Shown here: positions 1 to 64,000 of the stretch, in pieces
How positions within the stretch are numbered: position 1 is the stretch's first letter
Layout of the letters: each line of letters opens with the position of its first letter
Source of the DNA: Halopelagius longus
GTDB lineage: Archaea; Halobacteriota; Halobacteria; Halobacteriales; Haloferacaceae
Assembly (NCBI RefSeq): GCF_900100875.1
Contig: NZ_FNKQ01000001.1
Location: forward strand, 372,001 to 436,000
DNA length: 64,000 bases
Direction: 5' to 3'
Translations under genes and position numbers: made by a program
The notes under the pieces: generated by a model
What the model was told of the DNA's origin: nothing
Database searches by the model: none
What the model saw: only the letters and a program-made list of their open reading frames with translations

Positions 1-187
1 CAGTCGTCGCTCTGCGCCGCCTCCGCCGACGAACCGCCGTCCGGCCCCTGTGCCCCGTCGACTTCGCCTGTCACGTCGCTCTCTCCGTCGTCGGCGTCCA
101 CCGTCAGATCGACGAGCAACAGGTGGACGTACTTCCTGAAGTAGCTCTTCCGAACGAACGCGGAAGGACGCCTGTCGTTCTCGTGTG
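1..187 (-). CDS. Possible coding fragment running off the left edge
   Basis: On the minus strand one frame reads FVRKSYFRKYVHLLLVDLTV followed by an acidic Asp/Glu/Gly-rich tail, with the high G/C third-codon positions typical of this genome. The two other minus frames either hit a stop or give basic nonsense. No ATG or GTG start is visible in this frame, so the gene may begin at an unusual codon, be broken, or be a non-gene. The stop lies outside the window. No family recognised. It would be the next gene downstream of the small membrane protein, on the same strand. Confidence 0.25.
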
Positions 188-228
188 GTACTCCGACGAC
201 TATCTGCGGTGATAACCGGGCCGGAACG

Positions 229-414
229 TCACGCGAATTCGGTGACCGTCCCGACGACGAGAACGACCGCCGCCAACAGCGCGCCGAGACTGCCGGCGAC
301 GTACAACGGAATCGAGGAGAGAACGCCGACAGCGCCGCCGCAGAGGAGACTCATGCCCATCACGCCGAGCTGGTAGTCGTACCGGGTCGGCCCCACGAGC
401 GGTCGTACGGACAT
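229..414 (-). CDS. Small two-helix membrane protein, unknown function
   Basis: A 61-residue protein with two hydrophobic stretches (about residues 17-35 and 38-57) rich in Gly, Ala, Leu and Val, so it probably spans the membrane twice. The short N-terminus carries RPLVGPTRYDYQ. It starts with ATG, and a TATA-like box lies about 30 bases upstream, which fits a leaderless transcript. The plus-strand reading of the same DNA is basic and Arg/Pro/Thr-rich and is not credible. I do not recognise a named family; small membrane proteins of this kind are common in haloarchaea. Confidence 0.6.
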   Translation of the reverse strand: MSVRPLVGPTRYDYQLGVMGMSLLCGGAVGVLSSIPLYVAGSLGALLAAVVLVVGTVTEFA

Positions 415-444
415 CGTGTAATTACATCTAATTAGGAACCCACG

Positions 445-450
445 AATAAG
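445..450 (-). promoter_or_regulatory. TATA-like box for the small membrane protein
   Basis: The minus strand reads cttatt inside an AT-rich patch about 30 bases before the ATG at 414. This is the normal spacing for a haloarchaeal promoter driving a leaderless mRNA. The 30 bases between box and start are also AT-rich (taattagatg). Confidence 0.5.
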
Positions 451-481
451 TTTGGGCTCGTTCGCACATCGGGGACGGTTT

Positions 482-727
482 TCACTCGCTGAGACAGTCG
501 GCGTCCATCCGGCGAGAGCGGCCGCCCGTCACCCGATTTTCCGCCTTCGCCGCCGCCTCGTACTCCTCGAGGGCGTCGAGCGACGCCTCCTCGACGAGTT
601 CCGCAAGCGCGTGGTCGTCCACCTGGTCTACGTCCACCACCGGCCCGTCGGGTCGAAGTCGAATCCCTCGTCGGGGCTCTCGAAACCCTGTCCGTCGGAG
701 TACCAGTGGCCGGCGTGCGGTCTTCAT
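482..727 (-). pseudogene. Small acidic protein gene with apparent frame changes
   Basis: The frame starting with ATG at 727 opens as MKTA, then becomes Arg-rich with poor third-position G/C. Over the same bases the neighbouring frame reads GHWYSDGQGFESPDEGFDFD, which looks like a genuine haloarchaeal protein. Coding quality returns to the first frame from about PVVDVDQVDDHALAELVEEA to the stop at 482. The simplest reading is a gene of about 75-80 residues with two compensating indels, or sequencing errors. The second frame cannot stand alone because a TGA sits just upstream of it. No family recognised. The C-terminal half is acidic and probably helical. Confidence 0.4.
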
Positions 728-797
728 CCCCCTATACTGGCGCGAGACGGGGATAACCCCGTCGGAGAAACGGTGCGTTACCGAACGTTCGAGCCCT

Positions 798-896
798 CGC
801 TTCGGATATCCTCGCTTCGACGTTGACCACCTGCGGCGCGCCCGTCTCCGTCGCCCCCGATACGGACGCGTCGAACTCACCGCGCTTCGGATATCC
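798..896. repeat. Pair of identical 14-bp direct repeats in intergenic DNA
   Basis: The 14-mer cgcttcggatatcc occurs at 798-811 and again at 883-896, 85 bp apart, in the 276-bp gap between the damaged small gene and the ATP-grasp gene. The gap otherwise holds the AT-rich promoter patches of the plus-strand gene (about 931-943 and 968-978). The copies could be regulator sites or leftovers of a small duplication. Confidence 0.4.
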
Positions 897-1003
897 CGGT
901 GTACGCCGTCTCTTGGTCCGAGATACGATTTGCCTTATTAATTGACAGCCTAGGTGGCGTAAGCGGCGAATAATTAGGTCACTTCCGGGGAGGAGCGTTA
1001 ACA

Positions 1004-2299
1004 ATGAACGAGTCAGAGTTCGCCGGGGGAGGGGCCGCAGTCGTTCCCGCGATAAGCGTCGCCAGCAGCGTCGCTTGCCTTCGGTCCCTCGGTCGCCGCG
1101 GGGTCCGAACGCTCGCGGTGTCGGAGAAGGCGACGCCGCCGGCATTCGCCTCGAAGTACTGCGACGAACGCGCCAGCGTCCCCGACCCGGAAGAGAACCT
1201 CGACTCGTACGGAGACGCGCTGGTGGCCCTCGCCGAACGGCCCGACGTGCGGACCGTCGTCCCGTTCAGGGAGGCCGACGTGTACGCACTCGCGCGGAAC
1301 CGCGATACGCTCGGAGAGCACGTCGGGACGCCGTGGCCGACGATGGAGACGCTACGCAAGGTCCAAGACAGGGTGAAACTGTTCGAGGAGGCGGCGGCGG
1401 CGGGCGTCGGCTACCCCGAGACGGCGACGCTCGACGAGTGGGTCGATTGGGACCGCGAGACCATCGTCAAATCGCGGTACACCGTTTTAGCACCCGAGTA
1501 CGTCGAGGAGAGGTCCGAAAGCGGGGTGTCGGACGCCTCGACGGTGTACCTCGCGCCCGGCGAGGAACCGAACCGTTCGGAGATACGCGCCGAGATGGGC
1601 CACGTCCCCATCGTTCAGGAGTACGTCCCCCAGTCCGACGAGTACGGCTTCTTCGCCATCTACGACTGCGGCGAACCGATGGCGACGTTCCAACACCGTC
1701 AGCGACGGGGGTGGAAGTACGCCGGCGGGCCGAGCGCGTACCGGGAGTCGGTTCGGATTCCGGAACTCGAAGCGGCCGGGCGAAATCTGCTGAATCGACT
1801 CGACTGGCACGGGGTCGCGATGGTGGAGTTCCTCCGCGACGAACGGACCGGCGAGTTCGAACTCATGGAGGTGAACCCCCGATTTTGGTCGTCGCTCCCC
1901 TTCACCGTCCAAGCGGGCGTCGATTTCCCGTACCTCTACTGGCTACAGGCGACCGACCGCTCGCGCTTCGCGGAGGCGGCGTCCGAAGCGACCTACACCG
2001 CGGGGATAGGCGGGCACCTCCTCCGCGGGGAGTTGCTCTACCTCCACAGCGTCCTCTTCGAGGAGTACAACCTCGTCGAACGGCCCCGATTCGCGGACGC
2101 CGTCGCGGACGTGGCGTCCTCGCTCGTCCGAGACCCTCGGTTCGACTACCTCAGCGCGGACGACCCGATGCCGTTCGTCCGGGACGTTCGAAACTTGCTC
2201 GGGAGCGCCGCCGAGTGGGGCCGGTCCGCACTGCGGAGGTCGAGAGAGGAGGTCGTAGACGCGCCTTCGACCGATCGCAGGCTCTCTCTCTGGCGGTGA
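1004..2299 (+). CDS. ATP-grasp carboxylate-amine ligase family protein
   Basis: A 431-residue ATP-grasp enzyme. The family joins a carboxylate to an amine or other nucleophile through an acyl-phosphate made from ATP; the substrates here are unknown. Visible features are an N-terminal nucleotide-binding-like region (about residues 11-45), a central ATP-grasp core with KSRYT near residue 160, and the metal-binding end of the fold at FELMEVNPRFWSSLPFTVQAG (about residues 285-305), where Glu and Asn would bind magnesium. Start chosen at the ATG at 1004, preceded by ggggaggag and an AT-rich promoter patch. No signal peptide or membrane segment. It is monocistronic, followed by the opposite-strand tRNA-Leu. 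Family is clear; the reaction is not. Confidence 0.85.
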   Translation: MNESEFAGGGAAVVPAISVASSVACLRSLGRRGVRTLAVSEKATPPAFASKYCDERASVPDPEENLDSYGDALVALAERPDVRTVVPFREADVYALARNRDTLGEHVGTPWPTMETLRKVQDRVKLFEEAAAAGVGYPETATLDEWVDWDRETIVKSRYTVLAPEYVEERSESGVSDASTVYLAPGEEPNRSEIRAEMGHVPIVQEYVPQSDEYGFFAIYDCGEPMATFQHRQRRGWKYAGGPSAYRESVRIPELEAAGRNLLNRLDWHGVAMVEFLRDERTGEFELMEVNPRFWSSLPFTVQAGVDFPYLYWLQATDRSRFAEAASEATYTAGIGGHLLRGELLYLHSVLFEEYNLVERPRFADAVADVASSLVRDPRFDYLSADDPMPFVRDVRNLLGSAAEWGRSALRRSREEVVDAPSTDRRLSLWR

Positions 2300-2353
2300 C
2301 GCGCGCACCGACGACGTTCGGACGCCTCGGCGGTTACGGCTCGAAGAAACGAG

Positions 2354-2438
2354 TGCGGGGGATGGGATTCGAACCCATGGACCCCTACGGGAGCGGATCT
2401 TAAGTCCGCCGCTTTTGGCCTGGCTCAGCCACCCCCGC
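2354..2438 (-). tRNA. tRNA-Leu (anticodon TAA)
   Basis: The minus strand folds as an 85-nt tRNA: acceptor stem GCGGGGG paired with CCCCCGC, discriminator A at 2354, D-arm beginning TGGCTGAGCC, anticodon loop CTTAAGA with TAA at 2402-2400, a long variable arm (class II, as expected for leucine), and a T-arm with GGTTCGAATCC. CCA is not encoded. No intron is seen in the anticodon loop. Confidence 0.95.
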
Positions 2439-2557
2439 GCACCCACCACTTCCCGGGACGGCCCAAAGATGGTTTCGCTTCGCCCGTCGGAGACTGCGGA
2501 GAGTTCCGAGCGTGTCGTCAGGCATTTCCTGTTTCGTCGGTTACGACGAAATACGCT

Positions 2558-4171
2558 ATGACTGACCAGAACGGGCTGTCGAGACGACGCGTGCTGAAAG
2601 CCGTCGGCGCCGGGGGAGCGGTGGGACTCGCCGGGTGTACGGGCGGACGGAACGCGAGGGACGCGCAGTCGGCGACGACAGAGGGGGACGCGGGGCCGAC
2701 GTTCCGGTTCGCGCAGGCGAAGTCGCCGCTGGATTTCGACCCGCTACGGGCGAACGACGTACCGTCGTTACAGGTGGTCGAACGCGTCTTCGACTCGCTG
2801 TACACCTACGAGGAGGGGACGACGCTGACGCCCGAACTGGCCGAAGGCGACCCGGAGATAACGCGGGACGGGACGCGCTTCGTCGTCACGCTGAAAGACG
2901 GCGTCGCGTTCCACAACGGCGACCCGATAACCGCCGAGGACGTGAAGTACTCCTTCCTCGCACCCGGGCGCGAGGAGACGCAGAACGGGTCGGAGTTCAC
3001 CATGCTCGACTCCGTGACGGTGATAGACGAGAAGACGGTGCAGTTCGATCTCTCGTACCCGTTCGGGCCGTTCAAGCACAAACTCGCGTGGGCTCCGGTG
3101 CCGAAGTCCGTCCGCGAGGCGGACAAGGAGGCGTTCAACACCGAACGACCCGTCGGGAGCGGTCCGTTCGAGTTCGTCGACTGGACGGAGGGGGAGTACG
3201 TCCGCCTCGAACGCTACGACGACTACTGGGGTGAGACGACGCCGGAGGTACAGACGCTGGAGTTCACGCCCGTCACCGAACCGACGACGCGCGTGACGAC
3301 GCTCCGGAACGGAGAGAACCACGCCGTCCAGACGGTGCCGCCGAAGCTCTACTCGACCGTCGAGGAGATCGACGGCGCGAGCGTCGCGGAACGCCCAGGT
3401 CTGGGCTACTACTACCTCGCGTTCAACTGCAACGAGGGGCCGACGGCGGACAAGCGGGTCCGCGAGGCCATCGACTACGCCGTCTCGATGGACGAGGCGG
3501 TGTCGCGCTACGTCGAACCCGCGGGCGTGCGGATGACGAGTCCGTTGCCGCAGTCGCTCATCGACTCGTGGGGCTTCCCCGGCGAGGAGTGGGACGAGAT
3601 ACCCCACGAGAAGGACATGGAGATGGCCGAGCAGTTACTGACGGAGGCGGGCGTCTCCAAAGAGTACGACTGGACCGTCATCGTCCCGCCGGACGACAAG
3701 CGCGAACAGATCGGCGTCACCGTCTCGAACGCCCTGCAGGAACTCGGCTTCTCGAACGCCAGCGTCAAGCGTCTCGACTGGGGGGCGTTCCTCGATAGGT
3801 ACTCGACCGGGAAGGAGTCCGACTACAACATGTACGTGCTCGGGTGGTTGGACGAGGTGGACCCCGACGGCTACCTCTACTACATGTTCCACGAGGAGGA
3901 GGCGGGGGGCACGAACGGGTGTTACTACGACAACGACGAGGTGATGCGGCAACTCGACGCCGCGCGGGAGTCGGCGGACCGCGCGGAGCGAACGGAGTTG
4001 TACACGAAGGCGATCACGACGATTCTGGAGGACCGTCCGCACCTGCCCGTCTACAACCTCAAGAACAGTTTCGGCGTCCGCGACGCGGTGGAGGGGTTCC
4101 GGCCCCACACCATCTCGGGCATCAACCCGCGCATGACGGGCCCCCTCGGGAACGTCACGCTGAACGAGTGA
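2558..4171 (+). CDS. ABC transporter substrate-binding lipoprotein, peptide/oligopeptide type
   Basis: A 537-residue extracytoplasmic solute receptor of the SBP_bac_5 (DppA/OppA) family. The N-terminus has a Tat motif SRRRVLKAVG, a short hydrophobic stretch and a lipobox ending LAGCTGG, so it is probably exported folded and lipid-anchored. Family hallmarks include FHNGDPITAEDVKYSF, RPVGSGPFEFVDW and KRVREAIDYAVSMDEAV. Family members bind di- or oligopeptides, nickel or sugars; the ligand cannot be told here. Unusually, no permease or ATPase genes are adjacent, so its transporter must be elsewhere or it works as an orphan receptor. Its stop directly abuts the stop of the convergent ferredoxin gene. 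Confidence 0.92.
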   Translation: MTDQNGLSRRRVLKAVGAGGAVGLAGCTGGRNARDAQSATTEGDAGPTFRFAQAKSPLDFDPLRANDVPSLQVVERVFDSLYTYEEGTTLTPELAEGDPEITRDGTRFVVTLKDGVAFHNGDPITAEDVKYSFLAPGREETQNGSEFTMLDSVTVIDEKTVQFDLSYPFGPFKHKLAWAPVPKSVREADKEAFNTERPVGSGPFEFVDWTEGEYVRLERYDDYWGETTPEVQTLEFTPVTEPTTRVTTLRNGENHAVQTVPPKLYSTVEEIDGASVAERPGLGYYYLAFNCNEGPTADKRVREAIDYAVSMDEAVSRYVEPAGVRMTSPLPQSLIDSWGFPGEEWDEIPHEKDMEMAEQLLTEAGVSKEYDWTVIVPPDDKREQIGVTVSNALQELGFSNASVKRLDWGAFLDRYSTGKESDYNMYVLGWLDEVDPDGYLYYMFHEEEAGGTNGCYYDNDEVMRQLDAARESADRAERTELYTKAITTILEDRPHLPVYNLKNSFGVRDAVEGFRPHTISGINPRMTGPLGNVTLNE

Positions 4172-4528
4172 TTACCAGTCCACGCTGAGGGTCCCGTCGC
4201 CGTTCGGGTCGGGCGCTATCTCCTCGTCCGTCCGTCGGTCCACGACGTGGATGACGCCGCGTTCCTTCTTCGCGGGACAGACTTCCGCCGCCCGGACGTT
4301 CTCCTCCAGTTCGTCTTCGCCGATGAAGTACGACTTCGGCTTCGCCAGGTTCGTCGCGAGGTCCATCTCCCAGTTGTCGGCGACTTCCGCGCACCGCCCG
4401 GCCGCGAAGCACTTGTTCGCCTCGAAGATTATCTTGTAGGGCTTCTCCTCGACCGGCGGGGCGTTCTCGTCGTCGCCGATGTCGCTCGGGCGAAGCGGTC
4501 CATCCCCGGACTCGTCGGACTCACTCAT
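4172..4528 (-). CDS. Single-cluster ferredoxin
   Basis: A 118-residue acidic protein with the layout of 3Fe-4S/4Fe-4S mono-cluster ferredoxins: KCFAAGRCAEV (two Cys five residues apart, about residues 39-45) and a distal AAEVCPAKKERG (Cys-Pro, about residue 83). The usual fourth Cys between the first two is absent, which favours a 3Fe-4S centre or a divergent 4Fe-4S one. It is an electron carrier; its partner is unknown. The first 30 residues are an acidic, probably disordered extension typical of halophiles. No obvious redox enzyme partner is adjacent. Confidence 0.75.
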   Translation of the reverse strand: MSESDESGDGPLRPSDIGDDENAPPVEEKPYKIIFEANKCFAAGRCAEVADNWEMDLATNLAKPKSYFIGEDELEENVRAAEVCPAKKERGVIHVVDRRTDEEIAPDPNGDGTLSVDW

Positions 4529-4644
4529 TGTGCGTAACTAACGCGTCACGGGCCTTTGCGCTGTCGATTGCGGTCTCGGCGGCCCTCCGAACCGGAGGCT
4601 GTCGGGGTCGGTCTCGGGAAGAGAAAGCGTCGAACTGTATCGAG

Positions 4645-5184
4645 TTACTCCTCTATCTCGACGGATTCGAGGACGACGTCCTTCATGGGTTCGTCGTTGC
4701 GGTCCGTCGGGAGGCTACCGATCTCCTCGACGACGTCCATCCCCTCGATGACCTGCCCGAAGACGGCGTGCTTGCCGTCGAGGTGCGGTTGGGCGTCGAG
4801 GGTGATGAAGAACTGCGACCCGTTCGTGTTCGGCCCGCGGTTCGCCATCGACAGTTTCCCCGCCTCGTCGTGGTTGAGTTCGTCGTGGAACTCGTCGTCG
4901 AAGGTGTAGCCCGGGCCGCCGCGGCCGGTCCCCTCGGGGTCGCCGCCCTGAATCATGAACCCCTCGATGATGCGGTGGAACACCGTGCCATCGTACAGCG
5001 AGTCCGTCCGCGTTTCGCCCGTCTCCGGGTCGCTCCACTCCTTCTCGCCCGTCGCGAGGCCGACGAAGTTCTCGACGGTCCGCGGGGCGCGTTGCTCGAA
5101 CAGTTCGACGACGATGTCGCCGCGGTTCGTCTGGAGCGTCGCAACCGGATTCTCGGGGTTCTCCATCGCGGATTCGTCTACCAT
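4645..5184 (-). CDS. Cyclophilin-type peptidyl-prolyl cis-trans isomerase
   Basis: A 179-residue cyclophilin that catalyses cis-trans isomerisation of Xaa-Pro bonds in the cytoplasm. Hallmarks are [20 protein letters not shown] (catalytic Arg and the FxxQxGD loop), the [17 protein letters not shown] core and [13 protein letters not shown] much longer in-frame ORF exists upstream, but cyclophilin homology begins only after the ATG at 5184 ([12 protein letters not shown]); a second candidate ATG lies 18 bases further in. It is divergent from the AstE-like gene, with about 90 bp between start codons. Length matches single-domain archaeal cyclophilins. Confidence 0.93.
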
Positions 5185-5272
5185 AGGGGCATGGTAGGCC
5201 GTCGGGTACAAAAACCGTGCCTTCGAGGTGCGGCCCCACATGATACAAGGCGCGCCCGTCCGAGGTGCGGGT

Positions 5273-6286
5273 ATGCACACGGCCGAGACTCTCACCCTCG
5301 CGCGCTTGCCCTCCGGCGTCCCGGTGCAGACGACCGTCCACACGTACGGGGACGGCGACGCCTCCGACGGAGATTCGGCGGGCGGCCAACCCGCGTCCGG
5401 CGACGGCCCGACGCTGTACGTCCAAGCCGCCCAGCACGGCCGCGAGGTCAACGGGACGGAAGTCCTCCGCCGCCTCCACGAACGACTCGACCACGACGCC
5501 GTCTCCGGAACGCTCGTGGCCGTCCCCGTCGCAGACCCCCTCACGTTCGACCGCGTCTCCTACACGACGCCGGAGGAACTCGACTCGGTCAACTCCAACA
5601 TGAACCGCGTCTGGCCGGGCGACGCCGAGGGGTCGCTCCACGAACGGATGGCGGCGGCTCTCTGGGAGTACGCCGGCGAGGCGGACGCGATCGTCGATCT
5701 ACACACTGGCAGCCCCGAGATGCTCACCCACACCGTCTACCTCAAGGGGAACAACGAGTCCCGACGGCTGGCGGCGGCGTTCGGCGCGGACCTCCTGTTG
5801 GCGGAGGCCGCCGGCGACGAGGCGGACGTGGAGTGGTCCGAGCGGAACTTCGGCGGGAAGCTCCGCGTCGCGGCCACCCGAGAGGGCATCCCCTCCATCA
5901 CCCCCGAACTGGCCCACAGCAAGCAACTGGTCGAACCCGCCATCGAAACCGGCGTCCGCGGCGTACAGAACGTCATGAAGGAACTCGGGATGCTCCCGGG
6001 CGACCCGGAGATACCCTCGGACCTGCGGACGGCGCGGAACCACCTCGGACGCGTCACCGCCTCGGATTCGGGACTGTTCCACCCCGGCCCCGACACCGCC
6101 CTCGGCGAGACGGTGGAGGCGGGCGACCACCTCGGACGCGTCTACGACCCGACGACCTACGAGGTGCTACAGGAGGTGACGGCGGACCGCGCGGGCTTCG
6201 TCTACTCCGTCGCGCGCGAGGCGACGGTCACCGCGGGCGAGACGCTCGTCGGCGTCGCGCTTCCGCTACGCGACGGCGTGGAGTGA
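5273..6286 (+). CDS. Succinylglutamate desuccinylase/aspartoacylase family (AstE/AspA) metallohydrolase
   Basis: A 337-residue zinc carboxypeptidase-fold deacylase. Zinc ligands are visible as [13 protein letters not shown] (His and Glu) and IVDLHTGS (His), with substrate-binding [10 protein letters not shown] between them. The C-terminal part after about residue 255 looks like the small beta domain of the family ([16 protein letters not shown]). The reaction is removal of an acyl group from an acylated amino acid or similar amide; the substrate is not predictable. ATG at 5273 is preferred over an in-frame ATG 45 bases upstream, because it is preceded by cgaggtgcgg and conserved-looking sequence begins there. 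Confidence 0.85.
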
Positions 6287-6314
6287 TCGGCTCCGTTCCG
6301 CCGCGACTCGGCCG

Positions 6315-7292
<978 letters not shown>

Positions 7293-7362
7293 CCCCGACG
7301 AACTCGGCCCACAGCGGGTTCACTCCTTTGGCGGACGGACGACAGGTCTCGGTTCGAGAGCG

Positions 7363-7384
7363 AAAAGAGAGACCGAACGTTCGG
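7363..7384 (-). terminator. Candidate terminator: 12-bp palindrome followed by T-rich tract
   Basis: Downstream of the TrpD2-like gene the minus strand carries the perfect palindrome ccgaacgttcgg, followed within a few bases by tctctctttt. A short stem followed by a T-rich tract is a plausible transcription stop for the minus-strand gene; archaeal termination depends mainly on the T-rich part. Confidence 0.35.
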
Positions 7385-7393
7385 GGGCGTCGC

Positions 7394-8467
7394 TCAGAAC
7401 CCGCGCAGGTCTTCGAGAACCGCCTCGGCGTCGCCGCTTTCGAGGGCGTCGCGGGCCATCTCCAGGCCCTCGTCGATGCTTTCTGCGTCCTCTCGGGCGT
7501 AGATGCGCAGGGCGGCGTTGAGGGCGACGGCGTCGGCGAACCGGTCGTCGCGTTCGCCGGCGAGGACGGCTTCCGTGATTTCGGCGGAGTCGCCCGCCAC
7601 GTCCTCTTCGTCGACGCCCAAGTCGTCGTACTCGAAGTCCATGCCGTACTCGGCCGTCTCTATCTCGAAGTCGTCGAACTCGCCGTCGGTCCACTCGGCC
7701 ACCTTCGTGTACCCGGGGCGGATGTCGTCGTACCCCTCCATGCCCTGGAACATGAGGACGCGGCGCAGGTCGTGGTGGTCGGACTGCTCGAAGGTGTCGA
7801 CCATCTTCTTGGCGAACGTGAGGTGGTAGAACGACCCGAGGTGGACGTCGGCGTCGGCGGGGTTGGCGATGGTCTCGATGGTGTTGAAGAACGTGCGGAC
7901 GCCCATCCGGTCGCGGCGGTCCCACAGGTCGTCGACGACGGGGTTGAACGCCGGTTGGTAGTAGAAGCCGAATCCGGTCTCGTCCACCATGTCGGCGCTC
8001 TCCTCCGGTTCCAGTTCCGTCCGGACGCCGAGTTCGTCGAGGACGTGCTTGTAGGCGTCCTGCTTCTGCGTCGGCACCCGGTCGCCGGAGTGGACGACGA
8101 CGGGCGTCCCCGCGGCGGCGGCGACGATGCCCGCGGCCGCGCCGAGAATCGCCGTCTTCCCCTTGCCGTCGTAGTTCGCGCCGCAGTCGACGGGGTCCGC
8201 GTCGGGTTCGGCGTACTCGACGTGCTCGCACATCACGTCGGTGTACGCCGCCAGTTCCTCGGCGTTGTTGTGCTTCCAGCGGTTCGCCAGCCAGAAGGCC
8301 CCGAGGGTCGTCGGGTCGGGTTCGCCCGCGAAGATGCGCCGAATCGCATCCTGCGCTTGGTCGCGCGTCATGTCCTCCGCGGACTTGGTGCCGGAGCCGA
8401 CCACTTCGGTCATCAGACGCTTCAGCGGCCACTCCCCAAATTCGGTCGCTTCGGACGCTTGAGCCAT
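7394..8467 (-). CDS. TrpD2-like protein of the anthranilate phosphoribosyltransferase family
   Basis: A 357-residue member of the glycosyltransferase-3/TrpD fold. The N-terminal helical domain (LKRLMTEVVGSGTKSAEDMT) and the FWLANRWKHNNAEELAAYTDVM segment match the family. At the phosphoribosyl-pyrophosphate loop, where true TrpD enzymes have a GTGGD-type motif, this protein has CGANYDGKGKTAIL. This resembles the YbiB/TrpD2 branch, whose members are not classic tryptophan enzymes and can bind nucleic acid. No other trp gene is nearby. ATG at 8467 is chosen because the 47 residues upstream in frame are Arg-rich and not haloarchaeal in character. Confidence 0.75.
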   Translation of the reverse strand: MAQASEATEFGEWPLKRLMTEVVGSGTKSAEDMTRDQAQDAIRRIFAGEPDPTTLGAFWLANRWKHNNAEELAAYTDVMCEHVEYAEPDADPVDCGANYDGKGKTAILGAAAGIVAAAAGTPVVVHSGDRVPTQKQDAYKHVLDELGVRTELEPEESADMVDETGFGFYYQPAFNPVVDDLWDRRDRMGVRTFFNTIETIANPADADVHLGSFYHLTFAKKMVDTFEQSDHHDLRRVLMFQGMEGYDDIRPGYTKVAEWTDGEFDDFEIETAEYGMDFEYDDLGVDEEDVAGDSAEITEAVLAGERDDRFADAVALNAALRIYAREDAESIDEGLEMARDALESGDAEAVLEDLRGF

Positions 8468-8535
8468 GTTTGAACGTTGGTCTGCCCCGACAAAAGTAGT
8501 CCGTTCGAGGCGCGAACTCCGCCGGTCGTACCACC

Positions 8536-8572
8536 GCCGAAGCACCGGTACACTGCCGAAGCACCGATACAC
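8536..8572. repeat. Two tandem 18-bp repeats upstream of the siroheme decarboxylase gene
   Basis: gccgaagcaccggtacac (8536-8553) is followed after one base by gccgaagcaccgatacac (8555-8572), 17 of 18 bases identical. They lie in the 181-bp divergent region between the TrpD2-like and siroheme decarboxylase genes. A head-to-tail pair 19 bp apart could place two regulator subunits on nearly the same DNA face. Confidence 0.5.
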
Positions 8573-8648
8573 CTCCGTCGCACCTACGGTCAGCGAACGC
8601 CGTCGCAAATCCGAAACCCGTACGTTCGTTCGCTCCTACGTCTACGCA

Positions 8649-9701
8649 ATGAGCGCACTGGAGGGCGATTGGCGCGCGGGGCTCGACGACGTCGATGCCG
8701 CCCTCATCGACGAGTACCAGAGCGGATTCCCGGTCGAACCGCGACCGTTTCGCGCGGTGGGCGAGGAACTCGGCGTCTCGGAGTCCGAGGTGGTCGAACG
8801 GGTGCGGCGACTGCGCGAGAAGAAGGTGTTCCGGCGGTTCGGCGCGGTGTTGAACCCGCCGGTCATCGGGAGTTCGACGCTCGCGGCCGTCAGCGCCCCC
8901 GAATCTCGGTTCGAGGAGGTGGCCGAGGTGATAAACGGCTACCGGCAGGTGAACCACAACTACCGCCGGGACCACGAGTGGAACATGTGGTTCGTCGTCA
9001 CCGCCGCCTCGCGGGACCGACGCGACGAGATTCTCGCCGAAATCGAGGAGCGAACCGGTTGTACGGTGCTGAACCTCCCGATGCTCACGGACTACTACAT
9101 CGACTTGGAGTTCCCCGTCGTGAATCGGGACCGCTTCGCCCGCGAGAGCCTCGAAGCGACGGACGTCTCCGCGACGCGCATCTCCGAGGAGGCGACCGGC
9201 GACCTCTCGACGCTGGAGGCGGACCTCTTGGTCGAGATTCAGGACGGCTTCCCCCTCTCGCCGACGCCGTACGCCGACGTGGCCGAGGCCGTGGAGGCCG
9301 ACGTGGACGACGTGGTGGCCGCGATAGCCCGCCTCCTCGACGACGGCTGTATCAAGCGAATCGGCTGCGTCGTCAACCACGTCGTCACCGGCTTCGATTC
9401 GAACTGCATGGTCGTCTGGGACGTGCCGGACGACGAACTCGACGCCCGCGGCGAGGCCGCCGGTCGGCTTCCGTACGTGACGCTCTGTTACCACCGGCCG
9501 CGCCGGGAGGAACTCGACTGGGACTACAACCTCTTTACGATGATTCACGGCCGCGAGGCCGAGGCGGTGGACGAGAAGATAGACGAACTCGCCGACGACC
9601 ACCTGCCGTTCGACCACGAACGCCTCTACTCGACGGAGACGTTGAAACAGACCGGCGCGCAGTACGAGGAACTGGTCGGGTCGGCCGAACGCGACGAGTG
9701 A
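8649..9701 (+). CDS. Fused siroheme decarboxylase (AhbA-AhbB-like), Lrp/AsnC fold
   Basis: A 350-residue protein made of two tandem Lrp/AsnC-like units, each with a winged helix and an alpha/beta domain. Unit 1 (about residues 14-160) carries the signature HNYRRDHEWNMWFVV near 103-117; unit 2 (about 188-340) carries CYHRPRREELDWDYNLFTMI near 280-299. These match the substrate-pocket motifs of AhbA/AhbB (NirD/L/G/H) siroheme decarboxylases, which convert siroheme to 12,18-didecarboxysiroheme in the archaeal haem route. In many organisms the two are separate subunits. ATG at 8649 is used because the 61 in-frame residues upstream are basic. The protein could be misread as a plain AsnC regulator. 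Confidence 0.82.
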   Translation: MSALEGDWRAGLDDVDAALIDEYQSGFPVEPRPFRAVGEELGVSESEVVERVRRLREKKVFRRFGAVLNPPVIGSSTLAAVSAPESRFEEVAEVINGYRQVNHNYRRDHEWNMWFVVTAASRDRRDEILAEIEERTGCTVLNLPMLTDYYIDLEFPVVNRDRFARESLEATDVSATRISEEATGDLSTLEADLLVEIQDGFPLSPTPYADVAEAVEADVDDVVAAIARLLDDGCIKRIGCVVNHVVTGFDSNCMVVWDVPDDELDARGEAAGRLPYVTLCYHRPRREELDWDYNLFTMIHGREAEAVDEKIDELADDHLPFDHERLYSTETLKQTGAQYEELVGSAERDE

Positions 9702-9713
9702 GCGAGCGCCCGT

Positions 9714-10490
9714 TCAGCGCGAAAAGGGGCCGACGCGGGCGAGCGTTCGCGCGGCCTGCACGACGCCCGTCTTCGCGAGCGACCCGCTCTTGATAGCGCC
9801 CAACTTCGCGTAGTAGCCGCTCTTCCGAAGCGCCGCGCCGCCGTAGTGGCGGGTGCTCGTCGGAATCGGCGTCCGCCGCCCCTCGACGCGCGTCGTCCCG
9901 TGGTAGATGGCGTCGAGGACGTCCTTTGCGGTCAGCGTCGCGCGGGTCACGTCGGGCACGTCTATCTCGGTGTACGCGCGGCCGACGTATCCGACCTTGT
10001 GCGCGTCGCTCCCGGCGACGCCGGGGTAGCCGTACTCGCGGGCGAATCGGCGCGCGCGGCGGTTCTTCCACCCCGTGAACAGCCACGAGTTGTACACCTC
10101 GATGGCGTCGGCGTCGGTCAACTGGCTCTTGCGGACGCCGTGGCGACTCCGCTGGAACGGGTGCGGGACGATGGCGACGCCGCCGTGGTCGCGAATCCAC
10201 TCGACGGTGTCGCCGAGGGGTTCGCGGCGCGGCGGCATCGATTCGACGCCGAGGGCGAGGAGGTGTCCGTCGGCCGTCGATACCTCCACCCCGGGGATGC
10301 CGACGAGTCCGTACATCGGGGCGAGTTCTGCGGCTCGAATCGACTCGTGGATGACGTCGTGGTCCGTGATGACGACGGCGTCAAGTCCGATTTCTGCCGC
10401 TTGTTCGAGAATCAACTCCACCGGGTCCGAGCCGTCGTACGACGCCTCCGAGTGAACGTGTGGGTCGATTCGAACGGTGAGGGCAGACAC
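9714..10490 (-). CDS. PHP-domain metal-dependent phosphoesterase
   Basis: A 258-residue PHP-family protein. Metal-binding motifs are in the expected order: DPHVHSEASYDG (His-x-His), VVITDHDVI, IPGVEVST, GGVAIVPHPFQ and GVAGSDAHK. The family hydrolyses phosphoester bonds (small nucleotides, histidinol phosphate or polymerase-linked substrates); this one is of the stand-alone YciV/TrpH type with unknown substrate. It converges on the siroheme decarboxylase gene with a 12-bp gap. Full length, no signal peptide. Confidence 0.88.
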   Translation of the reverse strand: MSALTVRIDPHVHSEASYDGSDPVELILEQAAEIGLDAVVITDHDVIHESIRAAELAPMYGLVGIPGVEVSTADGHLLALGVESMPPRREPLGDTVEWIRDHGGVAIVPHPFQRSRHGVRKSQLTDADAIEVYNSWLFTGWKNRRARRFAREYGYPGVAGSDAHKVGYVGRAYTEIDVPDVTRATLTAKDVLDAIYHGTTRVEGRRTPIPTSTRHYGGAALRKSGYYAKLGAIKSGSLAKTGVVQAARTLARVGPFSR

Positions 10491-10706
10491 GAGAGACCGT
10501 TCGCTCTCCTACAATAAAAGCTATCGGCAGACGGGTGTCATCTCGTCGCACGCCGCTGCTACCTCCCGAGAACGCCTCTCAGGTTGTATCGAACGCCGTC
10601 GCCGAGTGGCCGCCGCGACCCCTTCCTCCGACGCCCGACGTATCACAGACACTACGTATACTCGCTTCAGCGAACGCTTACGGTGCGTGCTGTGGTTGCT
10701 CGTAAC

Positions 10707-12467
10707 ATGGCTTCCGAATCGCGGGGCGACTTCGTACGCGCGTGCGCCCTCGACGAACTGAAGGAGGAAGGTCGAACGCTCGTCACCGGAGAAGGGACGC
10801 CGCTGGCCGTCTTCTACCACGAGGACGAGGTGTTCGCGACGGACAACCGGTGTCCGCACATGGGCTTTCCGCTGACCGACGGCAGCGTCGAAGACGGCGT
10901 CCTCACCTGCCACTGGCACCACGCCCGCTTCGAACTCTCCTGCGGCGACACCTTCGACCCGTGGGCGGACGACGTGCGGACGTACCCCGTCGAGGTGCGC
11001 GACGGCGACGTGTACGTGAATCCGGACCCCGAACGCGACGAGTCGCCCGCAGAGCGGTGGGCGGCGCGCCTGGAGGACGGCCTCGAACGGAACCTCCGAC
11101 TCGTCGTCGCCAAATCGGTACTCGGACTCGCGGACGCGGGCGTCCCGTCCGCGGAGGTGGTCGAGACGGGCGTCCGGTTCGGCGCGCGGTACAGAGAGGC
11201 GGGGTGGGGGCCGGGGCTGACCGTCCTCACCGCGATGGCGAACGTCCGCCCGCACCTCGGCGAGGAGGACCGAACGCGCGCGCTGTATCAGGGGCTCGCG
11301 GAGGTGGCGAACGACTGCGCGGACGAACCGCCGCGGTTCGACCAGGAGGCGTTCGGCGCGCGCGACGTGTCGTACGACCGGCTGAAGTCGTGGTTCCGCG
11401 AGAACGTCGAGGTGCGCGACGCCGACGGCGCGGAACGCGTCCTCCGGACGGCGATAGCGAACGACTGCTCGGACGCGCGCGTGGCCGAGATGCTGGCCGC
11501 GGCGGCCACCGACCACCGCTACCTGAACGCCGGGCACACGCTGGACTTCGTGAACAAGGCGTTCGAGGCCCTCGATACGGTCGGGTGGGACCACGCGGAG
11601 GCGGTCCTCCCGACGCTGGTTCGGGGGTTGGCGACGGCGGCCCGCGCCGAGGAGCAGTCCTCGTGGCGGCAACCCGTTGACCTCGCGTCGATGCTCGAGG
11701 AGACGTTCGACGAGTTGGACGAACTCGTCGCGGCGGGCGAGTCGAAGTCGTGGACCGCCCCCGAGGAGTTCACCGAGACGCTCCTCGCGGACGACCCCGA
11801 GACGGTGTACTCGGCGCTCACGACGGCGATAGCCGAGGGCGCGACGGTGGCGGAACTCGCGAGCGAAGTCGCCTACGCCGCCGGGACGCGCGTCGCCCGG
11901 TTCGGCACCGTCAACGAGTTCTCCGATTGGAACACCGTCCACCACACGTTCACCTACGCCAACGCCGTCCACCGGTTGGCGCGGCGGACGGGGGCGACGG
12001 AACTCTACCGCGGCGTGTTCGACGCGGCGACGAACGTCTACCTCGACCGCTTCCTGAACACGCCGCCCGCGCCGATTCCGGACCGCCCCGACGGAGACGC
12101 AGACGAGGGGACCGAGGCGCACCTCGACGGACTCCTCGCCGCGTTCGACGCCGAGGGGCGGGTGGACGCCGCGGGACGGCACGCCGCGCAGTTCTTCGAC
12201 CGCGGCGGCGACCCGGCGCGACTCCGCGAACGACTCGGGCGGGGACTCCTCCGCGAAGACGCCGGATTCCACACGTTCCAAGCGCTCGAAGCCGGATTCT
12301 CGCAGATAGACGTTCGGGACGACCCCGAGGAGATTCGGACGCTGTTCGTCGCCGTCGCGCGGTACCTCGCCGCTCACTTCCCGACGCGGCGCGAACGGGA
12401 GCAGACGTTCACCATCGCCGCGCGCCTCCACCGCGGGGAGACGATTCACGAGGCAGGGGGCGACTGA
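10707..12467 (+). CDS. Rieske 2Fe-2S protein with a long helical C-terminal region
   Basis: A 586-residue protein. Residues about 8-105 form a Rieske domain: NRCPHMGFPL (Cys49, His51) and LTCHWHHARFEL (Cys68, His71) give the Cys-His/Cys-His ligands of the 2Fe-2S cluster. The spacing is that of soluble ferredoxin-type Rieske proteins, and there is no membrane anchor. The remaining 480 residues are acidic and helical with no motif I can name; a His-rich patch NTVHHTFTYANAVHRL lies near residue 415. It may be an oxygenase-like or scaffold region. ATG at 10707 has a TATA-like cttacg about 27 bases ahead; the longer frame upstream is basic. Confidence 0.8.
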   Translation: MASESRGDFVRACALDELKEEGRTLVTGEGTPLAVFYHEDEVFATDNRCPHMGFPLTDGSVEDGVLTCHWHHARFELSCGDTFDPWADDVRTYPVEVRDGDVYVNPDPERDESPAERWAARLEDGLERNLRLVVAKSVLGLADAGVPSAEVVETGVRFGARYREAGWGPGLTVLTAMANVRPHLGEEDRTRALYQGLAEVANDCADEPPRFDQEAFGARDVSYDRLKSWFRENVEVRDADGAERVLRTAIANDCSDARVAEMLAAAATDHRYLNAGHTLDFVNKAFEALDTVGWDHAEAVLPTLVRGLATAARAEEQSSWRQPVDLASMLEETFDELDELVAAGESKSWTAPEEFTETLLADDPETVYSALTTAIAEGATVAELASEVAYAAGTRVARFGTVNEFSDWNTVHHTFTYANAVHRLARRTGATELYRGVFDAATNVYLDRFLNTPPAPIPDRPDGDADEGTEAHLDGLLAAFDAEGRVDAAGRHAAQFFDRGGDPARLRERLGRGLLREDAGFHTFQALEAGFSQIDVRDDPEEIRTLFVAVARYLAAHFPTRREREQTFTIAARLHRGETIHEAGGD

Positions 12468-12482
12468 CCGCGGCGGCGCGTC

Positions 12483-13526
12483 TCAGACGCCGTCGGCGAT
12501 TCGCTCGCCCGCGTCGTACCCGTTCCAGAGGGCGCGGTGGACGCGCCCCTCGCCGGCCACCCAGTCGCCGGCGAAGTAGAGGCCGGCGTCCTCCGTCGAG
12601 CGAACCGCGTCCTCGTCTACGCCCTCGTCGGGAAGCGCCAGTCGCCACCCTTGGTCGTCCGTCCAGTCGGGGGCGCGGTACCGGTCGTCGCCGAGGAGTT
12701 CGGCCACGAGTCCGGCCGCGGCGGGCGCTACCTCCTCGACCGGTTCGGCGTATCGCTCCGCGGACCACTCGGGACTCATCTGCGCGACGAACAGGCTCTC
12801 GCCCTCCGGGACGTGGCCCGCTTTGCACTCCTCGCGGGAGAGCCACCCTATCTCGTGGTCCTTGTCCGCGTTCACGAGGCCGTACCACGGGAACTCCTCG
12901 CGGAACGGGTAGTGGAGGACGACGGTCTCGATGGTCCGGTACGGGACCGAATCGACCGCCCGCCGCACGTCGTCCAACCGGTCGTCGTCCCAGTGGGTCA
13001 TATCGAGGAGCGCGGCGGTCTGCGGCGCGGGCGGCGTCAGGAGGATGGCGTCGAACGGGCCGAACTCCCCGCCCTCGACGCACGAGAACGTCCACCCCTC
13101 GCCCTCGCGCGCGACGGTTTCGACACGCGTTCGCGTCCGCACCTCGGCGTCGGTTCGGTCGAGGAGGCGCTTCCCGAGTTGCGTGATTCCCTCCGTCCAC
13201 GTCCACTTCTCGGGGGCGTTCTCCGCCTCGTCGCCCTCCGAAACCTCCCCGTCGGCGTCGAACGTCCACACGGGGTCCTCGATGTCGACGAGACCCTCCG
13301 CTCCGAGTTCGGGAATCAGCGCCCCCGTCCGCCCGTCGGCGTTCTTCACGTAGTTCGCGCCGTGGTCGTAGCGGCACCCGCGCCGTCGCCGCGTCGCGGC
13401 CCGCCCGCCGACGCCGCCGCTTTTCTCCAGTATCGTCACCTCGGCGTCGGCGTCCGCCGTCGCGAGGGCGTACGCGGCCCCGACGCCCGCCGCCCCCGCA
13501 CCGACGATACCGACGCGTCGCGTCAC
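12483..13526 (-). CDS. FAD-dependent oxidoreductase, renalase-like
   Basis: A 347-residue flavoprotein with an N-terminal Rossmann FAD motif RRVGIVGAGAAGVGAAYALA, the EKSGGVGGRAATRR ribose/flavin segment and the ANYVKNADGR region seen in renalase-type amine oxidases. The C-terminal GLYFAGDWVAGEGRVHRALWNG is the second FAD-contact motif. The substrate is unknown; renalases oxidise isomeric NAD(P)H, related proteins oxidise amines. There is no ATG: the GTG at 13526 is chosen, with a GTG nine bases upstream as the alternative. It converges on the Rieske gene with a 15-bp gap, so a redox link is possible but not shown. Confidence 0.8.
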   Translation of the reverse strand: MTRRVGIVGAGAAGVGAAYALATADADAEVTILEKSGGVGGRAATRRRRGCRYDHGANYVKNADGRTGALIPELGAEGLVDIEDPVWTFDADGEVSEGDEAENAPEKWTWTEGITQLGKRLLDRTDAEVRTRTRVETVAREGEGWTFSCVEGGEFGPFDAILLTPPAPQTAALLDMTHWDDDRLDDVRRAVDSVPYRTIETVVLHYPFREEFPWYGLVNADKDHEIGWLSREECKAGHVPEGESLFVAQMSPEWSAERYAEPVEEVAPAAAGLVAELLGDDRYRAPDWTDDQGWRLALPDEGVDEDAVRSTEDAGLYFAGDWVAGEGRVHRALWNGYDAGERIADGV

Positions 13527-13693
13527 GTCTCGCACCCGCCGTCTCGCGGCGCGATTCGGTCGATATCACGGCCCGTCGTCCCGCAGTGGCTCGATCTCCT
13601 CGGGCGTCGCATGGACGGCCGTAGGGGCGCACCCCGCATTACGGTTCGGGACGAACCCCGAACCTCAAACCCCTGCGGTCCGCCCGAGGAGGT

Positions 13694-14503
13694 ATGGACG
13701 ACGAACCGGCGATTCCGACGCTCGGAGAGGCGGACGTGCCCGCACTCGGACTGGGGACGATGGGTCTCGACACGCCCTCGGAGGCGGAGGCGGTGACGGC
13801 GGCGTTGGAGATGGGCTACCGCCACGTCGACACCGCACAGATTTACGACAACGAGTCCGTCGTCGGCGACGCGATAGCGGCGGCCGACGTTCCGCGCGAC
13901 GAGGTGTTTCTCGCCACGAAGGTGTGGGCGGACAACCTCGGGTACGACGACGTGCTATCGAGCACGCGCGAGAGTATGGACCGACTCGGCGTGGACTCCC
14001 TCGACCTGTTGTACGTCCACCGCCCCATCGACGCCTACGACCCCGAAGAGACGTTCGCGGCGTTCGACCGCCTCCGCGAGGAGGGCCTGATTCGCCGCGT
14101 CGGCGTGAGCAACTTCAGCGTCGCGGAGTTGGCGACGGCGCGGGACCACCTCGATTCGCCGATAGCGGCCCACCAGACGGAGTACCACCCGCTTTTCGCC
14201 CGTCCGGAACTCCTCGAAGACGCGCGGGAACACGGCACCGTCCCGGTGGCGTACTCGCCGATGGCGGGCGGGGCGGTGACCCGGGTCGAGGAAGTCGTCG
14301 CGGTGGCCGAGAAACACGAGACGACGCCGCAGGCGGTCAGTCTCGCGTGGTTGCGGGCGAAAGGGATGGCGGTCATCCCGAAGTCGAGTTCGGCGGACCA
14401 CCTCCGCGCGAACCTCGATGCGGTGACGTCTCTGACCCTCGACGAGGAGGACGTGGCGCGAATCGACGGCGTCGAACGCGAGGTGGAACTGTACCCCGAG
14501 TGA
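13694..14503 (+). CDS. Aldo/keto reductase, 2,5-diketogluconate-reductase-like
   Basis: A 269-residue TIM-barrel NADPH-dependent reductase. Family signatures: GYRHVDTAQIYDNESVVGDA (catalytic Asp and Tyr), ATKVW (Lys), LLYVHRPID (His), VGVSNFSVAEL and VIPKSSSADHLRANLD (NADPH phosphate binding). It belongs to the short AKR branch, like the gene ending at 38757. A strong ribosome site gaggaggt lies immediately before the ATG. It stands alone between a divergent flavoprotein and the RAD55-like gene. Confidence 0.92.
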   Translation: MDDEPAIPTLGEADVPALGLGTMGLDTPSEAEAVTAALEMGYRHVDTAQIYDNESVVGDAIAAADVPRDEVFLATKVWADNLGYDDVLSSTRESMDRLGVDSLDLLYVHRPIDAYDPEETFAAFDRLREEGLIRRVGVSNFSVAELATARDHLDSPIAAHQTEYHPLFARPELLEDAREHGTVPVAYSPMAGGAVTRVEEVVAVAEKHETTPQAVSLAWLRAKGMAVIPKSSSADHLRANLDAVTSLTLDEEDVARIDGVEREVELYPE

Positions 14504-14530
14504 CCGGTTCGGCCTCCTCGTCCCCGGAAT

Positions 14531-14540
14531 TGTTATAACC
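14531..14540 (+). promoter_or_regulatory. TATA box for the RAD55-like ATPase gene
   Basis: tgttataacc is centred about 27 bases before the ATG at 14562, the expected position for a leaderless haloarchaeal transcript beginning at the start codon. This is one of the clearest promoters in the window. Confidence 0.65.
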
Positions 14541-14561
14541 CAGTCTTCGGAGAGTACCCCT

Positions 14562-15266
14562 ATGCGGATTCCGAGTGGGGTTAGCGGGTTCGACCATCTC
14601 ATCGAAGGTGGGTTCCTCCCCCAACGACTCTACGTATTGTCAGGTCCGCCGGGAAGTGGCAAGACCACGTTCACGGCGCAGTTCATCGCGGAGGGACTTC
14701 GTAACGGCGAGAACTGCATGTACATCACGATGCACGAGACGAAAGAGGAACTCGTAAACGACATGTCGGGGTACGACTTCGGCTTCGAGACCCTCACGTC
14801 GTCCGAGCAGTTCCGATTCATCAACCTCGTGAGCCAGAAGGGCAAGCACCTGCTGAACCAGTTCTCGCAGGGGAACAACCCATCCAGCGTGCAGAGTCTC
14901 ACGGACAAGATCGTCGCGTTCGTCAACTCGCGGCAGGTGGACCGCCTCGTCGTCGACTCGACGATGCTGCTCCGCCTGTTCTTCGCGGGCGGCGACGAGG
15001 AGATGACGCGCTTTCTCACCGCGTTGAAGCAGGGCGAAGCGACGACGCTCCTCATCTCCGAGATGACCGACCCGAGTTCGTACTCCGACGAGCACTATCT
15101 CGCACACGGCGTCATCTTCTTCCACAACTACCTCGAAGCGACGGGGATGACGCGCGGGATACAGGTGGTGAAGATGCGCGGGACGGACATCGACTGCGAC
15201 ATCCGGTCGCTCGAGTTCTCCGACGACGGATTGGTGGTAGACCCGGCAAAGCGCGTGGACCTGTAG
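14562..15266 (+). CDS. RAD55/KaiC-family ATPase, single domain
   Basis: A 234-residue RecA-fold ATPase. MRIPSGVSGFDHLIEGGFLP is the classic KaiC/RadA entry, SGPPGSGKTTF (about residues 27-37) the Walker A loop, and VDRLVVDSTML the Walker B strand. It has one KaiC-like domain, no DNA-repair helix-hairpin-helix domain and no C-terminal helix-turn-helix. In haloarchaea such short RAD55 proteins are often annotated as signal-transduction ATPases (HTR-like); the exact role is unknown. A small gene begins three bases after its stop, so the two are almost certainly co-transcribed. Confidence 0.85.
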   Translation: MRIPSGVSGFDHLIEGGFLPQRLYVLSGPPGSGKTTFTAQFIAEGLRNGENCMYITMHETKEELVNDMSGYDFGFETLTSSEQFRFINLVSQKGKHLLNQFSQGNNPSSVQSLTDKIVAFVNSRQVDRLVVDSTMLLRLFFAGGDEEMTRFLTALKQGEATTLLISEMTDPSSYSDEHYLAHGVIFFHNYLEATGMTRGIQVVKMRGTDIDCDIRSLEFSDDGLVVDPAKRVDL

Positions 15267-15269
15267 GCC

Positions 15270-15677
15270 ATGTACGACAAGGTATTCGATACCGACTGGC
15301 AGACGCTCGAAGCCGAGGACGCGCTTCGGCGGATGTACGCCCTCGGTATCGCCAGCGAACTCGGCCACGAGTTCCCCGAGGAACGGACGCGCATCCGACG
15401 CCTCACCAGCACGGCGTACCAGCGGAGCGTCCTCGACCTCGCCTACAACGAGGGCCGCAGGCAGGTCCAAGACGTCCGCGCCGACTTCGACGCCGACGCC
15501 GACCTCTGGGAGGCCCTCATCGACGAGGACGGGTCGCCGAAGGCGCCGCCGACGCTCGACGTGGACCGGACGCCCGTGGGCCTGCCGAAGGCGGTTTCTC
15601 GGGCGTCGATGCTCGAACTCGGCGTGGACGAACTGGAGATGCTGCGCCTCCCGTCGTTGCTTCGACGCGACGAGTAG
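15270..15677 (+). CDS. Conserved-type haloarchaeal protein, partner of the RAD55-like ATPase
   Basis: A 135-residue acidic helical protein that I do not recognise. Notable stretches are DALRRMYALGIASELGHEFP and STAYQRSVLDLAYNEGRRQV, both amphipathic helices, and a C-terminal LGVDELEMLRLPSLLRRDE. No membrane segment or metal motif. It starts three bases after the ATPase stop; this near overlap suggests a subunit, regulator or substrate adaptor of that ATPase (inference from position only). Confidence 0.7.
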   Translation: MYDKVFDTDWQTLEAEDALRRMYALGIASELGHEFPEERTRIRRLTSTAYQRSVLDLAYNEGRRQVQDVRADFDADADLWEALIDEDGSPKAPPTLDVDRTPVGLPKAVSRASMLELGVDELEMLRLPSLLRRDE

Positions 15678-15717
15678 CGCGGAAAGCCGTTTTCCGTCCG
15701 CGGCGCGTACCGAAGGT

Positions 15718-16128
15718 ATGAGCGAACGAGCGACGGAGGACGTGCCGGACTCCGAAGACGAGTGGCGCGAGCGATTGACCGACGAGGAGTACGAGATTCT
15801 GCGAGAGCGAGGTACCGAACCGCGATTCAGCGGCGAGCATCTGAACCGCGACGAGGAGGGCCGCTACCTCTGTGCGGGGTGCGGTGCGGAACTGTTCGAC
15901 TCCGAGACGAAGTACGACTCCGGCTGTGGGTGGCCGGCGTTCTTCGCCGCGAACGACGACAACGTCGAGACGGAGACGGACACCCGCCACGGGATGCGCC
16001 GCATCGAAGTGCTGTGTAAGAACTGCGGCGGCCACCTCGGCCACGTCTTCGACGACGGCCCCGACCCGACGGGCAAGCGCTACTGCATCAACTCCGTCGC
16101 CATCGACTTCGAGAGCGACGAGAACTGA
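15718..16128 (+). CDS. msrB: Peptide-methionine (R)-S-oxide reductase MsrB
   Basis: A 136-residue MsrB that reduces the R-epimer of methionine sulfoxide in proteins. Zinc-binding pairs CAGC and CKNC are present, as are SGCGWPAFFAAN and the catalytic RYCINSVAIDF, whose Cys is the nucleophile. The resolving Cys would be the Cys of SGCGW. Acidic N-terminus of about 30 residues, cytoplasmic. Full length for the family. It is the most explicit oxidative-damage repair gene in the window. Confidence 0.95.
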   Translation: MSERATEDVPDSEDEWRERLTDEEYEILRERGTEPRFSGEHLNRDEEGRYLCAGCGAELFDSETKYDSGCGWPAFFAANDDNVETETDTRHGMRRIEVLCKNCGGHLGHVFDDGPDPTGKRYCINSVAIDFESDEN

Positions 16129-16178
16129 GGCGGCCCGCGGCGACGGCGACGCCGAGACCGACCGACGCCGCTACCCGG

Positions 16179-16616
16179 TCACTCCTCGTCGCCGTTGAGG
16201 TTCGCCGTCAGGACGGGGACGCTCGACCCGGCGACGACTTTCTGGGAGACGCTCCCGATGAGGTTCTTCGTGTAGTCGCCGCGGCGCGTCCCCATCGTAA
16301 TCAGGTCGGCGTCTATCTCGTCGGCGTACGCGAGAATCTCGTCGGCGGGGTCGCCCTTTCTGACGGCCTCGGTCACGGCGACGCCCGCCTCCGAGAGGCC
16401 GGTTGCCGCACGGTCGGTCGCGGTTTCGGCCTCGCCTTCGAGTTCGGCGAGAACGTCCTCCTGCATCTCCTCTTGGAGCGTCAGGAAGGCCCGGTCGTCG
16501 ACGACGTAGAGCACGTGTACCTCCGCGTCTCGGCGCTCCGCGACGTCGGCGGCGATTTCGACGACCGTCTGCATCGAGTCGGTGCCGTCCGTGGGCAACA
16601 GGATTCGCTGGAACAT
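16179..16616 (-). CDS. Universal stress protein, UspA family
   Basis: A 145-residue UspA-fold protein. MFQRILLPTDGTDSMQTVVE is the usual first strand and helix. The C-terminal GTRRGDYTKNLIGSVSQKVV and SSVPVLTA correspond to the nucleotide-binding loop G-x2-G-x9-G-S, so ATP binding is plausible. ATG at 16616 is preferred over one 21 bases upstream because the first beta strand starts here. Function is general stress survival; the partner is unknown. It converges on msrB. Confidence 0.9.
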   Translation of the reverse strand: MFQRILLPTDGTDSMQTVVEIAADVAERRDAEVHVLYVVDDRAFLTLQEEMQEDVLAELEGEAETATDRAATGLSEAGVAVTEAVRKGDPADEILAYADEIDADLITMGTRRGDYTKNLIGSVSQKVVAGSSVPVLTANLNGDEE

Positions 16617-16748
16617 ACCTCTCTCGGGCGTTTGCACCCGGCACGCCTATATCCTCGCTTCCGTTCTCGCTCGGAGAGAACCGCCGCCGGAAACGGGCCC
16701 CGACGCGGCGGAAGGTACAGGTAGCGCCCGTCCGATGCTTCGGGGAGA

Positions 16749-17540
16749 ATGAACGCCGCGGAGTTTTTCGTCTCTCTCGTCGGAACGGACCCCTTGCTGC
16801 TCGGACTGGCGGCGGGCGTCTTCATCGCCCTCTGTAACACCGCGGGCGCACTCGCCATCGTCGTCTACCCGAACCCCAGCGAACGGACGTTGGACGCCGC
16901 GCTCGGGTTCGCCGCGGGCGTCATGCTCTCTGCGAGTTTCACGAGCCTCCTGCTTCCGGGCATCGAACTCGGCGGGCCGTTCCCGGTGTTCGTCGGGTTC
17001 GCACTCGGCGTCGTCCTCCTCGACAGGGCCGACGAGTGGGTGCCGAACGTCCAACAGGTCGTCACCGGCCGTCGGGTCGACCCCTCCGACGGTCGGATGG
17101 AGTCCGTCGTCCTCTTCATCGTCGCCATCACCCTCCACAACATGCCCGAGGGACTCGCCGTCGGCGTCGGGTTCGGGTCGGGCGACATCGGCAACGCCGT
17201 CGCCCTGATGCTCGCCATCGGCGCGCAGAACGTCCCCGAGGGACTCGCCGTCTCTCTGGCCGCCCGGAGCGCCGGCCTCGGATCGTACTTCTACGCCGCC
17301 GTTGCGGGCGTGCGCGCCGGCCTCGTCGAGATTCCGCTGGCCGTCGCCGGGGCCGTCGCCGCGGCGTTCGTCGCGCCGATAGTTCCCTACGCGATGGGCT
17401 TCGCCGCCGGCGGGATGCTGTTCGTCATCAGCCACGAGATAGTCCCGGAGACCCACGCGCGCGGGCACGAACACGTCGCCACCGCGGGGATGATGCTCGG
17501 CGTCGCCGTGATGCTCTACCTCGACGTGACGCTCGCGTGA
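16749..17540 (+). CDS. ZIP-family divalent metal transporter
   Basis: A 263-residue integral membrane protein with about eight hydrophobic helices. The two metal-site motifs of ZIP transporters are clear: ITLHNMPEGLAVGVGFG in helix 4 and IGAQNVPEGLAVSLAAR in helix 5. A later ISHEIVPETHARGHEH supplies more His/Glu ligands. It imports Zn or a related divalent metal into the cytoplasm. ATG at 16749 follows ggggaga. Likely monocistronic, followed on the same strand by an epimerase gene after 65 bases. Confidence 0.92.
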   Translation: MNAAEFFVSLVGTDPLLLGLAAGVFIALCNTAGALAIVVYPNPSERTLDAALGFAAGVMLSASFTSLLLPGIELGGPFPVFVGFALGVVLLDRADEWVPNVQQVVTGRRVDPSDGRMESVVLFIVAITLHNMPEGLAVGVGFGSGDIGNAVALMLAIGAQNVPEGLAVSLAARSAGLGSYFYAAVAGVRAGLVEIPLAVAGAVAAAFVAPIVPYAMGFAAGGMLFVISHEIVPETHARGHEHVATAGMMLGVAVMLYLDVTLA

Positions 17541-17605
17541 CGGTCGGGTCGGGGGACGCGACGCCGGACGCCGAGGTTTTTACGCCCGGCGGACGCCTCG
17601 AAGCC

Positions 17606-18631
17606 ATGCACGTTCTCGTCGTCGGCGGGACCGGTCTCATCAGCACCGGTATCACCCGACAACTGGTCGATGCGGGCCACGAGGTCACCGTCTACAATCG
17701 CGGCGAAACCGACGCCGCGATTCCCGACGCCGTCTCGACGCTCCGGGGCGACCGGACCGACTTCGACCGCTTCGAGGTGCGGATGCGAGAACTCGACCCC
17801 GCGCCGGACTGCGTCATCGACATGGTGTGTTTCACCGAGGCGGAGGCCGAGAGCGCCGTCCGCGCCTTCCGCGGCCGAATCGACCAGTACGTCTTCTGCA
17901 GCACCATCGACGTCTACCACCGCCCGCCGCCGCGGAACCCGGTGACCGAGGACGCGCCCCGCCATCCGCCCGTCAGCGACTACGCCGCCGGCAAAGCGGC
18001 CGCCGAAGACGTGTTCTTCGAAGTCGACGGCGAGGCGTTCGACGTGACCGTCCTCCGCCCGTGGAACACCTACGGCGAGGGCGGAACGCTCGTCCACACG
18101 TTCGGCACCGGGTCGTACTACGTCGACAGGATTCGGGAGGGCGCGCCAATCGTCGTCCACGGCGACGGCACCTCGCTGTGGGGGCCGTGCCACCGCGACG
18201 ACGTGGCCGCGGCGTTCGTCGGTGCAGTCGGCAACGAGGACGCCTACGGCGAGGCGTACAACGTCACGAGCGAGGAGACGATGACGTGGAACCAGTACCA
18301 CTGCCGGGTGGCGTCGGCCCTCGACGCGCCCGAACCGGAGTTGGTTCACGTCCCGACGGACGTTCTCACCGCCGTCGCCCCCGAGAGGACGCGGATGCTC
18401 CGGGACCACTTTCAGTACAGTACGGTGTTCGAAAACGAGAAGGCGAAACGCGATTTGGGGTTCGAGTACACCGTGGACTTCGAGACTGGCGTCCGCCGGA
18501 CCGTCGAGTGGTTGGACGAACGGGACGCCGTCGATTCGCTGGAGACGGAACCGTTCGAGGACGAACTCGTCGCCGCGTGGCGCGAGGCGACCGGGGAGTT
18601 CGTCGCGGCGAACCGAATCGCCGACGACTGA
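17606..18631 (+). CDS. NAD-dependent epimerase/dehydratase, extended SDR
   Basis: A 341-residue extended short-chain dehydrogenase. MHVLVVGGTGLISTGITRQL is the NAD-binding Rossmann motif, STIDVYHRPP the active-site strand and YAAGKAAAED the catalytic Tyr-x3-Lys. The middle and C-terminal parts (LRPWNTYGEGG, VVHGDGTSLWGPCHRDDVA, AYNVTSEETMTWNQY) resemble the CSP41/nucleoside-sugar epimerase branch. The substrate is likely a nucleotide sugar but not identifiable. ATG at 17606 is used; the longer reading frame upstream overlaps the ZIP gene and is basic. Confidence 0.88.
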   Translation: MHVLVVGGTGLISTGITRQLVDAGHEVTVYNRGETDAAIPDAVSTLRGDRTDFDRFEVRMRELDPAPDCVIDMVCFTEAEAESAVRAFRGRIDQYVFCSTIDVYHRPPPRNPVTEDAPRHPPVSDYAAGKAAAEDVFFEVDGEAFDVTVLRPWNTYGEGGTLVHTFGTGSYYVDRIREGAPIVVHGDGTSLWGPCHRDDVAAAFVGAVGNEDAYGEAYNVTSEETMTWNQYHCRVASALDAPEPELVHVPTDVLTAVAPERTRMLRDHFQYSTVFENEKAKRDLGFEYTVDFETGVRRTVEWLDERDAVDSLETEPFEDELVAAWREATGEFVAANRIADD

Positions 18632-18634
18632 CGC

Positions 18635-19546
18635 TTACGCCTCCGCGCCGGTCCCGTCGGACTCCCCGTCGGCGGCGTTCTCGTTCGTCGCCTCGGCGGC
18701 GTCGGCTATCCACTGTTCGGCCCGTTCGGGACTCACGTCGGCGGCGTCCGCCACGTCCTCGGCGCTCGCGTCCGCGAGGGCGGCGAGGGAGTCGATGCCG
18801 GCGTCCCTGAGGTCCGCGCCGTACGCCTCGCCGATGCCGCCTACCTCCGTCGGGTCGCCGGCGCTTTCGGAGGCGTCCGATTCGCTCTCGACCGTCGCCT
18901 GCGAGGGGGACGCCGCCTCCGACGTCGCCTCGGGTTCCTCGCGGCCCGTCTCTCCGGACTCGGTCGCGGGGTCGGGTTCGTGCGCTTCGGCCTCGGCGGC
19001 CTCCTCCGCGCCCCGCACCTCGACGTCGTCGGTCCCTTCGTCGGCCCCGGAGTCGAACTGCGCCGTCGCCGGTCCGTCGTCTCGTTCCGCCTCGGCGTCG
19101 CTTTCGCTCTCGGCCTCTTCCGTCTCCGCTTCGCCCTCGCCCGTCCGTCGGGCTTCCACTTCGACTTCCGACTCTACTTCGAGTTCGTCGTCGCCCTCCC
19201 GTTCGAGTTCCGTCTCCGCCTCGACGTCCACTTCCACCCCGTCGCCGGCCTCGACTTCCACCTCCGTCTCGACCTCAATCTCCGGTTCGTCTCCGCCTCC
19301 GGGTTCGCTCTCGTCGCCCGCCGCGGCGTTCGTCGCGGCGGGGCGAACGTCGGCGTCCGACGGGAGGACGAACCGGAGTTCGCCGTACGGGACGAACCCG
19401 ATGACTCGCTCCCGTTCCGCGTCCTCGAACAGGAGGACGCCCTCCTCGATGGCCTTGAAGTTCCCGCAGGCGACGGTCGGACCGTTCGCCAAGTGGACTA
19501 ACAACCGCTGTGCGCCCTCCGTCGAATCGTCGGTTTCCGATGACAT
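18635..19546 (-). CDS. Acidic protein: small beta domain, Glu-Val repeat module and HhH-like C-terminus
   Basis: A 303-residue protein in three parts. Residues about 14-62 form a compact beta-like domain (LLVHLANGPTVACGNF, VIGFVPYGELRFVLP). Residues 89-139 are an alternating Glu-hydrophobic stretch (EIEVETEVEVEA, ETELEREGDDELEVESEVEV). After an acidic linker, residues about 235-285 look like a helix-hairpin-helix pair (GGIGEAYGADLRDAGIDSLA and ADVSPERAEQWI), as in DNA-binding or protein-tethering HhH units. No signal or membrane segment. The central module is nearly duplicated in the membrane-anchored protein ending at 32441. Function unknown; the HhH end hints at nucleic-acid contact. Confidence 0.75.
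   Translation of the reverse strand: MSSETDDSTEGAQRLLVHLANGPTVACGNFKAIEEGVLLFEDAERERVIGFVPYGELRFVLPSDADVRPAATNAAAGDESEPGGGDEPEIEVETEVEVEAGDGVEVDVEAETELEREGDDELEVESEVEVEARRTGEGEAETEEAESESDAEAERDDGPATAQFDSGADEGTDDVEVRGAEEAAEAEAHEPDPATESGETGREEPEATSEAASPSQATVESESDASESAGDPTEVGGIGEAYGADLRDAGIDSLAALADASAEDVADAADVSPERAEQWIADAAEATNENAADGESDGTGAEA
19130..19282 (-). repeat. Glu-Val alternating module, copy 1
   Basis: This encodes residues 89-139 of the acidic protein. Glu alternates with Val, Leu, Ile or Ala, giving an extended strand with one charged and one hydrophobic face. About 37 of 44 aligned residues match copy 2 (32753-32887), including the non-periodic ETELEREGD and ELEVESEVEVEA. The underlying DNA is also visibly similar, so common descent or recombination is more likely than chance. 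Confidence 0.7.
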
Positions 19547-19757
19547 AGTGTGAACTCGCGGACAGTTCCCGCGGGGTGAGAGGTACGCGCCCGACCGACA
19601 GAAGCGTTCGGGCGGTATCGGGCGACCGTACCGTTTTCGAACGGGTTCCGGTGACGGTGCGCGCCGAGTCGTTCTATCCGGACGCCGAGGACGAACGGCC
19701 GCCGGTCGATTCGGAGCCCTCCGAACCGTTTTGCCGTCGGCGCGTCACGACTCTCGC

Positions 19758-20150
19758 ATGTCCCGCGGCGTCGACGCGAAAGCCGAGGAACTGCTGACGA
19801 GCGAACCGCTCATGGCCCACCTCGCCACCTGCCGCGACGGCCGCCCGCACGTCGCGCCGTTGTGGTACCGGTACGAGGACGGCGTCGTGGAACTCGTCAC
19901 CACCGGGACGAAACTGCGGAACGTCCGCGAGAACCCGAAGGTGGCGCTGTCGGTGCAGAAAGACGAGGGCGGACACGCGCAGTGGATGGTGACGCTCCTC
20001 GGCACCGCCACCGTCGTCGAGGACGAGGCGGAGACGCGGGCGGCGACGCGGCGGATAAACGAGAAGTACGGCGTCGAAGACGACGCGTGGGAGGAGAACG
20101 TCCTCGTCCGAATCGACGTGGGGTCCGCGTCGTGGCAGACGTACGAGTGA
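19758..20150 (+). CDS. Pyridoxamine 5'-phosphate oxidase family protein
   Basis: A 130-residue split-barrel flavin/F420-type protein. The fold signature is LLTSEPLMAHLATCRDGRPHVAPLWYRYED, followed by TTGTKLRNVRENPKVALSVQ. Short PPOX-class proteins bind FMN, FAD, F420 or haem and act as reductases or sensors; the cofactor is not readable here. ATG at 19758 is chosen over one 27 bases upstream because the family usually begins with the helix just before this fold. Confidence 0.85.
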   Translation: MSRGVDAKAEELLTSEPLMAHLATCRDGRPHVAPLWYRYEDGVVELVTTGTKLRNVRENPKVALSVQKDEGGHAQWMVTLLGTATVVEDEAETRAATRRINEKYGVEDDAWEENVLVRIDVGSASWQTYE

Positions 20151-20195
20151 GTCGCTCCTCCGCGTCGGTCGCTCCGGGCCGGGCGGCGACGGGAC

Positions 20196-20846
20196 TCAGC
20201 CTTCGACCGGACTCCCCGGGCCCGGTTCGGAGGGTCCGTCCCGTCGGTTGCTCCACCGCCGCCCGACTATCGCCCCGGCACCGAGGAAGACGACGGGAAT
20301 CGCGAGCACGATATTGAGCACCGGGACGTTGACGACGAGCGAACCGACCACGAGCGCGAGCCAGTGGTTCGGCTCCCCGCCGCGCACCTTCCGGAGCAGA
20401 TAGGACCCGAGTACGATCGTTCCGACCGCGGACGCGACGGAGAGAAACAGCGTTCCGCCGAGGAGGGGAACCACGGAGACCAGACCGAGCGGTTCCGGTG
20501 CGCCGAACGCCACGAGCGAGGTGGCACCTATCGAGAGGAGGAGGGTTCCGACGACTCCGCCCACGATGACGCCGATTCCGAGTGCTCCGGACCGGAGGGG
20601 CCGGGCGTAGATGCGCTTCTCGATGTCCCGGACGTACGACCCGGAGGAACGGACGTTCGAGACGACTAACACGACACCGCCGACCACGACGGAGATGGCG
20701 ACGTAAATCGCGTACACGAGCACTCCGAGCACGAGAAGCGCGGCGGTGCTGTCCGGCACCGTTTCTGGGACGGACTGTGCGGCTACCGTAGCGGGGACGG
20801 ACGCCAGCAGGAGGGTCGTCCACGCGAGGAACTGACGGAGGGCCAT
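20196..20846 (-). CDS. Multi-pass membrane protein, unknown function
   Basis: A 216-residue protein with an N-terminal signal-like helix ending VAAQS and about four further hydrophobic helices (residues 36-64, 87-113, 120-148 and 163-192). Between helices 1 and 2 is a short polar loop SSGSYVRDIEKRIYARPLRS. The tail is Pro/Gly-rich. No transporter or enzyme motif. It starts at an ATG 27 bases from a good TATA box. I cannot name the family. Confidence 0.75.
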   Translation of the reverse strand: MALRQFLAWTTLLLASVPATVAAQSVPETVPDSTAALLVLGVLVYAIYVAISVVVGGVVLVVSNVRSSGSYVRDIEKRIYARPLRSGALGIGVIVGGVVGTLLLSIGATSLVAFGAPEPLGLVSVVPLLGGTLFLSVASAVGTIVLGSYLLRKVRGGEPNHWLALVVGSLVVNVPVLNIVLAIPVVFLGAGAIVGRRWSNRRDGPSEPGPGSPVEG

Positions 20847-20871
20847 ATCTACGGCTCGAATCGGATCGATG

Positions 20872-20878
20872 ATAAAAT
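20872..20878 (-). promoter_or_regulatory. TATA box for the membrane protein gene
   Basis: The minus strand reads aattttatca, with ttttatc about 26-32 bases before the ATG at 20846. This fits a leaderless transcript and supports that start. Confidence 0.6.
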
Positions 20879-20978
20879 TCGTTACCGGTTGCTTAGCCGC
20901 GGTGAAACCGCGCTCTCGAAGAGTCGCCGAACGCGTCGAAGTCGGGAGACGGCGAACGTCAGAGAGTAGTCGAGAGCG

Positions 20979-21587
20979 TCAGACGAGTCGGGCGAACGCG
21001 AGCGTTCCGCTCACGTTCTCGATGAGGACGCGGACGACTTGGTCCTCCTGCGCGCCGGGGACGAATATCGTGTACTTGCCGCGTTCGGCGACGCCGTCGC
21101 CCTTGCGGCCGGTTCCGGTTATCTTCACTTCGTAGGTGCGACCCTCCTCGACGGCCTCTTGGGACTGCTGTTTCGACTGCGAGGAGCGCTTTTCGACGGG
21201 GCGGAACGCACCGCACGCCTCACAGCGGAGCATGTCGACGCCGTTCTCGGTCACGAGGCGGGTGTCGGGGAGTCCGCACTCCGAGCAGGTGACGTACTCG
21301 GCGACGTAGCCGTCGAGGGCCTCGTCGAAGTCCGACACCGAGAACGACCCGCTGTACCGCGCGCGGTTGTCGTCGAGTTGCCCGTTCGTCCCGAGCGTTC
21401 GCTGGATGAAGCTGTGGACGTGTTCGGGTTTCCGGGAGAGTGCGTCGGCGATGGAGCCGAGGTTGGTCAGGCGGGTGAATGCGCCGTCGGTTTCGCCCTC
21501 GGGGTCGGGGATGGTGAGTCGAGATTGTTCCTGCGAGCGGTCCGGAAGAACGTCGAGAGCCCGGTCGAGAGAATCAGCGTATTCCAT
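20979..21587 (-). CDS. aIF2-beta/eIF5-type translation factor with C-terminal TRAM domain
   Basis: A 202-residue protein. After a short N-terminal helix (MEYADSLDRALDVLPDRS), residues about 30-130 match the aIF2-beta/eIF5 core, ending in the zinc ribbon CSECGLPDTR and CEACGAFRPV. Residues about 148-202 form a TRAM RNA-binding domain (GRTYEVKITGTGRKGDGVAE, FVPGAQEDQVVRVLIENV). The core archaeal aIF2-beta usually lacks TRAM and is about 135 residues, so this is probably the second, TRAM-fused paralogue found in haloarchaea. It would act on initiator tRNA binding or another RNA step. ATG at 21587 removes 29 unlikely upstream residues. Confidence 0.85.
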   Translation of the reverse strand: MEYADSLDRALDVLPDRSQEQSRLTIPDPEGETDGAFTRLTNLGSIADALSRKPEHVHSFIQRTLGTNGQLDDNRARYSGSFSVSDFDEALDGYVAEYVTCSECGLPDTRLVTENGVDMLRCEACGAFRPVEKRSSQSKQQSQEAVEEGRTYEVKITGTGRKGDGVAERGKYTIFVPGAQEDQVVRVLIENVSGTLAFARLV

Positions 21588-21678
21588 ACACCTTTCAGCA
21601 TCCCGCCGTTGATAGGGCTTCCGTGGTACGCGCTCGCAGGAGACTTCCGCCGTGAGCGAGGGAAACCCGGTCACCGGA

Positions 21679-22779
21679 TCACGATTCTACCGACGCGATG
21701 CCGACGACTTCCACCAGCGGAATCGACCGCTCCGTCCGCGTCGCCTCCGTCGCACCGCGGACGACGCCCCACACGCGGATTCGCTCCCCTTCGAGCAGTC
21801 GGAACCGGACGGCGTCCTCGTACAACCGACCCGAGGGCCACCGACAGGCGATTTCGTCCGACCACGACCCGTTCGGTCCCGGCGTCACCGCCAGACGGAC
21901 GCCTCGTTCCGTCACGCCTTCGACGGTGCTCCGGACGACGCCCTCGTACCGGACGTTCCGGCCCGCGTTCGCCGCCGCGTCGGCGGCGAGTTCGTCGTAC
22001 GGTATCGCCGTCGCGTTCTCGACTCGCTCTCCGCTGGTCGGATTGCCGTAGTCGGGCGTCCCCGTGCCGGTGCCGACGCCGCCACCGCCGTCGGACGCTC
22101 CCTCGCCGGAGGGCATCGCGGGGACGTGACTCCACAACGGGGTCGTCGCCTCGCGGACCGTCCGCCGGAGTTCGGGCGACGCGCGAACCGCGTCCGACAG
22201 GCTCTCCACGAACAGGTAGGTCACCAGTCCGCCGACGACGTACTTGCCGGTGATGCGGGCCGCGTCGCGTCTCGTCAACTCCTCCTCGTCGGTTTCGTCG
22301 TCGTCTTCGCTGTCTCCGTCGTCTTCGACGGGTTCGCCGAACCAGTTTTCGCTCGCGTCCTCCTCGGCCGTCGACTCCGCTTCCGCTTCGAGTGCGCGAA
22401 CCGCCGCTTCGACGCCCGCGTCCCGGACTTCGACGGCGAGTCGGGAGGCGTCGAACTCCCAGACGCCCGGGAGGTGTGCGTCGTCCGCTATCTGCGCGGT
22501 TCCGAGCGTGACGACGTGCGGTTCGGCGTCGTCGCGTTCGCAGGCGTTCACGAACGCCCGCATCCGCCGTCGGTCGATGGTCCCCTCGGACGACACCCAC
22601 GCGCGAATGCGCCGCGTCGCGCCCTCGTCGGTCCGGCCCCTCGCCTCCACGTACAGGTCGGGGCCGCTGAACCGAACGGCCGCCTCGTACCCCCGAGCGA
22701 GCCAGATTCGACGGACGACTCGACCCGCCTCCGTGTCGGGGCGTCGGTCGAGCATCTCCCGGAGCGACCTGCCGTTCAT
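21679..22779 (-). CDS. Membrane-anchored protein with nuclease-like N-terminal and OB-like C-terminal regions
   Basis: A 366-residue protein. Residues about 1-120 have the alpha/beta pattern of an Mrr-like restriction-endonuclease fold (YVEARGRTDEG, RRMRAFVNACERDDAEPHVV), but the catalytic set is not clear. An acidic linker (about 140-165) leads to one hydrophobic segment (ITGKYVVGGLVTYLFVESL). The last 110 residues look like a beta-barrel (NVRYEGVVRSTVEGVTERGV, IRVWGVVRGATEATRTERSI). No family can be named with confidence; I would treat it as hypothetical. It lies directly upstream of the aIF2-beta-like gene on the same strand, with about 90 bases between. Confidence 0.7.
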   Translation of the reverse strand: MNGRSLREMLDRRPDTEAGRVVRRIWLARGYEAAVRFSGPDLYVEARGRTDEGATRRIRAWVSSEGTIDRRRMRAFVNACERDDAEPHVVTLGTAQIADDAHLPGVWEFDASRLAVEVRDAGVEAAVRALEAEAESTAEEDASENWFGEPVEDDGDSEDDDETDEEELTRRDAARITGKYVVGGLVTYLFVESLSDAVRASPELRRTVREATTPLWSHVPAMPSGEGASDGGGGVGTGTGTPDYGNPTSGERVENATAIPYDELAADAAANAGRNVRYEGVVRSTVEGVTERGVRLAVTPGPNGSWSDEIACRWPSGRLYEDAVRFRLLEGERIRVWGVVRGATEATRTERSIPLVEVVGIASVES

Positions 22780-22993
22780 CCGCTTTGGTCCGGGTCGTTC
22801 CCGGCCATATCTGTTTCCCTCCGGTATCGCGACTGATAATCGTATTACGGCGAACTGACACTCCTGCGGACGGAATACGGGCGATCGATCGCCGCGTGAA
22901 TTCCGGACGGGGTTCGCTTCCGACGGTCGTGCTCCGCTCTCGATTCGGTCGGATTACTTACAAATCGCGGTGATTAAGAACGTCCGCTTCGAA

Positions 22994-23002
22994 GGAGGAG
23001 GT
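22994..23002 (+). promoter_or_regulatory. Strong ribosome-binding site
   Basis: ggaggaggt sits just before the ATG at 23004 and decides the start of the nucleoside hydrolase. This indicates a transcript with a leader, in contrast to the many leaderless genes nearby. Confidence 0.6.
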
Positions 23003-23003
23003 T

Positions 23004-23963
23004 ATGTCTCGTCGAGTTATCGTCGATACCGACACTGCGGGTGACGACACGCTGGCGATACTACTGTTGGCGGCGGCGGACTCCGTCGATTTGGAGGCGG
23101 TCACCATCGCCGCGGGGAACGTCGAGTTCGACTATCAGGTCGAGAACGCGAAGCACACCCTCGACGTGGCGGGACTCGCCGACGAGGTGCCCGTCTACGA
23201 GGGGGCGCGCCGGCCGTTGGTGAAAGAGCACGAACACGTCCCGCACATCCACGGCGAGGGCGGATTCGGCGGCGACTTCTTCCCCGATACGGGCATCCCC
23301 TCCGCCGAGGGGTTCGCCCCCGACGCCATCGTGGAGGCGGCCCGGGAATCGCCCGGCGAGATTACGCTCTGTTGTATCGCGCCGTTGACGAACGTCGCCC
23401 TCGCCCTCCGGCGGGAACCCGAACTGGCCGACCTGTTGGACGAGGTGTGGGTGATGGGCGGGGCGGTCAACACCCTCGGCAACGACACCCCGTCGGCGGA
23501 GTACAACTTCTGGGCCGACCCCGACGCCGCGAAGATGGTCGTCGACGAACTCGACGTGAACCTCGTCGATTGGGGACTCACCGTCAGGGCCGCGACGTTC
23601 GAGACGGCGTTCCTCGACCGACTGGGTGAGATAGGCACCGAGTACTCCGAACTCTACCGGACGGCGACGAAACGGGTACGGGAGTTCAGTCGGGAACGCC
23701 ACGGCGAGGACGCGGCGACCCAACCGGACTCGCTGACCGCGGCGTGTCTCGTCGCCGACGACGAACTCGTCACCGAGTCCTCGCGGTACTTCGTGGACGT
23801 GGACGAACGCGAGGGGATGACCCGCGGGTACAGTCTGGTAGACGAGTTGGGCGTCACCGACGGCGAACCGAACGCTCGCGTCGTCGAGTCGGTGGACGAG
23901 GACCTGTTCCGGGAGATGTTCGAGGCGATGCTCGCGGCGGGCGCGCCGGAGAAACCGCTGTAA
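23004..23963 (+). CDS. Nucleoside hydrolase, inosine/uridine-preferring type
   Basis: A 319-residue nucleoside N-ribohydrolase that splits purine or pyrimidine ribosides into base and ribose. The calcium-binding cluster VDTDTAGDDTLAILL is a variant of the usual DTDxGxDD. Other family motifs are GARRPLVKEH, IAPLTNVALALRREPEL, VWVMGGAVNTLGNDTPSAEYNFWADPDAAKMV and a C-terminal Asp/His region. The Ala in place of Gly in the first motif is a mild deviation. Full length, cytoplasmic, converging on the K+ channel gene with a 4-bp gap. Confidence 0.93.
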   Translation: MSRRVIVDTDTAGDDTLAILLLAAADSVDLEAVTIAAGNVEFDYQVENAKHTLDVAGLADEVPVYEGARRPLVKEHEHVPHIHGEGGFGGDFFPDTGIPSAEGFAPDAIVEAARESPGEITLCCIAPLTNVALALRREPELADLLDEVWVMGGAVNTLGNDTPSAEYNFWADPDAAKMVVDELDVNLVDWGLTVRAATFETAFLDRLGEIGTEYSELYRTATKRVREFSRERHGEDAATQPDSLTAACLVADDELVTESSRYFVDVDEREGMTRGYSLVDELGVTDGEPNARVVESVDEDLFREMFEAMLAAGAPEKPL

Positions 23964-23967
23964 CTCC

Positions 23968-24807
23968 CTACCGCCGCGAATCGTACTCCTGATAGATGAC
24001 GTGGCCGCAGGCCTTGCAGTGGGAGGCGTCCGGGTCGTGGTGCGAGAGGCCGCAGTTCGGACAGGTGACGTTCACCTTCCCCTTGTTCGACCACTCGCGG
24101 ACTATCTTCCCCGCCTGCCACGGGACGAGGACGATGGCCGCCAGAATCGCGGCGACGGTCACCACTCGCCCCGCCGCCGTCACCGGCACGATGTCGCCGA
24201 ATCCGACGGTGGTGAGGCCGACGACGGCGAAGTAGAAGGCGTCCCCGAAGTTCGAGACGCCGGGGTTCACCCGGTGTTCGATGCTGTAGAAGAGGCCCGC
24301 GGTGACGAAGAAGATGGACAGCACCGTCAACAGCAACTTCGTCACCCGAAGCGTCTCCGCGGAGACGGTGCCGAAGAAGAACTCCTCGTCCTGCGTGAAC
24401 CGGAAGAACCGCAGGATTCTGACGACTCGGAGCACCCGGAGGAATCCGATGTTCGCCGCGAGGGGCGTCGGCAACAGCAACACCGCGAACGTCGGTAGGA
24501 TGGCGAGGAGGTCGACCATCGTGTACGGACTCAGGAACTCGGCGACGGTGTCGCGCGCGCCGTACAACCGAAGCAGGTACTCCGCGAGAAACAGCACCGC
24601 GATACCCACCTCCGCGCGCCAGAGTGCGGCCCGAGTCGCCGCCGACAGCGGATACGTCTCGGCGACGAAGATGCCGACGAAGACGAGATTCCCGAAGAGC
24701 AGGGCGATATCTATCGCCTTCCCGAGTCTCGTCCGGTGGTCGAGGAGGTAGAACCGGACCGTCTCGCGGAAGTCCGTCTCGTCTGAGAGGGACGCTCGAC
24801 CACCCAT
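23968..24807 (-). CDS. Voltage-gated-type potassium channel with C-terminal zinc ribbon
   Basis: A 279-residue six-helix channel subunit. It has a voltage-sensor-like S1-S4 with an arginine-rich S4 (RVLRVVRILRFFRF) and a pore loop with the selectivity filter TTVGFGDIVP, meaning K+ selectivity. The last 40 residues form a zinc ribbon (CPNCGLSHHDPDASHCKACG) that may help assembly or sensing. It acts in the cytoplasmic membrane as a tetramer. The fused ribbon is unusual for bacterial channels. Confidence 0.93.
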   Translation of the reverse strand: MGGRASLSDETDFRETVRFYLLDHRTRLGKAIDIALLFGNLVFVGIFVAETYPLSAATRAALWRAEVGIAVLFLAEYLLRLYGARDTVAEFLSPYTMVDLLAILPTFAVLLLPTPLAANIGFLRVLRVVRILRFFRFTQDEEFFFGTVSAETLRVTKLLLTVLSIFFVTAGLFYSIEHRVNPGVSNFGDAFYFAVVGLTTVGFGDIVPVTAAGRVVTVAAILAAIVLVPWQAGKIVREWSNKGKVNVTCPNCGLSHHDPDASHCKACGHVIYQEYDSRR

Positions 24808-24885
24808 GTGAGTGTCCTTACGTCACGACGGGGAATAGCGTGTCGGCGCGACGCGCCGACGCCGGGGGCGCGAGGCGGCGGGCGA

Positions 24886-25305
24886 CTACGTCTCGCCCAT
24901 CTCCGCGGCGCCCTCGCGTATCTCCGTCGCCCGTTCGCGAACCCACGAGACGTACTTCTCGACTTTCACCGGTTTGACGCCGTAGAACGACGCCACCCAG
25001 TTCACGTCGGTGCCCGGTTGCGTGAGGAAGTACGCCGCCAGCGTGTCGCGTCCGGCCTGAATCACCTCCGGCGGGACGCCGCGTTCTCCGGTTCCGGCCT
25101 CCTCGAAGCCGTTGACGTCGAAGTACACGTCGGCGTACAGTTCCGCCATCTCCGGGTCCTCGAACTCGACGCCCCGGTGCTCCGGCGCTTCGAACCGGTA
25201 GCGCCGACCCTCCGGGGCGTCGTACGCGACGATTCGCACGTCGAGGATGTACTCGCGGTGTATCGATTCCGTCGTCTCGGTCGTCGGCTCGTCTGATTTC
25301 GCCAT
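24886..25305 (-). CDS. Conserved-type haloarchaeal protein, unknown function
   Basis: A 139-residue acidic soluble protein. Residues 18-70 look like a beta-rich unit (REYILDVRIVAYDAPEGRRY, FEDPEMAELYADVYFDVNGF); residues 78-125 are helical (PPEVIQAGRDTLAAYFLTQP, VASFYGVKPVKVEKYVSWVR). The second half resembles a small winged-helix or tail domain, but no family is recognised. It lies just upstream of the K+ channel gene on the same strand, 78 bases away. Confidence 0.65.
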   Translation of the reverse strand: MAKSDEPTTETTESIHREYILDVRIVAYDAPEGRRYRFEAPEHRGVEFEDPEMAELYADVYFDVNGFEEAGTGERGVPPEVIQAGRDTLAAYFLTQPGTDVNWVASFYGVKPVKVEKYVSWVRERATEIREGAAEMGET

Positions 25306-25447
25306 GATCGAGTATGAGTGGTGAACGTCGGCCGAACGGTTCGGAACGGACCGGGCGCGGTCCGCGCGGACCGCACCCCGCTACCGGTTCGCTCCGGGGC
25401 GGATCCGCCCCGTCGCCGTCGGCGGTTTCGGTTCCGTCGAAGCCGTT

Positions 25448-25515
25448 TCAGTTGCCGTTGTTGCCGTTGCCGTTGTTGCCGTTGCCGTTGTTGCCGTTGC
25501 CGTTCCCGTTCCCGT
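25448..25515. repeat. Tandem repeat encoding a Gly-Asn tail of the PhoX-like protein
   Basis: Read on the plus strand, the units gttgttgccgttgcc (15 bp) and shorter gttgcc/gttccc units recur head to tail up to the stop codon. They encode GNGNGNN/NGNGNN-type sequence. Such a tract could change length by slippage; changes of 3n keep the frame. Confidence 0.75.
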
Positions 25516-27595
25516 TTCCGTGGCCGCCGTTCTCGGTCGTCTCCTCGCTCTCGTCGTCTCCGCCGTCGTCCTTCAGTTCCGGCGGGGTGTAGACGTACAT
25601 GCAGTCGTTCTTGTAGGAGCGACCGAACTGGTCGGCGTCCTCACAGCAGAGGACCCGCCCGTCGTCCATCACGTAGATGTTGTCCACGTTGACGAGTGCG
25701 TCGTCCGCCACGTCCGCGGGGTCGGTGGCGTCGGGGCCGACGATGACCGGTTCGAGCGTCGAGATGTTGTAGTCGTCTTCGAGTTTCCCGCGGTAGACGA
25801 GTCCGCCGTCCACGCGTTCGGTCCGGAGGTCGCCCGCGTCGTCGCTCATCCCGTCGTTGACCTCGGAGATGCCGACGTAGACGTAGTCGCCCGGTTCGGC
25901 GTCCTCGATGCTGTCGATGCCCTCGCTCTTGCGGAACTCGACGGTCGCGCCGATCTCCTTGGCGGCGGCGCGGGTTTCGAGGAACGGCACCTTCCGGAGG
26001 TCATCCCGCCCCCTGTCGGCGACGGTGGACTCGGGGTCCTCGCTCCACAGTTCGCCCCACTCTTTGATCTCCTCGTCGGTGATGTAGTTCTGATTTCCGT
26101 TCTCGGCGACTTCCTTGTCGGCCTCTTCGAGGGCCGCCTCGAGGTCCTCCTGCCAGTCGGTGTCGGCGTGGGTTTCGAGGTAATCGACCTGCGAGACGTC
26201 GTCGTACTCGGCTATCCACTCCGCGACTTCCGCGTTGCTCGCTCTGCTCATCGCGAGCCACTCGAGTTCGAGTTCGGCCTCGGCGGGCGGCTTCTTCGCC
26301 GCCGCCTCCTTGTTGGTCACCTTCGCGGCGTACAGGGTCCCTTTCACGTCCATCGGGTCGTCGTAGCTCGGGATGGGTTCGTCCGCGACGAACTTGTAGA
26401 AGCCCTTGTTCGACCCGTCGGAGCTGAGATACACCGTCTTCTCGTCGCTCTGGACGTCCGGACACTCCCACGCCGCCCGTCCGAAGACGTGGTACTTCAC
26501 GGGCTTCGGCGTCTCGGCGTCGGGTTCGCGGAAGTCCACGATGTAGCCGGTCCGGTAGGGGTTCGGGTAGTTGTCGGCGATGGGCGTCGTCGTGTTCTCC
26601 GTGTACCCGCCCGCTTGGTCCACCCGGTCGGCACCGAGGTAGTACGCCAGCAGTTCGAGGCCGCCGAGGGCCCAGAACCCCTGCACCGACCACGAGTCGT
26701 CGCCGTAGTACTCGTCGATGGCGCTCTGAATCTCGCTCGGGTTCGGTCGGTTCCAGAACTGCGCGCCGCCGCGGTGGCCGACGCCCGTGCCGTCCTCGAC
26801 GATGTCGCTGACGGTGGAGGTCAGGGAGGTGCGCGTGTGGGCGTACTCCTCTTCGGCCGAAAGCGGCGTGTCCCACGGGCTCACGTCGCCGTAGCAGTTG
26901 ATGCGCGTGCCGCCGAGACTCCGGAGTTCCTCCGTGTTCGAGAGGTTGATGGTGTTCTCCAAGTCGGCGCTCCACGTGCCGTCGTCGTCCCGACTGATGG
27001 GCATCCGTGTGACGTTACCCGGACTCGACTCGAAGTTGGTGAACAGCAGACCCTCGGTCCCCTCGTCGTTCGTCGGGATGAACTGGTTCATGTCGGGGTT
27101 GTACCCGAGGTCGGTGTACCGGGAGCCCGCGAACTCGTCGACTTCGAGTCCGTCGGGCGTCGTCGGCATGCCGAGGTCCTCCCCGTTCCCGAGGTTGTCG
27201 TTCTCGCGGGCGAGGAGCGTGTACTCTCCCTCGCCGACGCGGACGCGTCCCTTCTCCTCGTTCGTGTTGGGAACGTCCAACTCCTCGAAGTCGCTCCCGT
27301 CTTCGAACTGATACCCCTGTACGTAACCGATGCCGCCGCTGTTGAACGGTTCGGGGTTCTCCCGACTCGGATGCTGCAGGCTGAAAAGGAGCGTTCCGCC
27401 CGGAAGGACGAACGGTCCGGTGACCTCCGCGCCGAGTGCCGTCGAGGCGAACCGCTTTATCTCTCCGTCTACGCTGGGGGCGTTGTCCGTGTCGGTGTCC
27501 TCTTCCTCACCGCTCACCACGCCGCCGGCCACGCTCGCGCCGACCGAAGCGGCGACGGACGTCGCCATCAGCTGCCGTCTGCTGAAGTCTACCAT
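25448..27595 (-). CDS. PhoX-type (DUF839) exported alkaline phosphatase
   Basis: A 715-residue protein with a Tat signal FSRRQLMATSVAASVGASVA and no lipobox, so it is probably released or wall-bound after Tat export. Sequence features fit the PhoX beta-propeller family, which hydrolyses phosphomonoesters using Fe and Ca: LLARENDNLGN, LLFTNFESSPGNVTRMP, SRENPEPFNSGGIGYVQGY and CCEDADQFGRS. The role would be phosphate scavenging. The C-terminus ends in a low-complexity Gly-Asn tail encoded by a tandem repeat. The promoter sits in a strikingly AT-rich region and a GGAGG lies 13 bases before the ATG. Confidence 0.82.
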   Translation of the reverse strand: MVDFSRRQLMATSVAASVGASVAGGVVSGEEEDTDTDNAPSVDGEIKRFASTALGAEVTGPFVLPGGTLLFSLQHPSRENPEPFNSGGIGYVQGYQFEDGSDFEELDVPNTNEEKGRVRVGEGEYTLLARENDNLGNGEDLGMPTTPDGLEVDEFAGSRYTDLGYNPDMNQFIPTNDEGTEGLLFTNFESSPGNVTRMPISRDDDGTWSADLENTINLSNTEELRSLGGTRINCYGDVSPWDTPLSAEEEYAHTRTSLTSTVSDIVEDGTGVGHRGGAQFWNRPNPSEIQSAIDEYYGDDSWSVQGFWALGGLELLAYYLGADRVDQAGGYTENTTTPIADNYPNPYRTGYIVDFREPDAETPKPVKYHVFGRAAWECPDVQSDEKTVYLSSDGSNKGFYKFVADEPIPSYDDPMDVKGTLYAAKVTNKEAAAKKPPAEAELELEWLAMSRASNAEVAEWIAEYDDVSQVDYLETHADTDWQEDLEAALEEADKEVAENGNQNYITDEEIKEWGELWSEDPESTVADRGRDDLRKVPFLETRAAAKEIGATVEFRKSEGIDSIEDAEPGDYVYVGISEVNDGMSDDAGDLRTERVDGGLVYRGKLEDDYNISTLEPVIVGPDATDPADVADDALVNVDNIYVMDDGRVLCCEDADQFGRSYKNDCMYVYTPPELKDDGGDDESEETTENGGHGNGNGNGNGNNGNGNNGNGNNGN

Positions 27596-27909
27596 ACGTC
27601 AAATGTGTCCTCCCTGTCACTATAATTATTTTTATAATGTGTCTAATAATACACCGGTAATATACTGTATCTCTCTTTATCTCGACCACTCGTTCAGTAG
27701 TTTAATCCGCGAAATAAGGGCGTATTTGGCGCTAAATGGGGGAGGGGAATCCATATTTCTCCCACGAGACAATTTCTGCATTCGAATACTACTTAGAAAT
27801 AGATACATATATAACCACTAACTATTCGGCGTACGTATCGGATTTCGCACTATCTCTCCGCGGCACATCTCCGTTTAACACTTAATTGGTCCTCGTCCGT
27901 ACACCGACC
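27596..27909. other. AT-rich divergent intergenic region
   Basis: This 314-bp gap between the PhoX-like gene (minus) and the spermidine-synthase-like gene (plus) is markedly richer in A/T than the flanking genes. It holds the PhoX-side TATA cluster (27621-27640, tataattatttttataatgt), several further AT blocks such as atacatatataacc near 27805, and taacacttaatt before the plus-strand gene. I see no credible coding frame and no long inverted repeat. Confidence 0.6.
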
Positions 27910-29553
27910 ATGGCGTCGACGCTCTCCGCGTCCGCTCTCCGACTGTCGAAACCGGAGGTAGCCGTGTTCTCCTCCGGCGTGGCGAGCATGGGGTTGGAGA
28001 TTCTCGCCGGACGGATGATAGCCCCCCAGTTCGGTAGCAGCATCTACACGTGGGGGAGCATCATCGGAGTGTTCCTCACCGCACTCAGTCTCGGCTACCA
28101 CCACGGGGGTCGGCACGCGGCGTCGCGGGCGTCGAACGACCGGATGGTGAAGGTGTTTCTCGCAACCGCCCTCTACGTGGCGGGGGTCATCTTCTTCGGC
28201 GACGTGATGCTGCGGTCGGCCGTCGCCTTCCCCCTTCCGAGTCGGTTCGCTTCGCTCCCGGCGGTCACGCTCCTGTTCGGCCCGCCGACGTACCTGCTGG
28301 GGTTCGTCAGCCCGTACGCCGCGGAACTGTCGGAGAAGGAGGGGACCGGCGAGGCGTCCGGCCACGTCTACGCCGTCGGCACCGTCGGCAGCATCGTCGG
28401 CGCGTTCGCGACGACGTACTTTCTCATCCCCGCTCTGAGCGTCGCCCACATCGGCCTCGTCTTCGGCCTCCTCTCGATTGCGACCGCCGTCTACGTCGCC
28501 CGCCCCTCGATAGGTCGGGAGCGTGCGGGCCGGAGTCTGGCCGTCGCCCTCGTCCTCGTCGTCGCCGCCGCGTCCGGCGGCGTCGGCCTCTCCGCGACGG
28601 GGAACGTCGTCTACCAGACGCAGACGCCGTATCAGGAACTGGAGGTGGTCGATAGGGGCGACACCCGGACGCTCTACCTCGACGGCCAGCCCCACAGCGC
28701 GATGGATTTGGACGACCCGAACGCCCACGTCTTCGACTACACGCCGTACTTTCACATGCCCTTGCTCATGACCGACGACGTCGACCGAGTGTTGTTCATC
28801 GGCGGCGGCGGGTTCACCGGGCCGAAGCGCTTCGCCGCGGAGTACAACGTCACCGTGGACGTGGCCGAAATCGACCCGGAAGTCGTCCGCGTGGCCAAGG
28901 AGTACTTCGCGGTGGAGGAGTCGGAGAACCTCAACATCCACACGACGGGCGGCCGCCAGTTCCTCCAAGAGACGAACCGGACGTACGACCTCATCGTCCT
29001 CGACGCCTACAAGAAGGACAAGGTGCCGTTCCAACTGACGACGGTGGAGTTCATGCGACTGGCGAACGACAGACTCGACGAAGACGGCGTCCTCCTCGCC
29101 AACGTCATCTCCGCGCCGAGTGGCCCCGCCTCGAAGTTCTACCGCGCGCAGTACAAGACGATGTCGCGGGTGTTCCCGCAGGTGTACAGTTTCCCGACGC
29201 AGGGGGGCCCCGTCGTCCAGAACATCGAAGTCGCGGCGACGAAGAACGGGACGCACATCTCGCAGGCGGAACTCGCGGCGCGGAACGAACGCCGCGATAT
29301 CGGCATCGACCTCTCGGAGGAGATAACGTCGTACCGCGACGACGCGCGGACCGACGACGTGCCGGTGCTCCGCGACGACAGGGCGCCCGTCGATAGCCTG
29401 CTGGACCCGATGGTCGGACAGCGCTACGTCGTCGGCGAGGCGAGCGAATCGAACGAAACGACGGCGAACGAGTCGGACGCGGACGCGACTGCGACGGCCG
29501 GTGCGGCGTCGGACGCGATTCGAGCGCCGGAGGCGACGCGCACGGCGGTCTGA
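27910..29553 (+). CDS. Membrane-bound spermidine-synthase-like protein
   Basis: A 547-residue fusion. The first ~240 residues hold about seven hydrophobic helices (SGVASMGLEILAGRMIAPQF, STYTWG-type motif SSIYTWGSIIGVFLTALSLG). The rest is a methyltransferase-fold polyamine-synthase domain: VLFIGGGGFTGPKRFAAEYN (cofactor loop), VDVAEIDPEVV and YDLIVLDAYKKDKVP. Such fused MFS/spermidine-synthase proteins are common in haloarchaea. The true reaction is unproven, as haloarchaea mostly use agmatine-derived compounds. ATG at 27910 is used instead of an in-frame TTG upstream. The C-terminal 40 residues are acidic and disordered. Confidence 0.85.
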   Translation: MASTLSASALRLSKPEVAVFSSGVASMGLEILAGRMIAPQFGSSIYTWGSIIGVFLTALSLGYHHGGRHAASRASNDRMVKVFLATALYVAGVIFFGDVMLRSAVAFPLPSRFASLPAVTLLFGPPTYLLGFVSPYAAELSEKEGTGEASGHVYAVGTVGSIVGAFATTYFLIPALSVAHIGLVFGLLSIATAVYVARPSIGRERAGRSLAVALVLVVAAASGGVGLSATGNVVYQTQTPYQELEVVDRGDTRTLYLDGQPHSAMDLDDPNAHVFDYTPYFHMPLLMTDDVDRVLFIGGGGFTGPKRFAAEYNVTVDVAEIDPEVVRVAKEYFAVEESENLNIHTTGGRQFLQETNRTYDLIVLDAYKKDKVPFQLTTVEFMRLANDRLDEDGVLLANVISAPSGPASKFYRAQYKTMSRVFPQVYSFPTQGGPVVQNIEVAATKNGTHISQAELAARNERRDIGIDLSEEITSYRDDARTDDVPVLRDDRAPVDSLLDPMVGQRYVVGEASESNETTANESDADATATAGAASDAIRAPEATRTAV

Positions 29554-29559
29554 CCGACC

Positions 29560-30828
29560 CTACGCCTCTCCTTCCCCTTCTTCTTCCCCTTCGAGCCACC
29601 AATCGACGATGCTCTCTACCTGCTCTTGTTTCTCCGCCGTCGGTCGGTCGTTTCGCTCGGTCATGTCCCGGCCCTTGTCTTCGAGGACGTTCTCCTCGAC
29701 TATCTCGCTGGCCGTGTTGAACGCCGCTTCCGCGCCGTACTCCTCGCCCGTCCCGAAGAACCGCCCCTTGTCGGTGAACAGTCTGACCGTCGCCTCGACG
29801 AGGGGCATCCCGCGGAGGCGTTCCTCGTGTTCGTGGAAGACGACCTTCGATTCGAGGATGTTCATCTCGGTGCGCTTTCCGTCTATCCGCTCGATTCGCT
29901 TCGCCACCTCGTCCCGCGAGAGGGTGTCGAGCAGTTTCGCGTTGGCGATTTGGACGGGGATGCGCTCCTCGTCTGTGTTCGTGAGGGCGTCTAAGGCGTC
30001 AGTCACCGTCACGATACCGACGACTTCGTCCGTCCCCTCGCCGACGACGACGAGAGACGAGCACTCCTTCTCCAGCATCTCGCCGATGGCGTCGCCGAGC
30101 GACTCCTGCGGAGTCGTCGTGTACGTCGTCGGCGTCATGACGTCGCGGGTGGGCAAATCGAGAAGCCGGGCCTCGAATCCCGCGCGTTCGCCGTATCCGC
30201 CGCTGGACGCCCGAAAGTCGGTGGTCGAACCTTCGCCGCCGTGTCCGTCGAAGCCGCCGGCGTCTCCGCCTTCCTGTTTCTCCACCTGTCGGACGGTGAA
30301 GTCCACGAGGTCCGCGATGCTCACCATCCCCTCGGCGCTGCCGTCCTCGACGACGGGCACGCGCGAAATCTTGTTCTCGATGAGGTGGTTGATGACCTGC
30401 CCGACCGTCGTGTCCCGTTCCACCGAGATGAGGTCCCGGGTGTAGACGTCCTCGACGTCGAGGGTGTTGAGGTTCTCCTGAACCTCCTCGACGATGTCCA
30501 TCGCCTTCACGACGCCGACGAACTGGTCTCCCTCGTCGAAGACGGGGAGTATCTTCAGTTCGTTCTCGACCATCAGGCGGGCCACCTCGCGGACGTCCTC
30601 GTGTCGGGACACCTGCGGCGGGTCGATGGCCACGTTCATCGCCGTCTCGTCCGGCGGGTGGTGCGACGACAGTAGCTGTTTCTGCGAGACGACGCCCGCG
30701 AACGACCCGCCGTTCGTGACGATGATGACGCGGTCCTCGTTCGTGTCGAACGCTCCGCGGAGTTTCGACGCCGGGGTCTTCGCGTCCTGTTCGACGTACT
30801 CCGTCGAGACAACTCCGTCAATATCCAT
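29560..30828 (-). CDS. Protein with four CBS motifs
   Basis: A 422-residue soluble protein with CBS motifs in order: VVSTEYVEQDAKTPASKLRG (about 5-60), QVSRHEDVREVARLMVEN (70-120), VYTRDLISVERDTTVGQVIN (128-180) and DVMTPTTYTTTPQESLGDAI (228-285). A Gly-rich linker (about 186-220) separates the second and third pairs. CBS pairs bind adenosyl ligands (AMP, ATP, SAM) and sense energy state. The remaining ~130 residues (from ERIPVQIANAKLL) form a separate alpha/beta domain of unknown type with a Glu-rich tail. The target is unknown. It converges on the spermidine-synthase-like gene, 6 bp apart. Confidence 0.88.
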   Translation of the reverse strand: MDIDGVVSTEYVEQDAKTPASKLRGAFDTNEDRVIIVTNGGSFAGVVSQKQLLSSHHPPDETAMNVAIDPPQVSRHEDVREVARLMVENELKILPVFDEGDQFVGVVKAMDIVEEVQENLNTLDVEDVYTRDLISVERDTTVGQVINHLIENKISRVPVVEDGSAEGMVSIADLVDFTVRQVEKQEGGDAGGFDGHGGEGSTTDFRASSGGYGERAGFEARLLDLPTRDVMTPTTYTTTPQESLGDAIGEMLEKECSSLVVVGEGTDEVVGIVTVTDALDALTNTDEERIPVQIANAKLLDTLSRDEVAKRIERIDGKRTEMNILESKVVFHEHEERLRGMPLVEATVRLFTDKGRFFGTGEEYGAEAAFNTASEIVEENVLEDKGRDMTERNDRPTAEKQEQVESIVDWWLEGEEEGEGEA

Positions 30829-30915
30829 GCTACTCGCACTTCGTCCCCCACCCGCTTGAGAAGTGGGCCAATAGACTCATATCCACCTTCGACTCGGCCG
30901 CGGTGGCTCACCGTC

Positions 30916-30954
30916 GACCCGGTGCGCCGGGCTACCCCGCCGGCGCACCGGGTC
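30916..30954. promoter_or_regulatory. Perfect 15-bp inverted repeat in a divergent promoter region
   Basis: gacccggtgcgccgg (30916-30930) and ccggcgcaccgggtc (30940-30954) pair perfectly across a 9-base spacer. It lies 88 bp from the start of the CBS gene (minus) and about 60 bp before the leader ORF of the erythromycin-esterase gene (plus). No T-run follows, so a terminator is unlikely; an operator or RNA hairpin fits better. Confidence 0.6.
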
Positions 30955-31013
30955 CTGCCGCCCTTGCGTATGCGCGCGGAGTTCACTTGCCGGGGAGCGC
31001 GGTACTGTCTCGT

Positions 31014-31058
31014 ATGAACGCGACTCCGACGGAACGGCCGGAGGTGACGCACCGATGA
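31014..31058 (+). CDS. Candidate 14-residue leader ORF (MNATPTERPEVTHR)
   Basis: An ATG at 31014 opens a 14-codon ORF whose TGA overlaps the next ATG in an ATGA junction. The ribosome site of the main gene, ggaggtga at 31040-31047, lies inside it. This arrangement is typical of translational coupling. Whether the peptide is made is unknown. Confidence 0.35.
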   Translation: MNATPTERPEVTHR

Positions 31059-32383
31059 GTCTCGGCCGCGGCGAACGACGCACCGAGGGGATGGACGCCG
31101 CCGTCGAGTCCGTGCGGCGGAACGCCCGCGGCCTCTCGGACCCGAGCGACCTCGACCGACTCGTCGAGGCGGCGTCGGACGCGTCGGTCGTCATGATCGG
31201 CGAGGCGTCCCACGGGACCAGCGAGTTCTACCGCTGGCGCGCCCGCCTGACGGCCCGCCTGATTCGGGAGTCGAACGTCGCGTTCGTCGGCGTCGAGGGC
31301 GACTGGACGGACTGTTACGACGTGAACCGCCACGTTCGACACCGGTCGGACGTCCCCGACGATACGATGGCGGTGTTAGACGAGTTCGACCGCTGGCCGA
31401 CGTGGATGTGGGCCAACTGGGAGGTGACGGAGTTCCTGCGGTGGCTTCGGGAGTACAACGAGGGCCGCGCGTCCTCGGAGATGGTCGGCTTCTACGGCCT
31501 CGACGTGTACAGCCTCTCGGAGTCGATGGAGGCGGTGCTCGACTACCTCGAAGACGTGGACCCCGAGGCGGCCGAACGGGCCAAGGACGCCTACCAGTGT
31601 TTCGAACCGTACGGCGAGGACGCGCGCGAGTACGGCCGTTCGACCCGACTCGTCCCCGGCGACTGCGAGGACGAGGTGATCGAGGTGCTGGCCGACCTGC
31701 GTCGGAACGCACCGTCGTACGACGGCGACGACGACGACTCCGCCTTCGCCGCCGAGCAGAACGCCTTGGTCGCGAAGAACGCAGAGGAGTACTACCGCTC
31801 GATGGCGCGCGGGAACTCCTCGTCGTGGAACGTCCGCGACGAGCACATGACCGAGACGCTCGACAGACTGCTGAACCGCGACGACACCGACGGGACGGCG
31901 GTCGTCTGGGCGCACAACACCCACGTCGGCGACGCCCGCGCGACGGACATGGCGGACCGCGGCGCGGTCAACATCGGCCAACTCGCCCGCGAACGATACG
32001 GCCCCGGAAACGTCCACCTCGTCGGCTTCGGCACCCACCGCGGGTCGGTCATCGCCGGGCGGGCGTGGGACGCGCCGATGGAACGGATGTCGGTGCCGGA
32101 GGCGAGAGACACCTCCTACGGCGACGTGTTCGAACGCGCCGACGTGAACGACTCGTACCTCCTGTTCGACGAGTTCGACGCCTCGCCCCTCGAAACGTCG
32201 CGGGGGCAACGCGCCATCGGCGTCGTCTACCACCCCGACCGGGAACTCGGCAACTACGTGCCGACGGCGCTCCCCGAACGCTACGACTCGTTCGTCCACG
32301 TCGAGGAGACGTCGGCGCTGCATCCCCTCCACCTCGAACCCCACCGAGAGACACCGCCGGAGACGTTCCCGTGGGGCGTGTGA
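31055..32383 (+). CDS. Erythromycin esterase family protein
   Basis: A 442-residue soluble enzyme of the EreA/EreB-like superfamily. Key motifs are MIGEASHGTSEFYRWRARL (conserved Glu and His of the active site), VGVEGDWTDCYDVN, GFYGLDVYSLSES and VVWAHNTHVGDAR (second conserved His). Many members are not macrolide esterases; in archaea the substrate is unknown. The start is fixed by ggaggtga seven bases ahead. It is preceded by a tiny overlapping ORF and a perfect inverted repeat. It is full length and acidic. Confidence 0.85.
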   Translation: MSLGRGERRTEGMDAAVESVRRNARGLSDPSDLDRLVEAASDASVVMIGEASHGTSEFYRWRARLTARLIRESNVAFVGVEGDWTDCYDVNRHVRHRSDVPDDTMAVLDEFDRWPTWMWANWEVTEFLRWLREYNEGRASSEMVGFYGLDVYSLSESMEAVLDYLEDVDPEAAERAKDAYQCFEPYGEDAREYGRSTRLVPGDCEDEVIEVLADLRRNAPSYDGDDDDSAFAAEQNALVAKNAEEYYRSMARGNSSSWNVRDEHMTETLDRLLNRDDTDGTAVVWAHNTHVGDARATDMADRGAVNIGQLARERYGPGNVHLVGFGTHRGSVIAGRAWDAPMERMSVPEARDTSYGDVFERADVNDSYLLFDEFDASPLETSRGQRAIGVVYHPDRELGNYVPTALPERYDSFVHVEETSALHPLHLEPHRETPPETFPWGV

Positions 32384-32440
32384 GCGACGACTGAAAATAG
32401 GATCGCGGCGACGTACCGTCCTGTTCGACCGACGCGCGCG

Positions 32441-33295
32441 TTACTCCTCTTCTTCGGCTTCGCTCGCCGCGCCGTCTTCCTCGGTACCGTCCTCGATGGC
32501 GTCGTCGACCACGTCCTCGTCGACGTTCATCTCGCCCGGTTCCGGCGACTCCGATTCGACGTCTCCCTCGGCCAGTTCGTCTATCTCTTCGACGCTTCGT
32601 TCCTCGCCGGGGAGGTCGGCGTCCTCGTCGACTGTGCCCACGCCGTCGGTCGCCATCGTCTCGTCTCCCTCGTCTGCCTCTTCGCCGTCGGTCGCTTCCG
32701 TCTCGTCTTCGCCTTCGGCTTCTTCGGCCTCTTCGGCCTCTTCGTCGTCGTCCGTCCGTTCGGCCTCCACCTCGACTTCCGACTCGACTTCGAGTTCGTC
32801 TCCCTCACGCTCCAGTTCCGTCTCGGCTTCGACCTCCACCTCGACGCCTTCGCCGACCTCTAGCTCTATCTCCGTCTCGACCTCTATCTCCTCTTCTTCC
32901 TCCGCTTCGGCTTCGCCCTCGGTCGTCTCTCCTTCCTCCGTCGATTCGTCGGACCCGACGGCGGACATCGCCTTCCCGGGCGTCTCTGTGACCGTTTCGA
33001 CCGTCTCGCTCATCTCGTCGGCTGACGGGACCTCTGGGCCCGACCCGGCCTCCCGGGTGGCCAAGTACGCCAACGCGAGCATGCCGCCGCCCACCATGGC
33101 GGCCTTGCGGAAGAGGGACGAATCGGACGGCATCGCCTCTCCGGACGACGCTGACCCTCCGGACGTCGCCGACCGCACGGCGTCTATCACCGTGCTCGCC
33201 TCTTCGATCACCGCACTCGGCTCCTCGCTCACCGCGCTCGACTCTTCTCTCACCGGCTCTGACTGGTCTTTTCGGAAGAATGCTGTCAGACTCAT
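32441..33295 (-). CDS. Membrane-anchored acidic protein with Glu-Val repeat module
   Basis: A 284-residue protein. Residues 1-60 are polar with repeated S-A-V-x-E-E motifs. Residues about 64-80 (KAAMVGGGMLALAYLAT) are the only hydrophobic segment and probably a membrane anchor. Residues about 137-181 are the Glu-Val module (EIEVETEIELEVGEGVEVEV, ETELEREGDELEVESEVEVE), followed by 100 Asp/Glu-rich residues. The ATG at 33295 is used because the 53 in-frame residues upstream are Arg-rich. No enzyme motif. The module is shared with the HhH-containing protein at 18635-19546. Function unknown. Confidence 0.7.
   Translation of the reverse strand: MSLTAFFRKDQSEPVREESSAVSEEPSAVIEEASTVIDAVRSATSGGSASSGEAMPSDSSLFRKAAMVGGGMLALAYLATREAGSGPEVPSADEMSETVETVTETPGKAMSAVGSDESTEEGETTEGEAEAEEEEEIEVETEIELEVGEGVEVEVEAETELEREGDELEVESEVEVEAERTDDDEEAEEAEEAEGEDETEATDGEEADEGDETMATDGVGTVDEDADLPGEERSVEEIDELAEGDVESESPEPGEMNVDEDVVDDAIEDGTEEDGAASEAEEEE
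32753..32887 (-). repeat. Glu-Val alternating module, copy 2
   Basis: This encodes residues about 137-181 of the membrane-anchored acidic protein. It aligns with copy 1 at 19130-19282 with six substitutions (V/I, V/L, A/V, D/E, D/E, R/E) and one single-residue gap over about 44 residues, most of them conservative. Confidence 0.7.
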
Positions 33296-33462
33296 AACAT
33301 ACGTCGTTGTTCTCCCGCGAGGAAGTGCGTTTGGGCCCCGGTCGCTCCTCGCGTCCTCCCTCGGCGCAGTTCGGTCCGCCGCCTCCCGTTCCGCCGTCCC
33401 CGCGGACGGGCGTACCACCTCGCCTGAATTACGCCTAACTGCCCGGCGGCACATCTCGCCGC

Positions 33463-34395
33463 ATGGGAGAGACTGTTCTCGTCACCGGTTGTTCGTCGGG
33501 TATCGGCCGCGCGACTGCGCTTCGGTTCCGCGAGGCGGGGTGGACGGTGTACGCCGCCGCACGCGATACGGACGCGGACGCGGTTCGGACGCTCGAAGAC
33601 CGGGACTGTCGGGTCGTCGAACTCGACGTGACCGACGAGGCGTCGGTCGAAACGGCCGTCGGCCGCGTCTTCGAGGAGGAGGGCGGCCTCGAGTGCCTCG
33701 TCAACAACGCGGGGTACGGCCAGTTCGGCGCGGTGGAGGACGTGCCGATGGAGAAGGTGAGGCGGCAGTTCGACGTCAACACGTACGGTCCGATTCGACT
33801 GATGCGCGCCGTCCTCCCTCGGATGCGCGAACGCGGCCGCGGGACGATTATCAACGTCACGGCGGGGTTCGGCGGCCTGACGGTGCCGGGGCTGGGAATC
33901 TACACCGGTTCGAAGTTCGCGTTAGAGTCCGTCAGCGACGCACTCCGCCAAGAGACGGCCGACACCGGCGTGAACGTCGTCTGCGTCCAACCGGGGCTGG
34001 TGGCGACGCCGTTCTACGACCGCGCACTCGAAGAAGTCGAGTCGGTCGAACACACCCCGGCGTACGCCGACCTCTACCGCGCACTCGAAGAAGTCGAGTC
34101 GGTCGAACACACCCCGGCGTACGCCGACCTCTACCGCGCACTCGAATCTATCGGCGTCGTCCGCGAGGGCGGCCCCGGAATCAACCGCCCCGAACGCGTC
34201 GCCGAGACTATCGTCGCCGCCGCCACCGCCGACCGGCCGGACCCTACCTACCGAGTGGGCGCACTCGCGGCGTTCGGAACGTACGCCGCCGCCGTCGTCC
34301 GCGGGCGTCTCCGCGAGGCGGCGTCGAGGGTCGGCCTCAGAATCGCCTCGAACGGCGCGGTTCGGCGCCTCCTGCGGCGGCGACGGCGCGAGTGA
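33463..34395 (+). CDS. Short-chain dehydrogenase/reductase with internal tandem duplication
   Basis: A 310-residue classical SDR. VLVTGCSSGIGRATALRF is the NAD(P)-binding motif, LVNNAGYG the structural NNAG, and IYTGSKFALESVSDAL the active-site Tyr-x3-Lys. It oxidises or reduces an unknown alcohol or ketone. Residues 187-205 (RALEEVESVEHTPAYADLY) are repeated exactly at 206-224, in the substrate-lid region after the catalytic helix. Without the extra copy the length would be near 291. The C-terminus is basic (RRLLRRRRRE), which is odd for this proteome and may contact membrane or nucleic acid. Confidence 0.88.
   Translation: MGETVLVTGCSSGIGRATALRFREAGWTVYAAARDTDADAVRTLEDRDCRVVELDVTDEASVETAVGRVFEEEGGLECLVNNAGYGQFGAVEDVPMEKVRRQFDVNTYGPIRLMRAVLPRMRERGRGTIINVTAGFGGLTVPGLGIYTGSKFALESVSDALRQETADTGVNVVCVQPGLVATPFYDRALEEVESVEHTPAYADLYRALEEVESVEHTPAYADLYRALESIGVVREGGPGINRPERVAETIVAAATADRPDPTYRVGALAAFGTYAAAVVRGRLREAASRVGLRIASNGAVRRLLRRRRRE
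34021..34146. repeat. Perfect 57-bp tandem duplication inside the SDR gene
   Basis: Bases 34021-34077 are repeated without a mismatch at 34078-34134, followed by a 12-base start of a third copy (cgcgcactcgaa). The unit is 19 codons, so the frame is kept. The absence of any synonymous difference indicates a very recent event or an assembly artefact. Confidence 0.9.
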
Positions 34396-34401
34396 GGCTC
34401 G

Positions 34402-35475
34402 TTACTCGCGTTCGACGCGGCCCTCCTCGGGCGCGGGCCATCGAAGGCCGGCGTGTTCGTCGAGTCCGCGGACGCGGCGCATCCGCGCGCGCACGTCGCC
34501 CGCCGCGCCCGGAACCGGGCGGTCGTCCGCCGAGTCGAGTTCCTCGCGCGAGAGGGGGTACGTCCGCAGGTCCTTGTGGAGGGCGATACCCGCCCGCGCG
34601 CCGTCGCCGACGGCTATCGACGTCTGGTTCTGTCCGTGCGTCACGTCGCCGACGGCGTAGACGCCCTCGACGCTCGTCTCGAAGTTCTCGTCCACCGCAA
34701 CCGCCCCGTCGTCGGCGAGTTCGCAGCCGAGAGAGTCGGCCAGGGAGGTGTTGTACTCCTTGCCGTAGACGGCGAACCCGCCGAGGTACTCGCGGTCCGA
34801 CCTGTCGGCGAACCGCAGTCCGCCCAACCACGGGTCGTCTTCGTCCTCGTCCGCCGGGAACGCCGAGACCACGTCCGTATCGATTCGTTCGACGGGGTGC
34901 GCGCGGAGGCGTTCCTCCGTCTCGTCGCTCCACTCGGGGTCCGCGCCGTTCAACAGCAACTCCACGTCGGCGGTGAAGTTGAGCATCAGCATCGCCACCT
35001 CCGCCGCGTGGTCGCCGTGGCCGAGAACGAAGACGGGGCCGTCCCCGAGGACGTACGCGTCGCAGTGGAGACAGTAGTGCAGTCCGCGCCCCGTGAAGCG
35101 CCGCAGTTCGGGCACGCCCGGTTCCTCGTCCGAGAACCCCGTCGCGAGGACGACGCGTTCCGCCGTGACCGTCGCGTGGGACGCCTCCACCCGGAACCGG
35201 CCGTCGTCGTCCCGTTCGATTCGCTCGACCGCGTCGGGGTGGAAGTCGCCGCCGTACTCTTCGAGCTGTCGAACGGCCAGTTCCGAGAGTTGCTTGCCCG
35301 AGACGTCCTCGGAGACGCCGTAGACGTTGTGCACGTCTCGGACCGCGGTGTGCCTGCCGCCCTGTTCGTCGAACGCCGCGGTTCGGTGGCCGAGTCGCGT
35401 GGCGTACAGCGCAGTCGTCAACCCCGCGGGCCCGCCGCCCACGACGACGACTTCGTAGCGCGGCCGGTCGCTCAT
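34402..35475 (-). CDS. Thioredoxin-reductase-like NAD(P)/FAD oxidoreductase
   Basis: A 357-residue two-dinucleotide-domain flavoprotein. EVVVVGGGPAGLTTALYATR is the FAD motif; HYCLHCDAYVLG gives a CLHC redox pair where thioredoxin reductases have CATC; EGVYAVGDVTHGQNQTSIAV is the C-terminal FAD motif. The NADPH-domain region (VFVLGHGDHAAEVAML) deviates from the usual GGG/SAAEEA pattern, so cofactor choice is unclear. It may reduce thioredoxin, another disulfide, or act as a ferredoxin-NADP reductase. ATG at 35475 is used; upstream residues are Arg-rich. Confidence 0.85.
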   Translation of the reverse strand: MSDRPRYEVVVVGGGPAGLTTALYATRLGHRTAAFDEQGGRHTAVRDVHNVYGVSEDVSGKQLSELAVRQLEEYGGDFHPDAVERIERDDDGRFRVEASHATVTAERVVLATGFSDEEPGVPELRRFTGRGLHYCLHCDAYVLGDGPVFVLGHGDHAAEVAMLMLNFTADVELLLNGADPEWSDETEERLRAHPVERIDTDVVSAFPADEDEDDPWLGGLRFADRSDREYLGGFAVYGKEYNTSLADSLGCELADDGAVAVDENFETSVEGVYAVGDVTHGQNQTSIAVGDGARAGIALHKDLRTYPLSREELDSADDRPVPGAAGDVRARMRRVRGLDEHAGLRWPAPEEGRVERE

Positions 35476-35667
35476 CGGCCGCACCCGCTCGCGGGTCCGA
35501 CGCCGCCGACGCGGGGCGGTCCCCCGTCGGAGCGTCGTCTCTCCGGCCCCGTACGATTCGGCAGTGACGATATGAGACGTCCGCTGGTCATGGCCGTCTC
35601 TCCCTCTTATCGGCGGACGCAAAGTCACACGGCAGTCACTCGCAAGGTGTCGGCGCGTCCGAATCCG

Positions 35668-36519
35668 TCAGTCGTCGCCCGTCTCCGCGCCGGGGTCTAT
35701 CTCGACGTCCTTCTCCTCGCCCGCGAGGGCGGCGTGCCCGTAGTTGAGGCCCGCGACGAACACGCCGCCCCCGAGGGTGTTTCCGACCGTCGTCCAGAGG
35801 ATGAAGTGGCCGAACTGCCCGAGGGTGACGCCCGTCCCGAGGAACATCGCGCCGAGGACTTCGGTCGTCCCGAGGATGGCGTGGTGGAACGGGCCGAACC
35901 CGATGGCGGCGGTGACGATGAGGGTGACGGCGACGCGGCCGATGGTGTCCCGACTGGCGGCGACCAACCACGTGACGGTGCCCATCAACCATCCGGCGAC
36001 GACGCCGGACAGGAGGATGACCCACCACGGGTGGGCCAACAGGGCGTTCGCGAGACTCTCGAAGGCGGCCGGCGCGACGATGCCCATCTCCGGGCCGAGG
36101 ACGGCGATGAGGCCGGCGAACACCGCGCATCCGACGAGGTTGGCGATGTAGACGACGCTCCAGAGGCGTCCGAGTTCGCGCATCGACGTCCGTCCGTCCA
36201 ACACCGGCAACACCGCGAGCGTCGTGTGCGCGGTGTACAGTTCCGTCTGCCCGAGGACGACGAACAGGAACGCCACCGACGACGCCGCCGCCAGCAGGAA
36301 CTGCTTGACGAGCGTCGAGGGGAAAGAAAGCGAGTACGTCAGCACCATCCCCATGAACAGCGCGCCGAAACTGAGGTTCATCCCCGCCGCGAGACCCGAG
36401 AGAAACAGCCCCTTCGTCGGCCTGTCGAGTTCCTTCAGGGCGTTCTCCATCTCCCGTTCGAGGATGTTGCTGTAGGAAAGTGATGCCCCCGACGGCTCTC
36501 CCTCGTCGCTCGTGCTCAT
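35668..36519 (-). CDS. Formate/nitrite transporter (FNT) family channel
   Basis: A 283-residue membrane protein with six helices, matching the pentameric FNT fold. Motifs are AAGMNLSFGALFMG in helix 1, LGQTELYTAHTT (cytoplasmic constriction) and IGFGPFHHAILGTTEVLGAM (central His region). It moves small anions such as formate, nitrite or lactate with protons across the cell membrane. No formate or nitrite enzyme genes are adjacent, so the anion is unknown. The acidic N-terminus (~35 residues) is cytoplasmic. Confidence 0.9.
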   Translation of the reverse strand: MSTSDEGEPSGASLSYSNILEREMENALKELDRPTKGLFLSGLAAGMNLSFGALFMGMVLTYSLSFPSTLVKQFLLAAASSVAFLFVVLGQTELYTAHTTLAVLPVLDGRTSMRELGRLWSVVYIANLVGCAVFAGLIAVLGPEMGIVAPAAFESLANALLAHPWWVILLSGVVAGWLMGTVTWLVAASRDTIGRVAVTLIVTAAIGFGPFHHAILGTTEVLGAMFLGTGVTLGQFGHFILWTTVGNTLGGGVFVAGLNYGHAALAGEEKDVEIDPGAETGDD

Positions 36520-36591
36520 CCCTTCGGGTGTACCGTCTACGGACGGAAGATAGCTCTTGCCGACATCTAGCCGAAACGACCGGCTCCGGCG

Positions 36592-37743
36592 TCAGGAACC
36601 GCCGGGCGGCCACTCGTCGGCGGCGACGAACTCCTCGTAGAAATCGCACACCCGGTCGTCGGTGAGGAGGGGCCGGTTCGCCTGTACCAAGTCCACGTCC
36701 GACTGGTTGTTCCCCTCCAAGACGACGAACTCGCCCGGTTCGGTCACCAACAGGTCCCACCCGACGTAGGGCATGTCGGGGAACGCCTCGGCGAGTTCGA
36801 GGACGCCCTCCCTCACGCGCTCCCATCCGGGCACCGACCGACCCTCGATTGTCGCGTCGGTGTCGGGGTGCGCCTCGAACCAGCGCAGTTCCCCGTCGAA
36901 GGGGTACCGGGTCGCCCGGCGCAGTTCGCCCGTCGCCTCGTCTACCTCGCAGGCGATACCGCCCCGCGACCAGTTGTCGACGCCGCCGGACGCCGCCGTG
37001 CCGAACCGGTGGACGACGGCGGCGACGAACGCGTCGTCGTCTCCGGGGTGCATCGTCATCACCCGAACCGTGTTCGGCGAGTCGGGGTACACCGCCGCCG
37101 CGTAGTCGGCCTGTTCGTTGTACTCCGTGACGAGGTACCTCTCCACCGACGACACGACGGACCGCACCTCCGAGGCGGAGGCGGCGTCGCCGTTGACGAC
37201 GTAGCCCTCGCCGTCGTCCGCGGCGCGACAGATGTAGACGCCGCTTCCGCCCGCGCCCGTCGCACTCTTGAGGACGAGTCTCTCGCCGCCGTCGAGGAGT
37301 TCGAGAACCCGGTCCGCGCCCACGTCTTCGACGTCCGCCCGCCCGCCGTCTATCGCCCCGAACAACTCCGGGAGTCTGTCGCCGAACCCTCGACTCCGCA
37401 TCGCCGAATAGAACTGGAACTTGTCGTCGAGGTACGTCCGCGTCCGCCCGTTGATGTGGGCGGTGTAGGCCATCTTCTCGTACTCCGAGACGTAGTCGTC
37501 GTAGTTCCGCCGTTCGTCGAAGCCGTAGAGGTAGTACGAGGAGGAGAGAAACCCGTGCCGGAGCATGCGGAGGCGGCTCCGCGGTTCCAGTGGGACTTTC
37601 CGCCCCTTCGTCCACTCGAACACGAGGAGGTCCAACCGGAACCGGTCCCGGAACGGGAGCGACGACCTGACCGCCTCGTAGGCGAACGACCCGACTCCCT
37701 CCCTCCGGACGCGGTCTCGCGCACGCCGAATCCGTTCGAGCAT
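36592..37743 (-). CDS. Sugar-transfer-associated ATP-grasp family protein
   Basis: A 383-residue ATP-grasp protein. The N-terminus (LERIRRARDRVRREGVGSFA) is basic, then AHINGRTRTYLDDKFQFYSAM marks the substrate side. LVLKSATGAGGSGVYIC is the ATP-binding loop, and YVGWDLLVTEPGEFVVLEGNNQSDVDLV the metal-binding end. It resembles the ATPgrasp_ST family, often found beside cell-surface polysaccharide genes. It probably ligates an amino acid or other amine to a sugar or carboxylate. No such genes are adjacent here. ATG at 37743 is preferred over an ATG 27 bases upstream. Confidence 0.78.
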   Translation of the reverse strand: MLERIRRARDRVRREGVGSFAYEAVRSSLPFRDRFRLDLLVFEWTKGRKVPLEPRSRLRMLRHGFLSSSYYLYGFDERRNYDDYVSEYEKMAYTAHINGRTRTYLDDKFQFYSAMRSRGFGDRLPELFGAIDGGRADVEDVGADRVLELLDGGERLVLKSATGAGGSGVYICRAADDGEGYVVNGDAASASEVRSVVSSVERYLVTEYNEQADYAAAVYPDSPNTVRVMTMHPGDDDAFVAAVVHRFGTAASGGVDNWSRGGIACEVDEATGELRRATRYPFDGELRWFEAHPDTDATIEGRSVPGWERVREGVLELAEAFPDMPYVGWDLLVTEPGEFVVLEGNNQSDVDLVQANRPLLTDDRVCDFYEEFVAADEWPPGGS

Positions 37744-37844
37744 GCCTCCGTCTACAGACAGGCCACACATACGCGTTCTGCCAGATTCGGCGGGTTCTAG
37801 TTAGATCGACAGAACGTCTTACTTCGGGGAAAGACGCCCCCGCG

Positions 37845-37850
37845 CTTATC
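37845..37850 (+). promoter_or_regulatory. TATA-like box for the GNAT fusion gene
   Basis: cttatc lies 25-30 bases before the ATG at 37875. This supports that ATG, rather than the GTG at 37857, as the start of a leaderless mRNA. Confidence 0.5.
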
Positions 37851-37874
37851 CCGATTGTGGTAGAACTGAGGGGT

Positions 37875-38714
37875 ATGGAACTCCGCGAACCCACCTCGGA
37901 CGAGACGGACCGAATCCGGGAGATGGTCGAAAGTTCGATGACGATGTCTTACCGGCTGAGTCCCCAGCAGATCGAGTCGATAATCGACGATCAGTTCGAC
38001 GACGACCACCTCTCGAAGGTGATCGACAGCGACAACGCCGTGGTGTTCGTCGCGGAGAACGAGATAGACGGCGTCGAGACGGCCGTCGCCGGTATCGTCA
38101 TCGGCGTCGTCCGCGACGGCGTCGGCGAGATTCGGTGGCTCCTCGTGGACCCCGAACATCAGGGCGCGGGCGTCGGCACGGAGCTGTTCGAGTCGGCGAT
38201 AGAGTCCCTCCGGGACCAGGACGTAGAGTACGTCCGGGCGGCGACGCTGGAGAAGAACACGGAGGGCGAACAGTTCTTCGAGAAGTTCGACTACGTCCGG
38301 ACGGAGGAGCGAACGGTCGAACTCGGCGACGAATCGCTCGTCGAGTACGTCTACACGGAACCGTCGGCCGCATCCGACGAGACGGACGCCGCGGGTACGG
38401 ACGCCGCGAACGCGGACACGGACGAACTCGAGTTCCCCGACACCGAAACGGAGGACGGCGTCAGAAGCGCGACGACCGACGACGGGGAGACGGTGTACAT
38501 CGGCACCGACGACGAGGACGAGGAGTCCGGCACCGACGCCCCGTTCTTCGTGACGTACACCGGCGAGGAGATGAGCGAGCGGTACGGCTACTACTGCGCC
38601 AACTGCGGGTCGCTGGACGTCATCGTGGACGACATGGAGCGCATGGAGTGCAGCGAGTGCGGAAACAGCCACGCCTCCCGGTCGAGAGAGGCGTACGACG
38701 ACTCGTACCTCTGA
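37875..38714 (+). CDS. GNAT acetyltransferase fused to an acidic linker and zinc ribbon
   Basis: A 279-residue protein. Residues 1-155 form a GNAT domain with the acetyl-CoA loop LLVDPEHQGAGVGTELFESA. Residues about 160-225 are an Asp/Glu/Thr-rich linker. The C-terminal 45 residues form a zinc ribbon (YYCANCGSLDVIVDDMERME with CSECGNSHAS). The domain pair suggests acetylation of a protein or nucleic-acid target recognised through the ribbon; the substrate is unknown. A 10-bp hairpin follows the stop codon. Confidence 0.85.
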   Translation: MELREPTSDETDRIREMVESSMTMSYRLSPQQIESIIDDQFDDDHLSKVIDSDNAVVFVAENEIDGVETAVAGIVIGVVRDGVGEIRWLLVDPEHQGAGVGTELFESAIESLRDQDVEYVRAATLEKNTEGEQFFEKFDYVRTEERTVELGDESLVEYVYTEPSAASDETDAAGTDAANADTDELEFPDTETEDGVRSATTDDGETVYIGTDDEDEESGTDAPFFVTYTGEEMSERYGYYCANCGSLDVIVDDMERMECSECGNSHASRSREAYDDSYL

Positions 38715-38723
38715 ACTGACTCG

Positions 38724-38747
38724 CGGTCGGACCCGGTGGTCCGACCG
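38724..38747. terminator. Perfect 10-bp hairpin between convergent genes
   Basis: cggtcggacc and ggtccgaccg pair fully around the loop cggt, within the 42-bp gap between the stops of the GNAT fusion and an aldo/keto reductase. The symmetric position between convergent genes suggests a two-way transcription or RNA-3'-end signal. No long T-run is present on the plus strand. Confidence 0.5.
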
Positions 38748-38756
38748 ACTCCCCCT

Positions 38757-39587
38757 TCAGCGCGGGATTCCGTACGTTTCGTCGTCCACGTCGATCATGT
38801 AGACGCGCTTTTCGGTGTCGATGTCGTCGATTCGAGCCACGTCGTCGGCGTCGAGTTCCCAGTCGCTCACCTCGAAGTTCGAGCGGATGTGCTCGGGCGT
38901 CGAGGACTTCGGAATCGTGACGACGCCCTTCTGAACCTGCCAGCGCAGGACCACCTGCGCGGGCGTCCGGTCGTACTCCTCGGCGACGTCCCGAACCACG
39001 GGGTCTTCGAGCACTTCCGTGCGGGCCAACGGCGCGGCGGCGGTGAGCACCACGTCGTTGTCCTCGCAGTACTGGAGAAGGTCCTCCTGATAGAGCCACG
39101 GGTGGAACTCCACCTGATTGACGGCGATGGGCACGTCGGCCACCTTCAGCGCGAACATCAGTTGGTACTTGCTGAAGTTGCTCACGCCGACGTTCCGTAC
39201 CTTCCCCTCCTCGTGGAGGCGTTCGAGCGCCTGCATCGTCTCGCGCAGCGAGATGGTCGGGTTCGGCCAGTGTATCAGATACAGGTCGAGGTAGTCCGTC
39301 CCCAAGCGGTCGAGGCTGGCCTCGCAGGACTCGAGCACCGACTCGTAGTGGAGGTTCGACGGGAGGACCTTCGAGGTCAGAAACAGTTCCTCGCGGTCGT
39401 ACTCCGCGAGAACGTCGCCGATTTCGGCCTCGTTTTTGTATCCCTCCGCCGTGTCGACGTGGGTGTACCCGGCGTCGAGGGCCGCCCGGACGGACTCTTT
39501 GACCGTCTCGCCGCCGATGTCCCACGTGCCGGCTCCGACCTGCGGCATCTCGTCGCCGTTCGGAAGCGTTCGGCTCGGAATGGTCAT
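38757..39587 (-). CDS. Aldo/keto reductase, short AKR branch
   Basis: A 276-residue NADPH-dependent reductase. It has LDAGYTHVDTAEGYKNEAEI (Asp, Tyr), TSKVLPS (Lys), LYLIHWPNPT (His), VGVSNFSKYQLMFAL and VTIPKSSTPEHIRSNFEV. Close in type to the gene at 13694-14503. ATG at 39587 begins TIPSRTLPNGDEMPQVGAGT, which is the expected first strand; the in-frame extension upstream is basic. The substrate is an unknown carbonyl. Confidence 0.92.
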   Translation of the reverse strand: MTIPSRTLPNGDEMPQVGAGTWDIGGETVKESVRAALDAGYTHVDTAEGYKNEAEIGDVLAEYDREELFLTSKVLPSNLHYESVLESCEASLDRLGTDYLDLYLIHWPNPTISLRETMQALERLHEEGKVRNVGVSNFSKYQLMFALKVADVPIAVNQVEFHPWLYQEDLLQYCEDNDVVLTAAAPLARTEVLEDPVVRDVAEEYDRTPAQVVLRWQVQKGVVTIPKSSTPEHIRSNFEVSDWELDADDVARIDDIDTEKRVYMIDVDDETYGIPR

Positions 39588-39740
39588 GCGTCCGTCAGTT
39601 CGTCGGATTCGGTCATATGTCTGGTGACGCGGTGAGTCGTTTGCTGCTTTCAGCCGTCGGGACGTTACGGAGAGAGACTCTCTCGGAGCGTTACACGTCC
39701 GCCTCAGCGCTTTTTCCGTTCCGGGGTGTAGACCCGACGT

Positions 39741-40187
39741 ATGCTCGACGTGACCGGCGGCGCGGAGGACGCGCTGTTTTGGCTCGGAAGACACGGCATC
39801 GAAACGGAGGAGAGGCGCGTCGTCCTCCCGGATGCGGTGTACGAGATGGAACTGCTCAGCGCCGACGAATCCGTCCACTGGGCGGCGGACCCCGACGTCC
39901 CCGCCGCGTACATCTCGAACGACAGGTCGCTGTTCGAGGACGACGACGGCGTGTTGCTCGCCGGGTCGGGCGAGATTCACCCGGGCGAACGGGTGGAGGT
40001 GCCCACCTTCCTCTTCGAGTCGGACGATTCCGCCGAGGAGGCGGTGACCATCCTCCCGTCGGGGGAGACGGCGCACTTCCTGACGAACCCCGAACTGCGG
40101 AACGCCGGCGTCTGCATGGTCGCGCCGGAGGCCGTCGTCCGAGAACTGTTCGACGCGCGACTCGGCGACGGCGCGCGAACCGCGTGA
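39741..40187 (+). CDS. Conserved-type haloarchaeal protein, unknown function
   Basis: A 148-residue acidic soluble protein with predicted alternating strands: RRVVLPDAVYEMELLS, AAYISNDRSLFEDDDGVLLA, VEVPTFLFESDDSAEEAVTI and LRNAGVCMVAPEAVVREL. One conserved-looking Cys lies in GVCMVAP. No motif, signal or membrane segment is recognised. It is divergent from the aldo/keto reductase and is followed by a small PRC-barrel-like gene on the same strand. Confidence 0.65.
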   Translation: MLDVTGGAEDALFWLGRHGIETEERRVVLPDAVYEMELLSADESVHWAADPDVPAAYISNDRSLFEDDDGVLLAGSGEIHPGERVEVPTFLFESDDSAEEAVTILPSGETAHFLTNPELRNAGVCMVAPEAVVRELFDARLGDGARTA

Positions 40188-40280
40188 GGCGGCCGTCGCG
40201 CGACCCCGGGGAACGCACCGAACCCACTTGAGCGACCCGGCAGCGACGTTTTGGTGGTCGCGGGCGTACCCGAAGCCGAT

Positions 40281-40523
40281 ATGACGGCCGAACTCTCGGA
40301 CGACGACCGCGGCAAGACAGTCGTGAGCGGAACCGAGCGCATCGGCGTGGTGACGGACGTTCGAGGCGGGACGGCGTACGTCGACCCCGAGTGGGACAAC
40401 GTGGACGAGGGACTGAAGGAGACGCTCGGGTGGGACGAGGACGACGACACCTACACCATCGAGGAGTCGGCGTTCACGACGGTGCAGAACACCGAAGTCC
40501 GCCTCCGCTCGGACCTGTTCTGA
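40281..40523 (+). CDS. Small PRC-barrel-like protein
   Basis: An 80-residue acidic protein. VVSGTERIGVVTDVRGGTAY followed by VDPEWDN resembles the first half of a PRC-barrel (the G-x-V-x-D-V-x-G pattern), and YTIEESAFTTVQNTEVRLRS forms the end. Such haloarchaeal proteins are of unknown function and may bind RNA or proteins. ATG at 40281 is chosen over an in-frame GTG at 40251. Confidence 0.6.
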   Translation: MTAELSDDDRGKTVVSGTERIGVVTDVRGGTAYVDPEWDNVDEGLKETLGWDEDDDTYTIEESAFTTVQNTEVRLRSDLF

Positions 40524-40541
40524 GTCGGCGGCCGGACGCCG

Positions 40542-41189
40542 TCACTCGCCGCCTCTGAACGCCGAGTGGATGGCGTCGGCCCGTTTCGGCCCGATGCCGT
40601 CGACGGCCATCAGTTCCTCCGGCGACGCCGCGACGATCTCTTCGACGCTCGGGTACGCGTCGTACAGGCGGCCCGCCGTGTCGGTTCCGACGCCGTCGAT
40701 ACAGCCGTACATCCGCTTTGCGGTCGGCGCGTCCAGCGCCGTCACCGACCCGTTCGGAAGCGCCGGGCTCGAGGGCTCTTCGACGTGCTTCCGGCCGAGT
40801 CGGACGGCCATATCGACGAGGCGGTCGCGGTCCGAACACGGGATGACGGGCGTCCCGAGTCGGGCGGTCAGAGACGCCGCCGACCCCCGGACGGCCGCCG
40901 CGGGCACCCCCTCGTCGCCGTCCGCGGGTAACTCGGCCTCCAAGAGGACGTACGAGTGTTCGTACGCCTCGCTCAGTCTCCGAACTTGGTCGCGGAGGTC
41001 GGGCGCGCGCCGACCGATGAGCGTGCTCACGTAGTCCGAGAGAGTCTTCCGCTCGACGCCGACGTTCCCCATCACCACGTCGCCGGCGTCGAGGCGGCGG
41101 GACTCGACGGATTCCACGTCCGGGTGCGCGCGAACCGCCTCCGCCACGGCGGCGGGTTCCCTGTCGTCTACGACGACTGCGAGTGACAT
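40542..41189 (-). CDS. ERCC4-type nuclease with C-terminal HhH, no helicase domain
   Basis: A 215-residue XPF/Mus81-family nuclease. The catalytic ERCC4 signature is seen as VVVDDREPAAVAEAVRAH, RLDAGDVVMGNVGVERKT (GDx(n)ERK) and SDYVSTLIGRRAPDLRDQVR. The C-terminal ~50 residues are a double helix-hairpin-helix (IDGVGTDTAGRLYDAYPSVE and VDGIGPKRADAIHSAF). It would cut branched DNA at ss/ds junctions. It lacks the N-terminal helicase of archaeal Hef, so it is the short XPF-like form. ATG at 41189 is used; the longer frame is Arg-rich. Confidence 0.88.
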   Translation of the reverse strand: MSLAVVVDDREPAAVAEAVRAHPDVESVESRRLDAGDVVMGNVGVERKTLSDYVSTLIGRRAPDLRDQVRRLSEAYEHSYVLLEAELPADGDEGVPAAAVRGSAASLTARLGTPVIPCSDRDRLVDMAVRLGRKHVEEPSSPALPNGSVTALDAPTAKRMYGCIDGVGTDTAGRLYDAYPSVEEIVAASPEELMAVDGIGPKRADAIHSAFRGGE

Positions 41190-41295
41190 CCGTGACGCGG
41201 CGGTACGCCGGCGACGACCAAGAGTTCGCCGTCCGAGGCCGACGAGGGGCGTACCCGCCCGAGAGCATAACTGCCGCGGCCCCCGACTGTCGGTG

Positions 41296-41844
41296 ATGGT
41301 CAACGCGTTCTGGCTCGACCGCGACCTGCAGACGGCGGTCGAGTGGCTCGTCGACAAGCACGTCACGAGCAGCGTCTTCGAGTGCTCGATGGTGCTGACG
41401 ACCGCGGCGCAGTTGAACGGGGTCGAGGGCGAGGACCTGTACTTCACTCACCGGAACCACCCGCTCACGCAGTGGGCCGCGGAGTCGTACGACAACTGGC
41501 GGCGACTCCGGGCCTACACGGAGGCGGCCCACGGCGAGTGGCGGTACCGCTGGGACCACGCGCCGGAGGACCGACACGGCTGTTGGGCGACGGTCGAAAC
41601 GCTCGACCCCGAGACGGTGCGCGAGTTGGCGTGGCCGACCGAGGCGGCGACCGACCCGCCGCAGGTCACCGGCGAGTGGACCGCGCCGGACTACGTTGAC
41701 GCCTACCGCTACTACTACGCCAACGAGAAGCGGCACCTGTTCCAGTGGTCGAAAGACCGCGAGGAACCGCCGTGGATAGCCGAGTACACGGTCGCCGCCG
41801 AGGGAACGGAGTCCGACCCTTCGGGGGACGCCCGCGGGGAGTAA
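41296..41844 (+). CDS. Conserved protein of the LDxD...DKHV type, unknown function
   Basis: A 182-residue protein. The N-terminus VNAFWLDRDLQTAVEWLVDK and HVTSSVFECSMVLTTAAQLN resembles short proteins from phages and cyanobacteria that begin with an LDxDP...DKHVVKM pattern. THRNHPLTQWAAESYDNWRR is the second conserved block. Function unknown; no catalytic set I can name. It is divergent from the ERCC4 nuclease, with about 100 bp between. ATG at 41296 is chosen over the GTG three bases before. Confidence 0.65.
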   Translation: MVNAFWLDRDLQTAVEWLVDKHVTSSVFECSMVLTTAAQLNGVEGEDLYFTHRNHPLTQWAAESYDNWRRLRAYTEAAHGEWRYRWDHAPEDRHGCWATVETLDPETVRELAWPTEAATDPPQVTGEWTAPDYVDAYRYYYANEKRHLFQWSKDREEPPWIAEYTVAAEGTESDPSGDARGE

Positions 41845-41931
41845 CGCGGAGGCGGCGCGTCGAACCCGTCGCAGGCGGCGAACGAACACCTACGCCGCTT
41901 CGGTCCGAACGGACGGACGGAGGACGACGAG

Positions 41932-42507
41932 ATGGTTTCTACGGGCGACGTCATCGAAAACCCCGCGACCGGAGAGCGAATCGCATTCCGAACGACGGCC
42001 GAAGACTCCGGCGGGCGAGCGGTCGAGTTCGACTACTACCTCGAACCCGGCGGGTTCGCCGTCGGGAAGTTCGACCACGTTCACCCCCGGCAGGAGGAAC
42101 GAATCGACGTCCGAAGCGGCGAACTCGGCGTTCGAATCGACGGCGACGAGTGGACGGCCACGCCCGGCACGCAGTTCTCCGTGCTCCCCGAGACGGAGCA
42201 CACGGTGTGGAACGCCGGCGACAGGGAGATGCACGCGGTAGTGGAACTGCGCCCCGGACTGAAGATCGAGGCGTTCTTCGAGACGATGTTCGGACTCGCG
42301 CAGGACGGGAAAACCGACCGGCGGGGGATTCCGAGCCCGCTACAGTCGGCGGTTCTCGCCGACGAGTACCGCGAGGAGATACGACCGCCGGTCGTCCCCG
42401 GCCCCGCCGTGAACGCGCTCGCGTCGGTGTTGGCCCCCGTCGGCCGACGAAAGGGGTACCGCGCCCGGTATCCGCGCTACGCCGACCGGACGGCGACCGA
42501 CCGGTGA
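41932..42507 (+). CDS. Cupin-domain protein
   Basis: A 191-residue protein. Residues about 28-110 form a cupin barrel: FAVGKFDHVHPRQEERIDVR is motif 1 with His, His and Glu ligands, and SVLPETEHTVWNAGDREMHA gives motif 2 with His. The C-terminal 80 residues are helical with a basic end. Metal-dependent oxidase, isomerase or sensor roles are all possible; no substrate can be assigned. ATG at 41932 follows gacgag. Confidence 0.85.
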   Translation: MVSTGDVIENPATGERIAFRTTAEDSGGRAVEFDYYLEPGGFAVGKFDHVHPRQEERIDVRSGELGVRIDGDEWTATPGTQFSVLPETEHTVWNAGDREMHAVVELRPGLKIEAFFETMFGLAQDGKTDRRGIPSPLQSAVLADEYREEIRPPVVPGPAVNALASVLAPVGRRKGYRARYPRYADRTATDR

Positions 42508-42526
42508 CCGTCGAGGCGGTGACGCG

Positions 42527-43081
42527 CTACGTCGATTGTAGCTCCTTCATCGCCTCTTTCCCGTACGTCGCGGCGGATATCTCGCCCTCGTTGTACCGCT
42601 CCGCCGCGTCCGTCCGGACCGTGAACTCGCCGAACTCCGCTCCCTCCGGGTCGAGTAGCGTCGCGTCGAGTTTCTCGCCGTCGAACTCGGCTTCGAGTAA
42701 CGCCGCGTACGCCCCGGCGACGGTACCGACTTCGAGCGCCCGGCCCCGTCCCGTCTCGTCGTCGACGGCGTATTCGAGCGAGAGAATCGGCTTCCCCGCT
42801 TTCGTCTCCTCCGAGACGCCCTCGACGGCGAATCCGTGCTCGTCCAGAAACGCCTCGAAGTCGTCCGGCGTCGCTATCTCCGCGCCCTCCGCGCGGTGGA
42901 CGCCCTCCTCGACGAGTTCGAACCGCTGTCGCACCGGAAGCGAAACCTCCTCGTAGCGGTAGAGTTCGTCAAGCGACTTCACCTGCGACTTTCCCGCTTT
43001 GAGCGTCTGCTCGGTGCACCCGGCGAGGGCGACGAGGCTTCCGACAGCGAGGCCGTTACCGAGGAACGTGCGTCGGTTCAT
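42527..43081 (-). CDS. Tat-exported lipoprotein, unknown function
   Basis: A 184-residue protein with a Tat-like NRRTFLGNGLAVGSLVALAG followed by Cys-Thr-Glu, i.e. a lipobox Cys at about residue 22. The mature part is an acidic mixed alpha/beta domain (SLPVRQRFELVEEGVHRAEG, PDDFEAFLDEHGFAVEGV). No enzyme motif is seen. Probably attached to the outer face of the membrane. It converges on the cupin gene with a 19-bp gap. Confidence 0.75.
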   Translation of the reverse strand: MNRRTFLGNGLAVGSLVALAGCTEQTLKAGKSQVKSLDELYRYEEVSLPVRQRFELVEEGVHRAEGAEIATPDDFEAFLDEHGFAVEGVSEETKAGKPILSLEYAVDDETGRGRALEVGTVAGAYAALLEAEFDGEKLDATLLDPEGAEFGEFTVRTDAAERYNEGEISAATYGKEAMKELQST

Positions 43082-43302
43082 CGAACGTGCCCCGCCCGTA
43101 CGGACGGCCGAGGTAAAGCCCCTCGTTCAGGACGGCTCGTAACAAACGATATCTGACACGTCCTCGCGGGATTCGGACCGACCGATCGACGAGAGGCCAT
43201 CCCGTCTGCGTACGCCCGTTATAGTTTCGGAATCCCGACGTTGCTTATCAGTAAAGTTGTCATTTCCACAGCGTCTTCCGTCTCCTCGCAGAACGTGGGG
43301 AC

Positions 43303-44601
43303 ATGGCACTGGAGTTCTACGACCTCGTTTTGATACTCCTCGGAGTCGCGGTCTTAGGGACCGGTCTGCTGCCGCGATACGTCCAACAACTCCCGCTGTC
43401 TCGGCCTCTCATCTGGGTGGCTTTCGGGTTCGCGATATTCTCGTTACCGCTCGGACTCCCCTCTCTCGACCCGGTTCTGCAGGGGGAGTTCACCGAGCGA
43501 ATCACCGAGTTCGGCGTGATTATCGCCCTGATGGTCGCGGGCCTGAAACTCGACCGGCCCCCCGGCCTGAGGGGGTGGGAGTCGACGTGGCGACTCATCG
43601 GAATCACGATGCCGGTGACCATCGGTCTGGCGGCGTTGGTCGGGTGGTGGGTCGTCGGACTGACGATTCCGTCCGCGATGCTGTTAGGCGCGGTCATCGC
43701 GCCGACCGACCCCGTGCTAGCGAGCGAAGTGCAGGTCGAAGGGCCGGAGGGGAGCGACGAAGACGAGATGCTGGACGACGCCGACGGGGGCGAAGACGAG
43801 GCTCGCTTCGCCCTCACGTCGGAGGCGGGACTCAACGACGGGTTCGCCTTCCCCTTTACGTACCTCGCCATCGCCATGGCGCTGATGGGCGTCTCGCCCG
43901 GCAACTGGGTCGGCGAGTGGTTCCTCGTGGACGTGCTCTTCAGAATCGCGGTCGGACTCGCCGTCGGGGCCGGACTCGGATGGGTGATGGCGAAACTCGT
44001 CTTCGTCGAGGAGATTTCGCCGGAAGCCCCCATGGCCCGGTCGCTGTTGGGCGTGGAAGCCCTGGGCGCGACACTCCTCGTGTACGGCTTCATCGAGTTT
44101 ATCGGCGGGTACGGCTTCATCGGCGTCTTCGTCGCCGCGGTCACCATCCGCAACTACGAGTACCGACACGCCTACTACGACCCGCTTCACGACGTCGCCG
44201 AACAGGCCGAGCAACTGACGATGGCGGCGATAATGATTCTCTTCGGCGGGCTGATAGCCAGCGGACTGTTCGCGCCCCTCACGTGGGAACTCGTCGTCGC
44301 GTCGGTGCTCATCGTCCTCGTCGTCCGGCCGGTGTCCGGAATCGTCGCGCTCCTCGGGTTCGACCGAAGTTGGGCCGAACGACTCGTCATCTCCTTCTAC
44401 GGCCTGCGGGGCATCGGGACGTTCTACTACCTCGCGTACGCCCTCAACGAGGCGGCCTTTCGGGACGCGAACGTGCTCTGGGCGGTGTCGGGACTGGCCG
44501 TCTTGCTGTCGGTCGTCCTCGGCGGCATCACCGCGACGCCCGTCGTCGAAGAGTGGTTGGGAGAGTCACCGGAAGTAGAGACGCCGGACACGTCGGGGTG
44601 A
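43303..44601 (+). CDS. Cation:proton antiporter, CPA1/NhaP type
   Basis: A 432-residue membrane protein with about 12 helices. The ion-site motifs of CPA1 exchangers are present: GAVIAPTDPVLASEVQVEG and ALTSEAGLNDGFAFPFTYLA (an ND pair). An acidic cytoplasmic loop of ~25 residues (GSDEDEMLDDADGGEDEA) separates the two motifs. It exchanges Na+ or K+ for H+ across the membrane. The leader contains gcttatcag about 60 bases ahead of the ATG. Together with Mrp and NhaC it is one of three Na+/H+ systems here. Confidence 0.92.
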   Translation: MALEFYDLVLILLGVAVLGTGLLPRYVQQLPLSRPLIWVAFGFAIFSLPLGLPSLDPVLQGEFTERITEFGVIIALMVAGLKLDRPPGLRGWESTWRLIGITMPVTIGLAALVGWWVVGLTIPSAMLLGAVIAPTDPVLASEVQVEGPEGSDEDEMLDDADGGEDEARFALTSEAGLNDGFAFPFTYLAIAMALMGVSPGNWVGEWFLVDVLFRIAVGLAVGAGLGWVMAKLVFVEEISPEAPMARSLLGVEALGATLLVYGFIEFIGGYGFIGVFVAAVTIRNYEYRHAYYDPLHDVAEQAEQLTMAAIMILFGGLIASGLFAPLTWELVVASVLIVLVVRPVSGIVALLGFDRSWAERLVISFYGLRGIGTFYYLAYALNEAAFRDANVLWAVSGLAVLLSVVLGGITATPVVEEWLGESPEVETPDTSG

Positions 44602-44655
44602 CCGACGACTGCGGTCAGAACGGAGACGTTCGCGGCACCGAATCGGCGCCCGGTG

Positions 44656-44898
44656 TTACTCTTTGATGAGGAGGATGCCGTCGTTCGTGGTTATCTCGGT
44701 CGCCTCCGGCGGCACGTCGAACTCGAACTGGTTCTCGCCCGCGACGACGATGGCCGTCTCGCCGACGATGTCCACCGTCGCCTCGACGCCGGGTCCGAAG
44801 TCGATGGCGACGACGCTCTCGCCCTCGTAGTCTCGGTGGGCGATGGTGATATCCTCTCGTTCGTTCGCCGCGGAACGCAACTGTCGGGGTGCCTCCAT
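44656..44898 (-). CDS. Small Hsp20-like protein
   Basis: An 80-residue acidic protein whose sequence AHRDYEGESVVAIDFGPGVE, ATVDIVGETAIVVAGENQFE and FDVPPEATEITTNDGILLIK follows the strand order of an alpha-crystallin (Hsp20) beta-sandwich, including a final GIL-like motif. It lacks the N-terminal and C-terminal arms of true small heat-shock proteins. A chaperone-like role is possible but unproven. ATG at 44898 is chosen; the longer frame is basic. Confidence 0.7.
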   Translation of the reverse strand: MEAPRQLRSAANEREDITIAHRDYEGESVVAIDFGPGVEATVDIVGETAIVVAGENQFEFDVPPEATEITTNDGILLIKE

Positions 44899-45051
44899 AC
44901 GCTCGAAGTTGGGTCCGTCCGTCCCTAAGTGCTGTGCCCGGTCGGACGGCGGCGAACGGCCGACTGCGCCCCCGTCGCCCCCGTATCGCCAGTAGACTGA
45001 AGCGCCGCGCAACCGTCTCTCGGAGGTGGCGCCCCACGGCGCCCTGAGAGT

Positions 45052-45450
45052 ATGCAACGAGAGGAACTACTCGACGGAGTCGCTCGACGGGCCCGACTCG
45101 AATCGCACGACGAAGCGGAACACGCCGCGCTGGCGACGCTTCAGACGCTCGGCGAACACATCTCCGAAGGGGAGGCCGAGGACGTCGCCGAGAGACTCCC
45201 GGACGAGTACGAACAGACGGTCACCGACCGGAGCGACGCGACGCCGCAGGAGTTCTCCACCGAGGGGTTCGTCCGGAGCGTCGCCCGGCGCGAACGCGGG
45301 GACGTAGGCGGCGAAGAGGCGCGGACGCACGCCCGCGCGGTGTTCGCGACGCTCGCGGACGCCGGCCTCGAAGACGAACTGCAGGACGCGCGGTCGCAAC
45401 TGCCGGACGAGTTCGACACGCTGTTCGAGACCGACGGCCTCGCCGAGTGA
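45052..45450 (+). CDS. DUF2267 family protein
   Basis: A 132-residue helical acidic protein. Two repeats typical of DUF2267 are seen: EAEHAALATLQTLGEHISEG with EAEDVAERLPDEY, and EARTHARAVFATLADAGLED with LQDARSQLPDEFDTLF. The biochemical role is unknown. It is often found with stress genes. It is divergent from the Hsp20-like gene. Its stop codon lies in the palindrome gtgaggcctcac. Confidence 0.85.
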   Translation: MQREELLDGVARRARLESHDEAEHAALATLQTLGEHISEGEAEDVAERLPDEYEQTVTDRSDATPQEFSTEGFVRSVARRERGDVGGEEARTHARAVFATLADAGLEDELQDARSQLPDEFDTLFETDGLAE

Positions 45451-45556
45451 GGCCTCACACCCCTCCGGCGGCGCGGTTCGCTTCGCGCTCTCTTCTCTCG
45501 CGGCGTCGAAGCGCGGCGAGTCGATAGCGCCCGCGACGGTCGGAGGCATCGCGCGG

Positions 45557-46666
45557 TCACTCGACGGGGAAGCGGAGCACCGCGGCCACGCCGAACGCCT
45601 CCGCGAATCGCGCGCCGTCCTCGGTGTCCGGGGGAACGGCGACGAACTCGCCGCCCGCCTCGGTCACTCGCTCCTCGTACTCGCGCAGGTCCTCGACCGG
45701 CCGCGCGCCGGAGACCAAGAGCGTCTCCACCGCGTCGAACTCCAAGGCTCGCTCGACTTCCTCCTCGCCGTAGGCGACTTCGTCGTCGCCGTCGTCTCGG
45801 AGGCCGTCGCGGAAGCGTTCGAGGGCCTCGCGGACCTCCTCTCCCTCCGCGTCGTCCATCGCGTCTCGCCCCTTCTCGGCGAGTTGCGTCAGTCCCTGCT
45901 CGGTGGCGTACTCGACGGAGAACGTCCCGCCGACCACCGCGTCGCGGAGTCTGTGGTCTAAGTGGTCGCCGTCTTCGAACTCCTCGACGGTGACCGTCGT
46001 CCCGCCGACGAGAAGTCCGTCCACCGTCGGGGCTCCGTCCTCGCCCGCCCCGTCTTCGAGGAACGCTCGCTCCGCCTCGGCCGCCACGTCGTCGAAGAAC
46101 TCCTCTTTCTGACGCGCTCTGTCGCGTTCGAACCGGTCGGCCGACTGCCCGCCCGCCTTCGTCTTCCCCATCACGTCGCTGTCTATCGTCTCGACCGCCT
46201 CGACCCGGTCGCCGTCGAACCGGCCCAACGCCGCGCCGCCGCGTTCGACCACGAGGAGGCCGTACGTCGAGGAGTCGCCCGCGGCGGCCGCTAGCGCCTC
46301 GGCGTCGAACTCGTTCGACCACTCGTAGCGCTCCTCCCGAATCGGGTTCGGTAAGTCGTCGAAGACGTACTCGCTGAGGTCCTCCTCGTCGCCGGTGACG
46401 CCGACGTAGACGACGAGTCCGCCATCCGGCGTCTCGCCGTACTCGTGGAGGATCTGTTTGGTCCGTTCGAGCACCGCTCTGCGGGCCGTCGACGACTCGT
46501 CGGCGTGGATGTACTCGGCCTCGGCGTACTCCTCCTCGACCCGTTCGAGCGTCTCGCCGAGCGACTCCTCCGGCGGAATCGCGACCGTGAGCAGGTCGTC
46601 GCCGCCGCCGGACGCGTTCGATACGGCCTCGATGCGCTCTCGAAGTTCGTAGTTTGACGTAGTCAT
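45557..46666 (-). CDS. Vms1-like peptidyl-tRNA hydrolase / aRF1 paralogue
   Basis: A 369-residue eRF1-fold protein. The N-domain aligns with archaeal aRF1 around EEEYAEAEYIHADESSTARR and LVVYVG, but where aRF1 has the stop-codon-reading NIKS motif this protein has YIHAD. The middle domain keeps the catalytic KTKAGGQSADRFERDRARQK with GGQ at about residues 172-174. The C-domain (from VEEFEDGDHLD) matches the ribosome-partner-binding part. This fits the Vms1/Ankzf1 or VLRF1 group that frees nascent chains from stalled ribosomes rather than terminating at stop codons. The usual aRF1 must be elsewhere. ATG at 46666 is supported by the aRF1-like start. Confidence 0.8.
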   Translation of the reverse strand: MTTSNYELRERIEAVSNASGGGDDLLTVAIPPEESLGETLERVEEEYAEAEYIHADESSTARRAVLERTKQILHEYGETPDGGLVVYVGVTGDEEDLSEYVFDDLPNPIREERYEWSNEFDAEALAAAAGDSSTYGLLVVERGGAALGRFDGDRVEAVETIDSDVMGKTKAGGQSADRFERDRARQKEEFFDDVAAEAERAFLEDGAGEDGAPTVDGLLVGGTTVTVEEFEDGDHLDHRLRDAVVGGTFSVEYATEQGLTQLAEKGRDAMDDAEGEEVREALERFRDGLRDDGDDEVAYGEEEVERALEFDAVETLLVSGARPVEDLREYEERVTEAGGEFVAVPPDTEDGARFAEAFGVAAVLRFPVE

Positions 46667-46847
46667 CGTGAGTCGGATACGGCGACCACCGCCCCGCCGG
46701 CATCGCTCGGTGACGACGGTTTGACCGAGTACACCGCTCGGGCGCTTGTATCTCTCGGCCCCCATCACGCCGGACGCGGCGCGGTCCCCCCCGCAACGAC
46801 GCCCGACGGCCACAACCGGGTTCAACGGAGCGTCCGTGCACTTTCGT

Positions 46848-47624
46848 ATGTCCACCGTCCGCTCCGTCGCCGGCCTCGCGAAGGACCGCAACCTCACTTA
46901 CCTCGCGGCGGGCATCGCCTACTACGCGTTCGTGTCGATAATCCCGCTGATGTTGCTCGCCGTGGCGCTGGCGTCGTTCTTCGGGGGGCAGGCGCTGGCC
47001 GACCGCATCGTCGGCATGCTCAGTCAGCAGATATCGTCCGCCGGGGCGCAAGTCGTGACCCAGACGCTGACCAGCACCGCCGGACGAGGGGCCGCGTCAG
47101 TGGTCGGGTTCGTCACGTTGCTGTGGAGCGCGCTGAAACTCTTTCGCGGCCTCGACCAAGCGTTCGACGAGGTGTACGCGAACGAAATAGACGTCTCGAT
47201 AGTCGAGCAGGTGATCGACGCGCTGGTCGTCATCGTCGGAATCGCGCTGGCCGTCGCTCTCGTCGTCGCCGTCGGCATCGTGCTCTCGATACTGAGCCTG
47301 CAGATTCCGTTCGCGAACGTGCTCGGAACGCTCGTTTTAATTATCGTCCTCACGCTCGCGTTCCTGCCGATATACTACGTGCTCCCGCCGGTGGACGTGT
47401 CGGTTCGGGAGGTGCTGCCGGGAACGGTCGTCGCCGCCGTCGGCTGGGTGCTCCTTCAGGTCGGCTTCCGAATCTACGCGGCCAACGCGGGGCGCTACGC
47501 CGCCTACGGCGTCATCGGCGCTGTCCTCCTGTTCGTCACGTGGCTCTACTTCGCCAGCATCGTGATGCTTCTCGGCGCGGCGGTGAACGCCGTGCGCCGG
47601 GGGACGACGACGGAAACGTGGTAG
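46848..47624 (+). CDS. YihY/BrkB-family inner membrane protein
   Basis: A 258-residue membrane protein with six helices. The family signature is visible at NLTYLAAGIAYYAFVSIIPL, LFRGLDQAFDEVYANE and PTIYYVLPP-like FLPIYYVLPPVDVSVREVLP, and near the end YGVIGAVLLFVTWLYFASIV. The function of YihY proteins is not settled; a transport or envelope role is proposed. ATG at 46848 is preceded by tttcgt. It is divergent from the Vms1-like gene. Confidence 0.9.
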   Translation: MSTVRSVAGLAKDRNLTYLAAGIAYYAFVSIIPLMLLAVALASFFGGQALADRIVGMLSQQISSAGAQVVTQTLTSTAGRGAASVVGFVTLLWSALKLFRGLDQAFDEVYANEIDVSIVEQVIDALVVIVGIALAVALVVAVGIVLSILSLQIPFANVLGTLVLIIVLTLAFLPIYYVLPPVDVSVREVLPGTVVAAVGWVLLQVGFRIYAANAGRYAAYGVIGAVLLFVTWLYFASIVMLLGAAVNAVRRGTTTETW

Positions 47625-47641
47625 ACGCCCGACTCGGGTTT

Positions 47642-47663
47642 TCGACGCGCGGCCGCGCGTCGA
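47642..47663. terminator. Perfect 22-bp palindrome between convergent genes
   Basis: tcgacgcgcggccgcgcgtcga is fully self-complementary and sits in the 60-bp gap between the stops of the YihY gene and the histidine kinase gene. A T4 run (gtttt) precedes it on the plus strand. The symmetric form suits a two-way terminator or a protein site. Confidence 0.5.
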
Positions 47664-47684
47664 GTGGGCCGTCGCCGCGGGCGT

Positions 47685-49325
47685 TCAGCGGGCGACCGGC
47701 TCCGATTCGACGGTTTCGACGCCGGAGAACTCGAACCGGACGCCGCCGTCGGGGCTCTCGCCGAGCGACACCGACCAGCCGTGGGCTTCGGCGACGCTCC
47801 GGACGATGTTGAGTCCGAACCCGGTGCCCTCGGCGTTCGTCGAGTGGCCCGCCTCGAACACCGTCTCTCGTTCGTCCGCCGGGATACCGGGTCCGTCGTC
47901 CTCGACGGCGAACCCCGCGTCCGTCCGTCTGACCGTGACGGTCACCTCGGGGCCGGCGTGTTCCACGCTGTCGTCGGCCCCCGGCCGACTACTCGTGGAA
48001 CCGTGTTCCACGCTGTTCCCGAACAGGTTTTCGAGTAGCTCCCGCAGTCTGCTCTGGTCGCACGCGACGGTCCCGAGTTCGTCCGCGATTCGGAGCGTCG
48101 CCGCCGAGGAACCCGCCGTCTCCCACGCCGCCTCGACGACGTCCGCGAGGGGGACGTCGTCGAACGCGTCTACAGCCGCCCCCTGACGAGCGAGCGTCAA
48201 CAGGTCCTCGATGAGTTCGTCCATCCGTCCCAACGCGTCCTCGACGCGCGCGAAGTGTTGCTCGTCGCCCTCCTCTCGCGCGAGTTCGAGGAACCCCTCC
48301 GCGACGTTTAGGGGGTTGCGGAGGTCGTGTGAGACGACGCCCGCGAACTCCTCTAACCGCTCGTTCTGCCGCTCCAACTCCCGCTCTCGTTCCGCGAGTC
48401 GTTCGTGCGTCTCTATCGAGGCGACGGCGTGACCGATGGTCTCGCCGAGTTCGGACAGCACCTCTCGCTCCCGTTCGTCGAACACGTTCTGCCGGTCAGC
48501 GTAGATGCTGACGAACCCGTACACGGAGTCGTCGTCGCTTATCGGGACGACGGCCAACGACTCGACGCCTCGCGCCTCGAACTGCTCCCACCACGGTTCC
48601 ATCGTCGGGTCGGCGAACACGTCGGGGATGCACTGTATCTCCCCGGTCTTGATGGCGCGGCCGCCCGCGCCCTGTCCCGACGGGTCGTCGTTTACCGTGA
48701 TTTCGAGCGAATCGAAGTACGCGTCTTCGAACCCCGCCCACGCCGCGGGTCGAACGTGGCTGTCGCCCTCCTCGTACCGGCCGACCCACGCCGCGTCGTA
48801 CGGATCCGACTCCGTCAGCCGGTCGCAGACGGCCTGTTCGAGCGCACCTCGCTCGGAGTTCCCCACGAGTTCCTGCGTCGCGATGCGGAGCGTGTCGTTG
48901 ATGCGGTTGGCCTCCTCCAGCGACTGCTGGTGTTCCTGACTCCGGGCGTCGTAGACGCCGACGAGCAACCCGATGAGCGCACCGGCCGTCGCGGCGTTGA
49001 GAATCGGTACGAACGCCCACGGCAGCGGAAACCCCCTGAGGACGGCGCCCGCCACCGTCCACCCGCCGAGTATCGACAGCGCGACGGCGCCGACGCCCAT
49101 CCACGCCAGCATCCGCTCCACGAACTGCCGCCCGGCGAATCGCCCCCGCGCCATCGCCGCGCCGACGACGGTCATCGAAACCGAGAGAACGAGCGGAAAC
49201 AGCTCTATCGCCAACTCCGGTGGCGTCGACGGAATGGCGAGGACTTTCTCCAGGTGGAATAGGCTGAGCAGGACACCGACCCCGGCGACCGCTCCTCCCC
49301 CCTTCCGAGCCGAGACACCTCTCAT
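47685..49325 (-). CDS. Sensor histidine kinase with membrane and GAF domains
   Basis: A 546-residue kinase. Residues about 10-135 form about four membrane helices; residues about 160-315 form a GAF sensor domain (PYDAAWVGRYEEGD, SLAVVPISDDDSVYGFVSIY). The HisKA box GVVSHDLRNPLNVAEGFLEL carries the phosphoacceptor His. The ATPase part shows the N-box LRELLENLFGNSVEHG, G1 VEDDGPGIP and G2 GTGFGLNIV. No response regulator is adjacent, as is common in haloarchaea. ATG at 49325 is chosen because a TATA box lies about 28 bases ahead; the GTG upstream would place the box inside the gene. Confidence 0.92.
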   Translation of the reverse strand: MRGVSARKGGGAVAGVGVLLSLFHLEKVLAIPSTPPELAIELFPLVLSVSMTVVGAAMARGRFAGRQFVERMLAWMGVGAVALSILGGWTVAGAVLRGFPLPWAFVPILNAATAGALIGLLVGVYDARSQEHQQSLEEANRINDTLRIATQELVGNSERGALEQAVCDRLTESDPYDAAWVGRYEEGDSHVRPAAWAGFEDAYFDSLEITVNDDPSGQGAGGRAIKTGEIQCIPDVFADPTMEPWWEQFEARGVESLAVVPISDDDSVYGFVSIYADRQNVFDEREREVLSELGETIGHAVASIETHERLAERERELERQNERLEEFAGVVSHDLRNPLNVAEGFLELAREEGDEQHFARVEDALGRMDELIEDLLTLARQGAAVDAFDDVPLADVVEAAWETAGSSAATLRIADELGTVACDQSRLRELLENLFGNSVEHGSTSSRPGADDSVEHAGPEVTVTVRRTDAGFAVEDDGPGIPADERETVFEAGHSTNAEGTGFGLNIVRSVAEAHGWSVSLGESPDGGVRFEFSGVETVESEPVAR

Positions 49326-49350
49326 TGGCGTACCTGACGGAGGCACCGTG

Positions 49351-49358
49351 ATATAAGT
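49351..49358 (-). promoter_or_regulatory. TATA box for the histidine kinase gene
   Basis: The minus strand reads gaacttatatcacgg, with acttatat 26-33 bases ahead of the ATG at 49325. This indicates a leaderless mRNA and decides the start. Confidence 0.6.
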
Positions 49359-49580
49359 TCGCACAACAGTCACACAGGATACAATAACGTGGGAAACGCA
49401 ATCGCGGCGGATTACGCACGCGCGATGACGTTACCGTTCCGCCGAACGAGAGTACTGTGAGACGATTGAGGCCGTGGCGGACGCGAAAACGCGGGGACTC
49501 GAATCCGAACTGTCACCGACTTGCGAACTGGGTCGCACGCCCCGTACGGAACCGAAAGAAAAGCGTCGGCGCGGAGTCGG

Positions 49581-50069
49581 TTACCCGGCGACTTCCTCTT
49601 GGTCGAACTGCTCGCTGGCCTCGGTGACTTCTTCGAGCGCGTCCTGCTCTTCGCGGAGCGTCTCCGCCAACGTGTCCGCCACGTCGTCGTGACCGGTCTT
49701 CTGAGCCAGCGACGTGAGGTTACCGTAGGCGGCGATTTCGTAGTGTTCGGTCTTCTGCCCGACGCCCATGTTGTACCGGTCGAGCACGTCGCCGTCGTTC
49801 TCCTGTGCGAACTGTTCGTGCTCGTCGATGAGGGCGTCGATGACCTGCTCCTGCTTGGTCTGGGCCTCCTCACCTATCTGCTCGAACACCTGCTCCAGGC
49901 GCTCTATCTGCTCCCGCGTCTCGTCGCGGTGCTCGGAGAACCCCTGACTGGCGGCCTCGTCGTCGGTCTGATCGGCGAGGGTTTCCAGCGCATCGACGAG
50001 TTGTTGCTCCGCGTAGTACAGTTCTTGGAGCCCTTCGACGAAGAGCTCGTCCATCGAGTCGGTAGTCAT
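49581..50069 (-). CDS. DUF892 (YciE/YciF) ferritin-like protein
   Basis: A 162-residue helical protein. MDELFVEGLQELYYAEQQLV is the family entry, with Glu residues and HRDETREQIERLEQVFEQIG supplying ferritin-like di-iron ligands. QKTEHYEIAAYGNLTSLAQK is the third helix. Related proteins are induced under osmotic or oxidative stress. No other ferritin gene is adjacent. Full length for the family. Confidence 0.9.
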   Translation of the reverse strand: MTTDSMDELFVEGLQELYYAEQQLVDALETLADQTDDEAASQGFSEHRDETREQIERLEQVFEQIGEEAQTKQEQVIDALIDEHEQFAQENDGDVLDRYNMGVGQKTEHYEIAAYGNLTSLAQKTGHDDVADTLAETLREEQDALEEVTEASEQFDQEEVAG

Positions 50070-50204
50070 GGTTCGTCTCTCGTTTCGTCCGAGTGCTCAA
50101 TGAGCGACCGGGTTGTATGTGCAGGTCGGTCACCGCTGGGTGGACGACCGACGAGCATACTGGTCGGTGGTCGTTCGGCGGGCGACGCCAGCACTCCCCG
50201 CTCT

Positions 50205-50273
50205 CATCGCCGCGAGGCGATGCGCTCGTGAAAGTATCCGTTCTCCGAACGACACCGCGAAGCTGTCGTTCGG
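50205..50273. ncRNA. Two perfect hairpins in an intergenic region; possible RNA element
   Basis: Hairpin 1 is catcgcc-gcga-ggcgatg (50205-50222), a 7-bp stem with a GNRA-type tetraloop on the plus strand. Hairpin 2 is ccgaacgaca and tgtcgttcgg around a 9-base loop (50245-50273). Both lie in the 262-bp divergent gap between the DUF892 gene and the exported repeat protein. They could be a small RNA, a 5' leader or operator sites. Confidence 0.35.
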
Positions 50274-50331
50274 GGCGTCTTTCTGCCGCTCCTGAGATGT
50301 GACTAAGTGACTCCCGGCCGTCACGATACAT

Positions 50332-51177
50332 ATGGGGAAAGATACCACACACCAAGGTACCTCGGCGGTCGGAGGACGGAGAGCGGGGGGACCGCAACGG
50401 CGAACGGTGTTGAAGACTATCGCGGCGGGCGTCGGCGGTGCGGCGCTTCCCGTCGGCACCGTCGCGGGGTCGAACGGAGAGCGAACGACGGGGAGTTCGT
50501 GGCACACGCTGACGCTCTCGGCGAACGGGCCGGTCGAGTACACGCTCACCGTGGACGGGACGCTGGAACCCGACACGGAGGGCGGTGACTTCTCCGCGGA
50601 CTCCGACGAGGACGTGTACCGGCCGACCCGCGACGCGTACTTCGGAGTCAGAGACGAGACGGGACCGGTGCCCGAGAACGCCGGGGGGACGACGTACCTC
50701 GGCGACCGGATGCTCATCACCGGGCGACTGTCGACGCTCGAGGTCGAACCCGAGGACGGGTACGACGCGAACGTCTACCTCGACGAGTCGCTCACGAGCG
50801 TCTCCGATATCATGAACGACGGAGAGGGACCGTATCTCGACGGGTACCACTCGCTGATGATTACGGCGAACGGGCCGACGCGGTACGAGGTGCTGACCAT
50901 CGCCGAACGCGGCGAGATACAGACCGAGAGCGGGGACTTCTCGGCCGACTCCGACGACGGAACGACGACCAACGACGACGGAACGGTCACCGCGACGGAC
51001 GAGACGGGACCGATACCCGAGAACGCCGGGGGGACGACGTACCTCGGCGACCGATACCTCCTTTCGGGGACCGTCGAGGAACTCGACTTGGACTACGAGC
51101 CGATGCGGTACGACCTGAACGTCTACATCGACGAGCAAGACGTCGACCCCGACGTCGTTCGAAACAACGAGTTCTGA
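50332..51177 (+). CDS. Exported protein with two internal repeats, unknown function
   Basis: A 281-residue protein. The N-terminus has a Tat-like PQRRTVLKTIAAGVGGAALP without a lipobox Cys, so it is probably secreted. The mature part is two repeats of about 110 residues. Each contains SANGP/TANGP, a GDFSADSDxx motif, DETGPVPENAGGTTYLGDRM (repeat 1) or DETGPIPENAGGTTYLGDRY (repeat 2), and a final DANVYLDE/DLNVYIDE. The repeats look like beta-sandwich units. No enzyme motif is seen. It is divergent from the DUF892 gene. Function unknown; surface binding is a guess. Confidence 0.75.
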   Translation: MGKDTTHQGTSAVGGRRAGGPQRRTVLKTIAAGVGGAALPVGTVAGSNGERTTGSSWHTLTLSANGPVEYTLTVDGTLEPDTEGGDFSADSDEDVYRPTRDAYFGVRDETGPVPENAGGTTYLGDRMLITGRLSTLEVEPEDGYDANVYLDESLTSVSDIMNDGEGPYLDGYHSLMITANGPTRYEVLTIAERGEIQTESGDFSADSDDGTTTNDDGTVTATDETGPIPENAGGTTYLGDRYLLSGTVEELDLDYEPMRYDLNVYIDEQDVDPDVVRNNEF

Positions 51178-51209
51178 GCGGCGTCGGACCGTCCCGTCGC
51201 CGCCGTTTT
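51178..51209 (+). terminator. Candidate terminator after the exported repeat protein
   Basis: gcggcg directly after the stop can pair with cgccgc 14 bases on, followed by cgtttt. The stem is short, but with the T4 run it is a plausible 3' end. Confidence 0.3.
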
Positions 51210-51274
51210 CTGCTCGGCACCGGCGCGGTGAACCCGGCGGTCGGTCCGGATCCGAGCGACTCGAAACGGACGGC

Positions 51275-51445
51275 TCAGTTCGCGATGAACCGGGCCAGGT
51301 AGACTATCGGAATCACCGGTATCGCCAGCCCCGTGATGACGAGGAATACGGCGATGACGAGTTTCTGTCCCCGGCTCGAATCGTCCCAGACGGACCGCCA
51401 CATGTCGTCGATACCCCGCGCGGTTCGTTGTACGAGTCCGGCCAT
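51275..51445 (-). CDS. Small single-helix membrane protein
   Basis: A 56-residue protein with a polar, charged N-terminal half (LVQRTARGIDDMWRSVWDDS) and one hydrophobic helix (LVIAVFLVITGLAIPVIPIV) near the C-terminus. The basic RGQK before the helix suggests an inside N-terminus. No family recognised. ATG at 51445 is used; the longer frame upstream is Pro/Ser-rich. Confidence 0.55.
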   Translation of the reverse strand: MAGLVQRTARGIDDMWRSVWDDSSRGQKLVIAVFLVITGLAIPVIPIVYLARFIAN

Positions 51446-51537
51446 GGAGGATACTGACGGCGCAGACGGTTGTACTATCTGGCCGGCGGCGGGTCCTCCT
51501 CGGAGTGCGGACGTGGGGAGGCGACCCGGCAAAGAGT

Positions 51538-52509
51538 ATGGATAGGTGGAGAACGTACCGGGCGCCGATGGGTTCGGACGACTTCGACGGGTACGACTAC
51601 GTCGTCGACCGGGAGGGAGACGGCGATTACGAGAGCGTTCAGGCGGCTATCGACGGGGCGAAGTCGTTTCCTCGGGAACGGATACGGATACTCCTGCGGG
51701 AGGGCGTGTACGACGAGAAGGTGGCGGTCCACTCGTGGAACCCTAAAATCACCCTCGTCGGGGAGGGTGCGGCGGAGACGATACTGACGCACGACGACCA
51801 CTTCGAGAAGATAGGACGGGGGCGGAACAGCACGTTCTTCACGTACACGCTGAAGGTCTGCGGGAACGACTTCCGGGCGCGTAACCTCACGGTGCGAAAC
51901 GGCGCCGGCGCGGACGCCGGACAGGCCGTCGCGCTTCACGCGGAGGCCGACCGGGCCGAGTTCGAGCACTGTCGGTTCGTCGGCAATCAAGACACCGTGT
52001 ACGCCGGCGGCGAATGCTCACGACAGTACTTCCGCGACTGTCACGTCGAGGGGACGACCGACTTCGTGTTCGGCGGTGCCACGGCCGTCTTCGAGCGGTG
52101 CGATATCCACTCGAAGGCGGACTCGTACGTCACGGCCGCGTCCACGCCCCGGAACCAACCGTTCGGGTTCGTCTTCAGGGACTGTACTCTCACCGCGGAC
52201 CCGGAGGTTTCCGACGTGTACTTGGGCCGCCCGTGGCGGGACCACGCCCACGTCGCGTTCCTCCGAACCGAGATGGGTTCGCACGTCAATCCGGCCGGGT
52301 GGCACAACTGGTCCCGCCCGGAGGCCGAAGCGACGGTCACGTTCGTCGAGTACGAGAACCGGGGCCCCGGGGCGAAGAGGGACGAACGGGTGGAGTGGGC
52401 CGCGGAACTGACGCCGGCGGAAGCCGAGCGGTACGCGACGGAGAACGTCCTGACCGGCGGTACCTCTCGGCAGTCGACGCGACGCTGGTACCGAACCACT
52501 ACGCGGTGA
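51538..52509 (+). CDS. Pectinesterase (carbohydrate esterase family 8)
   Basis: A 323-residue right-handed beta-helix esterase that removes methyl groups from pectin, or acts on related acidic polysaccharides. All signatures are present in order: LLREGVYDEKV, FVGNQDTVYAGG (catalytic region QDT), VEGTTDFVFGGATAVFERC (catalytic Asp) and VYLGRPWRDHAHVAFL (Arg/Trp). No signal peptide is visible with any of the in-frame starts (51505, 51538, 51568), which is unusual for a pectinesterase. ATG at 51538 is a compromise. No other pectin genes are nearby. Confidence 0.85.
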   Translation: MDRWRTYRAPMGSDDFDGYDYVVDREGDGDYESVQAAIDGAKSFPRERIRILLREGVYDEKVAVHSWNPKITLVGEGAAETILTHDDHFEKIGRGRNSTFFTYTLKVCGNDFRARNLTVRNGAGADAGQAVALHAEADRAEFEHCRFVGNQDTVYAGGECSRQYFRDCHVEGTTDFVFGGATAVFERCDIHSKADSYVTAASTPRNQPFGFVFRDCTLTADPEVSDVYLGRPWRDHAHVAFLRTEMGSHVNPAGWHNWSRPEAEATVTFVEYENRGPGAKRDERVEWAAELTPAEAERYATENVLTGGTSRQSTRRWYRTTTR

Positions 52510-52549
52510 CGTCGGTACCCCGACTCCGTGTGACGAGTCTACGCGCCGT

Positions 52550-53611
52550 TCACCTCCGAGCGAGATTACCGTTCGCCGTGTGGACGCTGTCGCCGGGACC
52601 GCCCGGCGAGAGGTGGTCGAACTCTCCGGTCGGAATCGTCCCCTTCGTCCAGACCATCTTCCCGTCCGTCGTCACGTCCAACCCGTCGTACGGGTCGAAG
52701 CGGTCCGACTCCACGTACGCCTCGAACTCGGCGTTCTTCGCGGCTTTGGCGTCGGGGTAGGTGTTCGCGAAGGTGAACTCGGTCGTCTGGGGCCCGAACC
52801 GCCACGACTTGAGGCCGCCCGTAATGACGTCCTTCCGGAAGCCGCGGGACGACGACCCGTCCATCGCCTCGGGATAACAGGTCAACGCATGCGTCTCCTC
52901 CACGAGGCCGAGCATCGCGCCGACGTACTCGTTGCCGTCGGGGTAGCGGGTTTCGCCGTCGAGTCTCGCGTCGAGGATGGCTCTGGCGCGTTCGAGCGAA
53001 TCGCCGTCGCGCCTGCCCATCGTCGAGACCAGCAGGACGATATCCTCGGAGACGGCGTACACGCGCCGGTCGCCGAACAGTCGGAAGCCGCGATACTCCT
53101 CCGGTTCCGGACGCGGCGTTCTCGTCGGCGTCGTCGGCTCGTCGGTCGACGTCGCTCGTGCGTTCCACTTCTCGGCGAGACGCTCCCCGAACGCGTCGGG
53201 GTCGAACGATCCGAACGCTATCTTCGCCTCGAAGTCGAGACTGAGCGTCGCCGAGACGTCCTCTGTGTCCAATAAGTTTCTCGCCGGAGCCTCTCGGAGC
53301 ATCTCGCTCTTCAGCCGTTCGTAGGCGTTCTCGTGAATCGCGTCGCGACGCTCGCGAATCGCCGCGACGTCGTGGTAGACGATGCCGTAGCCGTCCCTGA
53401 GAGGAGTGTTCGTCGGGTCGATGAGCCACTCGCGGAACGACTCGCCGCTCTCGTCGGACCCGTCGTCGGTCGACGGCGCGGTAGTCGGTCCGTCGGTGGC
53501 CGTCTCGTCGGTTCCGGCCGTCCCGCCGAGGCATCCGGCGAGCGACGTGAGCCCTGAGCCACCGAGAGCGAGCGCCGTCATCTGGAGGACATTTCGTCGT
53601 GTGCGGGGCAT
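52550..53611 (-). CDS. Tat-exported lipoprotein, unknown function
   Basis: A 353-residue protein. The N-terminus TRRNVLQMTALALGGSGLTS followed by LAGCLGG gives a Tat-type signal and lipobox. A Thr/Ser/Asp-rich linker follows (about residues 30-60). The mature domain is mixed alpha/beta with LSLDFEAKIAFGSFDPDAFG, YRGFRLFGDRRVYAVSEDIV and THALTCYPEAMDGSSSRGFR. No known enzyme motif. ATG at 53611 has a TATA-like box 26-33 bases upstream. It converges on the pectinesterase gene. Confidence 0.75.
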   Translation of the reverse strand: MPRTRRNVLQMTALALGGSGLTSLAGCLGGTAGTDETATDGPTTAPSTDDGSDESGESFREWLIDPTNTPLRDGYGIVYHDVAAIRERRDAIHENAYERLKSEMLREAPARNLLDTEDVSATLSLDFEAKIAFGSFDPDAFGERLAEKWNARATSTDEPTTPTRTPRPEPEEYRGFRLFGDRRVYAVSEDIVLLVSTMGRRDGDSLERARAILDARLDGETRYPDGNEYVGAMLGLVEETHALTCYPEAMDGSSSRGFRKDVITGGLKSWRFGPQTTEFTFANTYPDAKAAKNAEFEAYVESDRFDPYDGLDVTTDGKMVWTKGTIPTGEFDHLSPGGPGDSVHTANGNLARR

Positions 53612-53636
53612 GTGTAGAACGAGTCGAAGGGTTTGT

Positions 53637-53644
53637 GATAAGTT
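53637..53644 (-). promoter_or_regulatory. TATA-like box for the lipoprotein gene
   Basis: The minus strand reads aaaacttatcac; cttatc lies 26-33 bases before the ATG at 53611, consistent with a leaderless mRNA. Confidence 0.5.
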
Positions 53645-53699
53645 TTGTCTGCTGTACTTGTCGGGGAAGACCGGCTCTCCGTTCGATCTGCTCGATAGG

Positions 53700-53717
53700 A
53701 AGTCGGTCTCGGCACTC
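53700..53717 (+). repeat. 18-bp sequence repeated beyond nhaC, left copy
   Basis: aagtcggtctcggcactc here matches aagtcggcctcggcactc at 61933-61950 in 17 of 18 positions; a weaker match extends nine bases further left. The two copies flank the 8-kb mrp-nhaC block in the same orientation. Confidence 0.35.
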
Positions 53718-53932
53718 GTCCTCACCGTTTCTCCAGTTGTACCCGTTGGCCGACGCCGAGGGCGTTCTTTCGATTCGGAAACCGGAGGCGAGGGTACGGA
53801 GTGGTGGAGGACAGGTACGCGACTGACTTCTTTCTAACAGGTGGTCATCAGGTACTTTGGAGCCGGCTTCCAATGGCGGGCAGAGGCCGACTACGGCGGC
53901 AACTGAACTCCGGCCGACATCGACGAACACTG

Positions 53933-56329
53933 ATGGCACCAAACCTCACAGTCGTCACGACTATCGTCGCGCTTCCCTTCGTCGCTGCGGTTCTCTCACC
54001 GCTCATCTATCGCGTCCTCGGCGAACGAACCGGCTACGCGGGAGCCCTCGTCGCGGCGGCGAGCTTCGGGCTGCTAGTGACGCAACTCGACAGCCACGGC
54101 ACCGTCAGGGCGTCGTGGGTCTCCGCTCTCGACGTGGGGTTCCAGTTCACCGTCGACGGGTGGGGGCTCCTCTTTGCGCTCTTAGCCAGCGGCATCGGCG
54201 TCCTCGTGTTCGTTTACTCGGTGCGGTACATGCACGGCGAGGACGGTCTAGCGCGCTACTACGCGGCGCTGCTCGCGTTCATGGGCTCGATACTCGGCGT
54301 CGCGCTCGCCTCCGACCTCGTGCTCGTCTTCCTGTTTTGGGAACTGACGAGCCTCTGTTCGTTCGTGCTCATCGGCCACCACACCGACGACGCCGAGTCG
54401 CGCTACTCGGCGCGGATGGCCATGGTCGTGACCGTCGGCGGCGGCCTGTGCCTGCTCGCCGGTCTGCTCGTGCTCTCGGTGGCGGCGCAGGACGCCCTCG
54501 GCCGCGTCACCTTCGACCTGACGGCGATGCTCGCGAACGACGAGGCGATGCGCGCCGCCCTCCGCGAGTCGGGGCTGTTCGTGCCCGCACTCGTCCTCGT
54601 CGTCGTCGCCGCGGCCGCCAAGTCCGCGCAGGTTCCGCTGCACTTCTGGCTACCGAACGCCATGGTCGCTCCGACGCCCGTCTCGGCCTTCCTCCACTCC
54701 GCGACGATGGTCAAGGTGGGCGTCTACTTCATCGGCCGCGTGCGCCCCCTGCTTTTGAGTCCCGAGTGGGTGCTCCTCGTCGCGACGATGGGACTCCTGA
54801 CGATGACGGTCGGGGCGCTCTTGGCGGTGGCCGCCACCGACAGCAAGGAGTTGCTCGCCTACTCGACGGCGAGTCACCTCGGGCTGATGGTCGCGGGCTT
54901 CGGATTCGACGTGGTGTACGGCGGCGAGGCGGGCGCGTTCCACCTGCTCAACCACGCGCTGTTCAAGGCTCCGCTGTTCCTCGTCGCGGGAATCGTCGCC
55001 CACGAGGCCGGCAGCCGTACTCTCGACGACCTCGGGGGGCTGTGGCGGGACCTCCCGATAACGGCCGCAATCGCCGGCGTGGCCGCGCTGAGCATGGCCG
55101 GCATCCCCCCGCTCAACGGCTTCTACTCGAAGGAACTGCTGTTCGAGGCGACCTACGAAGTCGCCCACGAGGCCGGCGGACTCGCGTGGCTCTACCCCGC
55201 CGTGGCGACGGTCGCGAGCGTGTTCACCGTCGTCTACTCGCTGAAGTTCCTCGCGATGTTCTTCGGCGACCGACGAGCGCCGGTCGCGGACATCCACCGG
55301 CCGCCGGTCGCACTGGTCGCACCCCCCGCCGTCTTGGCCGCCGGGGTCGTCGTCGTCAGCGTCGCGCCGCAGGTGGCGGTCGACGCTATCGTCCAGGGGG
55401 CCGTCGAAGCCACCGCCGCGGGCGAGGCGCACCTCGAAGTCGGACTGCCGACTCACGTCTCGCCCCCGGTCGCGATGTCCGCCGTCGCTATCCTCGGCGG
55501 CCTCGCCGCGTACCCGTTCACGGGGCGACTCGCGGCGGCCATCGAACGCGGCGTCGGTGCTCCGGTCCCCGTGCGGCCCAGCGGGTGGTACGACTGGACC
55601 GTCTCGACGGCGGAGGCGACGAGCGCCCGGTTCGGCCCGTTCGTCCACAACGGCCTCCTGCGGACGTACGTGGCGTGGATCGCTGCGGCCGGGAGCCTGC
55701 TCGCACTCGCCGGCTTCGCCGCGACCGGCGGTGTTCCCGGAATCGGGAGGCTCAGCGTTCCGTTTTCGGTCGCAGGCGTGCTGGCGATAGCCGTCCTCGC
55801 CGGCGTGGCGGTGACCATCGCCTCCTCCCACGTCGCCAGCGTCCTCACGCTGTCGATTCTCGGATTCATGCTCGCCATCTTCTTCATCCTCGCGAGCGCG
55901 CCGGACCTCGCGCTCACGCAGTTGGTCGTCGAGACGCTCGTCCTCCTGATATTCCTGCTCGTCCTCCAGCGGTTGCCGTCCTTCTACTCGGACGTCAGAC
56001 CGTTCGTGCTCGCCCGCGACGCCGGCGTGGCGATTCTCGTGGGCGCGATGGCGTTCACGGCCGTCTCGCTGACGGCACCCGGCCCCGACGCCGAGCCGAC
56101 GAGCGTCGCCGCCTACTACGCGGAGCAGGCGGTCCCGGCCGGCGGCGGCACGAACGTCGTCAACGTCATCCTCGTCGACTTCCGGGCGTTCGACACGCTC
56201 GGCGAGTTGCTGGTCGTCACCGTCGCCGCACTCGCCATCCTCGTGCTCGTGACGATGCGGACCCGAAGCGAGGAGACGGTCGGCGATACCGAGGAGGGGC
56301 CGATTCCCGACGGGGGTGACTCGCCGTGA
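53933..56329 (+). CDS. mrpA: Mrp antiporter subunit A
   Basis: A 798-residue ND5-like subunit of the multisubunit Na+/H+ antiporter, with about 20 membrane helices. The proton-channel core shows LLFALLASGIGVLVFVYSVR, AAKSAQVPLHFWLPNAMVAP (key Lys) and DSKELLAYSTASHLGLMVAG. The C-terminal third carries the DUF4040/MbhE-like part seen in long MrpA proteins (LGFMLAIFFILASAPDLALT, FRAFDTLGELLVVTVAALAI), so the subunit is complete. ATG at 53933 is used. The next gene starts in a GTGA overlap with its stop. Confidence 0.95.
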   Translation: MAPNLTVVTTIVALPFVAAVLSPLIYRVLGERTGYAGALVAAASFGLLVTQLDSHGTVRASWVSALDVGFQFTVDGWGLLFALLASGIGVLVFVYSVRYMHGEDGLARYYAALLAFMGSILGVALASDLVLVFLFWELTSLCSFVLIGHHTDDAESRYSARMAMVVTVGGGLCLLAGLLVLSVAAQDALGRVTFDLTAMLANDEAMRAALRESGLFVPALVLVVVAAAAKSAQVPLHFWLPNAMVAPTPVSAFLHSATMVKVGVYFIGRVRPLLLSPEWVLLVATMGLLTMTVGALLAVAATDSKELLAYSTASHLGLMVAGFGFDVVYGGEAGAFHLLNHALFKAPLFLVAGIVAHEAGSRTLDDLGGLWRDLPITAAIAGVAALSMAGIPPLNGFYSKELLFEATYEVAHEAGGLAWLYPAVATVASVFTVVYSLKFLAMFFGDRRAPVADIHRPPVALVAPPAVLAAGVVVVSVAPQVAVDAIVQGAVEATAAGEAHLEVGLPTHVSPPVAMSAVAILGGLAAYPFTGRLAAAIERGVGAPVPVRPSGWYDWTVSTAEATSARFGPFVHNGLLRTYVAWIAAAGSLLALAGFAATGGVPGIGRLSVPFSVAGVLAIAVLAGVAVTIASSHVASVLTLSILGFMLAIFFILASAPDLALTQLVVETLVLLIFLLVLQRLPSFYSDVRPFVLARDAGVAILVGAMAFTAVSLTAPGPDAEPTSVAAYYAEQAVPAGGGTNVVNVILVDFRAFDTLGELLVVTVAALAILVLVTMRTRSEETVGDTEEGPIPDGGDSP

Positions 56330-56790
56330 CGACGACGATTATGCGGACGACGGCCCGGGTGACCGTCCCCATCGTGCTCGTCCTCTCCATCTGGCTGTTC
56401 CTCCAAGGCCACAACCTGCCCGGCGGCGGGTTCATCGGCGGCGTCCTCACGACGACGGCGTTCGCGCTCGTCTACGTCGCCTACGACCTCGACTACTTGG
56501 AGTCGGGCGTCCTCGACAGGGAGGTCGATCCCGGCACCAGCATCTTCGAGCACCGCACGGTCACCGCCTACCGCCGCACGTTGCTCGCGGGACTCGTGGT
56601 CGTCGTCGGCAGCGGCGTCGCTGGAATGCTCGTCGGCGACCCCTTCCTGACCCAGACGTACGTCCACCTCGAACACGTCCCGATATACCACGAGGTCGAA
56701 CTCGCGAGCGCGCTCGTGTTCGATCTGGGCGTGTACCTCGTCGTCGTCGGCAGCCTCCTGACGATTACCTCGGTGGTGAGCGCCGAATGA
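56326..56790 (+). CDS. mrpB: Mrp antiporter subunit B
   Basis: A 154-residue MnhB-domain membrane protein with four helices. LSIWLFLQGHNLPGGGFIGG is the family signature. It starts with GTG in a 4-base overlap (GTGA) with mrpA, so it is translationally coupled. The loop between helices 2 and 3 (LESGVLDREVDPGTSIFEH) is acidic. It is required for antiport complex assembly. Confidence 0.93.
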   Translation: MTTTIMRTTARVTVPIVLVLSIWLFLQGHNLPGGGFIGGVLTTTAFALVYVAYDLDYLESGVLDREVDPGTSIFEHRTVTAYRRTLLAGLVVVVGSGVAGMLVGDPFLTQTYVHLEHVPIYHEVELASALVFDLGVYLVVVGSLLTITSVVSAE

Positions 56791-56840
56791 TACGGAACAC
56801 TGAGACGCCGTTCGTTCGATGTGGAGTTGATAGCCGATGA
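56787..56840 (+). CDS. 17-residue mini-ORF between mrpB and mrpC
   Basis: The ORF MIRNTETPFVRCGVDSR starts in an ATGA overlap with the mrpB stop and ends in an ATGA overlap with the mrpC start. It exactly bridges the 46-base gap. It may only carry ribosomes from mrpB to mrpC, or make a small peptide. Its composition is less acidic than neighbouring genes. Confidence 0.4.
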   Translation: MIRNTETPFVRCGVDSR

Positions 56841-57181
56841 GCGTCGTCCTCGCGGTTGCGGTCGGCGCGTTGTTCGCCGTCGGGACGTTCCTGCTGTTGC
56901 GGCGGGACCTCGTGGCGGTCGTCTTGGGAGTCGCCGTCATCTCTCAGGCCACGTTCGTCTACCTCATCGCGATGGGCGGCGTCGACGAGGGGACGCACGC
57001 CCTCGTCCCCGTCCTCGAAACCCACGGCGGCGAGGTCCCCGAAATCGCAGACCCCGTGGTGCAGGCGCTCGTGTTGACCGCCATCGTCATCAGTTTCGGG
57101 ACGACCGCGCTGGCGCTCGTCCTGTCGTACCGCGCCTACGAGGAGAACGGAACCATGGACGTCACGGAGTGGATGGGATGA
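56837..57181 (+). CDS. mrpC: Mrp antiporter subunit C
   Basis: A 114-residue NuoK-like subunit with three membrane helices: SVVLAVAVGALFAVGTFLLL, LVAVVLGVAVISQATFVYLI and PVVQALVLTAIVISFGTTAL. It contains the conserved Glu-containing loop of NuoK/MnhC only weakly. The start overlaps a mini-ORF and the stop overlaps mrpD in ATGA junctions. Confidence 0.93.
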   Translation: MSVVLAVAVGALFAVGTFLLLRRDLVAVVLGVAVISQATFVYLIAMGGVDEGTHALVPVLETHGGEVPEIADPVVQALVLTAIVISFGTTALALVLSYRAYEENGTMDVTEWMG

Positions 57182-58785
57182 GTTGGCTCGTCATCGCGCC
57201 GCTTTTAGCCCCGCTCGGTACCGCCGTGCTCACCCTCGCGCTCGGTCAGCGGCCGCGGATTCAGCGCGCGGCGAGCGCGGCCGGTGCCGCCGCGTACGTC
57301 GCGGCCATCGCCGCCGCCGTCTGGGTGTTCGTCCTCGCGCCGGGTGCCCCCGGCGCGGCGGTCTACCGCGTGGGCGAGTGGCCCGCGCCCTTCGGAATCA
57401 CGCTCGTCCTCGACGGGCTGTCGGCGTTCATGCTGACTATCGCCGCGGGCGTCGGGTTCGCGTCGATACTGTTCTCGCTTCGGTACGTGAGCTCCGAAAA
57501 CCAGCGCGTCTACTACCACCCGCTGTTCCACGTGCTTCTTGTGGGCGTGACCGGCGCGTTCCTCACCGGCGACCTGTTCAACCTGTTCGTCTGGTTCGAG
57601 GTGATGCTCATCGTCAGTTACGTGTTCGTCGCCTTCTACGGCACCGACTACGCCACCGCGGCGTCGTTCCGCTATCTGGTGATGAACGTCCTCGGAAGCG
57701 CGCTCATGCTCGTGGCCATCGGCGGCCTGTACGCCACGACGGGCACGCTCAACATGGCCGACATGGCCCGGCGGTTGGCCGACCCCGCGGCGTACGGCGT
57801 CGACCCCGCGCCCGCCGTCGGCCTGTCGGCCCTGCTGCTCGCGGTGTTCGCGCTGAAGGCCGGTCTCGTCCCATTCCAGTTTTGGGTCCCCGCCGCCTAC
57901 ACCGCCGCGCCGCCGCCCATCACCGCGATGTTCGCCGGCGTCACCAAGAAGGTCGGAATGTACGCCATCGTCCGCCTCTACTTTACGGTCTTCGCCGTCG
58001 ACACCGTCTCCGTCGACCTGTTCGGCGTCGCCGGCGTGTCGCCGCTCGCCTTCCTCGCGCCGGTGCTGGCGGCGATGGGGATAGCGAGCATCGTCGTCGG
58101 GGGGTTCGGTGCGGTCGGTCAGGACCGACTGGAGGGCGTGTTCGCGTACTCCAGCGTCGGCCAAGTCGGCTTCATCGCCATCCCCATCGCCGTCGCCGCG
58201 GCGGCCGACCCCGCGGGGACGCTCCGCGGCGTCGCCATCGCGGCCGCGCTGGTGTTCGCGCTCCACCACGCGCTCGCGAAGGGGCTCCTCTTCCTCTCGG
58301 CGGCCGCCGTCGAGGATGCGACCGGGACGGACAACCTCCGGGGTCTCGGCGGCGTCGCCGGCCGCTCGCCGGTGCTCTCGGGGGCCGTCTTCGTCGGCCT
58401 CCTCTCGCTCATCGGCCTCCCGCCGTTGACCGGATTCTTCGGGAAGCTCCTCGCGTTCGACGCGACGGTTCGAGGGCTCGCGTCCGGTTCCGGCGCGCTG
58501 TCGGCGCTCGCGCTGGTCGCGTTGCTCCTCGGGGCCGTGCTCACGATTCTGTACACGACGCGGGTGTGGGTCGGCGGCTTCTGGGGGGCGGAGACGCCGG
58601 CGGTCGAGGGCGCGACCGTCGAATCGGGCCAACTCGCGGTTCTCGTCGCGCTCGCGGCGGCCGTGGTCGTCGTCGGCGTCGGGTTCGACCCGATATACCG
58701 GTTCGCCGAGACGGCGGCGAACGCCGCCGTCGACACCGAGGCGTACGTCGACATCGTTGGTCTCGGCGGAGGTGGTGGCGCGTGA
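57178..58785 (+). CDS. mrpD: Mrp antiporter subunit D
   Basis: A 535-residue ND2/ND4-like subunit with about 14 helices. Motifs include LTGDLFNLFVWFEVMLIVSY (conserved Glu), FALKAGLVPFQFWVPAAYTA (conserved Lys) and LEGVFAYSSVGQVGFIAIPI. With MrpA it forms the second proton/ion channel of the complex. ATG at 57178 overlaps the mrpC stop; the stop overlaps mrpE. The tail is Gly-rich (GLGGGGGA). Confidence 0.94.
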   Translation: MSWLVIAPLLAPLGTAVLTLALGQRPRIQRAASAAGAAAYVAAIAAAVWVFVLAPGAPGAAVYRVGEWPAPFGITLVLDGLSAFMLTIAAGVGFASILFSLRYVSSENQRVYYHPLFHVLLVGVTGAFLTGDLFNLFVWFEVMLIVSYVFVAFYGTDYATAASFRYLVMNVLGSALMLVAIGGLYATTGTLNMADMARRLADPAAYGVDPAPAVGLSALLLAVFALKAGLVPFQFWVPAAYTAAPPPITAMFAGVTKKVGMYAIVRLYFTVFAVDTVSVDLFGVAGVSPLAFLAPVLAAMGIASIVVGGFGAVGQDRLEGVFAYSSVGQVGFIAIPIAVAAAADPAGTLRGVAIAAALVFALHHALAKGLLFLSAAAVEDATGTDNLRGLGGVAGRSPVLSGAVFVGLLSLIGLPPLTGFFGKLLAFDATVRGLASGSGALSALALVALLLGAVLTILYTTRVWVGGFWGAETPAVEGATVESGQLAVLVALAAAVVVVGVGFDPIYRFAETAANAAVDTEAYVDIVGLGGGGGA

Positions 58786-59447
58786 CCCGCAGTTGGCCGG
58801 TCATCGGCGTCGTGTTCGGCGTTCTCTGGGTGTTCATTCAGGGGCCGCCGCTCGCGTTCGAACCGCTCGTCGGAGCGCTGCTCGTCGGCCTCGCGGTCGG
58901 CTTCCCCCTCTCGTACCTCTTCCGGCGTCTGTACGCCGACACGGTCGACCTCCGCCGGGTGGTTCGCGGCGTCCCGTACACGATACTATACATGCTAACG
59001 TTCACCAAGGAGGCGATCGTCTCCAGCTTCGACGTGACGTACCGCGTGCTCGCACCCTCCGGACCGATCGACCCCGAGGTGATACTCATCCCGCTGCGGG
59101 TACAGACGGACCTCGGGGTGACCACTATCGCAAACAGCATCACGATGACGCCCGGTTCGCTCACGCTCGACTACGATCCGAACGAGAACGCGCTGTACGT
59201 CCACGTCATCGACGGGAGAGCGCCCGAAGAGATAGTCGCCCCGATCCGCAACTGGGAGGACTACGCGCTCGTCATCTTCGACGAGGAACTGTCGCCGGCC
59301 GACCCCGCGCCGGATTTCGCCGTCTACCCGCCCGACCAGACGCATCCAGTCCTCGAACAGGCCCTCCCCGACACCGAGAGCGAGGCGGAGACGGAGGTCG
59401 AACCGCCGGCCGAGGAAGCCACCGGAGGTGACGACGATGGTCGCTGA
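58782..59447 (+). CDS. mrpE: Mrp antiporter subunit E
   Basis: A 221-residue MrpE protein. Two hydrophobic helices near the N-terminus (PVIGVVFGVLWVFIQGPPLA, VGALLVGLAVGFPLSYLF) are followed by the conserved DVTYRVLAPSGPIDPEVILI and TIANSITMTPGSLTLDYDPN. It begins with GTG in a GTGA overlap with mrpD. The acidic C-terminal ~40 residues are a halophile extension; within them lies the start of mrpF. Confidence 0.93.
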   Translation: MTRSWPVIGVVFGVLWVFIQGPPLAFEPLVGALLVGLAVGFPLSYLFRRLYADTVDLRRVVRGVPYTILYMLTFTKEAIVSSFDVTYRVLAPSGPIDPEVILIPLRVQTDLGVTTIANSITMTPGSLTLDYDPNENALYVHVIDGRAPEEIVAPIRNWEDYALVIFDEELSPADPAPDFAVYPPDQTHPVLEQALPDTESEAETEVEPPAEEATGGDDDGR

Positions 59448-59730
59448 GGGGACGATAGTGCCGGTCGTAGACGCCGCAATCGCCCTCGCGGTGCTTCTGA
59501 ACCTGCTGTGCGGCTACCGCGCGGTCCGGGGACCGACGATTCCCGACCGCGTGGTCGCGCTGGACGCCATCGCGACGAACGTCGTCGCCATCGCCGTCCT
59601 GTTCGCCATCAAGACCGACCGGGGCCTCTTCGTGACCGTCAGTCTCGTCCTCGCGATTATCGCGTTCCTCTCGACGGTCGCGGTCGCCAAGTTCGTCACC
59701 GAAGGCGACATCATCGTCACGGGAGAGTGA
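59437..59730 (+). CDS. mrpF: Mrp antiporter subunit F
   Basis: A 97-residue membrane protein with three helices (VVDAAIALAVLLNLLCGYRA, ALDAIATNVVAIAVLFAIKT, VTVSLVLAIIAFLSTVAVAK). RGPTIPDRVVALDAI is the MnhF signature. ATG at 59437 is chosen because ggaggtga at 59424-59431 lies five bases ahead; the alternative GTG at 59428 overlaps that site. It starts inside mrpE. Confidence 0.93.
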   Translation: MVAEGTIVPVVDAAIALAVLLNLLCGYRAVRGPTIPDRVVALDAIATNVVAIAVLFAIKTDRGLFVTVSLVLAIIAFLSTVAVAKFVTEGDIIVTGE

Positions 59731-59737
59731 CCTGAGC

Positions 59738-59812
59738 ATGTCTCACAACCACCACCACCGAACGCGCCGGGCCGTCACAGCGAGTCAGCGGGTCGACGGA
59801 GGTGACCGCTGA
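59738..59812 (+). CDS. His-rich 24-residue mini-ORF between mrpF and mrpG
   Basis: The ORF MSHNHHHRTRRAVTASQRVD plus GGDR starts seven bases after the mrpF stop and ends in a TGATG overlap with the mrpG start. It fills most of the 81-base gap and contains the ggaggtga ribosome site of mrpG (59798-59805). The peptide has a His cluster and is basic, unlike other proteins here. It may be a coupling device, a metal-binding peptide or chance. Confidence 0.4.
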   Translation: MSHNHHHRTRRAVTASQRVDGGDR

Positions 59813-60153
59813 TGGTCGGCGTGGAAGCGATACGGACCTGGGTAGTCGTCGGCCTGATCGTCGTCGGGTCGTTCTTCCTCACGGTCGGGACCATCGGCCT
59901 GCTGCGACTTCCGAACGTGTACAACCGGATGCACGCGACGAGCAAGCCGGCGACCATCGGGACGGTCTCCATCTTCCTCGCGGGGTTCGCGTACTTCGGC
60001 CCCGGAGGTCCCGGCCTCTCGTCGCTCGTCGGTATCGTCTTCCTGTTCCTGACGGTGCCGACCGGCGCGCACATGATATCGAGGGCGGCGGAACAGATCG
60101 GCGTCCCGTTCATGGGGTCCGTGACGTGGCCCGGCAAATCCGACGACGAGTAG
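59812..60153 (+). CDS. mrpG: Mrp antiporter subunit G
   Basis: A 113-residue protein with three helices. FLTVGTIGLLRLPNVYNRMH followed by ATSKPATIG is the MnhG/PhaG signature. ggaggtga lies seven bases before the ATG. It ends the mrp operon; 270 bases with an AT-rich promoter patch follow before nhaC. Confidence 0.94.
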   Translation: MVGVEAIRTWVVVGLIVVGSFFLTVGTIGLLRLPNVYNRMHATSKPATIGTVSIFLAGFAYFGPGGPGLSSLVGIVFLFLTVPTGAHMISRAAEQIGVPFMGSVTWPGKSDDE

Positions 60154-60389
60154 GGGTGCGGTTCCGTCCGAGACGCCCTTTAAAACGGAGCGTCTGTTGG
60201 CCGGAAGCCGAGCGAAGGAACCGGGTTCGGAAAACCGCTCGGGGCCGTCTCTCCTACTGGGATGTCTGCTGAGATACACTGTTTTGCGTCGTCCGGACCA
60301 CTGCCGCCACTCTATCGGCGGAACCAGTAGTGGCCGTACCGTGAGGTGAGGTAACAACTCTGATGCTCTGCAAGAATAAAATCCGTCTG

Positions 60390-60396
60390 CTTAATA
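60390..60396 (+). promoter_or_regulatory. TATA box for nhaC
   Basis: cttaata lies 28-34 bases before the GTG at 60424. This indicates that nhaC has its own promoter and supports the GTG start of a leaderless mRNA. Confidence 0.55.
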
Positions 60397-60423
60397 CCTT
60401 TCAGTTATTACCGCCGGGTACAC

Positions 60424-61878
60424 GTGCCATCTCTGAACCTCGAACCACTGACGTACGAGGAGATCCCGTCGGAGCGGCGTCCGAGCTTTCTGCAGGCTCT
60501 GGTCCCCGTTCTCGGGGTCGTCCTGTTCCTCGGCGTCGGCTCCGGATATCTGAAACTGGCCCCTCACGGGCCGCTCCTCTGGAGTATCGTGCTGACCGGC
60601 GCGGTGGGCAAGTACTGGCTCGGCTACTCGTGGGACGACCTCTACGAGGGCGTAGCGGACAGCCTGCTGATGGGCTTGCAGGCCATACTCATCCTGTTCG
60701 TCATCTACGCGCTCATCGCGACGTGGATCAGCGCCGGGACGATTCCCGGCCTCATGTACTACGGGCTCGAAGTGTTGACCCCGAAGATATTCCTGCCGGC
60801 GACGGCGCTGCTCGCGATGGTGGTCGCCTTCTCCATCGGGTCCTCGTGGACCACGGCCGGCACCCTCGGCGTGGCCTTCATCGGCATCGGCTCGGGCCTC
60901 GGCATATCCCCCCCGATGACCGCAGGCGCCATCCTCTCGGGCGCCTACGCGGGCGACAAGCAGTCGCCCCTCTCTGACACGACGAACCTCGCGGCCGCGG
61001 TGACGAACATTGACCTCTACGACCACATCCGCGCGATGCGCAACGGGACGGTTCTGGCCTTCGGCCTCTCGGTTCTGCTCTACGCGGGGCTGGGCCTGCG
61101 CGCCGCCGGCGCGATTCCCGCCGGCCGCGTCGCCGAGATTCAGGGCGCTCTCGCCGGGACCTACGACCTCTCCGCGCTGGTGTTCGTACCGCTCGTCGTC
61201 ACCTTCGGGCTGGCGCTCTACGGCATCTCGGCGCTCCCGACGCTCGTCGCCGGCGTCTTCGCCGGCACCTTCACGACGGTCCTCGTGCAAGGTCGCGCGT
61301 TCACCGCCTCGTGGGAGGTGTTCCTCAACGGGACTGCTCCCGAGACGGGGATGACGCTCGTGAACGACCTGCTGGCCAGCGGCGGCCTCTCCGGGTCTGC
61401 GTGGACCATCTCGGTCGTCGTCGCGGCCCTCACGCTCGGCGGACTCCTCGAGCGAACCGGCGTCCTCGCCGTGCTCGCTCACTCGCTCGCGTCCGTCATC
61501 TTCGGTCCGCGCAGTCTGGTCGTCGGGACCGGTATCTCGGCCATCTTCGTCAACGCGTTCTCCGCCCAGCAGTACATGAGCATCGTCGTCCCGGGACTGA
61601 CGCTCCGGAACCTCTACGACGAGTACGGGCTGGAGGGTGAGGACCTCTCGCGGGCTATCGAGTCCGCGGGCACTCCGACGGGTGCGCTCTTCCCGTGGCA
61701 CGCCGGCGCGGTCTACATGTCGGCCGTCTTCGGCGTGAGTACGCTCGCGTACGTCCCGTTCTACTTCTTCGCGTTCCTCTCGCCGCTCGTCCTGTTCGCG
61801 ACGGCTATCTTCGGCGGGCGGTACAAGCAGACGGGCGACGCCGACCCCGCCGAGTCGCCGGCGGCGGCCGACGACTGA
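60424..61878 (+). CDS. nhaC: Na+/H+ antiporter NhaC family
   Basis: A 484-residue antiporter with about 11 helices. Typical stretches are IGSSWTTAGTLGVAFIGIGS, AGAILSGAYAGDKQSPLSDT (the conserved GDK-SP-SDT block of NhaC), ISAIFVNAFSAQQYMSIVVP and SAGTPTGALFPWHAGAVYMS. It exchanges cytoplasmic Na+ for external H+. The start is GTG; no ATG is available near the first conserved residues. It follows the mrp operon on the same strand but has its own promoter. Confidence 0.93.
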   Translation: MPSLNLEPLTYEEIPSERRPSFLQALVPVLGVVLFLGVGSGYLKLAPHGPLLWSIVLTGAVGKYWLGYSWDDLYEGVADSLLMGLQAILILFVIYALIATWISAGTIPGLMYYGLEVLTPKIFLPATALLAMVVAFSIGSSWTTAGTLGVAFIGIGSGLGISPPMTAGAILSGAYAGDKQSPLSDTTNLAAAVTNIDLYDHIRAMRNGTVLAFGLSVLLYAGLGLRAAGAIPAGRVAEIQGALAGTYDLSALVFVPLVVTFGLALYGISALPTLVAGVFAGTFTTVLVQGRAFTASWEVFLNGTAPETGMTLVNDLLASGGLSGSAWTISVVVAALTLGGLLERTGVLAVLAHSLASVIFGPRSLVVGTGISAIFVNAFSAQQYMSIVVPGLTLRNLYDEYGLEGEDLSRAIESAGTPTGALFPWHAGAVYMSAVFGVSTLAYVPFYFFAFLSPLVLFATAIFGGRYKQTGDADPAESPAAADD

Positions 61879-61932
61879 CGAGTCGGATTCGGCCTCGAAG
61901 TCCCGGTTCGGCTGCGATTTCGCCTCTACAGA

Positions 61933-61950
61933 AAGTCGGCCTCGGCACTC
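61933..61950 (+). repeat. 18-bp sequence repeated before mrpA, right copy
   Basis: aagtcggcctcggcactc differs in one base from 53700-53717. It lies in the 191-bp gap after nhaC, which otherwise shows no gene or strong signal. Confidence 0.35.
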
Positions 61951-62069
61951 ATAGGGCTCGTCACCGTCGGGTGCCACCCCGCTCGGAGCGGTGCCGTCGT
62001 CATCGGCCACCCGTCGATACTCTCTCGGACGGGAAGTCGGTTACCGTTCGACGGTGCCCGCCGGTCGCC

Positions 62070-62795
62070 TCACGCCTCCTCGACGACCGTATTTCGGAGC
62101 CTTCCGACGCCTTCGTACCAAATTTCGACCTCCTCGCCCGGTTCGACGAGGCCGGGGTTCGCCGGACTGCCGAACGAGATGACGTCGCCGGGGCGGAACG
62201 TGTAGCGTTCCGAGAGGAACGACACCACCTCCGCGGGCGAAAAGAGCATCTGCGCGGTCGTCGCCTCCTGCCGGAGTTCGCCGCCGACGTGTGTCGTCAT
62301 CTCGATGTCCGAGGGGTCGACGTCCGTCTCGATCCACGGCCCGAGGGGCGCAGAGGCGTCGAACGCCTTCCGCGCGGTTCGGCCCGGTTGGTCGAGGGCG
62401 TCCAAGTCGTTCAGAATCGTGTACCCCCGAACCGCGTCGTCGACCTCGTCCTCTCCGATATCGTGGCACTGCCGGCCGATGACCGCCGCCAACTCGCCGG
62501 CGTACGTCAACTCCTCGGTCCAGGAGGGGTACTCGACGGGCGCGCCGGGGTCGTGGACCGACGCGGGCGGTTTGATGAACCAGTCGGGGGCGTCCGGAAC
62601 GTCGTAGTCCATCTGGTCCAACGTCGCCGCGAAGTTCCGACCGACGCAGTAACACGCCGACGGTTCGCAGGGCGCAAGAAGCGTCGCGTCCCCGTCGTCG
62701 CCGATACCGTAGGTGTCCTCGTCCACCGTGACCGTCCCGTCGTCGTACTCGCCGGTTCGGATGCCGTCCGGCGTGCGAACGCGTGCCAGTCGCAT
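62070..62795 (-). CDS. Fumarylacetoacetate hydrolase family protein
   Basis: A 241-residue member of the FAH superfamily. The core shows YCVGRNFAATLDQM, WFIKPPASVHDPGAPVEYPS, LTYAGELAAVIGRQCHDIGE (Glu metal ligands), VRGYTILNDLDALDQPGRTA and RPGDVISFGSPANPGLVEPG. The family includes C-C bond hydrolases, decarboxylases and isomerases in aromatic catabolism, as well as oxaloacetate decarboxylase-like enzymes; the substrate is unknown. Start chosen at ATG 62795 (MRLARVRTPDG). It stands alone. Confidence 0.88.
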   Translation of the reverse strand: MRLARVRTPDGIRTGEYDDGTVTVDEDTYGIGDDGDATLLAPCEPSACYCVGRNFAATLDQMDYDVPDAPDWFIKPPASVHDPGAPVEYPSWTEELTYAGELAAVIGRQCHDIGEDEVDDAVRGYTILNDLDALDQPGRTARKAFDASAPLGPWIETDVDPSDIEMTTHVGGELRQEATTAQMLFSPAEVVSFLSERYTFRPGDVISFGSPANPGLVEPGEEVEIWYEGVGRLRNTVVEEA

Positions 62796-62898
62796 ACGCC
62801 CACACCGGACCCCGGACAACTTACTATTTCGGTCGCGGCGACTGTCCGAGTCGGACGAGGGGTCACCTCGCGGTGGGTAGCGACTCCGAGGAGACCGG

Positions 62899-63156
62899 TC
62901 ACTTCGGGTTCGGCATCGCCTCGTTTTCGTCGTCGGTCAAGTTCCGCAGGCGGCGCGTGTCGGTGGTCGAAAACGACCGCTGACAGCGCTCGACCCACGA
63001 ACCGGTATGGTTTGCGGCGTCTGTGGCGTCCGCAGGGTCTGCGGCGTCTGCACTCTGCTCCGCCTCCGCCGCGTCTCGCTCTTCGGTCGGTTCGGGGGTC
63101 GGCCGGGGGTCGGTTCTCGACTGCGATTCTGTCGGGTTACGGGTATGTGTGCTCAC
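62899..63156 (-). CDS. Uncertain small acidic protein, possibly with a lost start
   Basis: From a GTG at 63156 this reads as 85 residues: a Thr/Pro/Glu-rich start, an Asp-Ala repeat (AEQSADAADPADATDAANHT) and a final WVERCQRSFSTTDTRRLRNL plus acidic end. Good codon-position bias continues upstream of the GTG (VFDPAQAYDRPPANPTH) as far as an in-frame TGA near 63210, beyond which lies an ATG in the same frame. The gene may therefore be longer with an in-frame stop, i.e. decayed. No family recognised. Confidence 0.4.
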   Translation of the reverse strand: MSTHTRNPTESQSRTDPRPTPEPTEERDAAEAEQSADAADPADATDAANHTGSWVERCQRSFSTTDTRRLRNLTDDENEAMPNPK

Positions 63157-63336
63157 GTGCGTGGGGTTCGCCGGGGGTCGGTCGTACGCCTGTGCGGGGT
63201 CGAAAACGAGTCAACAGCGTACGCGTACGACCGACATCACGTCTCGACGGAGATGCGCCACCATAATGAACGTTACTGATAGAACAAAAACGACGGTGCG
63301 GCGCGTCTCGACGCTCCCCTTCGCGTCGTAACGCTC

Positions 63337-64000
63337 TCAGTCGTGTCCGGCGACGGGGACGGGTTCGTACGGCTCTTCGAGGTACTCGACGTCCGAGTCC
63401 GAGAGGTCGATGTCGAGCGCTTCGACGGCGTCTTCGAGGTGTTCGACGCTCGACGTGCCGACGATCGGCGTCGTCACCCACTCCTTGTGGAACTGCCACG
63501 CGAGCGCGATTTGGGCCATCTTCACGCCCTTCTCTTCTGCGAGCTCCTGCACGCGTTCGTTTATTTCGGGGCCGCCGCCGCGGGTGTAGCCGCGTTCGAG
63601 CGACGCCTCGTGTTCGCCGCGCGTCGTCGCGTCGAACTCCTCGTGCGGGCGCGTGAGGAATCCCGCCGCCAGCGGACTCCACGGCATCACCGCGATATCC
63701 TCCTCCTCGCAGAGGGGGAGCATCTCGCGCTCCTCCTCGCGGTACGCGAGGTTGTAGAGGTTCTGCATCGAGACGAACCGTTCGAGTCCGAGGCTCTCGG
63801 ACGTGTGCAGGGCGTCGGCGAACTGGTGGGCCCACATCGACGACGCACCGAGGTGGCGGACTTTCCCGCGTCGGACGGCGTCGTCCAACGCTCGAAGCGT
63901 CGTCTCGACGGGCGTGTCGTAGTCCCACCGGTGAATCTGATAGAGGTCCACCGTGTCCATCCCCAACCGGTCGAGGGAGTCGTCGAGTTCCTGTTCGATG
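63337..64000 (-). CDS. Aldo/keto reductase, N-terminus outside the window
   Basis: The C-terminal ~220 residues of an AKR. IEQELDDSLDRLGMDTVDLY begins at the window edge, followed by QIHRWDYD (catalytic His), VRHLGASSMWAHQFADAL, MPWSPLAAGF, QIALAWQFHKEWVTTPIVGT and SSVEHLEDAVEALDIDL (NADPH binding). The reading frame continues off the right edge, so the internal ATG at 63966 is not the start. It is of the same subfamily as the gene at 6315-7292. Confidence 0.9.
   Translation of the reverse strand, partial: IEQELDDSLDRLGMDTVDLYQIHRWDYDTPVETTLRALDDAVRRGKVRHLGASSMWAHQFADALHTSESLGLERFVSMQNLYNLAYREEEREMLPLCEEEDIAVMPWSPLAAGFLTRPHEEFDATTRGEHEASLERGYTRGGGPEINERVQELAEEKGVKMAQIALAWQFHKEWVTTPIVGTSSVEHLEDAVEALDIDLSDSDVEYLEEPYEPVPVAGHD

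Follow-up and report, generated by a model that had tools for sequence, protein, structure and literature searches.

Two-faced beta-strands of alternating composition are known from the Amphi-Trp domain (PF20068), which also occurs in haloarchaea, and from synthetic Glu/aliphatic beta-sheet peptides, in which strict alternation is accompanied by stacking of the aliphatic faces and favoured under charge screening. The sequence considered here, a module of alternating Glu and aliphatic residues (EV module), occurs in two proteins, A and B, encoded in a 64,000-nucleotide stretch of the Halopelagius longus contig NZ_FNKQ01000001.1 (the window; Table 1). It has in common with the synthetic peptides the strict acidic/aliphatic alternation over whole strands, but in place of a repetitive fibril-former it would be a genetically conserved meander within one chain, with specific turns and a middle strand that does not vary among copies. 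Amphi-Trp is named for a conserved tryptophan, whereas no Trp is present in any of the five module copies described below, and its profile reaches at best 11.9 bits (E 0.24) on a Halogeometricum copy against a cut-off of 27 and leaves the copy in the window's B unmatched. The best Pfam match of the module is DUF5666 (PF18914), which covers 39 module residues at 20.6-21.0 bits, scores 16.4 on whole A and nothing on whole B, and stays below the gathering cut-off of 27; to our knowledge, an all-Glu face is not a feature of DUF5666. HHH_5 (PF14520), of which the C-terminal domain of A is a member, is a neighbour of the module and not the module itself. With no Pfam family at cut-off and no matching NCBIfam model, the module is without a name, as a first-pass annotation made from the DNA letters had supposed, and no description of it was found in the literature searched, the coverage of which was incomplete.

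Table 1. Features of the EV module and its carriers, in window coordinates.
Feature	Position	Strand	Description
Protein A gene	18635..19546	(-)	303 aa: beta domain, EV module, acidic linker, HHH_5
EV module, protein A	19151..19282	(-)	A residues 89-132 of 303; EIEVETEVEVEA-GDG-VEVDVEAETELE-REGDD-ELEVESEVEVEA
Protein B gene	32441..33295	(-)	284 aa: short N-terminus, glycine-rich hydrophobic helix (KAAMVGGGMLALAYLAT), EV module, acidic tail, C-terminal motif
EV module, protein B	32762..32890	(-)	EIEVETEIELEV-GEG-VEVEVEAETELE-REGD-ELEVESEVEVEA
Conserved element CCCAAACGCACTTCC	33321..33335	(-)	26-40 bp upstream of B start

The two copies in the window are homologous, with 38 of 43 aligned residues identical (88%) and five substitutions and one gap within 44 residues; the substitutions rise to six if the alignment is extended through ARRT/AERT, and at the second turn B is one codon shorter than A. 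The whole proteins align with a score of 270, whereas none of 300 shuffles of the acidic part of B exceeded 185. The module alone scores 188, whereas 5000 shuffles retaining the acidic and aliphatic positions reached at most 159, and shuffles retaining the alternation only at most 90. A search of the source genome with the module as query gave no further match at E<=1 beyond A and B. The first-pass annotation had described just such a shared module, including the ELEREGD stretch, the alternation and the dissimilar flanking domains, and in this it was borne out; the span it gave, 19130-19282, does contain the module but runs past the module end at 19151 and takes in seven residues of the acidic linker. 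Judged by these alignments, the A and B modules are a real shared domain and not acidic noise.

In sequence, the module is built of three 12-residue segments separated by the turns GEG and REG(E)N, and the strict i,i+2 alternation holds along all three strands when the faces are listed from the five copies. The columns of the Glu face carry E in five of five copies with two exceptions (D/E and E/T), and none of the copies varies on the aliphatic face of the middle strand. AlphaFold2, given an alignment of the two window sequences only, places strands at 9-21, 25-38 and 41-54 (strand-block pLDDT 84-91; mean pLDDT 77.6, pTM 0.48; means of 76-78 for the five models), coinciding with the three segments and their turns. 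The module is predicted from this model, consistent with the two-faced beta-strand reading first proposed for it, to be a three-stranded antiparallel meander with one Glu and one aliphatic face, bearing in mind that any predictor tends to draw alternating sequences as beta-sheet. Strands two and three appear again in the full-length model of A at 104-117 and 121-134, with lower confidence and with the first strand missing. Fold searches with the module model gave no significant relative, the best match being SecB in Foldseek (E 0.15) and the best VIA-align Z being 4.2 (60 aligned, rmsd 6.8).

A profile search of 170 genomes of the family and 391 genomes sampled across the class, a check proposed in the first-pass annotation, returned five convincing copies rather than random acidic low-complexity regions: A and B of the source genome (G000) and a single ORF in each of three others, namely G007, the sole other genome of the same genus in the sample, and two genomes of Halogeometricum, a genus of the same family (genus g25; G074 and G083). 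All three additional ORFs are orthologs of B, with an MSLxAFFR or MSLKALFR start and a GGG-x-ALAYFATRxAGSG helix followed by the module; the gene neighbourhood of B is the same in G007 as in the window and differs in Halogeometricum. Scanning contigs with the module profile yielded 591 pattern stretches from genomes and 600 from viral sequences, none of them confirmed by tblastn, to which low-complexity masking may contribute, and a plasmid search for B gave no match. Several further matches were judged to be chance, namely a weak one in G034 (E 8e-4) to an acidic stretch of a PAS/histidine-kinase protein and those to the B N-terminus in G045, G061 and G011, where the frames are unrelated or interrupted.

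No part of B is better conserved than the module, which is under purifying selection. Identity among B orthologs is 85-98% in the module, 49-92% in the preceding stretches and 33-60% in the following ones, and dN/dS is 0.04-0.20 in the module (a rough value given 47 codons of biased composition) as against 0.43-0.78 in the N-terminal part and 0.25-1.03 in the acidic tail. Variable module DNA columns fall at 8, 5 and 31 of the 47 first, second and third codon positions, which fits the minus-strand reading frame. Between the A and B copies dN/dS is 0.06-0.25, indicating that the copy in A has likewise been kept under constraint.

B begins at 33295 with the MSLxAFFR start conserved among its orthologs and ends in the motif GEERSxEEI..EPGEMNVDE. 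Using GEERSxEEIxERAxxDVxxEPAEPGEMxVDEEV as the query for the family, we found this motif in 65 of 342 genomes of the order. Among 30 motif loci that were read, about half encode small proteins with one N-terminal hydrophobic helix and the motif but without the module, and the rest encode class III PHA synthases. These small proteins indicate that B represents a module-bearing branch of a single-membrane-helix family that is older, widespread in haloarchaea and elsewhere devoid of the module. Kyte-Doolittle hydropathy over 17 residues is 1.6-2.05 in five small proteins of the motif family and 1.25 in the window's B, and the likely membrane helix first noted in B is thus matched by a membrane helix in its family. 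The Halogeometricum B proteins have the module and lack the C-terminal motif. Pfam recognised no nucleic-acid-binding domain in B.

The string EPGEMNVDEEV of B recurs in haloarchaeal class III PHA synthases (PhaC), where it lies in a C-terminal extension directly before an HhH domain (PhaC loci L077, L079, L085 and L090-L097), and this shared motif links PhaC to the single-helix membrane protein family. No function has been assigned to the PhaC extension, and a domain similar to the HHH_5 of A has been described at the C-terminus of haloarchaeal PhaC (PMC12028471). Upstream of B, the element CCCAAACGCACTTCC is identical in the orthologs of G007 and G083, which represent two genera, and has a single match in the whole genome when up to 1 mismatch is allowed; it is probably a promoter or leader element. 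In-frame strings related to it, PNELP and THLP, are found just ahead of the start in distant genes of the B family, which suggests that such a promoter or leader element is conserved. Nearby, the SDR-like ORF at 33463-34395 contains a 57-bp perfect tandem duplication (2.2 copies; 34019-34146) that adds 19 residues in frame and looks very recent.

Protein A consists of a small beta domain (residues 14-63), the module, a disordered acidic linker of about 100 residues and an HHH_5 domain (residues 233-284) that scores 40.6 bits against a Pfam gathering score of 27 and superimposes on RadA (1pzn_A) with Z 8.9 over 61 residues (rmsd 2.7). Strands of the N-terminal domain are predicted at 15-62 (pLDDT blocks 81-95); its top Foldseek matches are nearly all Hfq, at E of 0.02-0.04, and it aligns with the small lipoproteins 2k57 and 2ra2 at Z of about 6 (52 aligned). 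This domain (window 19358-19507) has no Pfam match and no convincing PDB sequence match, but is predicted to be an Sm/Hfq-like or SH3-like barrel; A may therefore be one of a family of nucleic-acid-binding haloarchaeal proteins that combine an Sm-like domain with HhH. Homologs of A, sharing the N-terminal beta domain and mostly also the HhH domain, were found in 28 of 119 sampled genomes of the family (E<=0.01, the weakest partial). A PNPOx-like gene and an NAD-epimerase gene flank A not only in the window but also in G007, G074, G083, H. pallidum and H. limi, identifying these proteins as orthologs. Halogeometricum limi has two A-like proteins (L052 and L053), one in this conserved neighbourhood and the other elsewhere.

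The history of the module differs between its two carriers. It is absent from every other A homolog found, among them the syntenic orthologs in the three further genomes that carry B, with module scores of 22-63 in the syntenic orthologs compared with 226 in the window's A, and when the latter is aligned to A of G007 the module falls within a single large insert that separates the beta domain from the linker. This pattern points to a module native to B and gained secondarily by A, or else to its loss from the A of G007. Silent-site distances of the copy in A are 0.55 to B of G007 and 0.77 to B of its own genome, compared with 0.41 between these two B copies, and the copy in A is without the one-codon deletion seen in B of its own genome. 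The transfer would therefore not be recent; it may date from about the time the two species separated or from earlier, or have come from an unsampled relative, 47 codons being too short a stretch for a closer dating. A very recent copy from B to A by gene conversion was rejected since 14 of 40 identical residues differ in codon, dS is 0.77 and A lacks the deletion, and an assembly artefact was rejected on the same codon differences, distance and B-only deletion.

As to function, the first-pass annotation had proposed that the modules of A and B could pair and thereby tether an HhH protein to the membrane, and had suggested checking whether the carriers co-occur. The two lie about 13 kb apart in one genome, B belongs to a family with a membrane helix, the copy in A is kept at low dN/dS and such a sheet might in principle pair with each of its copies; of the four genomes with the module in B, however, three (G007, G074 and G083) have an A ortholog without it, so the retention of the module in B cannot depend on pairing with A. 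Nor are the A and B copies within the source genome closer at silent sites than B copies between genera (dS 0.77), which gives no sign of co-evolution. The tether is thus not supported as a conserved arrangement, and a heterotypic pairing that recruits the HhH protein to the membrane in the lineage of the source genome is unlikely as the explanation of the module; it may be a lineage-specific by-product, not the reason for the module's existence. The Glu lattice could instead mimic nucleic acid in A, folding onto the HhH or Sm-like domain and competing with DNA or RNA as acidic tails do elsewhere, a role to which the HHH_5 domain, the Sm/SH3-like fold and the long flexible linker would be suited. 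This would leave unexplained why the module is conserved in B, where no nucleic-acid-binding domain is recognised, and A orthologs manage without it, making such mimicry improbable.

Similarly improbable is a cation-binding or hydration surface, a carboxylate lattice that would bind K+, Mg2+ or Ca2+ at the membrane without a specific partner. Acidic beta-sheet proteins of mineral surfaces offer a functional likeness and the near-invariant Glu face in a haloarchaeal protein is what this would predict, but it does not account for the middle strand's aliphatic face, which is just as invariant. Convergent acidic low-complexity sequence with no defined structure might be suspected from the long acidic tracts of both proteins and from the weak A/B alignment outside the module as well. 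Class-keeping shuffles always fell below the real score, however, the genome holds no other match, and the contrast in selection with the equally acidic flanks of B argues against a purely compositional cause, leaving this reading very improbable.

We consider the chances about even that the module is an undescribed high-salt beta-sheet domain that works by self-association through its aliphatic face and provides an oligomerisation or docking patch for B and secondarily for A. The alternation would set about 17 Glu on one face and V, I, L, A, T and S on the other, and we infer that face-to-face self-association is most likely because a lone three-stranded sheet would be unable to bury its aliphatic face. 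Two module sheets could then pack face to face as a dimeric beta-sandwich or a higher oligomer, with molar KCl screening the Glu-Glu repulsion between modules, and in this way the module would bring about oligomerisation or docking of B, a single-pass membrane protein. Since A is without the module in three of four B carriers, the module's basic function would lie within B, most simply in self-association; an ancestral A with an Sm/SH3-like domain and HhH would have gained and kept a copy, conferring the same ability in the window's lineage. Improbable is a more elaborate version, in which a salt-dependent transferable sheet, folded only at molar KCl, spread from B to A, an Sm-like/HhH protein, and in this lineage docks both and places a nucleic-acid-binding protein at the membrane.

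The module clearly shows, as few examples do, that a sequence of almost purely two letters (Glu/aliphatic) can be conserved and transferable as a unit instead of being acidic filler of low complexity. Sequence searches mask such regions by default, and similar haloarchaeal domains may therefore be missed. As a putative association module of the amphipathic beta-sheet type, it offers a minimal testable model for folding and association dependent on molar salt.
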